A DNA stretch of 39,403 nt from Carboxylicivirga marina (lineage in GTDB: Bacteria > Bacteroidota > Bacteroidia > Bacteroidales > Marinilabiliaceae). The notes beneath the pieces were generated by a model, which did not search any database, had not been told where the DNA came from, and saw only the letters and a list, made by a program, of their open reading frames with translations. The stretch lies in the NCBI RefSeq assembly GCF_016612505.1, contig NZ_JAENRR010000047.1, forward strand, positions 1 through 39,403. The letters are read 5' to 3'. The position numbers and the translations under genes were made by a program. Below, piece by piece: positions 1 through 39,403 of the stretch (positions are counted from its first letter, which is position 1; each line of letters starts with the position of its first letter).

Positions 1-57
1 TCTTTGTTTTTTAACCTAAACATTGGGCTTCTACTATGTTTTTGTACGTTTTATTAA

Positions 58-351
58 AACTTTCGGAGGCTAGTGAAAAAAGGTAATCTTCCTCAGCACT
101 GGCTGGACTACAATGTCTTAAACATTCTTGAATCGCAAAACCTCGATAACATCAAAAAAGTCAAGTTCTACATTGATTGTGGCGATGACGACTTCTTGTA
201 CAAAGGTAACGCTGCATTGCATGTTTTAATGCGCGATTTAAACATCAAACACGAATTTCGTATCAGAGAAGGCGCACATAACTGGACTTATTGGCGTTCC
301 AATATTATCCATGGGCTAAAATTTGTTGGTGACACCTTCCATCGAAAATAA
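58..351 (+). pseudogene. Esterase (PF00756-like), C-terminal fragment
   Basis: About 95 codons encode the C-terminal part of a putative esterase of the alpha/beta-hydrolase fold. The catalytic-acid region (YIDCGDDDFLYKGN) and the catalytic His region (REGAHNWTYW) are visible. The N-terminal half with the nucleophile Ser elbow is absent. All three forward frames upstream contain stops within the first 57 bases (in-frame TAA at 55-57), so the missing part does not run off the window edge in any simple way. A GTG at 73 is the only plausible start and lies just 3 nt after a GGAGG. An intact family member would be roughly 250-300 residues. Most likely a truncated, inactive relic. Confidence 0.75.
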
Positions 352-455
352 TCAAGCATATACGTTTGTTTTTCACATAGATATAAAATATCTTTAAGTC
401 CCATTAAGCTATAAGTCCCATTTATTAGCTTACACTTCTCAATGTTCATTTGGCA

Positions 456-463
456 TATATTTG
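456..463 (+). promoter_or_regulatory. Possible Bacteroidota -7 element for tldD
   Basis: TATATTTG matches the TAnnTTTG -7 consensus of the Bacteroidota primary sigma factor. It lies about 90 nt before the chosen tldD start. No clear -33 TTTG is seen at the expected distance, so this is tentative. Confidence 0.35.
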
Positions 464-553
464 AGTGAATAGTGAAGTAATAACCTTTTTACTACAAACC
501 CATGAGTAAAGCAGCCTTTGCTTTTCTGTTGCTTTGCTCCAAAATCCTTGAAA

Positions 554-2098
554 ATGAAAGCAATTATTAATCGAAGAGATTTCTTAAAAGCCGGAACGGT
601 AACTGCTGTTGGTGCAGCTGTTCTTCCCCACGTTCTATCTGGTTGCACTAGGGGCCCGGCAAAAATTGGAGGCAACATGACTATTCACGATTATTTGGAA
701 CACTTCGGTGTTACCGAACAAATGATTCAGCAAATTATAGCTGAAGGCTTATCAAAAGGTGGCGATTACTGCGATGTGTATTTTCAGCACAGCATCGCCA
801 ACTATATTGGCTTAGAAGACAAGGCGGTTAACCGTGCTTATTCCGACATTAGTTTTGGCGTTGGTATTCGCGTGTTAAAAGGTGATCAAACAGGTTATTC
901 CTTTAGTGAAGAGGTAAGCCTGCCTGCCATGAAATCGGCTGCCCGAACAGCTGCCAATATTGCCAATAGCAGTTCTAAAGTTGAGCCTGTGGCTTTTGAA
1001 TCCCCAAAGTTACCAAGCTATTACATGATAAAGACACCTTGGGAAGAAATATCTATCAACAAAAAAATACCTTACCTGCAACAAGTAAATGAAAAGGTAT
1101 TCGCATTGGATGGCAGAGTTATTAAATCCAATGTATGGTTCAATGATGAAACATCATACGTACTTTTTGCCAACTCCGAAGGTCGGATGACATGCGACTA
1201 CCAGCCAATGGCACAGTTATCTGTTAGTGTTACCGCTGAGCAAAATGGCCAAAAAGAACAAAATTACTTTGATTACTCGGGCCGCCGTGGTATCGAATTC
1301 TTTACTCCTGATGCAATAAATACACTAGCTAATGAAGCAGTTAAACGAACTGTATCTCTCTTTGATGCTGTTAAACCAAAGGCTGGTGAATTACCCGTTG
1401 TGTTAGCTGCAGGTAGTTCGGGTATTCTTTTACATGAGGCTATTGGTCATGGTATGGAAGCCGATTTTAATCGTAAAGAAACTTCGATTTTTAGCGATAA
1501 GATTGGTAAAAAAGTAGCTAAAGATTTTGTGTCCATAGTAGATGACGGTACGAACCCAAACATTCGCGGTTCTATTAACGTGGATGACGAAGGTAACAAT
1601 ACAGAGAAAACATATCTGGTTGGTGAAGGCACCATGGAATCGTATCTGCACGATCGCATTAGTGCCAAGCATTATGGTGTAAAACCAACGGGTAATGGCC
1701 GTCGCGAATCATTCCAACACATGCCAATGCCGCGTATGCGTAACACCTACATGGAAAACGGACCGCATAAAAAAGACGAGATTATAGAATCAGTGAAATA
1801 TGGAGTTTATGCCGAATCATTCTCCAATGGCCAGGTTATGATTGGTGCAGGCGATTTCACCTTCTACGTAAAATCGGGTTATCTCATCGAAGATGGTAAA
1901 TTAACACGACCAATTAAAGACATCAACATCATTGGTAACGGTCCTAAAGTATTGGCCGATATTGAAATGGTGGCTGATGATTTAAAGATGGCCGAAGGAG
2001 GCTGGACCTGTGGCAAAAATGGGCAAGGTGTTCCGGTGTCGCAAGGATTACCAACTGTAAAAGTTTCGAAAATCACCGTTGGTGGTGTTAATGCTTAA
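554..2098 (+). CDS. tldD: TldD family metallopeptidase, Tat-exported lipoprotein
   Basis: The 514-residue product is the zinc-bearing subunit of a TldD/TldE-type protease, which in enterobacteria degrades unfolded peptides and matures modified peptides such as microcin B17. The metal motif HEAIGH (HExxxH) is followed by GMEADFNRK, and a C-terminal TCGKNGQG supplies the family's Cys ligand. An upstream in-frame ATG at 518 exists, but the start at 554 places a twin-arginine motif (NRRDFLKAG) and a lipobox (VLSGC) at the N-terminus. This suggests Tat export of a folded metalloenzyme and lipid anchoring, unlike cytoplasmic enterobacterial TldD. The partner gene follows after 27 bp, so they form an operon. 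The family is certain; the export is inferred from the leader. Confidence 0.93.
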   Translation: MKAIINRRDFLKAGTVTAVGAAVLPHVLSGCTRGPAKIGGNMTIHDYLEHFGVTEQMIQQIIAEGLSKGGDYCDVYFQHSIANYIGLEDKAVNRAYSDISFGVGIRVLKGDQTGYSFSEEVSLPAMKSAARTAANIANSSSKVEPVAFESPKLPSYYMIKTPWEEISINKKIPYLQQVNEKVFALDGRVIKSNVWFNDETSYVLFANSEGRMTCDYQPMAQLSVSVTAEQNGQKEQNYFDYSGRRGIEFFTPDAINTLANEAVKRTVSLFDAVKPKAGELPVVLAAGSSGILLHEAIGHGMEADFNRKETSIFSDKIGKKVAKDFVSIVDDGTNPNIRGSINVDDEGNNTEKTYLVGEGTMESYLHDRISAKHYGVKPTGNGRRESFQHMPMPRMRNTYMENGPHKKDEIIESVKYGVYAESFSNGQVMIGAGDFTFYVKSGYLIEDGKLTRPIKDINIIGNGPKVLADIEMVADDLKMAEGGWTCGKNGQGVPVSQGLPTVKVSKITVGGVNA

Positions 2099-2125
2099 TC
2101 TGTCTAACCCGAAAAACGAACAACC

Positions 2126-3445
2126 ATGAACAATAAAGAACGTCAAGAACTGGCCATGTGGGCCGTTGAGTTCGCCAAAAAGAAAGGTGCATCCGAAGTG
2201 GCTGCATCCATCAGTAATTCGCGCTCAGTAGAAATAGAAGTACGCGAACAAAAAATTGAAACCATAAAAGAATCAACTTCTAACGGATTAAATCTGAATA
2301 TATACCGCGATCACAAATATTCAGGTCATTCAACTAATAACCTCAATAAGAAAGATCTGGAAAAATTCATTTCGGAGGCGGTTGAAGCAACTAAATTCTT
2401 AACAGCCGATGAGTTTCGTGAGCTACCAGATCCATCACTTTATCCTACCGATTTAAGTAAAGATTTAAAACTGGAGGATAAATCATATGCAAATGTTACA
2501 CCAGAGCAACGTGTAAACATCTCAAAGGAAATTGAACAAGTAGCACGTTCAAAAAGCGATAAAATAATATCTGCAACAGGTGGTTTCAGCGATGACTATT
2601 CAGAAAGCGTATTAGTACATAGTAATGGCCTGGTGGCCGACCTCGCTTCAACTTCTTTTTGGGCAGGCGGATCAGTAACCATTAAAGATGGAGATGCGCG
2701 TCCGGAAGGTTGGCATTGGGGTGGCGATCGCTATTTCACAAAAATGCCATCGGCCCAGGAGTTGGGTGCTAAATCAGCCGAAAATGCGCTTCGAAAAGTA
2801 GGGCAAACAAAAATAGCATCTGGTAAATATGACATGCTAATCGAAAATCGTACCTCAGGTCGTTTATTATCCTTGTTTTTTGGTGCGATGAGAGCCCGTT
2901 CTATCCAGCAAAAGAGCTCATACCTGGATGGCATGATTGGAGAACAAATAGCTTCACCCCTTTTAACGATTATCGACGATCCATTTATTGAAGGAGGCTT
3001 TGCATCGCGCTTGTACGACGGACAGGGAATTGCAGCCCACAAACGAACCATGATTGAAAAAGGTGTACTTAAAGAATATTACATCGATAATTATTATGGC
3101 AAAAAACTAGGTATGAAACCTAATGGTGGCTCCAACTCTAATATCCTTTTTGATTATGGTTCAAGGGATTTTGATGGCATTGTTAAGGATGTTCAAAACG
3201 GTATTTTTGTCACCTCTTTTAATGGAGGTAATTCCAATTCAACCACTGGTGATTTCTCCTTTGGAGTATCTGGCTTCCTTGTTGAAGGCGGTAAAATTGT
3301 GAAAGCTGTTAACGAAATGAACATCTCGGGTAATTCGAAAGAATTCTGGAAGCAACTGGCCGAAGTAGGTAATGATCCTTACAAATATTCAAGCATTTTA
3401 AGTCCTACTTTATTATTCGAGGATATCGACTTTAGCGGATTATAA
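2126..3445 (+). CDS. pmbA: TldE/PmbA family protein, partner of TldD
   Basis: The 439-residue product is a PmbA/TldE-type protein, the non-metal half of the heterodimeric protease. It has the fold landmarks of the family (N-terminal GASEVAASISNSRSVEIEVR, C-terminal GDFSFGVSGFLVEGGKIVKA) and no HExxxH, as expected. It directly follows tldD and a terminator follows it, so the two form a two-gene unit. Unlike its partner it has no recognisable signal peptide. If TldD is really Tat-exported, the two would have to meet before export, by hitch-hiking on the Tat signal, or TldE would be left behind. The sequence does not decide this. Confidence 0.9.
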   Translation: MNNKERQELAMWAVEFAKKKGASEVAASISNSRSVEIEVREQKIETIKESTSNGLNLNIYRDHKYSGHSTNNLNKKDLEKFISEAVEATKFLTADEFRELPDPSLYPTDLSKDLKLEDKSYANVTPEQRVNISKEIEQVARSKSDKIISATGGFSDDYSESVLVHSNGLVADLASTSFWAGGSVTIKDGDARPEGWHWGGDRYFTKMPSAQELGAKSAENALRKVGQTKIASGKYDMLIENRTSGRLLSLFFGAMRARSIQQKSSYLDGMIGEQIASPLLTIIDDPFIEGGFASRLYDGQGIAAHKRTMIEKGVLKEYYIDNYYGKKLGMKPNGGSNSNILFDYGSRDFDGIVKDVQNGIFVTSFNGGNSNSTTGDFSFGVSGFLVEGGKIVKAVNEMNISGNSKEFWKQLAEVGNDPYKYSSILSPTLLFEDIDFSGL

Positions 3446-3462
3446 CCATTATTTCATATTAG

Positions 3463-3499
3463 AACAGGCAGTCAGTAAACGATTGCCTGTTTTTTTTTT
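3463..3499 (+). terminator. Intrinsic terminator after tldD-tldE
   Basis: AACAGGCA (3463-3470) pairs with TGCCTGTT (3484-3491) and is followed by a run of ten T. It closes the tldD-tldE operon. Confidence 0.85.
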
Positions 3500-3536
3500 G
3501 CGCCATAGTTTATTTTCAGATATAAAGGTGTTTTTA

Positions 3537-3544
3537 TATTTTTG
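3537..3544 (+). promoter_or_regulatory. -7 promoter element of trhO
   Basis: TATTTTTG matches TAnnTTTG exactly and lies 16 nt before the chosen ATG. It falls inside a longer open frame starting at 3483, which argues that the translation start is downstream at 3561. Confidence 0.6.
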
Positions 3545-3560
3545 TGCAAAATTTGAAATT

Positions 3561-4595
3561 ATGGATCCCAATAGTGGCAAAAAGCACCTGATAAATAGAT
3601 TAAGTCCGGAACAACTTCGTGAACGATTAGCAAATGAATCTTTTAAGCGAACAACTGTTTCGTTTTATCGATATGTGATAATTGACAATCCTTATGAGAT
3701 GCGCGACATGCTGTTTTACATGTGGAATAAATGGCAGTGTTACGGTCGTATTTATCTGGCTAAAGAAGGAATAAATGCACAAATGAGTGTGCCCGATCAT
3801 TATTGGCAGGATTTTCAAGAACACTTACACTCATTGCCCCAGTTTAAAAATGTACCGTTTAAAATTGCTGTTGAAGATAATGGACAATCGTTTTTAAAGT
3901 TACAAATTAAGGTTCGCCAGCAAATTGTAGCAGATGGCCTGACACCCGAAGAATATGATGTAACTAACGTTGGTAAACACCTGACAGCAAGAGAGTGGAA
4001 TAATGCGATGGATGATGGCGCCATAGTAATAGATATGCGTAACCATTACGAAAGCGAGATCGGACGATTTGACAATGCCATATTACCCGATGCCGAAACC
4101 TTTAAAGAAGAATTGCCTGAGGTGGTTGATAAGTTAAAAGGTAAAGAAGAGCAAAAAATTCTATTGTACTGTACCGGCGGTGTACGCTGTGAAAAAACGA
4201 GTGCCTACCTCAAACATCATGGTTTTTCTGATGTGAATCAACTCTTAGGTGGAATTATTGACTATTCACGTCAGGTCGAAACTGAAAAGATTGAAAATAA
4301 ATTTATAGGAAAGAACTTTGTATTTGACAATCGTTTAGGCGAGCGTATTAGTAACGATATTATCAGCCATTGTCACCAATGCGGTTCGCCTTGTGATGTT
4401 CATACTAATTGTGCCAATAAAAAATGCAACCTCTTGTTTATTCAGTGCGACAAGTGCAAAGCGCAATATGATAGGTGTTGTAGTGATGATTGCCAAAGCT
4501 TTATACTGGCTCCTCCTGCCGAAAGAAAAGAATTGGAGCAACGCCTGATCTTTAAAAGGGGAAAACGTTTTCATAAACCAGAACAATCGGCATAA
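3561..4595 (+). CDS. trhO: tRNA uridine(34) hydroxylase TrhO, rhodanese family
   Basis: The 344-residue product is a YceA/TrhO-type enzyme, which makes 5-hydroxyuridine at the wobble position of tRNA in an oxygen-dependent reaction. It has an N-terminal acylphosphatase-like domain, a central rhodanese domain with the active-site loop YCTGGVRCEKT, and a C-terminal Cys-rich region (CHQCGSPCDVHTNC, then CDKCKAQYDRCC) that probably binds metal. The length agrees with E. coli YceA (about 350). The ATG at 3561 is preferred over the in-frame one at 3483 because the latter lies upstream of the -7 promoter element and would add an atypical extension. It is monocistronic between a terminator and the exonuclease gene. 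Confidence 0.9.
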   Translation: MDPNSGKKHLINRLSPEQLRERLANESFKRTTVSFYRYVIIDNPYEMRDMLFYMWNKWQCYGRIYLAKEGINAQMSVPDHYWQDFQEHLHSLPQFKNVPFKIAVEDNGQSFLKLQIKVRQQIVADGLTPEEYDVTNVGKHLTAREWNNAMDDGAIVIDMRNHYESEIGRFDNAILPDAETFKEELPEVVDKLKGKEEQKILLYCTGGVRCEKTSAYLKHHGFSDVNQLLGGIIDYSRQVETEKIENKFIGKNFVFDNRLGERISNDIISHCHQCGSPCDVHTNCANKKCNLLFIQCDKCKAQYDRCCSDDCQSFILAPPAERKELEQRLIFKRGKRFHKPEQSA

Positions 4596-4663
4596 ATTAA
4601 ATTTGTTTTGCACCCTAATTCATATTCATTAATTTGGACCTTTACTATTAAGATTAACATTAT

Positions 4664-5425
4664 ATGAAGATAATATCATGGAACGTGAATGGCGTCAGAG
4701 CCGTCTTGAAAAAAGATTTTACCGAATCGTTTAAGGAAATGGGGGCCGATATTTTATGCCTCCAGGAAACGAAAGCTCAAGATGACCAGGTTGTAGAAGC
4801 CTTAGCTGATTTTGGTGATTATCATATTTACGCCAATTCAGCTATTAAGAAAGGATACTCAGGAACAGCCATCATTAGCAAAGAAAAGCCCTTAAACGTG
4901 ACCAAAGACATGGGCATTGAAGAACACGATCAAGAAGGTCGGGTGCTTTGTGCCGAATATGAGAACTACTTCTTAGTAACTGTTTATGTACCAAATTCAG
5001 GTAGTGCTTTAAAGCGTTTAGATTATCGTCAGGGCTGGGATAAGGATTTCTTTGATTACTTAAAGAAGCTGGAAGAAACAAAACCAGTGTTGGTTTGTGG
5101 CGACTTTAATGTGGCACATACAGCCATTGATCTGGCTCGACCAAAACCTAATTACAATAAATCAGCCGGTTATATGCAGGCAGAAATAGATGGAATGGAC
5201 CGCTTTACTCAAGGTGGTTTTAAAGATACTTTCCGTCATTTCTATCCTGAGGTGACAGATAAGTACTCGTGGTGGAGTTACAGAGCCGGTGCACGTGGCA
5301 AAAATGTAGGCTGGAGAATCGACTACTTCTTATCAAGCGAAAGTTTTTTGCCTCAATTAAAAGATGCATTTATTTGCGATCAAATAATGGGTTCTGATCA
5401 TTGCCCGGTTGGAGTTGAATTGTAA
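4664..5425 (+). CDS. xth: Exodeoxyribonuclease III (ExoIII/AP endonuclease family)
   Basis: The 253-residue product is an Mg-dependent AP endonuclease and 3'-5' exonuclease of base-excision repair. The full set of EEP-fold motifs is present: SWNVNGVRA at the N-terminus, LQETKAQ with the metal-binding Glu, GDFNVAH, WRIDYFL, and the C-terminal GSDHCPVGVEL with the catalytic Asp-His pair. Length is normal. It is transcribed alone and ends at a convergent boundary. Endonuclease III of the same repair pathway is encoded 16 kb away in this window but is not linked to it. Confidence 0.95.
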   Translation: MKIISWNVNGVRAVLKKDFTESFKEMGADILCLQETKAQDDQVVEALADFGDYHIYANSAIKKGYSGTAIISKEKPLNVTKDMGIEEHDQEGRVLCAEYENYFLVTVYVPNSGSALKRLDYRQGWDKDFFDYLKKLEETKPVLVCGDFNVAHTAIDLARPKPNYNKSAGYMQAEIDGMDRFTQGGFKDTFRHFYPEVTDKYSWWSYRAGARGKNVGWRIDYFLSSESFLPQLKDAFICDQIMGSDHCPVGVEL

Positions 5426-5433
5426 GCAACCAA

Positions 5434-5474
5434 AGGTGTCATCGCTTTTATAATCTAATCAAGCGATGATACCT
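5434..5474. terminator. Hairpin between convergent genes
   Basis: AGGTGTCATCGCTT pairs with AAGCGATGATACCT (one G-T position) around a loop of about 13 nt. It lies between the stop of the exonuclease gene and the end of the opposing thioesterase gene. There is no strong T-run, so it may act as a weak bidirectional terminator or as a 3'-end protector. Confidence 0.5.
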
Positions 5475-5487
5475 ACCTATTATTCAA

Positions 5488-5892
5488 TTACTTTCCTCTA
5501 GTTAAAGCTTCGGTCAATTCGTTACAAACCGCCAACTTTCCATCAATAAGAGTGGTTGTTGTAACAATGCCTCTTAAACATAGCTTCTCATCAGGCAAGC
5601 GGTAAATATCCTGGTAAAACATGTATTTAATGCCTTTGTGCTCAGCTCGAGTGCGAACAATAAACTCATCATTGCTTTTCAAAGGTGCTTTATAAGACAA
5701 ATCAATTCGCGCCACTACAGCAACAATATTACGTTCGAACAACTCTTTAAAGTTAACTCCAATTGCATCCAAAAATTCGTGTCGCGTATGCTCCAGGTAA
5801 TTCTGATATACTGAATTATTGACGATTCCCTGCAGATCACATTCGTAATCGCGCACTTTAAACTTCAACTCGTAATCGTATTTTTGAGCCAT
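5488..5892 (-). CDS. Hotdog-fold acyl-CoA thioesterase (YbgC/4HBT-like)
   Basis: The 134-residue product is a single-domain hotdog thioesterase expected to hydrolyse acyl-CoA. The N-terminal motif YECDLQGIVNNSVYQNYLEH matches the Dx2GxVxN/H...Y pattern that carries the catalytic Asp in YbgC and 4-hydroxybenzoyl-CoA thioesterases. The rest (KAPLKSNDEFIVRTRAEHKG) forms the sheet typical of the fold. Length is normal. It is a single gene, convergent with the exonuclease gene. The substrate cannot be predicted. Confidence 0.85.
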   Translation of the reverse strand: MAQKYDYELKFKVRDYECDLQGIVNNSVYQNYLEHTRHEFLDAIGVNFKELFERNIVAVVARIDLSYKAPLKSNDEFIVRTRAEHKGIKYMFYQDIYRLPDEKLCLRGIVTTTTLIDGKLAVCNELTEALTRGK

Positions 5893-6042
5893 AATTCTTC
5901 TTTTAGCTCACGAAAGTAGAAATAATACCAATCAGCATCAAAAAATAGCTTTGCCATTTACTAATATGAAAGGATACAATTCATGCATTCCTATTTAGGT
6001 AAAACCCATTAATACGAACTCATACAAATAAAAATGTTTTCA

Positions 6043-7287
6043 CTAAAAATTATACATAAAACCAAAACTCACGCGAGAAGCATTTCTTGAATTATCATTA
6101 GCAAAAGGAACTCCATCAGCCACACCGTCGGTTTCTACACTTTTTGTACCATAATCAAACTCAACGCCTAGAGTGAAGTTTGGATAAGGATCCCACAGGA
6201 CATTTACTAAAAAATAATCGTGCATTATTTGCGCATTACCATCACTAACGGTTATACTATTGCCAACATCATCAGTCGTTTCAAATTCAGTAACGTCGTT
6301 CATTCGAAAATTAGTAAAACCAATAACCCCATTAAAATGGACTTTCTTACTCAAATAATATTCATAGGACATCCAACCGCCGTGTGTGGGTGTCGTTTTA
6401 AAAGTATTGTTGCTCGGATAGGCATCAAATCCACTTCCTCCGTGCGATACGAGGTAGGCTGCAATCCCCATACCAGCAGCATATTGAAATTGAAAGTTAG
6501 AACGACCAAAAGCACCAATCATACCAGATACAGACGCGCCATATCCAACAGTTCTTTTTTCCTCCTGATCTTCGAGGTAATTAATGCCCCTTACGATGGT
6601 TGACAAGCGAACATGCCCCCATTTATCCCAATAAGAAAGTGCCGCTACAGCTTCCGGCAGATTTTGATATGTTTCCTGAATTGTTGGCGTAACATTTAAG
6701 TATTCATCATAATTGACAATGGGCGCTTGTAAGGCCAACTCATACTTCCAATGTTCATTTCTTAAATTATTAAAATATTTAACGAATGGAAGACGCGCCC
6801 ATACACCAGAAGGCGGCCCGTCAAAATCAAGCACATTGGGCCATACATTTTGATTTCCGAAATTTTCCCAATCCTGACCAAATTGCCAATGATTTGTTTT
6901 CACATACGCTTTACGCAATCTCATTTGACCATTTCCTCCCCAGAAATCCCATTCGACATGAGCTCTGATTTTACCAAGCTCAGGATGGATATAAGCAGCA
7001 TCTAAACGGATTTGCGTTTGGTGTAAATCAACCCCAAGATTTTGCCGGTCATCATCGCCATTTACATCAACATTTCCAAGGTTGAATGTGTCATAATCTT
7101 GTAATCCACCTTTTATATTATAATAGCCATTCATCTTCATATTGGCTCCAAACCAGGCTGCGATTCTTGGTTCACCCATCAATGAATCTTTTGAAGTTAC
7201 TTTTAAAAGTCGTTCCTGACCAATCATATAGAACGGACTACAAACAAGAAATATTAAAGAGATTTTTCGTAGCATGAATTCAATCAT
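6043..7287 (-). CDS. DcaP-like outer-membrane porin
   Basis: The 414-residue product begins with a signal peptide (hydrophobic core ISLIFLVCSPFYMIG) and continues as an all-beta outer-membrane barrel ending in an aromatic residue (SFGFMYNF), the usual BAM signal. Segments such as WQFGQDWENFGN and the alternating strands LRKAYVKTNHWQFGQ resemble the DcaP-type trimeric porin family. The substrate is unknown; DcaP relatives pass small anionic or dicarboxylic molecules. A second ATG four codons in (7275) gives an equally good signal peptide and no RBS separates the two. The nearest upstream gene on the strand is alkaline phosphatase, about 500 bp away and behind terminators, so it has its own promoter. 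Confidence 0.75.
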   Translation of the reverse strand: MIEFMLRKISLIFLVCSPFYMIGQERLLKVTSKDSLMGEPRIAAWFGANMKMNGYYNIKGGLQDYDTFNLGNVDVNGDDDRQNLGVDLHQTQIRLDAAYIHPELGKIRAHVEWDFWGGNGQMRLRKAYVKTNHWQFGQDWENFGNQNVWPNVLDFDGPPSGVWARLPFVKYFNNLRNEHWKYELALQAPIVNYDEYLNVTPTIQETYQNLPEAVAALSYWDKWGHVRLSTIVRGINYLEDQEEKRTVGYGASVSGMIGAFGRSNFQFQYAAGMGIAAYLVSHGGSGFDAYPSNNTFKTTPTHGGWMSYEYYLSKKVHFNGVIGFTNFRMNDVTEFETTDDVGNSITVSDGNAQIMHDYFLVNVLWDPYPNFTLGVEFDYGTKSVETDGVADGVPFANDNSRNASRVSFGFMYNF

Positions 7288-7502
7288 TACTGTTAATAAC
7301 TAATATGTCATATTGTAGGTCATCAATTTAACACATTAATAAACATATAGCAATTAGTTTCAGCGACGTAGGTGCATTTTAATCGCAAGAGCTCAAGACT
7401 CTACACATTCAGGTACAATGCTTAACAAGCAAACAGCAACGATATAAAGCTTAATTGAGCTGGCTAAACAGAAAGCATGCGCTTAACCACTTCGATCTTA
7501 AC

Positions 7503-7529
7503 AAAAAAAGGTGGCTCGAAAGCCACCTT
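7503..7529 (-). terminator. Strong intrinsic terminator, minus strand
   Basis: On the minus strand AAGGTGGCT-TTCG-AGCCACCTT forms a perfect 9-bp stem with a UUCG tetraloop, followed by seven T. It ends a minus-strand transcript that starts downstream of the alkaline phosphatase terminator, or catches readthrough from it. Confidence 0.85.
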
Positions 7530-7742
7530 GCATCAATCATCCAGAAAATTCTAAAACCTTTAGTCTTTATGATTAATGTGTGATAATTTCCTCGCACGTT
7601 TGTGAGCTCCATTACCACGGACAGATTATTTGGGTTAAGTGATTGGGGTACGATTTCTTTGTTACGGCTTTTATAAAAAAGAACAATAGAAAATATTTGG
7701 ATCGCATTACAACTACTAACAAATGAGCCGTTTACCCAATGT

Positions 7743-7773
7743 ATAAAAAAAAGGCTGCCCATAGAGCAACCTT
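7743..7773 (-). terminator. Intrinsic terminator of alkaline phosphatase
   Basis: On the minus strand AAGGTTGCTC-TAT-GGGCAGCCTT makes a 10-bp stem with two G-U pairs, followed by eight T. The wobble pairs hold only in the minus-strand RNA, which fixes its direction. It lies about 27 nt after the phosphatase stop codon. Confidence 0.8.
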
Positions 7774-7799
7774 CCTTCATCAATTCAATCTAAATCTAT

Positions 7800-8972
7800 C
7801 TAATTGTCTTTCTCTTCTTCCTTGAACTTAAATAACTTATACATTTTTTCAAAGATCTCGGTATTATCATAAATCCCGATAAATTCTTCAGCACCGGCTC
7901 CAAAGGCAAAAACAGGTACCATAACTGCACTATGGTTTCCTGTGGTAAAGCCAGTTTTCACAAAGCCTTTTTTAGGATCTCCATTATTTACAGTCATACC
8001 TCCAGTTTCATGATCTGCAGTAACAATAACCAATGTACGTTTATCTTGCATGGCAAACTTAAGTGCTTCAGCCAATGCTTTATCCATATCCAGCACCTCT
8101 CCTGTAACATATGATGCATCATTCTGATGTCCGCCCCAGTCTATTTGGCTTCCTTCAACCATCAGAAAGAAGCCTTTGCTGTCGGCGTTATCTAAAACCT
8201 CAATGGCCTTTGCAGTTGATTTTGTCAACATCTCTCCTCGGTCTCTATAACCGGGGTTATGTGCCACAGCTGTTAAAACAGCTAATTTACCACTTGTCAC
8301 TCCACTAACGTCATCAACATTATATCCAACGTGGTAACCTTTTTCGCTTAATTCAAGAACGAGATTACGACCATCAACACGTTTCGTGAAGAAATCGGCA
8401 CCTCCTCCAATAAATACGTCAATTTCTGTTTCCAGAAAGTCACCAGCAATGTCTTCGTACATACTTCGCTGTGGTTGATGCGCAATAAATGATGCAGGTG
8501 TTGCGTGTGTTATGGCTGATGTTGACACCAAACCTGTTGCTTTACCATTACGTTCGGAGTATTCTAATATTGTAGTCAGTCTATTACCATTTACATCTAA
8601 TCCAATGGCACCATTATAAGTTCTTGTTCCTGTCGATATTGCTGTTCCTCCTGCCCCTGAGTCAGTAACATAATTATCGGCACTTTGCGTTTTTATAAAA
8701 CCAACATAAGGCATCTGCTCCATGTTTAGGCCGTCATTCACAGTAATCCCTGAGAATACTTGAGAAACGCCCATACCATCACCAATAAAAAGGATAATAT
8801 TTTTAGGTCTTTTCTTGAATCGGATTGCATCGTAATCAATATCCAGAACTTCATGTTTCTGCTCAATAGTGTACTCATGTTTCGTATGAATATCTTTATA
8901 ATCTTCCTGAGCATATACCTGACTGCTAACTAGTAAGGACAGGATTAAAATTAAGGTAGTTGCATTTTTCAT
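7800..8972 (-). CDS. phoA: Alkaline phosphatase, periplasmic
   Basis: The 390-residue product is a metal-dependent phosphomonoesterase exported by a Sec signal peptide (MKNATTLILILSLLVSSQVYA, cleaved before QEDY). Metal and catalytic motifs are present: FIGDGMGVSQ, the nucleophile loop TDSGAGGTAISTG, THATPASF, EGSQIDWGGHQNDA, and VTADHETGGM. The C-terminal His (GNHSAV) is also present. Translation is placed at 8972 because this ATG starts the signal peptide; the frame is open for 83 further codons upstream, which look non-coding and would bury the signal. The gene is divergent from the LMW phosphatase gene and has its own terminator. It supplies phosphate from organic esters in the periplasm. 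Confidence 0.93.
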   Translation of the reverse strand: MKNATTLILILSLLVSSQVYAQEDYKDIHTKHEYTIEQKHEVLDIDYDAIRFKKRPKNIILFIGDGMGVSQVFSGITVNDGLNMEQMPYVGFIKTQSADNYVTDSGAGGTAISTGTRTYNGAIGLDVNGNRLTTILEYSERNGKATGLVSTSAITHATPASFIAHQPQRSMYEDIAGDFLETEIDVFIGGGADFFTKRVDGRNLVLELSEKGYHVGYNVDDVSGVTSGKLAVLTAVAHNPGYRDRGEMLTKSTAKAIEVLDNADSKGFFLMVEGSQIDWGGHQNDASYVTGEVLDMDKALAEALKFAMQDKRTLVIVTADHETGGMTVNNGDPKKGFVKTGFTTGNHSAVMVPVFAFGAGAEEFIGIYDNTEIFEKMYKLFKFKEEEKDN

Positions 8973-9090
8973 GGGCGATTTTTTTTTGTAATTCGCTAAA
9001 GAAGCACTTTTCAATAAGAAAAACAACGCCACTGCTGGTTTGTTTAGATAAAAAAAACCAAATTCATCATTTAAAGAATAATTAACCAAA

Positions 9091-9570
9091 ATGGATAAAA
9101 CGAAAATCTTATTTGTTTGCCTTGGTAATATATGCCGAAGCCCAAGTGCTGAAGCGGCAATGAAAGCACTTGTCAAATCTAAAGGAATAGATGAACTGTT
9201 TGAAATTGATTCGGCAGGCATAACCGGATATCATGCCGGAGAACCTGCTGATCAGCGTATGCAGAGGCATGCTTTAAATCGGCATATTAGCTTAACCAGT
9301 ATTAGCCGGCAAGTTAAAAGCCCCAGGGATTTTGAATATTTCGACTACATTATTGGCATGGACGATCAAAACATGGATGACTTGTTTCAACTCTGTCCGA
9401 ATGATAGCAGTGCTAAAAAATTATCTAAGATGACCGAGTATTGTACACATCACAGCAATACCTCAGTTCCTGATCCTTATTATGGAGGAGCTGCCGGTTT
9501 CGAACTGGTATTAGATATTTTGGAAGATGCCTGTGCAGGACTATTAAACACGATTCATCAGAATGAATAA
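9091..9570 (+). CDS. Low-molecular-weight protein-tyrosine-phosphatase
   Basis: The 159-residue cytoplasmic product has the P-loop CLGNICRSPSAEA (C-x5-R-S) near the N-terminus and the general-acid loop VPDPYYGG near the C-terminus. Both are complete, so the enzyme should be active. Its last 8 bases overlap the start of the fructosamine-kinase gene, indicating translational coupling. LMW-PTPs are known to dephosphorylate ribulosamine- and fructosamine-phosphate adducts on proteins as well as phosphotyrosine. The coupling to a ketoamine kinase suggests that the physiological substrate here is a glycation product rather than phosphotyrosine. No capsule/BY-kinase gene is nearby. Confidence 0.92.
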   Translation: MDKTKILFVCLGNICRSPSAEAAMKALVKSKGIDELFEIDSAGITGYHAGEPADQRMQRHALNRHISLTSISRQVKSPRDFEYFDYIIGMDDQNMDDLFQLCPNDSSAKKLSKMTEYCTHHSNTSVPDPYYGGAAGFELVLDILEDACAGLLNTIHQNE

Positions 9571-10411
9571 TCAAATTATCAAAGAAATAGAAGAATCGTT
9601 GCAATGCACCGTTACTAAACAGAAAACTATTGGTGGCGGCTGCATTGCACAAACCTCTGAAATTACGACTGACGATAATCGCTCCTATTTTTTAAAACAA
9701 GGGTTTAAAGGTCCAATGTTTAAAAAAGAAGCCAATGGTCTTATTGAGATAAAAAAAGCCAAAGCCATTGAAGTACCAGAAGTGGTATTAGTTAGCGATA
9801 ATTATTTACTTCTGGAACATATCATGAGCGGCCACAGGCATACTCATTTCTTTCAATCATTTGGAGAAGCCTTTGCCAACCTGCACCGACATACAAACAC
9901 ATCTTTCGGCTTTTATGAAGACAACTTTATTGGCAGCACTCCACAAATAAACACCTTGAGTGATAACTGGATTGATTTTTACTTTGCTCACCGATTATTA
10001 TATCAATACAAACTAGCAGAAAATAATGGTTACACTGATAAGGAGTTTCAGAAAGCATTTGCATTAATTGAAAAAGGCATTCATAAAATACTGAATGGCA
10101 GTGAAGAGCTACCTTGTTTATTGCACGGCGACCTATGGGGCGGAAATTACCTGGCAAATAAACGTGGTGATGCTGTACTTATTGATCCTGCAGTGTATTA
10201 TGGTCATCGCGAAGCTGATTTAGCAATGACAAAACTATTTGGTGGTTTCCATACCGACTTTTATAACAGCTACATAAATTCTTATCCACTTCAAGAAGGA
10301 TATGAAGACCGCGAGAATATTTACTTACTATACCATGTACTAAATCACCTGAACTTATTTGGCTCTTCGTATAAATCACATGCTGTTCAATTGATGAATA
10401 GTTACAAATAA
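9563..10411 (+). CDS. Fructosamine/ketosamine-3-kinase family protein
   Basis: The 282-residue product has an aminoglycoside-phosphotransferase-like kinase fold. N-terminal GGGCIAQTSEI forms the nucleotide loop, KQGFKGPMFKKEA carries the Lys and Glu, and the catalytic loop LLHGDLWGGNYL is followed by LIDPAVYYGHREADLAM, all characteristic of FN3K homologues. These kinases phosphorylate C3 of ketoamines on glycated proteins so that the sugar eliminates spontaneously. Bacterial members usually prefer ribulosamine or erythrulosamine. It overlaps the upstream phosphatase gene by 8 bp and is followed by a terminator, so the two form a complete operon. Confidence 0.92.
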   Translation: MNNQIIKEIEESLQCTVTKQKTIGGGCIAQTSEITTDDNRSYFLKQGFKGPMFKKEANGLIEIKKAKAIEVPEVVLVSDNYLLLEHIMSGHRHTHFFQSFGEAFANLHRHTNTSFGFYEDNFIGSTPQINTLSDNWIDFYFAHRLLYQYKLAENNGYTDKEFQKAFALIEKGIHKILNGSEELPCLLHGDLWGGNYLANKRGDAVLIDPAVYYGHREADLAMTKLFGGFHTDFYNSYINSYPLQEGYEDRENIYLLYHVLNHLNLFGSSYKSHAVQLMNSYK

Positions 10412-10444
10412 AGGTGCTCGTCACTTTCAAACAAACACCTTTTT
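10410..10444 (+). terminator. Terminator of the phosphatase/ketosamine-kinase operon
   Basis: AAAGGTG pairs with CACCTTT across a 19-nt loop and is followed by T residues. The stem starts within the stop codon of the kinase gene. The long loop makes it moderate in strength. Confidence 0.6.
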
Positions 10445-10469
10445 CCATCAATTACATATGCGATAAAAA

Positions 10470-10925
10470 TTAACTACATTTTTCAGAAATAAGGTGGATA
10501 TGTTCCTTGCAAAGTCTACTTCTGATAATTCGCTTAATCCGATCGCTGTAATACATCTGCCACGCTGAGTTTATCACTGTACCAATATTCATTAATTCCT
10601 TTCTGAATTCGTCATATGGACGATTAGTGCGCAGTGCTTTCACTAAAACTACACTATCTGTTCTCTCCTGCTCCAGTGCAAAATCCATCATGATGTTATA
10701 AATTTCTCTTGAGGTCAGTGGTTCTACCTTAAAAAAATTCTTCGGATTAGCCTCAATTTCATTGTATAGCAACTCGTAATCATCATTCTCAAAATCCATA
10801 AAATCCATGTAACCTTCCATTTCAGGAATCGCTATCACCTTACTATTTTTACGCTGGATATAGACATCAAGTTTGTCATTCTGGAGCTTAATTATACGCT
10901 CTATAAGTTCGGATGTGTTCTTCAT
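10470..10925 (-). CDS. UPF0158 family protein
   Basis: A 151-residue soluble protein with no signal peptide or membrane segment. The layout, a region rich in Asp/Glu (MDFMDFENDDYELLYNEIEA) followed by basic and aromatic helices (LRTNRPYDEFRKELMNIG, WQMYYSDRIKRII), is that of the UPF0158 family of unknown function. The C-terminus has two Cys (RLCKEHIHL and EKCS). It is a single gene convergent with the ketosamine-kinase operon. No function can be assigned. Confidence 0.7.
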   Translation of the reverse strand: MKNTSELIERIIKLQNDKLDVYIQRKNSKVIAIPEMEGYMDFMDFENDDYELLYNEIEANPKNFFKVEPLTSREIYNIMMDFALEQERTDSVVLVKALRTNRPYDEFRKELMNIGTVINSAWQMYYSDRIKRIIRSRLCKEHIHLISEKCS

Positions 10926-11180
10926 GACAGCAACATTTACAGGTTATCTTCTGCGAATAAATTTAAAATATTCTTTTTAGAAATGCATGATCTTAATTCC
11001 TTTTCTATGTTAAAATAAATATGCGGTCCTTGGTACTTAATTTGCTTTTTCAATTACGCTCACTATTCTTACGTCTTTCAAATTGTTATCTAACGCAGAA
11101 AAGAAAGTATTTGAAAACGCTTAAACATACCTCTTCTTCGGCATTTTTTATACTTTTAGTTTTTTTTATAAACCATTGCT

Positions 11181-12308
11181 ATGAATAAATCTATCAGAAA
11201 GAGTGTTTTAATAAGTATTGTTGTAGCACTCGCCATAATTGTGGTAATAAAATATTACCAACGTTACATTACCAACCTTGTTGAAGTTGAATTACTGAGT
11301 GATACGGGGATAAGCGATGGTCCTTATTTTATGCTTGACAATGAACAGGTCAATGTGAAATGGATTAGCAATGGTTCATTGATAAGTCAAAACATTGAAT
11401 TAAGCGATTACATCAACATTGGTAGCAAGTTAAACTATGAATTTAAAGTGGAGCAATTACTTGCCTTAACACAAAAGCAATCTGCCAACTTCTCTGATGT
11501 TGAGAACATGGTTGTATTAAGTGATATTCATGGTCAATATGATTTATTTATCGACTTGCTTAAGGCCAATAATATTATTGATGTGCATGGCGATTGGAAC
11601 TATAACAAAGGCCATCTGGTTATCATTGGCGATGCTTTTGACCGAGGCGATAAAGTCACCGAGACCTTATGGCACATACTTAAATTAAGTGATCAGGCTA
11701 GCCAGGAAGGTGGCAAAGTACATTACCTACTGGGTAACCACGACATTATGGTATTGAATGCTGATTTACGATATATCAACGAAAAATACAATGTTGTTGA
11801 AGATAAAACCGGCTTGAGCTATGACCAGTTATTTGGCAAGCAATCGTTAATGGGCCAATGGCTAAGGGCCTGCCCGGTGGTGCTTCGGATCAACGACATT
11901 GTGTTTAACCATGCTGGCTTATCAATGACCATGGTTGATAAGCACTTAAGCATAGAAGCCATCAACCATACTTTTGCCACTAACATTATTGACAACAACA
12001 GGGACAGTATCCGTGCAAGTGAGCAATTATCTTTGCTTGCCCGTTCAAATGGACCTATCTGGTATCGTGGTTATTTTAAAGACACCACCTTGACTAACGA
12101 AAGTATTGATTCCATACTTCATCATTTTAAAGCCAAGCACATTGTAGTAGGCCATACTTCAATGGAACGCGTTGAAGTATTATTTGACAATCGCATATTG
12201 GCAGCAGACACTTCTATTAAAAAAGGCGAAAGTGGCGAACTGCTTTTTATCGAAGATGGTAAATTCTATCGGGCAGGATTAGATGGTGAAAAGAAATTGT
12301 TGTGGTAG
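11181..12308 (+). CDS. Membrane-anchored PPP-type metallophosphatase
   Basis: The 375-residue product has an N-terminal signal anchor (residues about 8-24, basic MNKSIRK then hydrophobic) and a calcineurin-like phosphoesterase domain from about residue 105. Metal ligands appear in order: LSDIHGQYD, IIGDAFDRGDK, LLGNHDIM, FNHAGLS, and the C-terminal VVGHTSMER. The GDxxDRG and GNHD signatures place it with bacterial PPP phosphatases (Shewanella-like type) rather than with nucleotidases. Whether it acts on phosphoprotein or dinucleotides is open. The C-terminal part is duplicated as a decayed fragment 370 bp downstream, so the locus once held two copies. Confidence 0.8.
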   Translation: MNKSIRKSVLISIVVALAIIVVIKYYQRYITNLVEVELLSDTGISDGPYFMLDNEQVNVKWISNGSLISQNIELSDYINIGSKLNYEFKVEQLLALTQKQSANFSDVENMVVLSDIHGQYDLFIDLLKANNIIDVHGDWNYNKGHLVIIGDAFDRGDKVTETLWHILKLSDQASQEGGKVHYLLGNHDIMVLNADLRYINEKYNVVEDKTGLSYDQLFGKQSLMGQWLRACPVVLRINDIVFNHAGLSMTMVDKHLSIEAINHTFATNIIDNNRDSIRASEQLSLLARSNGPIWYRGYFKDTTLTNESIDSILHHFKAKHIVVGHTSMERVEVLFDNRILAADTSIKKGESGELLFIEDGKFYRAGLDGEKKLLW

Positions 12309-12380
12309 AGTATTGTTAATAACCACGCGACACCTTCAATTATCAGTGTTAACTACAATATTGGAAGTGCTGTTTTAAAA

Positions 12381-12402
12381 ACCACGCGACGGGAGTCGTG
12401 CG
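12381..12402. repeat. GC-rich palindromic element, copy 1
   Basis: ACCACGCGAC followed by GGGA and GTCGTGCGG gives a CGCGAC/GTCGTG hairpin. It is nearly identical to the element at 12834-12857. A half copy (AACCACGCGAC) sits at 12321-12331, and a diverged GC-rich copy lies at 12797-12816. Probably a dispersed REP-like element of this genome. Confidence 0.65.
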
Positions 12403-12418
12403 GCTGCATAGGGGGCTA

Positions 12419-12656
12419 TTCATTCTCGTTCAAACACTCAATAATGTAGCTTTTTTACTCGTTTATGTACAATTTTCATAAAATCATCTCCCTTTTTTAT
12501 AAAACGTTCTGGCTTTTACCCAGAACATTCTCCGATTTTTGGAGGTAACTCTATGAAAAAGTGAGATGTTTCTTCGTATTTGGCAGACGATTCTTTGATT
12601 TTTGTAGAAGTTTCTGCCCAAAAGCTAGAAGCTTCTCTGAATTTCTTAGACGATTG
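12419..12656. repeat. Degenerate 21-bp tandem repeat array (about 11 units)
   Basis: From 12503 seven units of exactly 21 bp follow one another (starts 12503, 12524, 12545, 12566, 12587, 12608, 12629). Four weaker units extend left to 12419 in the same register. The conserved skeleton is TTCT at positions 5-8, a T-rich middle, AG at the end and AA at the start of the next unit. Many units are therefore dyads of the form TTCT-N11-AGAA, for example TTCTGG/CCAGAA in the first and CTCC/GGAG in the second. Identity between units is low. It contains stops in the relevant frames and no gene was found on it. Confidence 0.7.
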
Positions 12657-12681
12657 AGTAAAAAAAAAACAACGACGAGTT

Positions 12682-12807
12682 AATCATATAGTAGTTGAAC
12701 CTACTCCAATGGAGCATATTAAAGTATTGTTTGATAAACGCCTATTGGCTGCCGACGCTTATATTAAAAGAGGTAAAGACGGTGAGATTTTGATATGCAC
12801 GCGATAA
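12682..12807 (+). pseudogene. Relic of a second PPP-type phosphatase (C-terminal end)
   Basis: An open stretch of 41 codons ending in TAA aligns without gaps to the C-terminus of the phosphatase gene upstream. VLFDKRLLAADAYIKRG matches VLFDNRILAADTSIKKG, and NHIVVEPTPME matches KHIVVGHTSME. The metal-binding GHT has become EPT. Everything before it is missing and is replaced by the 21-bp array. The nucleotide sequence is well diverged, so the duplication is old and this copy is dead. Confidence 0.85.
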
Positions 12808-12833
12808 GAGTGCGCGTCAGCATGTGTTAACTA

Positions 12834-12857
12834 ACCACGCGACGGGAGTCGCGCGGC
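12834..12857. repeat. GC-rich palindromic element, copy 2
   Basis: CGCGAC-GGGA-GTCGCG forms a perfect 6-bp GC stem flanked by CCA and CGG. It is the second good copy of the element at 12381-12402. The two copies bracket the 21-bp array and the phosphatase relic. Confidence 0.65.
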
Positions 12858-12936
12858 AGCGAGGGATTTTCTTCCTTTGTGTTCTTTGCGAGAAATATTA
12901 ATATTCTTAGCCACCCTCATCACTAAGGTAAGCTTT

Positions 12937-14973
12937 CTAATCTACCATTTCCGTTTGTAGCTCCGCCTCTTCGTGCAATCTAAATAATTCTTTAGGAATC
13001 GTAAAGCACACCTTTGTTCCTATCCCTTTTTGAGAATCAACCCATATGCTACCATTATGGCGTTCTACAAATTCTTTACAGAGAATAAGCCCAAGGCCTG
13101 TGCCCTTTTTCGAAACTTCTGAACCGATATAATAGGTTTCCTTTTTCTCGAAAATATGCTTCGTTTCTTCGGCTGTCATCCCCAAACCTTCATCACTAAC
13201 AACGAAATGTACATCAGCATTGCGCATGGTTGCTTGAACAGTTATAAGCCCCTTGTCGGGCGAATGCTTAATGGCGTTGGAAACTAAATTGCGCAATATG
13301 GTTCTGAACATATTGATATCAACCCTTATACTCAGGTTTGTTTCTATATCAATATCGAATTCAATATTCTTATTATTAATCGATTGATCCAACAGATCGA
13401 TACTCCTTTTAACCACCGGGTAAATTGGAGTCGTTTGTGGCTTAAAAGAAATATCTCCACGCTGCGAATTGGCCCAGGTTAACAGGTTCTCCAGCAAATA
13501 GTAGGCACTTGATGATGATTCACGCGCAGCATTAAGCAGGTTAACAACATCGTTGGGTTCTAATTCTGGTAATTCTAAATACAGTTCAACCAACTCTTTT
13601 AAACCACCTACGGGGCCGCGCAGGTCATGACCTATAACTGATAAAATCCGGTCTTTTGATTTGTTCGATAACTCAAGACGCTTATTAACCGAAATGATTT
13701 CGCCTTGTTTCACTTTAAGTTGTTCATCGGCACGCAGTAATTTCATCCACTGGCGCTTCATATAATAGCCATTTATTAAAAGCACAATGATAAATACAAT
13801 GATAAACCCAATGACTACCTGCAGGTTTTTCACTTCAGCCTGTTGAAGTTCATCTTTTTGCTGTAACAAGCTAATTTCTTTATCGCGCCGTTCTATTTCC
13901 AGGCTTTCCTCAAGGCCCAAAAGCTTTTTGGAGAAAACAGCATTACTAACCGAATCTTTCTTAGAGGCATATGAATGAAAAGTCTTTAGGGCTTTTTCTT
14001 TATTACCGTTTAGAATGTGGTAGTCGGTAACATTAAACTTAAAGGCCAACTGTTGTTCAGTGGGTACATTTATTTGAGCATTCAAATCATTTAAAATCGT
14101 ATAGTAGCGATTTGCATCTTGTAATTGTTTGTTCTTTAAACTTATTCGAAACAGGTTCTGATAGCTACCAAACATCCCTAATGAATCTTTTTCCTGAACC
14201 TTTATAGCTAGGGATTTATTCAGGTATTTTTTAGCGTTATTCCAATCTTTCTGAAAATAGTAGATTACTCCTAAATTATTATAAAGTGGCTTTAGTCGCT
14301 TCGTATTTCCACTCTCTTTAATGCTTTCCTCTAGCATGTTGTAGTAGCGTAGCGCTTCATCAATTTTAATCTGCTCATTATAGAAATTGGCAACATTGAG
14401 ATACACCATTTCTTTAATATTCAAATCATCAGAATGCTCGCCCATCTCTAGCACTTCCTGATAATACTTTTCAGCCATTTTATAATTATCAGTCTTAGAG
14501 TAGAAGTTAGCCACTCGTGCTAAAGCGTATACTTCGCCAATAGCATAACCTGTATTTTTAAAACAGGTAGCTGCCTCATTAAAGGCGCTGTGCAACCGGT
14601 CAACATCCTGCTCGTTAGTGGCTCTTATTCCCATGTAAAACAAAGCTTCTCCAAGTCCTCGTTCACACCCTTGTGTTCTTAGATTGTATTCAGATACATT
14701 TAATAATGAATCAACTAAAACAGAATGCTTGATGTATTTTTTACAATACTGAATATAGAAAGCCGACTGTTGAACCGAACTTAACGAAGACGTTTGTAAT
14801 TGAACATGATTAAAAACATCACGGTAATCTTTGTTATTACTATGCTGAGTTAAAAATTCAATTGACTCACTTTTAGCCGTTAAATACACATCAGACAAAG
14901 AATCTTGCTCAGTTGCCGTTAATGAAAAAACATTAAAGATGGAAAGTAATAAGAGGAGATATTTGAAACGCAT
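12937..14973 (-). CDS. TPR-containing sensor histidine kinase
   Basis: The 678-residue product has a signal peptide (residues 1-20), a periplasmic TPR region (about 100-330), a coiled coil (355-380), one membrane segment (about 383-402) and a cytoplasmic kinase. The kinase carries the H-box SVIGHDLRGP (His449), N-box NLVSNAIKHS, G1 DEGLGMT and G2 GTGLGLILCKEF. No receiver or DNA-binding domain is attached, and no response regulator gene lies nearby. It is 35-40% or more alike in the kinase half to the next gene upstream, with nearly identical H-box surroundings (GGLKEL, LLENLL, WANSQRG), so the pair arose by duplication. A 92-bp gap separates them; co-transcription is possible. Confidence 0.9.
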   Translation of the reverse strand: MRFKYLLLLLSIFNVFSLTATEQDSLSDVYLTAKSESIEFLTQHSNNKDYRDVFNHVQLQTSSLSSVQQSAFYIQYCKKYIKHSVLVDSLLNVSEYNLRTQGCERGLGEALFYMGIRATNEQDVDRLHSAFNEAATCFKNTGYAIGEVYALARVANFYSKTDNYKMAEKYYQEVLEMGEHSDDLNIKEMVYLNVANFYNEQIKIDEALRYYNMLEESIKESGNTKRLKPLYNNLGVIYYFQKDWNNAKKYLNKSLAIKVQEKDSLGMFGSYQNLFRISLKNKQLQDANRYYTILNDLNAQINVPTEQQLAFKFNVTDYHILNGNKEKALKTFHSYASKKDSVSNAVFSKKLLGLEESLEIERRDKEISLLQQKDELQQAEVKNLQVVIGFIIVFIIVLLINGYYMKRQWMKLLRADEQLKVKQGEIISVNKRLELSNKSKDRILSVIGHDLRGPVGGLKELVELYLELPELEPNDVVNLLNAARESSSSAYYLLENLLTWANSQRGDISFKPQTTPIYPVVKRSIDLLDQSINNKNIEFDIDIETNLSIRVDINMFRTILRNLVSNAIKHSPDKGLITVQATMRNADVHFVVSDEGLGMTAEETKHIFEKKETYYIGSEVSKKGTGLGLILCKEFVERHNGSIWVDSQKGIGTKVCFTIPKELFRLHEEAELQTEMVD

Positions 14974-15065
14974 ACAAGCAATAATTAGTTATAATTTCAA
15001 CTGGCTAGTATTGAAATCAAATTAGCGTTCTCAAAATACTAAATATTTTAATAATAACAGAATTG

Positions 15066-17168
15066 TTATTGAGCAGGTGCCACTTGCAAGTCACTCACTG
15101 ATTTTGTTTTAATACCCTTGGCAGGAATGCTGAAACATACTTTTGTACCAACACCTTTTTCGGATTCAATCCAAATGCTACCACCATGACGTTCAACAAA
15201 CTCCTTACAGAGTATTAAACCTAAGCCAGTACCTTTGGCGGTCATTTCGGATCCAATAAAATAAGTTTCCTTCTTTTTGAAGATGCTTTGTGTTTCTTCA
15301 GCCGTCATGCCATGCCCCTGATCGCTAACACAGAAATGCAAGCTGGCATTATTCTTTTCAGTAGAAATGGTAATCAAGCCATTTTCTGGCGAATACTTTA
15401 AAGCATTGGAAACGAGGTTACGAATAATGGTTCGCAGCATATTCATATCTACCTGAACAACCAAAGTTTTTGGAATATCGTATTCAAATTTTACATGACG
15501 CGTATTAATGGATTTATCCAGAAGTTGAACCGTTTGTTTGATAAGCGGCAGCAGTGGTGTGGCTACCGGATTAAAAACGATTTCGCCACGCTGTGAGTTA
15601 GCCCAGCTTAATAAGTTTTCGAGTAAATGGTAGGTGCTGGTTGAAGCTTCGCGAGCCGATTTTAATAAATTATCGATGTCATCAGGTTCGTATTCGGGTA
15701 GCTCCATGTAGAGTTCAATCAGCTCTTTTAATCCACCAACCGGGCCACGCAGGTCGTGACCAATAACCGATAGTATGCGCTCCTTGGCCAGGTTTGAAAC
15801 ACGCAACTGTTCGTTCATACCGGTTATATCTTCTTTTTGGCGTAATAATCGGCGGCGCGACTGCACCAACTCTTTACGCTGACGATTGATCAAGTACCCA
15901 ACTATGAGCAGCAACACCAGAAAACAGGAAATCACTACTATTAGAATATTTTTAGTTTTTAATCGGGCTTGGTTTAAGGCGTCTTCTTTTTGAAGCTGAG
16001 CAATTTGATTGTCTTTTTCAAGGGTTTTGTACTTTTTATCAAGTTCTAGTAACTCATTTCTTATATTGGCATTTCGTATTTGGGCACTCAGATTAACATA
16101 GTAATCTAAAAACCATAATGCAGAATCACTTTTATTTAAGTGTGTGTACAATTCTACCAAATTGTACGAGCTCGATAATGCAATATTGTTATTTTCATTC
16201 TTGATAGCATATTTGTATGATTTCATTATATACTTTAAAGCCTTTTCATACTCGTTCATTTCAATATGCAACTGCCCAATGTTATTATATGCTTTTGCAA
16301 TACCTAAAGTATCTTTACTTTTTTTTCTTATTTCTAAAGATTGATGATAATAAGATTTCGCTATTGAAAATCTTCCTGCTGTTTTTTGAATGGACCCAAT
16401 GTTCATTAATACTCTTGCAGAATCGTTAGCATTAAACTTTAATTCATTTAAAACGAAATAATATAAGTCCAATGCTTTTTTATGTTTTTTTTGGAGTTGA
16501 TAACAAGATGCTAATGTTATAGAAGTAGTCTTTTTTAAACGGTTACTTTTTGTCTTCTGGGCAAAAGTATAAGCTTTGTTTAAGTATTCTTCAGCCAAAA
16601 TGTAGTTCTTGATATCCAAATTTGAAACACCAATTTTGTAATTGATTCTGGATAATTCATAAAAGTCACCAAGATTCTCATAAGCCTTAATTGATTGCAA
16701 AAAGCTGGAAATTGAATTTGTGTAATCTCCTAAATACCTATGAAGGTTTCCCTTATGTTCAAAATAGTATGCCTCAATGCAATTATGAGAAGTGTGAATA
16801 AAGGTTGAGGTTGGTAGTATACTTAATCCACCTTTATACTCTTTTGACCTGTATAGGTTTATACTTTGACAAAACTCTACTAGTGAGGCATTCACCGACA
16901 ATTCATTATTAACTAGGGAGGAGGTTAATTGTTTAATTTCAATGTCATTGAGAGATAATAATATTTTGCAAACTTCGTCAATTTGTTCTTTTAGTTCTAC
17001 AGAGGTTAAAGTAATTAAACACTCTTCGATTTTATCATTTATATCTATCTCAATCTCATCCTTTCCATGTGCAAATTGTGTAATAATGATGAAAAACAAA
17101 AGAAAGTACCTGAAGCAACATAAATTCATTACTCCATCTAACTTTCTTTTATTTTTCTTATTAATCAT
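15066..17168 (-). CDS. TPR-containing sensor histidine kinase, paralogue
   Basis: The 700-residue product has the same architecture as its neighbour: signal peptide or N-terminal anchor (residues about 15-35), TPR repeats (about 130-345), coiled coil, membrane segment (407-427), H-box SVIGHDLRGP (His471), N-box NLVSNALKYS, G1 DQGHGMT and G2 GTGLGLILCKEF. The start at 17168 is chosen because its ATG shares a base with the stop codon of the upstream gene (TAATG) and is preceded by GGAGA, an unusual Shine-Dalgarno for this group. A later ATG at 17129 would also give a signal peptide. No response regulator is encoded nearby. The signal sensed is unknown. Confidence 0.88.
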   Translation of the reverse strand: MINKKNKRKLDGVMNLCCFRYFLLFFIIITQFAHGKDEIEIDINDKIEECLITLTSVELKEQIDEVCKILLSLNDIEIKQLTSSLVNNELSVNASLVEFCQSINLYRSKEYKGGLSILPTSTFIHTSHNCIEAYYFEHKGNLHRYLGDYTNSISSFLQSIKAYENLGDFYELSRINYKIGVSNLDIKNYILAEEYLNKAYTFAQKTKSNRLKKTTSITLASCYQLQKKHKKALDLYYFVLNELKFNANDSARVLMNIGSIQKTAGRFSIAKSYYHQSLEIRKKSKDTLGIAKAYNNIGQLHIEMNEYEKALKYIMKSYKYAIKNENNNIALSSSYNLVELYTHLNKSDSALWFLDYYVNLSAQIRNANIRNELLELDKKYKTLEKDNQIAQLQKEDALNQARLKTKNILIVVISCFLVLLLIVGYLINRQRKELVQSRRRLLRQKEDITGMNEQLRVSNLAKERILSVIGHDLRGPVGGLKELIELYMELPEYEPDDIDNLLKSAREASTSTYHLLENLLSWANSQRGEIVFNPVATPLLPLIKQTVQLLDKSINTRHVKFEYDIPKTLVVQVDMNMLRTIIRNLVSNALKYSPENGLITISTEKNNASLHFCVSDQGHGMTAEETQSIFKKKETYFIGSEMTAKGTGLGLILCKEFVERHGGSIWIESEKGVGTKVCFSIPAKGIKTKSVSDLQVAPAQ

Positions 17169-17530
17169 TAAATGTCTCCTTCGTAGTCAATGATTGTTCC
17201 CTCTTCCTCATCATCTACTGATTCCCCTTCTGAAGAACGAGTCATTGCACCAGCAATCTTAACTTTCACATTCACGCCACGTTCTAATAAACCAACATCT
17301 TTGCGTTCAATGGTAAAATCCACATCAAAGTATTCAAACTCTTCTGAGGTGCCATTGTAAGTTATTGTTAATGGTCGGTAGTAAACATTATCAGCTACTT
17401 CGCCTTCGCCGCTCTTTGTTACTGTACTGTCTGCGGGTAGATAAGATACAGTTCGTACTACAAACTTCTCAATCTTCCCGTTTTTGTCCTTTACGGTTTC
17501 CATATTTACATATGGTACTAACTTCTTCAT
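17168..17530 (-). CDS. Unknown 120-aa protein coupled to a sensor kinase
   Basis: I do not recognise a family. The product starts MKKLVPYVNME, has no signal peptide or membrane segment, and appears mostly beta (alternating strands such as YYRPLTITYNG and EYFDVDFTIERKD). It ends in an acidic tail (DDEEEGTIIDYEGD). Its stop codon overlaps the ATG of the TPR kinase gene (TAATG), implying translational coupling and stoichiometric expression. It could be a cytoplasmic partner of the kinase. No upstream gene on this strand shares the operon. Confidence 0.75.
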   Translation of the reverse strand: MKKLVPYVNMETVKDKNGKIEKFVVRTVSYLPADSTVTKSGEGEVADNVYYRPLTITYNGTSEEFEYFDVDFTIERKDVGLLERGVNVKVKIAGAMTRSSEGESVDDEEEGTIIDYEGDI

Positions 17531-17721
17531 ATTGATTCAGGTTAAAAATTCAAAAATGCAATGTATGAAAAATTATGGTGAAATAGTTTTAGCTTCGAAT
17601 TTTTCCACATGAAATTCCAACGCATCCACCCTTGTTATAAAGCTTTTTATAAAATACTATTAACTTCGCGGCTACAAACGATATTGAACAACACGCTCAC
17701 CCAACTGTTTTTGAAACTGAT

Positions 17722-18531
17722 ATGGAATTTAACAACATACTATTCGCCTTTGGCTTAACACTTTTTGCCGGACTAAGTACAGGAATTGGTAGTGCCATGG
17801 CCTTTTTTGCCAAACGCACCAACACACGATTTTTAGCTTTGTCCTTAGGTTTTTCGGCTGGTGTGATGATTTATGTGTCGTTTGTTGAAATTTTTATGAA
17901 AGCCAAAGATACCATGGTAGAAGCCTATGGCGAGATGCCCGGCACCTGGTATACGTTATTGGCCTTTTTTGGCGGTGTATTGTTTATCGCTCTTATCGAT
18001 AAATTTATTCCAAGTGCCGAAAACCCTCACGAATTACACTCGGTGGAAGAAATGGGCAAGCAACCTAAAGCGAAAGATAAAAAGCTAATGCGCATGGGCA
18101 TGTTTACCGCCTTAGCCATTGGTATCCACAACTTCCCTGAGGGACTGGCCACTTTTACTGCGGCTTTGCAAGATCCTAACCTTGGTATTGCAATTGCTGT
18201 GGCTATTGCTATTCACAACATCCCTGAGGGCATTGCCGTGTCAGTACCTATTTATTACGCCACCGGCAGCCGACGCAAGGCTTTTCGCTTAAGTTTCTTA
18301 TCCGGACTGTCGGAACCCATTGGTGCCTTAATAGGCTACCTGATTTTAATGCCATTTATGACCCCGCTTACCTTCGGAATTATCTTTGCTGGCGTAGCAG
18401 GTATTATGGTATTCATCAGCCTTGATGAGCTATTACCATCGGCCCGTGAGTATGGCGAACACCATTTATCGATATATGGCTTATTTGCTGGTATGGCGGT
18501 AATGGCGGTAAGTTTACTGTTGTTTTTATAA
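17722..18531 (+). CDS. zupT: ZIP-family metal transporter ZupT
   Basis: The 269-residue inner-membrane protein has eight predicted helices and imports zinc and other divalent metals. The two ZIP signatures are both present: [11 protein letters not shown] in TM4 and [12 protein letters not shown] in TM5, whose His/Glu form the metal site. The cytoplasmic loop between TM3 and TM4 is short and charged ([20 protein letters not shown]). Length matches E. coli ZupT (257). It is followed on the same strand by a TonB-dependent receptor gene after a 523-bp gap, so they are neighbours but probably not one transcript. Confidence 0.93.
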
Positions 18532-19054
18532 TTAGTTTGATGCTTATTAATATTGTCCCAATACTTTATATTGATTGGGCTATTCACCCAAACCCAACTT
18601 ACTTTTTTAGCTTGAACTAAAAAACTAAGGAAAAAAGTTCAAGGCTCCACCCACTGCACTCAAAAAACTACATTTGATAGACTAAATTGATTTAACTCGC
18701 CTTTTTACGTACCTCCAAAAGACTCAAACAGAAATCAATTTTTAAGCGTCCATTCAAACTTGTTTTTTTAGTTCATTGACTGAGGTCGGCTCACAACAAG
18801 CCGTTCAGAGCATTGAATAAAAACTTATAGGGCGCTTTTAATTTGGTTCCAATTTATGTTCTCTGCATTCATTTTTATTTGTGTTGCTCATAATTCAAAA
18901 ACCTGAAACTCAGCTCTCACATCATAAATCTCCATTCTACTTCTGCTAACTACCATATAATCGGTAATCTGATTCTTATCATCTCATAAACTTTTCATTG
19001 TATTGCGTGTTCTTAATGGAGCAACTAAAAATTAGTAAATAAGCAATACAAAAT
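18532..19054. other. 523-bp spacer upstream of a TonB receptor
   Basis: No gene or convincing RNA was seen. CCCAAT (about 18556) and ATTGGG (about 18574) form a small hairpin just after zupT without a T-run. GGCT/AGCC near 18787-18802 is another small dyad. The promoter and any metal-responsive operator of the TonB receptor should lie here, but no clear TAnnTTTG or Fur/Zur-type palindrome could be identified by eye. Confidence 0.4.
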
Positions 19055-21388
19055 ATGAAGTACATTTTAAACCTCTTAGTCTTAACCATTCTAAGTTCCA
19101 CAACCCTGACAGCACAAAAATCGGATGCCAACATATTTGGTGATGTACAAGCCGAAGGCGAACACTTACCCTTCGTTAGTGTCTACTTAAAAGATACCCA
19201 ACATGGCACAATGACCGACTTATCGGGTCACTACATGTTAACCAACCTACCCGAAGGTGAGCATACATTAGTAGCCAGCCTGATGGGTTATAAACCTGTT
19301 GAGAAGAAAGTAATTATTAAAAAAGGTGAATCGCAGGAAGTTAATTTTGTGATGGAAGAACAGGTGATGTCGCTCGATGATATTGTGATTACAGGTACCA
19401 AAACCTTTAAACGCAAAACCGAATCGGCAGTGGTGGTGAATGTGCTGGAAGGCAAAAAACTGGAAATGCTACAAGCCGGAACATTATCCGAAGGCCTTGC
19501 TTTTCAACCCGGCTTGCGTATGGAAACGGATTGCCAGACGTGTAACTACACACAATTACGTATGAACGGATTGGGTGGTGCTTATTCACAGATATTGATT
19601 AATAGCCGCCCGGTGTTTAGTCCGCTTACCGGCTTATACGGCCTGGAGCAGATACCAACCAATATGATTGAACGTATTGAAGTAGTACGTGGTGGTGGTT
19701 CAGCACTGTATGGAGCAGGAGCAATCGGAGGCACAGTAAACGTGATTACCAAAGTACCTGAGTCGAGCTCATTCTCAGCCTCAACCACACAATCGGTCAT
19801 CAATGGCGATGCCAGCGATAGCCAGGTATTTGCCAATGCTGGTATCTTATCTGACAGAAAAAATGCCGGATTAACATTATTTGCCACCAACCGCAAACGC
19901 GAATCGTACGATCATAACGGCGATGGTTTTAGTGAATTACCTAAGCTAAAAAACAACTCTTTTGGCTTTACCTCATTCCTTCTGCCTGCGCCTAATCATA
20001 AGCTTGAAGCAAGTTTCTCGAGCATGTACGAATACCGACGCGGTGGCGACCGTGAAGATTTACCGGCCTACCTGGCCGAACAAACCGAAGATCGTACTCA
20101 CAATGTACTGATGGGAGGTTTGGACTACGGCTTCTCCTTTAACGATAACCAATCGTCATTGGATGTTTATGTGGCCGGACAACGTACCGATCGCGACCAT
20201 TACACAGGGATTTTACCAGAAAAAGGAACCTCCGAATATCAGGAACATCTCGAAAATCCTCCTTATGGATTAACCGAGAACGAAACCTATATGGGAGGTG
20301 TGCAGATGAACCACATGCTACCCGATTTTTTTGGTGGTAAAAATAACATGACCTTCGGAACAGAATACAATTACGACATGGTGCTGGACGAGATTCAAGC
20401 GTATGATTACCTTCTTGACCAAACCACTCGTAACTTTGGTGCTTATGTGCAAAGTGACTGGGAGATTACTAAAAAATGGAACTTACTAACAGGTGTAAGA
20501 AGCGATAAGCACAACATGGTAGATAACCTGATTTTCAGCCCGCGTGTATCGCTTTTATACAAGCAAAACGGCATGCAGCTACGTGGAAGCTGGTCAACCG
20601 GATTCAGAGCACCACAGGCATTTGATTCTGACATGCACATCGCTTTTGCAGGTGGTGGTATCCAGCGCGTTGTTCTGGCCGATGATTTGGAAGAAGAACG
20701 CTCGCAAAGCTGGAGCGCATCGCTTAACTACGACAAGCCAACTGAAAAGTATATTTGGGGTGTTACAGTTGAAGGTTTCTACACCACCTTGTATGATGCC
20801 TTTATATTGGAAGAAAATGGCACCGACCCCAATGGCAATGTCATACTGGAGAAGCGAAATGGCAGTAACTCAACTGTAAAAGGAATTACAATGGAAGCTC
20901 GTGCCAATTACAACAAGCTTTGGCAGTTAGAAGCAGGTTATACCATACAGTCGAGCCAGTTTGATGAAGCCGTAAAGTGGTCGGAAAGCATTGAAGGAAC
21001 GAAAGAATACCTGCGCACGCCAGACCATTATGGCTATTATACGCTGACCTATAATCCTGTTTGGGGAATAAAAGCCGCTTTATCGGGTGTATACACAGGC
21101 TCTATGCTCGTCCCTCATTTTGGTGCAGGCCCGGGCGATACCACCGGCAATCCAATTAACGATGAGTTGGTAAAATCAGACCCGTTTATGGAAACCAACA
21201 TCAAAATAAGCTATGCGCTTGACTGGCGCTATGTAGGAGTTGGCCTGGAGTTCTTCGGCGGTGTGCAAAATGTGTTTAATGCCTATCAGGATGATTTTGA
21301 CATTGGCAAAAACCGCGACAGCAACTATGTATACGGTCCTGCTCGCCCCCGCACCATTTATTTGGGTATTAAGCTGATGAATCTGTAA
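19055..21388 (+). CDS. TonB-dependent receptor with CarboxypepD-reg domain
   Basis: The 777-residue outer-membrane importer has a signal peptide (MKYILNLLVLTILSSTTLTA), a carboxypeptidase-regulatory-like domain (about 25-100, SVYLKDTQHGTMTDLSGHY), a TonB-box region (SLDDIVITGTKT), a plug domain (to about 230, ending RGGGSALYGAGAIGGTVNVI) and a 22-strand barrel ending in IYLGIKLMNL. No SusD partner follows, so a small ligand such as a metal chelate, heme or cobalamin is likelier than a glycan. The plug carries a CxxC (DCQTCNYTQLRMNG) that could bind metal or form a disulfide. With zupT upstream, a divalent metal complex is possible but unproven. A strong terminator follows. Confidence 0.88.
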   Translation: MKYILNLLVLTILSSTTLTAQKSDANIFGDVQAEGEHLPFVSVYLKDTQHGTMTDLSGHYMLTNLPEGEHTLVASLMGYKPVEKKVIIKKGESQEVNFVMEEQVMSLDDIVITGTKTFKRKTESAVVVNVLEGKKLEMLQAGTLSEGLAFQPGLRMETDCQTCNYTQLRMNGLGGAYSQILINSRPVFSPLTGLYGLEQIPTNMIERIEVVRGGGSALYGAGAIGGTVNVITKVPESSSFSASTTQSVINGDASDSQVFANAGILSDRKNAGLTLFATNRKRESYDHNGDGFSELPKLKNNSFGFTSFLLPAPNHKLEASFSSMYEYRRGGDREDLPAYLAEQTEDRTHNVLMGGLDYGFSFNDNQSSLDVYVAGQRTDRDHYTGILPEKGTSEYQEHLENPPYGLTENETYMGGVQMNHMLPDFFGGKNNMTFGTEYNYDMVLDEIQAYDYLLDQTTRNFGAYVQSDWEITKKWNLLTGVRSDKHNMVDNLIFSPRVSLLYKQNGMQLRGSWSTGFRAPQAFDSDMHIAFAGGGIQRVVLADDLEEERSQSWSASLNYDKPTEKYIWGVTVEGFYTTLYDAFILEENGTDPNGNVILEKRNGSNSTVKGITMEARANYNKLWQLEAGYTIQSSQFDEAVKWSESIEGTKEYLRTPDHYGYYTLTYNPVWGIKAALSGVYTGSMLVPHFGAGPGDTTGNPINDELVKSDPFMETNIKISYALDWRYVGVGLEFFGGVQNVFNAYQDDFDIGKNRDSNYVYGPARPRTIYLGIKLMNL

Positions 21389-21412
21389 ACAGGAAACAGA
21401 AAGTATATTAGG

Positions 21413-21463
21413 GAATCGCATCTGATTTGCTTTTTTACAGCAAGTGATGCGATTCTTTTTTTT
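21413..21463 (+). terminator. Intrinsic terminator of the TonB receptor
   Basis: GAATCGCATC (21413-21422) and TTGC pair with GCAA and GATGCGATTC (21446-21455), followed by eight or more T. It starts about 25 nt after the receptor stop codon. Confidence 0.85.
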
Positions 21464-21687
21464 GCCGCTGACGGCAGGACGACTTCCAAACATTTGGAAA
21501 TGATGCTGCCGACGGCAGGAAGGTTTCCAAATAATCGGAAATGCTCTCGCAAAGAGCAGGAAGGTTTCCGCACATTTGGAAATGTTCTCGCTAAGGGCAG
21601 GAGGGTTTCCGAACGTTCGGAAGTGCTCCCGCCATGAGCAGGAAGATTTCCGCATGGTCGGAAATGCTCCCGCTCACAGCAGCAAAA
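21464..21687. repeat. 41-bp tandem array of paired palindromes (5 units)
   Basis: Units of exactly 41 bp start at 21483, 21524, 21565, 21606 and 21647, preceded by a half unit at 21464-21482. Each unit has two dyads. Dyad A (about 20 bp) is TTCC-N8-GGAA, where the 8-nt centre differs in every unit. Dyad B (about 21 bp) is of the type GCTCT-CGCAA-AGAGC or GCTGCC-GAC-GGCAG, followed by AGGAAGG. In unit 5 dyad B fades. The array starts directly at the receptor terminator and ends about 85 bp before endonuclease III. The stems are kept while their loops vary. Confidence 0.85.
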
Positions 21688-21772
21688 CCTTCATCTTATT
21701 CTAAAACTTCAACACACTGCCTCAATAACTACCAACTATTGTTTATTTTTACTTCCCACAAAACACTTGAAC

Positions 21773-22423
21773 ATGCTTAAAAAAGAACGCTACAATAAGG
21801 TCATTGATTACTTTCAGGAACACATGCCCGTGGCCGAAACCGAATTACATTATGGCAATCCATACGAATTACTGGTTGCCGTAATCCTATCGGCCCAATG
21901 TACCGATAAGCGTGTCAACCTGTTAACACCAGCCATTTTTGAGCGTTATCCTAAACCCGAGGATATGGCACTGGCTACGCCTGAAGAGATTTTTGAATTA
22001 ATTCGTTCTTGCTCCTATCCTAACAATAAAAGCAAGCACCTGGTGGGCATGGCACAAATGCTAATTGAAGATTTTAAAGGCATAGTGCCCGATGATATTA
22101 AGGAACTGCAGAAATTACCGGGTGTAGGCCGTAAAACGGCCAATGTGATAGCATCGGTAGTTTATGAGAAACCTGCTATGGCGGTTGACACCCATGTATT
22201 TCGTGTAGCTGCACGCATAGGCCTCACCACTAATTCAAAAACGCCCTTAGATACCGAAAAGCAACTGGTTAAATACTTTCCCGAAGCACTATTGCCCATT
22301 GCCCACCACTGGCTGATATTGCATGGCAGATACGTGTGCATTGCCCGCAAGCCTAAATGTAGCCGATGCGGGTTGAAAGATTTCTGTAAGTTTTATGAGA
22401 AGGAAGTTTATCGGGTGAAATAA
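21773..22423 (+). CDS. nth: Endonuclease III
   Basis: The 216-residue product is the DNA glycosylase/AP lyase that removes oxidised pyrimidines. The HhH motif LPGVGRKTANVIASV carries the catalytic Lys; VDTHVFRVAARIGL carries the catalytic Asp. The C-terminal four-Cys cluster motif (CIARKPKCSRCGLKDFC) binds [4Fe-4S]. Early residues LSAQCTDKRVN are also typical. The ATG at 21773 (MLKKERYNK) is preferred over a TTG two codons earlier. Length equals E. coli Nth (211). It is transcribed alone, convergent with the hybrid regulator. Confidence 0.95.
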   Translation: MLKKERYNKVIDYFQEHMPVAETELHYGNPYELLVAVILSAQCTDKRVNLLTPAIFERYPKPEDMALATPEEIFELIRSCSYPNNKSKHLVGMAQMLIEDFKGIVPDDIKELQKLPGVGRKTANVIASVVYEKPAMAVDTHVFRVAARIGLTTNSKTPLDTEKQLVKYFPEALLPIAHHWLILHGRYVCIARKPKCSRCGLKDFCKFYEKEVYRVK

Positions 22424-22745
22424 TAAATTTCACCGCTATCCCCCAACGCCCTTGGCACTTCCCTAGGGGAATATTTGATTGACAGCCTGACATTAAACGC
22501 CATGCCAATCAATGCTCCGCTTGGGAAAGTGTTTGCAGCTCTGTAGACGTAACATTATCTGTTTCGCACTCTACTCATCGCCTACAGCACCCAAGGTGAA
22601 TGCATATACAACATAACCATCTCCCCACTTCGTGGTGCTCCTCCTTTTTTACAAGGAGGAGAGTGACTCAATCTCGTCCCCTCCTGAATTTTAGAGCCTG
22701 TTCCGATTACTAGCGGAAAGGGGTGCCGACAGGCGGGATGGTACA
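22424..22745. other. 322-bp convergent spacer with palindromic element
   Basis: No gene was seen. It holds the inverted repeat CTCCTCCTT/AAGGAGGAG (22638-22661, 6-nt loop), preceded by a small CCAC-TTCG-TGG hairpin. This combination of a CTCC-rich segment and its complement is typical of dispersed intergenic repeats in Bacteroidota. A second short dyad (TTCCC/GGGAA) lies near 22459. Either could aid termination of the convergent genes. Confidence 0.5.
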
Positions 22746-25700
22746 CTATTTCGTTAACTCACCACCCGAAGCATCTCCTTTCTGAAAGATGGTTGGGGTA
22801 ACACCAAACAAGCTTTTAAAGCTCTTCGAGAAGTACTTAGGATCGTTAAAACCAACCTGATAAGTAACCTCCGACACATTTAGCTCACCTTGCTTGAGTA
22901 ACTTAGCAGCTTGCTTTAGGCGAATGGTGCGTATAAACTCACTGGTACTTTGCCCTGTTAATTCGCGCAGTTTCATATGCAGAAGCGTGCGGCTTACATT
23001 CATTTTCTTCACCAGTTCTGATACATTAAACGCTGCATCCGACATGTTTTCTTCCACTGTTTGAATAGCTCTGTTAACAAACTGCTGATCGGTTGATGTG
23101 GTAGCTATCTCTTCCACAAAATCCCATTGCTCTTTAAAGCGTGATTTTAAAAGCTGACGGTTTGATAATAAATTCTGAATTTGGGTTACCAGCAATTGCT
23201 TATCAAATGGCTTCACCACATAAGCATCGGCACCTGATTCTAATCCCTCGCGCTTAGAATCAACATTATCTAAAGCCGTTAGCATAATAATAGGGATATG
23301 GCTGGTAATAACGTTAGTTCGCAACTTATCACAAAAAGTAAATCCATCCATTTCGGGCATCATCACATCCGATATAATAATATCCGGCAACGAAGAAGAA
23401 GCTTTCTCAAGCCCTTCAACACCATTGGCTGCTTCATCGACTCGGTAATGCACCTGTAGTATTTGTGATAAATGGTTACGTAAATCCATTTGATCTTCTA
23501 CAATCAATACTTTAGGTTTATCACCCGACTCGGTTAATATCTCTTGCGAAATCTGTGTATCTACATCGTTAGACGATACGTTTTGTTCGGTCGATTGCTC
23601 CTCTATTATTTCATCAGCATTAAAATGCTTTTTATTGCCGCTAAAATCAACATGAAAGATGGCACCGTTTGGCGCATTATCTTCAATTCTGATTTGCCCT
23701 TTGTGCATCTCAACCAACTCTTTGACTAATGACAAGCCAACGCCTGTGCCTGCTCCACCAATCGATTGGTTATGCTCAGACTGGAAAAAACGTTCAAATA
23801 TTTTCTCTTTATCTTCATCGGGAACTCCCGAACCAGTATCGCTGACTTGCAGCTGTAACTGCTTATCTTTTTTAACAATCAATTCAATTTTAATGTGACC
23901 ATCGGCAGGTGTGTACTTAAAGGCATTGCTTAATAAATTGAAAATAATGGTTTCCAATTTCTCTGAGTCAAACCAAACCAACAGAGGTTTAGAATCGATG
24001 TGGCAGTCAAAGTGAATCTGTTTTTGGTCGGCAATACCCTGAAACGATTCTGCAATTCGCTTTATAAAGCTATTGATATTGCGCTCGCGTATGCTCAAGT
24101 GCATATTCCCTTGCGTTACTTTTCTAAAGTCCATTAGCTGATTAATCAACCGAAGCAAGCGGTCAGTATTATTTTTCATCAGTTCCAGTTGACTTTTTGA
24201 GGCGGTTGATAAAGTACTATCATAGTCGAGCATTTCCTGCAATGGCCCGGCAATAAGGGTTAATGGCGTTCTGAACTCATGCGATATATTCGTAAAAAAG
24301 CGGATTTTCATTTGATGTAACAAAGCTTCTTTATCGCGAGCCACTTTTTCTCTGTTTAGGTGTTCACGCTCTTTCACACGGGTCACTATTATCTTTTGCG
24401 CTGATATAAACCCACCTAGCAATAATATAAAATAGCCAACATAAGCATACCAGGTTTTGTAAAACGGTGGTTTAATAACAATTTTAAGAGTTGCCTCATG
24501 CTCGCTCCATTCGCCATCACTATTTGTTGCCTTTAACCTGAAAATGTATGTGTTAGGTGATAAATTTGAGTATATAACCGAGCGATGGCTGGCATTGGTA
24601 TTATTCCATTCACTTTCAAGTCCTTCAAGCTTATACATGTAATTATTTTTCTCCTGCTCGACATACGAGAGAGAAGCAAACTCAATTTGAATGACATTTT
24701 CATTATGCCTTAATTTAATTTCATCAGTAAGCGATATCGCTTTATCGATAACGATGCGATTATTAATTTCCACATTGGGTTTCAGCTCTTTCCCAGACAA
24801 ACTAATTCGGCGTAATACCGGCTTGGCATCATAAGGATTACGATGCACACTATCAGGGTAGAAAGCAACAATCCCTTCATGTGTTGGCATTGCTAACAAG
24901 CCATTATCCATTTTAACCATATTGCCAGGTGAAAAGTAATTGGCCGAGAAGCCACCTGACATAAAATATGGTGTTATTACTCCTGTTTCTGTATTAAAGC
25001 TGGCCAGTCCCTGCAGCGTACCCAACCACATATTCTTTTCATCTGCCTTATATATTTGGCTTACTGCCGACGATGGTAAACCATCTTTCTCTTTATAAAC
25101 GGTATTAGTACCCTTTTGGGGGTTTATTAAATGTAAACCTTTGGCTGTTCCAACCCAAAGCTGTCCGTTTGGTGCTCCCTTAATGGTTAGCACCTGACGA
25201 TCGGCCAATGAAATTGGATTTGAATCTTCATAATAATGATATAAGAGTTGACCACCTTTAATATCGCCATCAATCGAAAAACAATACAGACCTTCAAATT
25301 CAGTACCTAACCATATTTTATCATTATCGAGGTAATAACAAGTAAAAATCTCATCAACAGGAAATAGCGACGAACCATCTGACTTTGTTGATACAAAGCG
25401 TTGGCTTTTGTTATTAAGGATATTGATACCATTATTAGTAATTACCCACAAGTGCTTATTTCGCTTAAATATGTGCTTTATTTCGTTACCACTAATTTTA
25501 TGCTTTGATGGTTTGTACATTGTATATTGTTTAAAACCAACCAAGCTTCCGTTTTTATGTGTGAAGTGAAGCAATCCGTTATCGCGTGTACCGACCCATA
25601 GTTGGTCATCGCCTTCTTTATAAACGGTTGTTACATCTTGTTTGTAAAGATTAGGTGTTCGGGTTGAATCTGCTTGAATGGCCTTAAACAAGCCTGTTCC

Positions 25701-26930
25701 ATCAATGACCTTAGTCAGTTCGAACAGTCCACTTTGGCTGCTTACCAAGAGTCCGCCATCACCATTATTAGCAACTCGATTGATTCGATTGGCATCTGTA
25801 TAGTTGGGCAGAGTAATTTTTAAATGCATAAAATTATCCCGCTCTTTGAATACCTTTATGACACCTCCTCCGAGTGTTCCGGCCCAAAGATTCCCTTGTT
25901 TATCGGGATAAATTACTTTCACCTTATTCTTAAACAGACTTTTTAGGGTATTCTCACTTTCCTTGAAGCGAATAAATTTATACGTTGAAGGGTTGGGAGT
26001 CCTAACCAATTGATTTAATCCCCCATCATAGGTACCTGCCCATAAATTATTATCATCATCTTCGCAGAGTGCATAAACATTGTCATGACTAATGGTGCTC
26101 GAGTCATTAGCAACATGCACATAGGTTATAAAAGAATCACTTTCTCTGTTGTATAAATTTAGCCCATGCGCCCAGGTACCAAACCATAATTGGCCTTGGT
26201 AATCTTCATAAATAGCCATAATGGCACGGCTACTTATAGCACCTGGTTTTTCATCAGCATCGTAGTTTACAAAGCTGTGCTTTCCCTTGTCAAGACGACT
26301 TAAGCCACCTTCGGTTGTACCAGCCCACAAACTCCCGTTTTTATCTTCTAAAACAGAATATACATGCGGATATATTAGACTTTGCTTGTCGGCTGGATCG
26401 TGCTGATAATGGGTAATGTTGAGTATTGGTGATGCATTATCACCTCCTACCTTAATGTGATTGAGGCCGTTTTTTGTACCAACCCATAAGTGATCGTCGA
26501 TTGAATGCGCAAAGCAAAAGATCTCATCAGAGGTTAATTCAAACTGACTATCATTAATATCAATAAATAATTCTGACTTTAAATCAAAAATACTAATTCC
26601 TCCGCCATCTGTTCCAATCCACAATCTGCCGTAGTTATCTTCATATAAAGCTCGCACAATATTAGCAGAAAGAGAATGGGGTATATTCGCATCATGACGA
26701 AATACATCTATCGAATATCCATCGTAACGATGCAAACCTTCTTCTGATCCAAACCACATAAATCCGTATGTATCTTGCAGGATGCAATGTATGTTATTGT
26801 CGGCTAAACCATCCTTGGTTGTTATGTTTTGGGTCGAGTAATGTTGTTCTTGCGCAGATAGAACAGCAGTACTTATATAAAGAGCAATAATGATTAAATA
26901 AGCATGTGGTTTTCTCAACATTGAAATCAA
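22746..26930 (-). CDS. Hybrid two-component system sensor/regulator (HTCS)
   Basis: The 1394-residue one-protein signalling system has a signal peptide (to about residue 25) and a periplasmic double beta-propeller of Reg_prop repeats (about 30-690, recurring LWVGT and LWAGT). A Y_Y_Y domain (about 735-820) and one membrane helix (828-848) follow. The cytoplasmic part has a HisKA domain with ISHEFRTP (His884), a HATPase (NLLSNAFKYTP, GTGVGLSLV), a receiver domain (phospho-acceptor Asp1188 in IISDVMMPEMDG) and an AraC-type DNA-binding domain (1290-1385, VGFNDPKYFSKSFKSLFG). All catalytic residues are present. HTCS proteins usually control adjacent polysaccharide-utilisation loci, but no SusC/SusD or glycoside hydrolase is here. 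ATG at 26921 (MLRKP) is an alternative start. Confidence 0.95.
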   Translation of the reverse strand: MISMLRKPHAYLIIIALYISTAVLSAQEQHYSTQNITTKDGLADNNIHCILQDTYGFMWFGSEEGLHRYDGYSIDVFRHDANIPHSLSANIVRALYEDNYGRLWIGTDGGGISIFDLKSELFIDINDSQFELTSDEIFCFAHSIDDHLWVGTKNGLNHIKVGGDNASPILNITHYQHDPADKQSLIYPHVYSVLEDKNGSLWAGTTEGGLSRLDKGKHSFVNYDADEKPGAISSRAIMAIYEDYQGQLWFGTWAHGLNLYNRESDSFITYVHVANDSSTISHDNVYALCEDDDNNLWAGTYDGGLNQLVRTPNPSTYKFIRFKESENTLKSLFKNKVKVIYPDKQGNLWAGTLGGGVIKVFKERDNFMHLKITLPNYTDANRINRVANNGDGGLLVSSQSGLFELTKVIDGTGLFKAIQADSTRTPNLYKQDVTTVYKEGDDQLWVGTRDNGLLHFTHKNGSLVGFKQYTMYKPSKHKISGNEIKHIFKRNKHLWVITNNGINILNNKSQRFVSTKSDGSSLFPVDEIFTCYYLDNDKIWLGTEFEGLYCFSIDGDIKGGQLLYHYYEDSNPISLADRQVLTIKGAPNGQLWVGTAKGLHLINPQKGTNTVYKEKDGLPSSAVSQIYKADEKNMWLGTLQGLASFNTETGVITPYFMSGGFSANYFSPGNMVKMDNGLLAMPTHEGIVAFYPDSVHRNPYDAKPVLRRISLSGKELKPNVEINNRIVIDKAISLTDEIKLRHNENVIQIEFASLSYVEQEKNNYMYKLEGLESEWNNTNASHRSVIYSNLSPNTYIFRLKATNSDGEWSEHEATLKIVIKPPFYKTWYAYVGYFILLLGGFISAQKIIVTRVKEREHLNREKVARDKEALLHQMKIRFFTNISHEFRTPLTLIAGPLQEMLDYDSTLSTASKSQLELMKNNTDRLLRLINQLMDFRKVTQGNMHLSIRERNINSFIKRIAESFQGIADQKQIHFDCHIDSKPLLVWFDSEKLETIIFNLLSNAFKYTPADGHIKIELIVKKDKQLQLQVSDTGSGVPDEDKEKIFERFFQSEHNQSIGGAGTGVGLSLVKELVEMHKGQIRIEDNAPNGAIFHVDFSGNKKHFNADEIIEEQSTEQNVSSNDVDTQISQEILTESGDKPKVLIVEDQMDLRNHLSQILQVHYRVDEAANGVEGLEKASSSLPDIIISDVMMPEMDGFTFCDKLRTNVITSHIPIIMLTALDNVDSKREGLESGADAYVVKPFDKQLLVTQIQNLLSNRQLLKSRFKEQWDFVEEIATTSTDQQFVNRAIQTVEENMSDAAFNVSELVKKMNVSRTLLHMKLRELTGQSTSEFIRTIRLKQAAKLLKQGELNVSEVTYQVGFNDPKYFSKSFKSLFGVTPTIFQKGDASGGELTK

Positions 26931-27134
26931 CTTTTAAAGTAATAATTAAACGTTGCGAAATTGCTTTCACAAATGAGTCAAACAAAAATAGTACAATAAT
27001 CAACATGCGTGACTTGTTTTGATTCTTTAACAATATGAGACTATTTGCATCAATCCATCACAATACAATCATATTACAATCACAAACAACTTCAGTGTTA
27101 CAATTTGATATTTAACAAATCTTAACCGCTACAA

Positions 27135-27247
27135 TTTGTAAATATCCGAATATATTTCGCACATTTGCATCAAGGATTTTTCATAAAAATTGGATTTAGT
27201 TAGCTGATTTAAGGGTAAGGACAGATTTCACGATCTGTCCTTTTTTT
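27135..27247 (+). ncRNA. Candidate small RNA, array copy 1
   Basis: A promoter-like pair (TTTG 27135-27138, 21-nt spacer, CACATTTG 27160-27167) is followed by a predicted transcript from about 27173. It ends in a perfect terminator, GGACAGAT (27219-27226) pairing with ATCTGTCC (27233-27240), then seven T. There is no ATG, so it is probably non-coding, about 77 nt. It is the most diverged of four copies but keeps TTGGATTTAGTTA and AAGGGTAAGGACAG. Confidence 0.65.
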
Positions 27248-27301
27248 ATGCGATTTAACATGGTTTAACGATGATTGATATTTCTTCACTATAATAATCC
27301 G

Positions 27302-27400
27302 CACATTTGTACTGTAGATTTTTTTTCATAGATTTTGGATTTAGTTAACGAACTGATTAAGGGTAAGGACAGATTTTCACATCTGTCCTTTTTCTTTTTT
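27302..27400 (+). ncRNA. Candidate small RNA, array copy 2
   Basis: The -7-like CACATTTG (27302-27309) precedes a predicted transcript of about 86 nt starting near 27315. The terminator stem AAGGACAGAT/ATCTGTCCTT spans 27365-27390, then a T-rich run. The body shares the conserved segments TTGGATTTAGTTAACGAACT and GATTAAGGGTAAGGACAG with copies 3 and 4. Confidence 0.7.
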
Positions 27401-27466
27401 ATAGCCCTTGGTTTTAATTTTAACAAGGATTAACGATGATTGATACTTCTTCACTATAATAATCCG

Positions 27467-27565
27467 CACATTTGTACTGTAGATTTTTTTTCATAGATTT
27501 TGGATTTAGTTAACGAACTGATTAAGGGTAAGGACAGGTTTTCACATCTGTCCTTTTTCTTTTTT
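27467..27565 (+). ncRNA. Candidate small RNA, array copy 3
   Basis: Almost identical to copy 2. The -7-like CACATTTG is at 27467-27474 and the terminator stem at 27530-27555. One A-to-G change in the left arm (ACAGG instead of ACAGA) converts an A-U pair to a G-U pair, so the stem is kept in the plus-strand RNA. Confidence 0.7.
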
Positions 27566-27633
27566 ATAGCCCATTGGTTATAAGTTTTAACAAGGATTAA
27601 CGATGATTGATATTTCTTCACTATAATAATCCG

Positions 27634-27730
27634 CACCTTTGTACTGTAGATTTTTTTTCATAGATTTTGGATTTAGTTAACGAACTGATTAAGGGTAAGG
27701 ACAGGTTTCACATCTGTCCTTTTTCTTTTT
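27634..27730 (+). ncRNA. Candidate small RNA, array copy 4
   Basis: The -7-like element is CACCTTTG (27634-27641), one base different from copies 2 and 3. The terminator stem is at 27697-27721 with the same G-U substitution as copy 3 and a loop one base shorter. It ends about 80 bp before the cytidylate-kinase-like gene. Confidence 0.7.
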
Positions 27731-27811
27731 ATATACCTTTGGTTCTATATTTTTTACATTCCCCCGTAAACATTGTAACTTACAAACTGTTCTCTAATCT
27801 AAAATTCTACT

Positions 27812-28513
27812 ATGGATAACCTATTTTTAAAATACATGAATAAGCGTGAAGGCAAAAATGAAAAGCCTTCGACACCAATCGGAAATCCAGGCCCGGTTAT
27901 TACAATTTCACGGGAGTATGGCTGCCACGGAAAACGCATCGCTCAAAAACTAGCTGGGATATTAACTGCCAAAAGTGCTGCAAGTGGCGAAAACAAAGAG
28001 TGGCGATGGATTAGTAAAGAAATCTTAGAAGAATCAGCTAAGGAACTTAAGCTCTCATCATCATTAGTCAAAGAGCTAAGTGATTACAAGCACAGTCACT
28101 TTTTTAAAGATCTAGCCCTCTTTTTTAGCGAAGATTATTACCCAGGCGATGCCACGATAAAAAATACAATTGCTAAATATATTCATGATGAAGCTGAGCA
28201 AGGTTATGTTATTATCGTCGGAAGAGCCGGTGAAGCCATTACCAAGAGTATTAATCGTTCGTTTCATGTAAAACTTGAAGCCCCCCTTGAATGGCGCTCA
28301 CAAGTTGTATCTGAAGAAGAAGGCCTTAGCCCGGCCGATGCAAAAAAAGAATGCCAGATACAAGATAAACGAAGGGCTATGTTTCGAGATTATTTTGAAA
28401 AAGGAAAAAAAGACATTGACTTCTTTGATGCCATATTAAATTGTAAAGCTTTATCTGATGAAGAAATACTCGAGTTATTAATTATTATTAGCGAAACCAG
28501 AGGCTTCATATAA
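27812..28513 (+). CDS. Cytidylate kinase-like family protein
   Basis: The 233-residue cytoplasmic protein belongs to the cytidylate-kinase-like family (Cytidylate_kin2). The N-terminal strand and loop ITISREYGCHGKRIAQKLA replaces a classical GxxGxGKS P-loop, YVIIVGRAGEAITKS follows, and the lid region is VKLEAPLEWRSQVV with RRAMFRDYF. The true substrate of this family is not established, and CMP kinase proper is a different protein. It is transcribed alone just downstream of the small-RNA array and ends at a terminator. Confidence 0.85.
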   Translation: MDNLFLKYMNKREGKNEKPSTPIGNPGPVITISREYGCHGKRIAQKLAGILTAKSAASGENKEWRWISKEILEESAKELKLSSSLVKELSDYKHSHFFKDLALFFSEDYYPGDATIKNTIAKYIHDEAEQGYVIIVGRAGEAITKSINRSFHVKLEAPLEWRSQVVSEEEGLSPADAKKECQIQDKRRAMFRDYFEKGKKDIDFFDAILNCKALSDEEILELLIIISETRGFI

Positions 28514-28555
28514 AGCATGCACAAATTAGTGTCATTACAGTATACCATATACAAC

Positions 28556-28584
28556 AAAAGGTTGCCCAACAAAGGCAACCTTTT
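28556..28584. terminator. Bidirectional terminator
   Basis: AAAAGGTTGCC (28556-28566) pairs perfectly with GGCAACCTTTT (28574-28584). A/T flanks on both sides serve both the cytidylate-kinase-like gene (+) and the DUF6249 gene (-). Confidence 0.85.
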
Positions 28585-28608
28585 ATTGTATCATTAAACC
28601 TGAAATAG

Positions 28609-28950
28609 TTAATCTTCAGCCAAAGCTTTCTTCTGAATGGTATAAAAGAGTATCAGGCTAAGTCCGCCAAACAATAATATCATTGATAAAAAAGCCATTG
28701 GCTCTGGCATATCTGTACTTGCATTTAAAACATTGCCTACTACTATGCCAATTGCCAAACCAACCAGCAACATGCCATATTTTAAACTTAAGTAGTGCTT
28801 TGGTTTTCCATATTCAAAGATTGAGGCTTCTTTACCAGCAGCTATTAATGCGGTTCGCTCTATTCTTCGCTGTCTGAAATACGACAATGAAATGATAATT
28901 GCTGCTATACTACCAAAAAGTACTGTTGGAACTACTATTGCTACATCCAT
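28609..28950 (-). CDS. DUF6249 membrane protein
   Basis: The 113-residue protein has three predicted membrane helices (about 5-25, 56-75 and 86-106). The first is followed by a basic segment FRQRRIERTALIAAGKE, a layout seen in the DUF6249 family found in Bacteroidota beside sigma-factor genes. Its function is unknown. It is divergent from the ECF sigma operon, and its promoter region carries the same TGTAAC-N17-CGTC signature as the sigma gene, so it is probably a regulon member acting in the membrane. The start at 28950 is preceded by GGAGAG about 12 nt upstream. Confidence 0.8.
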   Translation of the reverse strand: MDVAIVVPTVLFGSIAAIIISLSYFRQRRIERTALIAAGKEASIFEYGKPKHYLSLKYGMLLVGLAIGIVVGNVLNASTDMPEPMAFLSMILLFGGLSLILFYTIQKKALAED

Positions 28951-29006
28951 AATTTATATTTTAAAAGTTTTACATTGTGTTACTCTCCTGGAGCGCTCAC
29001 TCGTTG

Positions 29007-29033
29007 GACGTTGCATTTTTCAGACTGGTTACA
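29007..29033 (-). promoter_or_regulatory. ECF-type promoter of the DUF6249 gene
   Basis: On the minus strand TGTAAC (29033-29028), a spacer of exactly 17 nt and CGTC (29010-29007). The predicted start near 29000 gives a 5' leader of about 50 nt. -35 and -10 elements and spacing match the sigma gene's own promoter and resemble ECF promoters of the SigM/SigX type. Confidence 0.75.
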
Positions 29034-29121
29034 AAAAAAGCACAGTTTTTTTATCTGACTTTTCTAAACCCAGAGCTCAACTTGCCAATTCATACGAATG
29101 TGAGTAAATTAAACTTTTTAA

Positions 29122-29148
29122 TGTAACCTATTTCATTTTGGGAGCGTC
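29122..29148 (+). promoter_or_regulatory. ECF-type autoregulatory promoter
   Basis: TGTAAC (29122-29127), 17-nt spacer, CGTC (29145-29148), identical in both boxes and spacing to the promoter on the opposite strand. The ATG at 29160 is only 11 nt after the -10 box, so the transcript would be almost leaderless, or translation may begin later. Confidence 0.75.
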
Positions 29149-29159
29149 ATATTTGACAC

Positions 29160-29735
29160 ATGAGTAACTTAAATGACATAAAGCTGATTAAACTAATTAA
29201 AGCTGGCGACATTGGCGCCTTTGCTCAGCTTATCGATAAGTATCAGCACATGGCATACACATTGGCCAATAGTATTGTTAAAAACAAACAAGAAGCAGAA
29301 GAAGTTACTCAGGATGCTTTTTACAAAGCGTATAAGGCACTTGATAAATTTAAGGGTGATGCCGAATTTTCAACATGGTTGTATCGCATAATATATAATA
29401 CAGCCATATCAAAAATGAGAGGCAGAAAAGCTGAAACGTCAGATTTAGATAACAAGGAGGTAGAAAAACAGGAAACCCTTAGTTTTAGTGATAATCTCAA
29501 CAGGCTTGAACAGAAAGAACGAAAAGTCATTTTAAAAAAGGCTTTATCAAAGCTTAAGGAGCAGGATGCTTTTATCATCATCCTTTATTATTACAAAGAA
29601 CAAAGCATTGAGGAGATTGAACAGGCAACAGGCTTATCAAAATCGAATGTGAAAATTAAACTCCATCGAGGACGTAAGCAACTTCAAAAAGAATTAGAAA
29701 CGCTGTTGCAGGATGAATTAAAGTCTTTTATTTAG
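29160..29735 (+). CDS. ECF (sigma-70 family) RNA polymerase sigma factor
   Basis: The 191-residue product has the two regions typical of ECF sigma factors. Region 2 (about 10-80) contains DKYQHMAYTLANSIV and the -10 recognition helix AEFSTWLYRIIYNTA. Region 4 (about 125-180) has ILYYYKEQSIEEIEQATGL and the recognition helix SKSNVKIKLHRGRKQL. The linker is rich in charged residues. A small membrane protein gene follows after 10 bp, the usual place for an anti-sigma factor. The promoter matches the one in front of the divergent DUF6249 gene, which implies autoregulation. Confidence 0.95.
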   Translation: MSNLNDIKLIKLIKAGDIGAFAQLIDKYQHMAYTLANSIVKNKQEAEEVTQDAFYKAYKALDKFKGDAEFSTWLYRIIYNTAISKMRGRKAETSDLDNKEVEKQETLSFSDNLNRLEQKERKVILKKALSKLKEQDAFIIILYYYKEQSIEEIEQATGLSKSNVKIKLHRGRKQLQKELETLLQDELKSFI

Positions 29736-29745
29736 ATTTACAGCC

Positions 29746-30174
29746 ATGAAAAAGCGATTAAACCATAATGAAAATATAAATGACCAGCTTATTAAAGATC
29801 TGTTTAAAGACTTTAAACTTGAGCAGGCTCCTGACACATTAAAGGTTCAAACAATGGATAAGGTTTTTAATCACTGGACCGAAACATCCATAAACTACAA
29901 ACCTATCATTAATAAGAACAATCGCTGGTGGATGATTGGTGGATTCGCAGCATTATTATCCATCAGTTTTTTGGTTGACTCCAGCGTTATTATTGAATAC
30001 TGGAAACAACTAAATGCTGATAGTGCCTACATTGACATGGATTCATTGAGCAAGCAGATGGGTAGCATCTCATTAAGCTTTAAAAACATACCATCAATCG
30101 TTTACTTTACTATCGTTGGTATTTTTGCCCTTTTAGGTATTGACCGCTTCTTTAACCGTTTAGCTAATATTTAA
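29746..30174 (+). CDS. Putative anti-sigma factor, membrane protein
   Basis: The 142-residue protein has an N-terminal cytoplasmic region (about 1-60, containing NDQLIKDLFKDFKLEQAPD), then two membrane helices (about 66-84 and 118-136) with a loop of about 30 residues between. It has no zinc-binding HxxxCxxC motif. It begins 10 bp after the sigma gene and ends the operon. Position and topology suggest it holds the sigma factor at the membrane; this is inference, because the sequence is not recognisable as a known anti-sigma family. Confidence 0.65.
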   Translation: MKKRLNHNENINDQLIKDLFKDFKLEQAPDTLKVQTMDKVFNHWTETSINYKPIINKNNRWWMIGGFAALLSISFLVDSSVIIEYWKQLNADSAYIDMDSLSKQMGSISLSFKNIPSIVYFTIVGIFALLGIDRFFNRLANI

Positions 30175-30188
30175 TCAGGATATAACGA

Positions 30189-30230
30189 AAAAAGAAAGAG
30201 CGAATCATATATGATTCGCTCTTTCTTTTT
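30189..30230. terminator. Strong bidirectional terminator
   Basis: A 20-bp perfect stem (left arm 30189-30208, right arm 30211-30230) with core GCGAATCAT/ATGATTCGC and A/T-rich outer ends. It separates the ECF operon (+) from the convergent Gate-domain gene (-). Confidence 0.9.
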
Positions 30231-30248
30231 GGTATTATTTCGAACTTA

Positions 30249-31412
30249 TTAAACTATTCCAAAATAAGCCAGTAGTACAAATATATAGTGGGCCGAAACA
30301 CCTGCTAATAAACCACCTACTGTGTGTGCCATTAACGCTTTTGAAGTTAATTCTCTAAAATTAAGGGTATCGAGCATGGCTGTGTGCGTACTCAGGTAAC
30401 CACTCCAACACATTCCCATAGCTGTAAATACAGCAATCTCATTTCCTCCAACAATCCCTTGCGCAATAAACGCTTTCACCATTGAAAGTGCAGCTCCTAC
30501 AGCTCCTAATGAAGTCACAGGAAAAGCGATTAACTCAGGATGCTCAAAGCCAAATAAAAACCTAAATAACCAATCGACAGAACCGGCTAATTTTGGTAAA
30601 ATTGGCACTCCTTCATAAGCTAATCCCTGATAACCTATTGCTGCATCGGCGGGTTTAAACGTGATAACCATGACAATGGTACTAATTACCAAAACACCAG
30701 GTATAATGGCTAACCCAAGGTTCACACCAGATTTACCACCGTCGAGCATAGAATTTAAAAAACGCTGAAAAGTACTTCCTTGAGAAGCAAACGAAATTTT
30801 TTCTTCGTCACCATTACCTTTAAATTCTTTATCAGCCGGAATTTTGCCTTTGATCAAAAACTGCATCAAGCGGGTTGAAATAACAGCGCCTATTACCGCA
30901 CCTGCCAACCCAATCATGGCACCCGAAAAGAAACCTAAACCGGTCATAAAAGCCAACACAATCAATCCCATACCAAAGGCAGTACCAAAGTTGGTTAATG
31001 AAATTAATTCGTGTGTTTTAAAGTAACGACTAAAGTTTTTATCATTTGACAGACTGATGATTGCCGGATTATCTGAAAAGAAAGTCATCAAACCAGCCAA
31101 AGCACTTACTCCTGGCAGGTTAAATAAAGGACGCATCAAGGGTGCTAATAGTACCTCAAGCAGACGAACCACTCCAAACTCAATCATTAATCGGCCTAAA
31201 GCCCCGGTTAATACAGTAATACCCATGATAAAGAACACAGTGTTCATCAACAAGTCGTGTGCTGTTCGCATTAAGGTATTTAATAGGTTTGTAATACCCA
31301 TTACATGCCCCAGGTACCCAAAGAATGCTCCAAAAAACAGCAAAAAGAATAACGCCTCATATCGACGTCGCTCTAAATAACCTCTTTCTTTTAATTTTTT
31401 TAACGCGCTCAT
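30249..31412 (-). CDS. Nucleoside-recognition (Gate) domain membrane protein
   Basis: The 387-residue inner-membrane protein has about ten hydrophobic helices and two Gate-like halves, around GVVRLLEVLLAPLMRPLFNL and LGAVGAALSMVKAFI. The conserved loop FFSDNPAIISLSND between them is typical of relatives of spore-maturation proteins SpmA/B and of YjiH-type transporters. The substrate is unknown; the family name does not prove nucleoside transport. It is a single gene, convergent with the ECF operon and divergent from the conserved unknown at 31.6 kb. Length and all segments look complete. Confidence 0.8.
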   Translation of the reverse strand: MSALKKLKERGYLERRRYEALFFLLFFGAFFGYLGHVMGITNLLNTLMRTAHDLLMNTVFFIMGITVLTGALGRLMIEFGVVRLLEVLLAPLMRPLFNLPGVSALAGLMTFFSDNPAIISLSNDKNFSRYFKTHELISLTNFGTAFGMGLIVLAFMTGLGFFSGAMIGLAGAVIGAVISTRLMQFLIKGKIPADKEFKGNGDEEKISFASQGSTFQRFLNSMLDGGKSGVNLGLAIIPGVLVISTIVMVITFKPADAAIGYQGLAYEGVPILPKLAGSVDWLFRFLFGFEHPELIAFPVTSLGAVGAALSMVKAFIAQGIVGGNEIAVFTAMGMCWSGYLSTHTAMLDTLNFRELTSKALMAHTVGGLLAGVSAHYIFVLLAYFGIV

Positions 31413-31581
31413 TATGTCTGATTTTATGCCTCAAAATTAGAAAGGACATTAACGTCAAAACAAGACGAATATCACCATTTAAAGATTTTTTTCATGAAAT
31501 AAATCAGGATATGAACTGACATAAATGGTCAATAGCCGCCAATTTTGATAGTAAAGTCACTGTTCTGACATGAATACTGCG

Positions 31582-31589
31582 TATTTTTG
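31582..31589 (+). promoter_or_regulatory. -7 promoter element
   Basis: TATTTTTG matches TAnnTTTG and lies 29 nt before the ATG at 31619. It is followed by CATCC at the predicted transcript start. Confidence 0.55.
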
Positions 31590-31618
31590 CATCCATCATA
31601 ACACGCTGAAAAGATAGA

Positions 31619-32188
31619 ATGCAGAATATTGAACCTTACAATCGCTGGGAAAAAGTATATGAAGCAACGTGCGATCCGCAATCATTGTTTTATGGCGAGC
31701 AGTACGATCCTTTTTTATGTAGAAACACCATTTACAATCATTACATACACCCCAGGTGGGATGAGTTCGGTTCGAAAACACTCTACCTGAAAATCCTGTT
31801 TGTGAGTTACGAGCAACAATTTGCCATTATTGAGTTAATGGGAGAATGGAACGATTGCCTTTACAACGACATTATGCATCTAAAGCGTACTGTTATTGAA
31901 AACCTTGAGGCTAACGGCATTCAGAAATTCATTTTGATTGGTGAAAATGTGCTCAACTTTCATTATTCAGACGATTCGTACTATGAAGATTGGTTTAACG
32001 ACATCGATGATGGTTGGATTATGGCTATTAATTTTAGAGATCATGTTTTAGAAGAGTTTGATAAAATAAACCTCAACTACTACTTTCTTTATGGAGGGCA
32101 ACTAAACCATGTCAAATGGCGTACTTTATCACCGATAAAACTATTCACAGCACTTGACCAATATGCTAATAAAGTCCTTAATCCGTAA
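31619..32188 (+). CDS. Conserved hypothetical protein (189 aa)
   Basis: I do not recognise a named family. The product is soluble, with no signal peptide, acidic and rich in aromatic residues (NRWEKVYEATCDPQSLFYG, DDSYYEDWFNDIDDGW). It has alternating strands and helices (TLYLKILFVSYEQQFAII, KFILIGENVLNF). The Cys at residue 18 and the N-terminal pattern are distinctive search handles. It stands alone between the Gate-domain gene and mutS2 and has its own promoter. The well-formed protein composition and promoter make it a real gene. Confidence 0.75.
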   Translation: MQNIEPYNRWEKVYEATCDPQSLFYGEQYDPFLCRNTIYNHYIHPRWDEFGSKTLYLKILFVSYEQQFAIIELMGEWNDCLYNDIMHLKRTVIENLEANGIQKFILIGENVLNFHYSDDSYYEDWFNDIDDGWIMAINFRDHVLEEFDKINLNYYFLYGGQLNHVKWRTLSPIKLFTALDQYANKVLNP

Positions 32189-32197
32189 GGGCTAAGC

Positions 32198-32225
32198 AAA
32201 AAAAAGCCTGTCTGGGGAGACAGGC
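32198..32225 (-). terminator. Intrinsic terminator on the minus strand
   Basis: GCCTGTCT-CCCC-AGACAGGC is a perfect 8-bp stem, followed on the minus strand by eight T (A at 32198-32205 on the plus strand). On the plus strand no T-run follows, so it does not properly serve the upstream plus-strand gene. Confidence 0.75.
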
Positions 32226-32541
32226 GAAGAAACATTCTAAGAAAAAAATTCTAACCTAAACCTCACACACATCCGAATGTTTCTATATTTGGGGACCAGG
32301 AGAGCCTTTATTTTTTTTAGATTCGAAAGCTAAATTACGCCCTTAATATGGTGGTGTCAAGTGCAGAGGTGTTAAAAAAAAGATTTTTAACACTTTTTTT
32401 ATTATTCAAGCACTTTCTTTTTAAGGCCAATAGCCCTGTTACGACTCTATTATACCGATTATTCATTAAAATGAGCCTTATCTCACTTCAGTTCTTTCAT
32501 AAAGCAAAGGTCTTTTGCTATTTTTGCACAAAATTACAGAA
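32226..32541. other. 316-bp spacer before mutS2
   Basis: No protein gene was seen. The mutS2 promoter is at the right end. Because the terminator at the left end works only on the minus strand, a minus-strand transcript should cross this spacer, yet no minus-strand gene is present: a candidate small RNA or mutS2 5'-antisense transcript. Confidence 0.4.
32519..32526 (+). promoter_or_regulatory. -7 promoter element of mutS2
   Basis: TATTTTTG, with a weak -33 element (TTTC) 20 nt upstream. It lies just downstream of an in-frame ATG at 32515, which rules that ATG out as the start. Confidence 0.6.
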
Positions 32542-35031
32542 GTGATATATCCAGAAAGTTTCGAAGATAAGATTAAGTTTACCCGCATACGTGAATTGGT
32601 AAAGGACAGTTGCATGAGTGCACTGGGCAAAGAGGTGGTTGATGAAATGAGTTTCAGCACCAATTTTGAAGAAGTCGATCTTCATCAGTTGCGCACCAAT
32701 GAATTCAAAAAAGTATGCCTGGAAGAAGACAACTTCCCTACTGGATATTTTATTGATGTACGCGAACCACTGGTTCGTATTAGAATTGAAGGCCGCTTTA
32801 TGGATGAGAGCGAACTATTCGATCTAAAGCGTTCTTTAACAACCATCAACGACATCTGTCGTTTCTTCAACAAAAAAGAAGAAGAGGATTACCCAAAGCT
32901 TAAAGAATTGGTTTCCGAAGTTGCGGTATTCCCATTTATACTGGATAACATTGATGGCATACTCAATAAGTTCGGTAAGATAAAAGACAACGCTTCACCC
33001 GAACTGGCCCGCATCCGAAAAGAAATTTTCAACAAGCAAAATAGCATCTCACGCAAGTTAAATGCCATTTTAAAACGAGCTAAGCACGATGGACTAGTAG
33101 AGTCTGATGTAACGGTATCAATACGTGATGGACGCGCGGTTATTCCCGTTCCGGCAGCCAACAAACGCAAAATTGGTGGTATTGTTCAGGATGAATCGGC
33201 CACGGGTAAAACATCCTTTATTGAACCTGCCGAAGTGGTTGAAATCAATAACGAAGTACGTGAACTGGAATATGCCGAACGGCGTGAAATCATGCTCATC
33301 CTGGTTGAAGTGGCCAATGTGATTCGACCTTATATCGATGAATTGATTGAATCATATAAGTTCATGGGCACTATCGACTTCATTAGAGCTAAAGCGCGCT
33401 TTGCCATTAGCATTAATGCCTTACTGCCCAACTACAAAAAACAACAAAACTTTATCTGGAAAGAGGCCGTTCATCCCCTACTCTATCTGCAGCACAAAGC
33501 TGTTAATAAAGAGGTCATTCCATTGGATTTAGAATTATCTGATCCTAAACAGCGTTTGTTATTAATCTCAGGGCCCAATGCCGGTGGTAAATCGGTTTGT
33601 TTGCAAACTGTAGGTTTATTACAATACATGTTTCAGTGTGGCTTATTAGTGCCGATGAATGAGGGCTCAAGCATGGGATTTTTCAAACATGTGTTTATGG
33701 ACATGGGCGATGAGCAATCCATTGAAAACGACTTGAGTACCTATAGCTCTCATTTGTTTAATATGAAACACTTTTTACGCTATAGCCAAAAAGAAACCTT
33801 GATATTGATTGATGAATTCGGTACCGGAACTGAGCCCATGTTGGGTGGCGCCATAGCCGAAAGTGTATTGGAGCAGTTGAACCAACAAAAAGTATACGGT
33901 GTTATTACCACGCATTATACCAACCTAAAACACCTCGCATCGCAAACCGAAGGTATTGAAAACGGAGCTATGCTGTTTGATACTGGTCGCATAATGCCAC
34001 TGTACAAGCTTCAAATTGCTCAACCAGGTTCTTCTTTTGCTTTTGAAATAGCCCGGAAGATTGGCTTACCCGAAAACATCTTATCGAGTGCGAAGGAGAA
34101 AATTGGACAAGAGCATGTTGATTATGACAAAAACTTACGTGAGATAGTACGCGACAAACGCTATTGGGAACAAAAACGCAACACGATTCGCATTAATGAA
34201 AAAAAGCTGGCCGATGTATTGGAACGCTACCAGGTGGATTTGCAGAATATTAAAAAAGAGCGCAAAGAGATACTCGATAAAGCCAAATCCGATGCCGATC
34301 ACTTGTTATCCAATGCCAACAAAGAGATAGAAAATACCATTCGCACCATTAAGGAAACACAGGCCAATAAGGAAAAAACGAAAGAAGCCCGTCAGAAACT
34401 GGAAGGGTTTAAGGAATTGGCAGTGGATAAAAAGGCGAAAGACGAGAATATTGATCGAAAGATTAAACAAATTGAGGATCGTGAGAGGCGCAAGGCTAAT
34501 CGAAAAAATAAAAAAGAAGGCGAACAGGCAGCCGCTGCTAAACTACGTCCTAAGCAAAGTGAAGCACCCATTCAAGTGGGTGACAATGTACGTCTGAAAG
34601 GACAAAATACACCTGGCGAAGTGATGAAAGTGCAAGGCAAAGAAGCCACTGTGGCTTTTGGCAGCTTAAGCACTACCGTTAAGCTTAATCGCCTGGAAAG
34701 GGTGAGCAACAAAGCTGTTAAACGTTCAAATACTATCAATGCCACAGCTTCAAACGTAGGTGATAAAGTGCGAGAGCGCAAACTCACCTTTAAGCCCGAC
34801 ATTGATGTCAGAGGTAAACGTACCGAGGAAGCCATACAAATGGTGATGAACCACCTTGATGAAGCGGTTATTTGTGAAGCTTCGGAGGTTAAGATATTAC
34901 ACGGAAAAGGCAACGGCATCTTACGCGTCATGATTCGTGAACAGCTCAATACGCTTCCCTTCGTTCATTCATTCAGAGATGAAGACCTGCAATATGGAGG
35001 CAGTGGCATTACCGTTGTTTCAATAGGATAA
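32542..35031 (+). CDS. mutS2: Endonuclease MutS2
   Basis: The 829-residue product is a MutS-family ATPase that suppresses homologous recombination and, in Bacillus, acts in ribosome rescue. From the GTG start it has an N-terminal clamp/core region and the ATPase with Walker A GPNAGGKS (about 344-351) and Walker B LILIDEFGTGTEP (about 420-431). A long coiled coil (about 505-640), a KOW-like segment (VGDNVRLKGQNTPGEVMKV) and a C-terminal Smr nuclease domain (DVRGKRTEEAI, LHGKGNGILR) follow. The GTG at 32542 (then IYPESFEDK) agrees with the family N-terminus and lies after the promoter, leaving a leader of under 15 nt. A terminator follows. Confidence 0.95.
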   Translation: MIYPESFEDKIKFTRIRELVKDSCMSALGKEVVDEMSFSTNFEEVDLHQLRTNEFKKVCLEEDNFPTGYFIDVREPLVRIRIEGRFMDESELFDLKRSLTTINDICRFFNKKEEEDYPKLKELVSEVAVFPFILDNIDGILNKFGKIKDNASPELARIRKEIFNKQNSISRKLNAILKRAKHDGLVESDVTVSIRDGRAVIPVPAANKRKIGGIVQDESATGKTSFIEPAEVVEINNEVRELEYAERREIMLILVEVANVIRPYIDELIESYKFMGTIDFIRAKARFAISINALLPNYKKQQNFIWKEAVHPLLYLQHKAVNKEVIPLDLELSDPKQRLLLISGPNAGGKSVCLQTVGLLQYMFQCGLLVPMNEGSSMGFFKHVFMDMGDEQSIENDLSTYSSHLFNMKHFLRYSQKETLILIDEFGTGTEPMLGGAIAESVLEQLNQQKVYGVITTHYTNLKHLASQTEGIENGAMLFDTGRIMPLYKLQIAQPGSSFAFEIARKIGLPENILSSAKEKIGQEHVDYDKNLREIVRDKRYWEQKRNTIRINEKKLADVLERYQVDLQNIKKERKEILDKAKSDADHLLSNANKEIENTIRTIKETQANKEKTKEARQKLEGFKELAVDKKAKDENIDRKIKQIEDRERRKANRKNKKEGEQAAAAKLRPKQSEAPIQVGDNVRLKGQNTPGEVMKVQGKEATVAFGSLSTTVKLNRLERVSNKAVKRSNTINATASNVGDKVRERKLTFKPDIDVRGKRTEEAIQMVMNHLDEAVICEASEVKILHGKGNGILRVMIREQLNTLPFVHSFRDEDLQYGGSGITVVSIG

Positions 35032-35052
35032 AAACGACATTCAAATAATTTT

Positions 35053-35086
35053 AAGGCAATTATCATGGTTGGTAATTGCCTTTTTT
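35053..35086 (+). terminator. Intrinsic terminator of mutS2
   Basis: AAGGCAATTA (35053-35062) pairs perfectly with TAATTGCCTT (35073-35082), followed by six T. Confidence 0.9.
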
Positions 35087-35119
35087 ATTACTTAGTCTTT
35101 AAATTTAAACCCCTTAAAG

Positions 35120-36187
35120 ATGATTAAACGAATCGCAAGCACACTTCTGCTATTAACAATTGTCATCACCACTTTCGGGCAATCGACAGAGATAAAAAAA
35201 CTTCTTAACAAACAAGATGAAAATCTGAGTCATCGACTCGATCGATTAGAAAAGATGGTTGATGACCTGATGTGGCATGAGCGCCTGGGTGACATCGCGC
35301 ATGTAGATAAAGTATACATGTATGGCCCACCGAAATGGAAAGAGAAAAACCCAACAGGATTGGGAGCAGGCAATCCGGTTAAATTCTGGTCTTACCTCTT
35401 CTTTCCTAAAAACATTGATACAAATAAGAAATACCCCCTTATGGTATTGCCTCATGGTGGTGTACATGCCGATTTCACGACCTATTACACCCACATTGTT
35501 CGTGAACTGGTGAGCCAGGGCTATGTCGTTGTAGCAGCCGAATATCGTGGTAGCACAGGGTATGGCAAAGGCCATTATGAGAAAATTGACTATGGCGGAC
35601 TGGAAGTTGAAGATGTATTTGCCAGTAAGAACTACATGCTCGAAAACTACCACTTCATCGACAAGAACCGTGTGGGCATCATGGGCTGGAGCCATGGCGG
35701 ACTGATCACACTTTTCAACATATTTGAGCATGCCAATGACTATGCAGTGGCCTATGCAGGCGTGCCGGTTAGTGATTTGGTGGCTCGAATGGGTTATTAC
35801 GAAGATGATTACCGTGCATTGTACGAAGTCGATTATCACATTGGACAATCGGCTCATAAAAATGTAGAGGAATACCGTCGTCGTTCGCCGGCCTGGAACA
35901 CTCATAAGTTCAAAAACACGCCCTTACTGATTCATACCAATACCAATGACAATGATGTGCATGTATTGGAGGTGGAGCATCTGATTAAATCGCTAAAAGC
36001 AGATAATAAACAATTTGAATACGAAATATATCAGGAAGTGCCGGGTGGGCATTCATTCGACCGAATGGATACGAAGATTGCCAAAGAGATAAGGGTGAAG
36101 ATTTACAAACACATGAATCAATACCTGAAGCCAGAGAAACCCATCAATAATTTGAAAGACATCCAGAAGGCCGGGTATCGTTTTTAA
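35120..36187 (+). CDS. Secreted S9-type alpha/beta hydrolase (peptidase-like)
   Basis: The 355-residue product has a signal peptide (MIKRIASTLLLLTIVITTFG) and a prolyl-oligopeptidase-like catalytic domain. The oxyanion region is LMVLPHGGVHADF, the nucleophile elbow MGWSHGG places Ser at about 191, the acid lies in HTNTNDNDVH (about 277), and the His in VPGGHSFDRM (about 311). The beta-propeller domain of full-length S9 peptidases is missing, so it is a single-domain member; whether it cleaves peptides or esters is open. It acts in the periplasm or outside. It is a single gene between two terminators. Confidence 0.88.
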   Translation: MIKRIASTLLLLTIVITTFGQSTEIKKLLNKQDENLSHRLDRLEKMVDDLMWHERLGDIAHVDKVYMYGPPKWKEKNPTGLGAGNPVKFWSYLFFPKNIDTNKKYPLMVLPHGGVHADFTTYYTHIVRELVSQGYVVVAAEYRGSTGYGKGHYEKIDYGGLEVEDVFASKNYMLENYHFIDKNRVGIMGWSHGGLITLFNIFEHANDYAVAYAGVPVSDLVARMGYYEDDYRALYEVDYHIGQSAHKNVEEYRRRSPAWNTHKFKNTPLLIHTNTNDNDVHVLEVEHLIKSLKADNKQFEYEIYQEVPGGHSFDRMDTKIAKEIRVKIYKHMNQYLKPEKPINNLKDIQKAGYRF

Positions 36188-36232
36188 ATCGATCAAATAG
36201 ACTCATAGAATTTTAGATCGATAGATTAATAG

Positions 36233-36287
36233 AAAGGATGCGACCTTTATCAGCAATTAATAAAGATCGCATCCTTTTATTTTTTCT
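36233..36287 (+). terminator. Intrinsic terminator between convergent genes
   Basis: AAAGGATGCGA (36233-36243) pairs with TCGCATCCTTT (36267-36277) and is followed by a T-rich run (ATTTTTT). It serves the hydrolase gene. Confidence 0.8.
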
Positions 36288-36338
36288 CCTTATAAGCTAC
36301 CCCATCGCCTTCGACACTTCGACGAGCAGAAGATTGTT

Positions 36339-37157
36339 TTAATGCTTCATCACGCCATTGAAGTAAACCACCTGAGTGGTATCTAAAGGTATCTCGTATG
36401 AAACTTCTAAACCAGATGGCATGGGCGAAATATGAATAGTCATCTCAAACTCATCTTGTTGCTTCGAACAGTTAATCTCATAAGGTTTACCAACATTAAA
36501 ATTGACTACTTCATAAAAGCAATTCTGCTTTCGACCATCCTTAAAATAGATAATTGCCAACTCTTCAGCTTTAAATTCCATTTGATAAACGTTATGCTTC
36601 TGCAACGAATCGGCTACGGTAAATGGGTTATAACTAACTAAGCCAGTTTTATAAGCTTCGCCCGACAATTGCATGGGGCTTAGATACAACTGCCACAAGC
36701 CTATCAGTTCTTGTTCAGTATTGGGGTAAGCTGCTTCATTCAACTGACCGGTTAACATCCGCAGATACAGCTCATTCTGTCCCAGCAAACCAACTTGCTC
36801 TTCATACAAGTGATTTAACGAATCGAGTAAAAACACGGTTGAATCTTCAAGTAGATCGAGGCGGGCCGTTTTTTCTTTCCACACCTCATCAAACAATGGC
36901 ACCCCTTTAACAATGGATTCATTTGCGAATTCCTTATCCAGCATTGATAGTTTAACATGGGTATAAAAAGTATCATATTGTTTCCACACTTCTATTAACT
37001 TTCGATACTCTTCCTGCAGTTTCAGGTTTGAACGATAGAGCGTGTCGAGTGAAAATTGTATTTCCTTTTTAGTTTGGCTATGTACTTCAGCAGCAGTTAG
37101 CGACAATAATATAATGAGCACTGTAGCGATGCTTTTAATCTTACTACTATTCATCAT
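36339..37157 (-). CDS. Secreted protein of unknown function (272 aa)
   Basis: I do not recognise a family. It has a signal peptide (SIATVLIILLSLTAAEVHS, cleaved before QTKKE) and no lipobox. An N-terminal helical, probably coiled-coil half (about 30-150, such as LRMLTGQLNEAA) is followed by a beta-rich C-terminal half (EMTIHISPMPSGLEVSYEIP). Two Cys (CFYE and CSKQ) may form a disulfide in the periplasm. It is a single gene, divergent from the second hydrolase. No function is proposed. Confidence 0.75.
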   Translation of the reverse strand: MMNSSKIKSIATVLIILLSLTAAEVHSQTKKEIQFSLDTLYRSNLKLQEEYRKLIEVWKQYDTFYTHVKLSMLDKEFANESIVKGVPLFDEVWKEKTARLDLLEDSTVFLLDSLNHLYEEQVGLLGQNELYLRMLTGQLNEAAYPNTEQELIGLWQLYLSPMQLSGEAYKTGLVSYNPFTVADSLQKHNVYQMEFKAEELAIIYFKDGRKQNCFYEVVNFNVGKPYEINCSKQQDEFEMTIHISPMPSGLEVSYEIPLDTTQVVYFNGVMKH

Positions 37158-37312
37158 TTTTATGGTATGAGTTTGAAACGAATAATCAATGTATTCAAAA
37201 GCGATGTAGATGTCCAGAAGTAATTGACCAACGGATGCAATTTGTTAATAAGTAACTAATAATGAATGATATTTGTATCTTTACGTATAACTGACAACCA
37301 AACCCATACATT

Positions 37313-38209
37313 ATGAAAAAGCTTATTCTACTCATTCTGCTTATTGCCCAGGTTATTGCCGGTCATGGCCAATCATCTGACCAGAACGTTAAAATATCGA
37401 CCCAGACAGGCGATTTACATGGCGTACTAAGCATAGCCGACACAAGCCAAACAACACCTGTTGTTATTATTGTTCCCGGCTCAGGTGCAACCGACCGCGA
37501 TGGCAATCAGGGCTTCATACTACACACCAATGCTTATAAGCAATTAGCCGTTCAACTTGCCAAAAACGGCATATCGACCCTGAGGTTTGATAAGCGAGGC
37601 GTTGGCCAAAGCCAGAAGGCTGTACTTAGCGAAAGTGACCTGCGCTTTGAAACATACATCAATGACCTCTTGGCATGGATTCAATTTGCGAAAGAAACTA
37701 AGCACTTTAATGCCATACATATTATTGGCCATAGCGAAGGGGCATTGATTGGCATGGTAGCCTCACAAAAGAGCGGGGTTGATAAATATATATCGCTGGC
37801 CGGCCCCGGGGTAAAGATTGATGAAACAATCAAACAACAAGTGAAAGGGCAGTTTAGCGACGAGTTATACAAAGAGGTGGAAGCTAATTTTGATACGCTT
37901 GCCATGGGCCAAACACTCCATAGTGTTAATCCTTTTTTGATGCAACTATTCAGACCTAGTCTGCAACCTTATATGATGTCGTGGATGAAATACGACCCTT
38001 GCCATGAAATCTCAAAGCTGGAAATACCCATACTCATTATTCAGGGTACAACCGACATACAGGTATCTGAAGACAATGCTCAATTGCTACACAAAGCTGC
38101 TCCTACCTCACAATTATCGCTTATAGAGAATATGAACCACGTACTGAAAGAAGCGCCAATGGACAGGCAAGCAAACATGCCACTTATAGCAATGGAACAC
38201 TGCCAGTAA
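37313..38209 (+). CDS. Secreted alpha/beta hydrolase, C-terminus frameshifted
   Basis: The 298-residue frame has a signal peptide (MKKLILLILLIAQVIAGHG), an oxyanion region VPGSGATDRDGN, LRFDKRGVGQS, the nucleophile elbow IIGHSEGALIG (Ser about 141), the acid in IQGTTDIQV (about 248) and the His in NMNHVLKEAP (about 276). It resembles the COG1073-type hydrolases of Bacteroidota. The frame ends abnormally after QANM with an unrelated 12-residue tail. Inserting one base after 38179 restores a normal C-terminus ending at 38250. The catalytic residues all precede the break, so some activity may remain. The break is either a real mutation or an assembly error. Confidence 0.88.
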   Translation: MKKLILLILLIAQVIAGHGQSSDQNVKISTQTGDLHGVLSIADTSQTTPVVIIVPGSGATDRDGNQGFILHTNAYKQLAVQLAKNGISTLRFDKRGVGQSQKAVLSESDLRFETYINDLLAWIQFAKETKHFNAIHIIGHSEGALIGMVASQKSGVDKYISLAGPGVKIDETIKQQVKGQFSDELYKEVEANFDTLAMGQTLHSVNPFLMQLFRPSLQPYMMSWMKYDPCHEISKLEIPILIIQGTTDIQVSEDNAQLLHKAAPTSQLSLIENMNHVLKEAPMDRQANMPLIAMEHCQ

Positions 38210-38250
38210 TGCCAGAGTTAACGGAGGTACTGGTCAGCTTTATAAAATAA
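38180..38250 (+). other. Out-of-frame C-terminal tail of the hydrolase
   Basis: Read in the frame starting ACT at 38182, this segment gives TYSNGTLPVMPELTEVLVSF then IK and TAA (38248-38250). It is the expected C-terminal helix of the family. The missing base most likely is a G in ATGGCC, now ATGCC (38177-38181). Confidence 0.8.
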
Positions 38251-38543
38251 TGCTCATTTCAACATTAAGTAAAGAATCGATAATTGATGAAATAGGTGAG
38301 CCAGAGCATGTGTATCTCAATTGATATACCGCCGACTATACTCCGTAGTGCCGAGTGGGTAATAGCTTTTTAAATATTAATGGTGAATGGTTAATGTTTA
38401 AATGCGATTGCCGCGGCCCATTACGGCTTATAGTGAGTGAATTTAGTATTATATATACAATCGCTATCATTTTACCAGGCGGCTTTTCAATTTTGTTCTG
38501 CTCCTCTTCAAACCGAACGCTCTCAACAGCTATAAACCAGTAA
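38250..38543 (+). pseudogene. Decayed ORF coupled to the hydrolase (two in-frame stops)
   Basis: The ATG at 38250 shares a base with the restored hydrolase stop (TAATG). The frame reads MLISTLSKESIIDEIGEPEH and on to TGA at about 38322, then TAG about eight codons later, then an open run RVGNSFLNINGEWLMFKCDC with a hydrophobic segment (IIYTIAIILPGGFSILF) to a stop at 38543. The same frame continuing in protein-like composition past both stops suggests a small membrane protein of about 95 residues that has decayed. Its 3' end runs into the 21-bp array. The family was not recognised. Confidence 0.5.
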
Positions 38544-38890
38544 ACAATCACCAAATAAGGTGAGGAAGTCAAGAAATTGCCATTAACAATCGCACAAGCG
38601 CTGGTATCACTTGCTAAATTGCTGCTGCCTGTTAAAAAACCATAGCTGTAAGTCGCTAAATCGTCATCAACACCTAAATAATCGCCCCAGACAATTGCTA
38701 AATTGAAAGTGACAGTAGCAAAAACATCAATGACACCGCCAATATTGCATGTGACACTCCCAAAATCGTTTCTTACACTAAAATAATCGCCGCTTACAAT
38801 GGTTAAAACGCCTGTTACAATGCCTAAAACGCCATTAACATCAAAAAACACCCATCTGACAATAACAAATACCCATCTGACATAAGTGGT
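38513..38890. repeat. Degenerate 21-bp tandem repeat array (about 17 units)
   Basis: Fifteen units of exactly 21 bp run in one register from 38576 (starts 38576, 38597, 38618 and so on to 38870), with two or three weaker units to the left. Conserved positions are (A)TCGCC or ATTGC at the start, ACA at positions 11-13 in most units (GACA, TACA or AACA) and AA at the end. Units share only about half their bases. The minus strand is open across the array merely because 21 is a multiple of three and the repeat carries few stops. Confidence 0.8.
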
Positions 38891-38911
38891 TAAAGCACAT
38901 ATATAAGCATG

Positions 38912-38930
38912 TACGCTTGTAGCAAGCGTA
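38912..38930. repeat. Perfect hairpin at the array end
   Basis: TACGCTTG-TAG-CAAGCGTA is an 8-bp perfect inverted repeat immediately right of the 21-bp array. There is no T-run, so it is not a typical terminator. Confidence 0.6.
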
Positions 38931-38960
38931 AGTTAGCCAGCCTATTAATAAAATGAACCC

Positions 38961-38990
38961 ACAAACACAAACACAAACACAAACACAAAC
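38961..38990. repeat. Hexanucleotide repeat (ACAAAC)5
   Basis: Five perfect copies of ACAAAC. Such a tract can change copy number by slippage. It lies in no gene, about 200 bp before the next start codon. Confidence 0.9.
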
Positions 38991-39187
38991 ATATCTTATG
39001 TATACTTCGCCAGATGTCATTCATCAATGAATTCATAGCTTTAATCACAGAAATAAAGCAATTCATCACTAAAACAGTAAAATAGCACAAATACAGGTGT
39101 TACGCTTTTTAGTTTCTGCTATTAACTCTATGAAGGGTTTCTTATGCACACAAAGAAGCCAATTCTAAACTTTTAAATCAAACACTA

Positions 39188-39334
39188 ATGAATTCAAAAC
39201 AGAACAACAAGAATGCCATGCATTTGGCCGTTTACAATGTATTTAAAACCTTCCCGAATGAGATCGACACCATTCCGGCATTGAAAAACAATGTGGCAGC
39301 ATTTGGTGAGCTATTGGGAAAAATAGATAACTGA
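39188..39334 (+). pseudogene. Short N-terminal fragment (48 aa) of a larger protein
   Basis: The frame MNSKQNNKNAMHLAVYNVFK... to GELLGKIDN then TGA has the composition and pattern of the N-terminus of a roughly 200-residue Bacteroidota protein of unknown function (a helical start with LAVYNVF, then IPALKNNVAAFGELL). Nothing resembling the rest follows in any frame up to the window edge. It could also be a genuine small protein. No RBS is evident. Confidence 0.45.
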
Positions 39335-39403
39335 CATTTCCCATGTCTATTAGGCAGCACTTGAAAGCTGCATTTCTATTAGCCTGAAGATTTTGTTGTC
39401 TTC

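Follow-up and report, generated by a model that had tools for sequence, protein, structure and literature searches.

Tandem FopS-like small RNA genes predicted to act at susC translation starts in Carboxylicivirga marina

The closest described system to the locus reported here is FopS (Rfam RF04319), a paralogous small RNA family of Bacteroides that blocks translation of susC. As presented in the text of its description (Ruttiger et al., 2025; PMC11697453), which is cited in PMC12119571, base-pairing and the block of translation were shown in vitro for B. thetaiotaomicron, the family is conserved within the Bacteroidaceae and has 12-15 copies per named genome, its genes have a canonical sigma-ABfr promoter, and the RNAs are induced by bile salts and are bound in their 5′ part by the protein RbpB. 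The strings 'tandem', 'Marinilabil' and 'palindrom' are absent from the main text of that paper. Its Discussion refers to Qrr, LhrC, OmrA/B and the Cia-dependent sRNAs, which resemble the RNAs described here in that several related sRNA genes occur in one genome; they belong to other phyla and have other targets, and we liken them by description (PMC11697453). GibS of B. thetaiotaomicron, as portrayed in the text of PMC7366714, also has a conserved unstructured 5′ seed that pairs with translation start regions but, unlike our RNAs, is ~145 nt long, carries a second seed, R2, and is expressed from a PM2 promoter; the terminator stems described below end 68-74 nt after the presumed start. In the open-licence literature we found no paper on a small RNA in Carboxylicivirga and, for sRNAs of Marinilabili-named taxa, only a paper unrelated by its title.

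The window (the whole stretch of 39,403 bases that was analysed) contains four head-to-tail sRNA units on the + strand at 27172-27727, one of A-type and three of B-type, which are likely to be four tandem genes for trans-acting FopS-like sRNAs of ~70-80 nt, antisense to SusC starts and lowering transporter synthesis. R1, a covariance model built from six copies in this genome (the four of the array, on contig C148, and two on C111) and having rough E-values, matches the units at 27172-27248, 27315-27396, 27480-27561 and 27647-27727 (+). A sequence-only reading of this DNA had described four tandem units, each with a promoter-like element, a body and a terminator, and this layout is borne out by R1 matches in all four and by four terminator-like sites compared with 0.3 (sd 0.8) in shuffles. 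The A-type RNA of copy 1 is predicted to run from its 5′ seed GAUUUUUCAUAAAA, where the start is inferred, to the end of the T-run (27175-27248, +; R1 94.7 bits), and the B-type RNAs, with the 5′ seed GAUUUUUUUUCAUAGA, are predicted at 27317-27396 (copy 2, 95.6 bits), 27482-27561 (copy 3, 94.6 bits) and 27649-27727 (copy 4, 88.7 bits), all on the + strand. Copy 1 is a shorter, diverged unit, and the spacing from its start to that of copy 2 is 142-148, varying with the part compared; the next two intervals are 165 and 167. Copies 2-4 are near-identical as had been stated, since over 161 nt the gapped identity to copy 2 is 97% for copy 3 and 95% for copy 4 (ungapped, 96% and 85%).

The intrinsic terminator hairpins lie at 27217-27242 (copy 1, fold z = -2.35), 27365-27390 (copy 2), 27530-27555 (copy 3) and 27697-27721 (copy 4), all on the + strand, the last three as placed by the terminator search. 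In copies 3 and 4 an A-to-G change gives a G-U pair in the terminator stem, and the loops of copies 1-4 measure 4, 6, 6 and 5 nt; both the absorbed stem change and the varying loop length had been read from the sequence before, as had the lack of an ATG in the bodies, which we find in all four copies between the presumed start and the T-run. The predicted fold z of the array RNAs is -1.7 to -2.5, with the terminator as the main contributor. The array is followed by a gene for a cytidylate-kinase-like protein (PF13189; 27812-28513, +), which marks the locus and stands outside the RNA system. No tRNA or tmRNA was detected in the window. A hybrid two-component regulator at 22746-26930 is located between endonuclease III and the array, and in the related locus L024 endonuclease III (94% identical) ends just 5′ of the array; the regulator would thus represent a lineage-specific gain or loss.

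Each unit is preceded by a −7-like element that sits 8 nt 5′ of the presumed start, CACATTTG in copies 1 to 3 (27160-27167, 27302-27309 and 27467-27474, +) and CACCTTTG in copy 4 (27634-27641, +), the letters having been checked and the relatives compared. We take this element to be of the Bacteroidota TAnnTTTG promoter type and suppose that the units are transcribed from it; the array has CA where the consensus has TA, forms nearer to TAnnTTTG are found in relatives, and a −33 TTTG is recognisable by eye in copy 1 only. Plain sigma-70 promoters number seven in the window, compared with 5.0 expected, which is uninformative. Further upstream, a direct repeat of the form TTAAC-N5-TTAAC is present at 27112-27126, 27255-27269, 27420-27434 and 27587-27601 (+; letters checked) for copies 1 to 4, respectively. 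This repeat is perfect in 18/18 array units here and in relatives, two of which come from a duplicate locus, and it was found in none of 11 dispersed units and none of 1450 shuffled controls. Its half-sites lie one helical turn apart, and it is a possible activator site of the array form.

The covariance-model search of relatives that the earlier reading had suggested shows a conserved family: R1 matches all 14 genomes of the genus and, at E ≤ 0.001, 60 of the 71 genomes of the GTDB family, in 20 of its 21 genera. In an order-wide sample it matches 4/198 genomes, three of them in the same GTDB family and one outside. Clear copies in the C. marina genome number ten, namely the four of the array, two on C111, two on C204, one on C203 and one on C135, so that the 5′ end recurs at least six times outside the array; those on C204, C203 and C135 share the 5′ end and have other terminators, and the two on C204 are upstream of two tRNA-Met genes. 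C135:31824 is a doubtful further copy, and C131:34604 (R1 30.2 bits) was not counted since it is without the TTTTTCAT seed. The eight nearest relatives of the kinase (79-85% protein identity), from six Carboxylicivirga, one Saccharicrinis MAG and one other Bacteroidales MAG, all have R1 copies just upstream on the same strand; because the kinase was the query with which these loci were fetched, the array's presence is the only informative feature. This placement directly 5′ of the kinase gene is what duplicated cis-acting attenuators or leaders of that gene would show, rather than free sRNAs. Such a reading is very improbable, given that the RNA also occurs on C111, C135, C203 and C204, that a promoter-like element and a terminator accompany every unit, and that the kinase start lies ~90 nt beyond the last terminator, across poorly conserved sequence.

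The make-up of the array varies among the relatives. L024 has four B copies, L025 one A and two B, and L023 and L030 one A and one B each, the A-type body of copy 1 being common to L023, L025 and L030. In these four relatives, where both flanks are present, copy number is thus between 2 and 4; the other four contigs (L026-L029) break off within the array or at its edge and show a single B copy. In L023 a 41-bp repeat in 5.3 tandem copies occupies 3495-3715, between the A and B copies. Changing copy number and contigs that end at the array would suit a repetitive or mobile element that has no regulatory function and uses its terminators only for insulation, but only the transcript body is conserved while the flanks drift. 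For the B-type copy nearest the kinase, compared on different numbers of loci, mean identity is 98% in the body (n = 9 sequences, minimum 95%), 73% in the 70 nt upstream (n = 6) and 52% in the 80 nt downstream (n = 7); for the A-type the values are 100%, 71% and 63% (n = 4 sequences). The copies were located by near-exact body patterns, which matched 9/9 B and 4/4 A loci. Terminator covariation across relatives also speaks against such an element: eight of nine pairs are changed on both sides (53 distinct rows of 62 matches), 477/477 cells are paired, and 0/500 shuffles reach the observed covariation. Since the alignment was fitted to the model and the shuffles ignore relatedness, this is support and not proof; covariation is absent among the six copies of the C. 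marina genome and visible only across relatives. As the copies on C135 and C204, moreover, keep the 5′ body though their terminators differ, and as the RNAs have the SusC target complementarity described below, a mobile element is scarcely credible. Selection on the RNA, which the sequence-only reading had proposed, is supported by the conserved bodies, the terminator covariation and the conserved family, and on sequence grounds we regard the array RNAs as real, conserved and functional-looking.

The same reading knew of no described family of this kind in Bacteroidota and asked for a check against Rfam. At the gathering score, Rfam 15 families give no match in the window; when matches below the cut-off are admitted, 11 rows appear, and the three with the highest bit scores are FopS. 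This model is the best match for copies 2-4 and spans all four copies end to end with 19.4-23.7 bits, compared with a gathering score of 56. Single FopS matches in the window are non-significant (E 0.39-2.6); for copy 1 a minus-strand RefA9 match outscores FopS (22.2 vs 19.4 bits), and immediately 5′ of copies 2-4 SNORD37 is matched with E of 0.23-0.6, mostly lower than the FopS E. We judged RefA9, SNORD37, BTnc231, snoR53, MicX, sraA and the other low-scoring names to be chance or generic terminator matches. A genome-wide search with the FopS model yields 14 candidate places at E ≤ 10, the best scoring 32.6 bits; on reading, the array and C135:31949 were kept, C135:31824 was again doubtful and 11 were dropped. 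Among the latter, those on C55 and C195 contain ATGAAAAA in sense, those on C173 and C146 are antisense to an ATGAAAAA, C135:8694 and C131:7001 are ambiguous, and those on C129, C140, C7, C157 and C152 have no seed-plus-terminator layout by eye.

Over the whole GTDB family the FopS model has 119 matches in 53/71 genomes at E ≤ 0.1, where ~7 would be expected if the E-values were exact. Scores do not exceed 41.8 bits apart from one match of 76.8 bits, in the single genome of the 71 that passes the cut-off. The two models agree in both directions. With at least 89 R1 matches outside the genus and 14 weak ones within it as input, at least 46 of the 108 FopS matches outside the genus, in at least 30 genomes, coincide with listed R1 matches (the other 62 are without a coinciding match among those listed), as do 5/11 within the genus with weak R1 matches. 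In reverse, when 30 loci that exceed the FopS cut-off are searched with R1, 18 matches reach E ≤ 10: 12, in as many loci, fall at the FopS site (E 0.011-0.75), three on further listed copies of FopS and the remaining three outside these. By eye, the R1 family and FopS have the text TTTTTCATRG..GATTT..GGTTAA in common, with intermediates in L094, L101, L102 and L108; the Rfam FopS consensus, standing in for R1′, was aligned to relatives at C135 and L070.

From this excess of matches, two-way concordance and aligned text with intermediates, together with the architecture and the predicted targets, we conclude that the array family is FopS-like and probably homologous to FopS. The likeness could instead have arisen by convergence of an unrelated trans-acting sRNA family on the same target site, the antisense of AUGAAAAA. 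The 5′ text common with FopS is indeed partly dictated by the target, the Rfam cut-off is not reached, and the linker TTAAGGGTAAGG was not found in FopS loci over that cut-off. However, the likeness extends beyond the start-codon antisense, with GATTT-GGTTAA following in L072, L094, L101-L105 and L108, the architecture is the same and the models are concordant both ways, so that convergence is unlikely. As in FopS, the RNAs are ~65-80 nt with a single-stranded U-rich 5′ end carrying UUUUUCAU and an intrinsic terminator directly after, are multicopy, have a TAnnTTTG-like element and are predicted to be antisense to SusC start regions. Unlike FopS, the array RNAs contain the extra linker, a longer body and two seed classes in tandem, and score below the Rfam cut-off; this curated threshold was tested and not reached, and for that reason we do not file them in RF04319. 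The earlier claim of novelty falls because, by this evidence, the array is distantly related to FopS, which was described in 2025. As far as the literature searched extends, what is new is that the range is wider, that a tandem array carrying two seed classes is conserved, and that the RNAs are present in genomes where no RRM_1 protein was detected.

In minimum-energy structures of the array RNAs the first 12-15 nt are unpaired. The segment that had been put forward as the natural seed, as the most conserved unpaired stretch, proved mostly the wrong choice: in copies 2-4 part of it is taken into a predicted hairpin, UUAGUU-AACG-AACUGA, and the proposal left out the U-rich 5′ end, which is the unpaired part that matches the targets. 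The C. marina genome has 36 SusC genes over the model cut-off, and 35 were used as targets, the 36th (C111:186377) having stayed in a background stretch. For the 5′-terminal 30 nt of the B-type RNA, the predicted duplexes with the 35 SusC start regions have a median energy of -15.1 kcal/mol, compared with -9.0 kcal/mol at 509 other genes (p = 7.8e-12), -9.7 at 201 signal-peptide-like genes (p = 5.5e-9) and -11.4 at 68 MKK-like starts (p = 3.5e-5); these p-values are too good because SusC genes are related to each other, the energies ignore mRNA folding, and starts were set at the first ATG, some probably wrongly. None of 200 dinucleotide-shuffled seeds had a SusC mean as low. Against all genes, the A-type, C111, C135 and C204 seeds give p of 6.3e-11 to 7.4e-8, and against MKK-like starts 1.2e-3, 1.4e-4, 5.6e-4 and 0.06, respectively; MKK starts account for part of the SusC pairing signal. 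The 30 best-pairing starts comprise 17 of SusC and 13 others.

The signal is centred on the start codon. When the target window is shifted by -20 nt, or by ≥40 nt either way, the mean falls to background; with a shift of +20 nt, where the start codon is still inside, it stays low, and the AUG lies within the best duplex in 33/35 SusC. Target prediction, which had been suggested with the conserved segment, succeeded with another part of the RNA: the signal resides in nt 1-15 (p = 1.7e-10) and is weak in nt 13-33 (p = 0.019), and the linker gives no SusC-start signal. The seeds of the genome form two groups that rank SusC targets differently, the Spearman coefficient, calculated without a control, being 0.85 for A with C111 and for B with C135, and 0.36-0.51 when either A or C111 is compared with B, C135 or C204; the C203 seed fits either group poorly. 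Pairing with susC translation start regions, a criterion for FopS, is thus predicted in silico.

An RRM_1 match is present in 44/71 genomes of the GTDB family, and C. marina has one such protein (C138:22778). R1 and RRM_1 matches occur together in 43 genomes, R1 alone in 17, RRM_1 alone in one and neither in ten; incomplete assemblies may account for some of the 17. The array family differs from FopS in that some of the genomes carrying it gave no RRM_1 match. In genus g18, none of the nine genomes (G044-G052; 90-100% complete, all with FopS-like sRNAs) has an RRM_1 match. One of them, G046, was examined for complementarity, using 30 of 56 listed SusC matches (about two more are in background stretches): against 248 genes its three distinct seeds give p = 2.8e-8, 6.3e-7 and 1.6e-10, against 31 MKK-like starts 2.2e-3, 1.9e-2 and 3.6e-4, and none of 100 mononucleotide shuffles reaches the SusC mean. 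These data bear on whether a FopS-like RNA serves chiefly as a ligand or sponge of an RRM protein and not by pairing, as could be argued from the binding of RbpB to FopS described in PMC11697453 and from the RRM_1 protein in 43/60 R1-positive genomes. The 17/60 without an RRM_1 match, among them 9/9 of genus g18, and the persistence of SusC complementarity in G046 make this quite improbable. RbpB-like antagonism may apply in C. marina because one RRM_1 gene is present, and is unlikely to be required everywhere.

We therefore return to antisense action as the preferred reading. Each RNA would consist of the unstructured 5′ end, the linker and the intrinsic terminator, with the 5′ end antisense to the start region of SusC mRNAs (AUG followed by AAAAA, and bases before it). 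By analogy with FopS, pairing in vivo over the start codon would block ribosome binding and stop initiation of SusC translation. The 5′ ends match SusC start sites, so the transporters are probably turned down, and synthesis might be lowered when a glycan is unwanted. Tandem and dispersed copies would provide dosage, the two seed classes would weight different SusC mRNAs, and the sole RRM_1 protein of the genome may modulate the array RNAs as RbpB does in B. thetaiotaomicron. If the array is a working relative, the FopS mechanism arose earlier and extends to Bacteroidales such as Carboxylicivirga, and the locus offers a natural test of why many near-identical copies are kept, whether for dosage or division of targets, and of whether the RRM protein is needed at all. 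More tentatively, FopS-type regulation might be an ancient, order-wide code of Bacteroidales by which a few sRNAs dim much of the SusC repertoire (36 here), in this lineage split into two seed classes (AUAAAA and AUAGAU) that several species retain together within a single array and that divide the SusC set, and independent of RbpB in at least one genus.

The Rfam FopS model passes its cut-off in 34 of the 198 order-sampled genomes, under 20 family labels, so canonical FopS may itself be wider than its published range; as a probable homologue, the form described here adds a further family to that range. Whereas the arrays have TTAAC-N5-TTAAC upstream, many canonical FopS copies have a palindrome, ATGTT-N4-AACAT. 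In the loci over the Rfam cut-off (L083 and L112-L141) it lies 34-37 nt before the presumed start; it is perfect in 12/32 canonical upstream regions and within two mismatches in 18/32, 17 of these 18 being at -34 to -37, and perfect copies were found in none of 1600 mononucleotide-shuffled controls. This palindrome could be the operator of the FopS regulator that the text of PMC11697453 calls unknown. The one match of 76.8 bits in the GTDB family, L083 (G064:C41:116-182), is a canonical-looking FopS near a contig end and may reflect contamination or transfer. In genome G202, three canonical FopS copies lie ~250 bp apart at C1:3141137-3141708, indicating that tandem copies occur in canonical genomes too.
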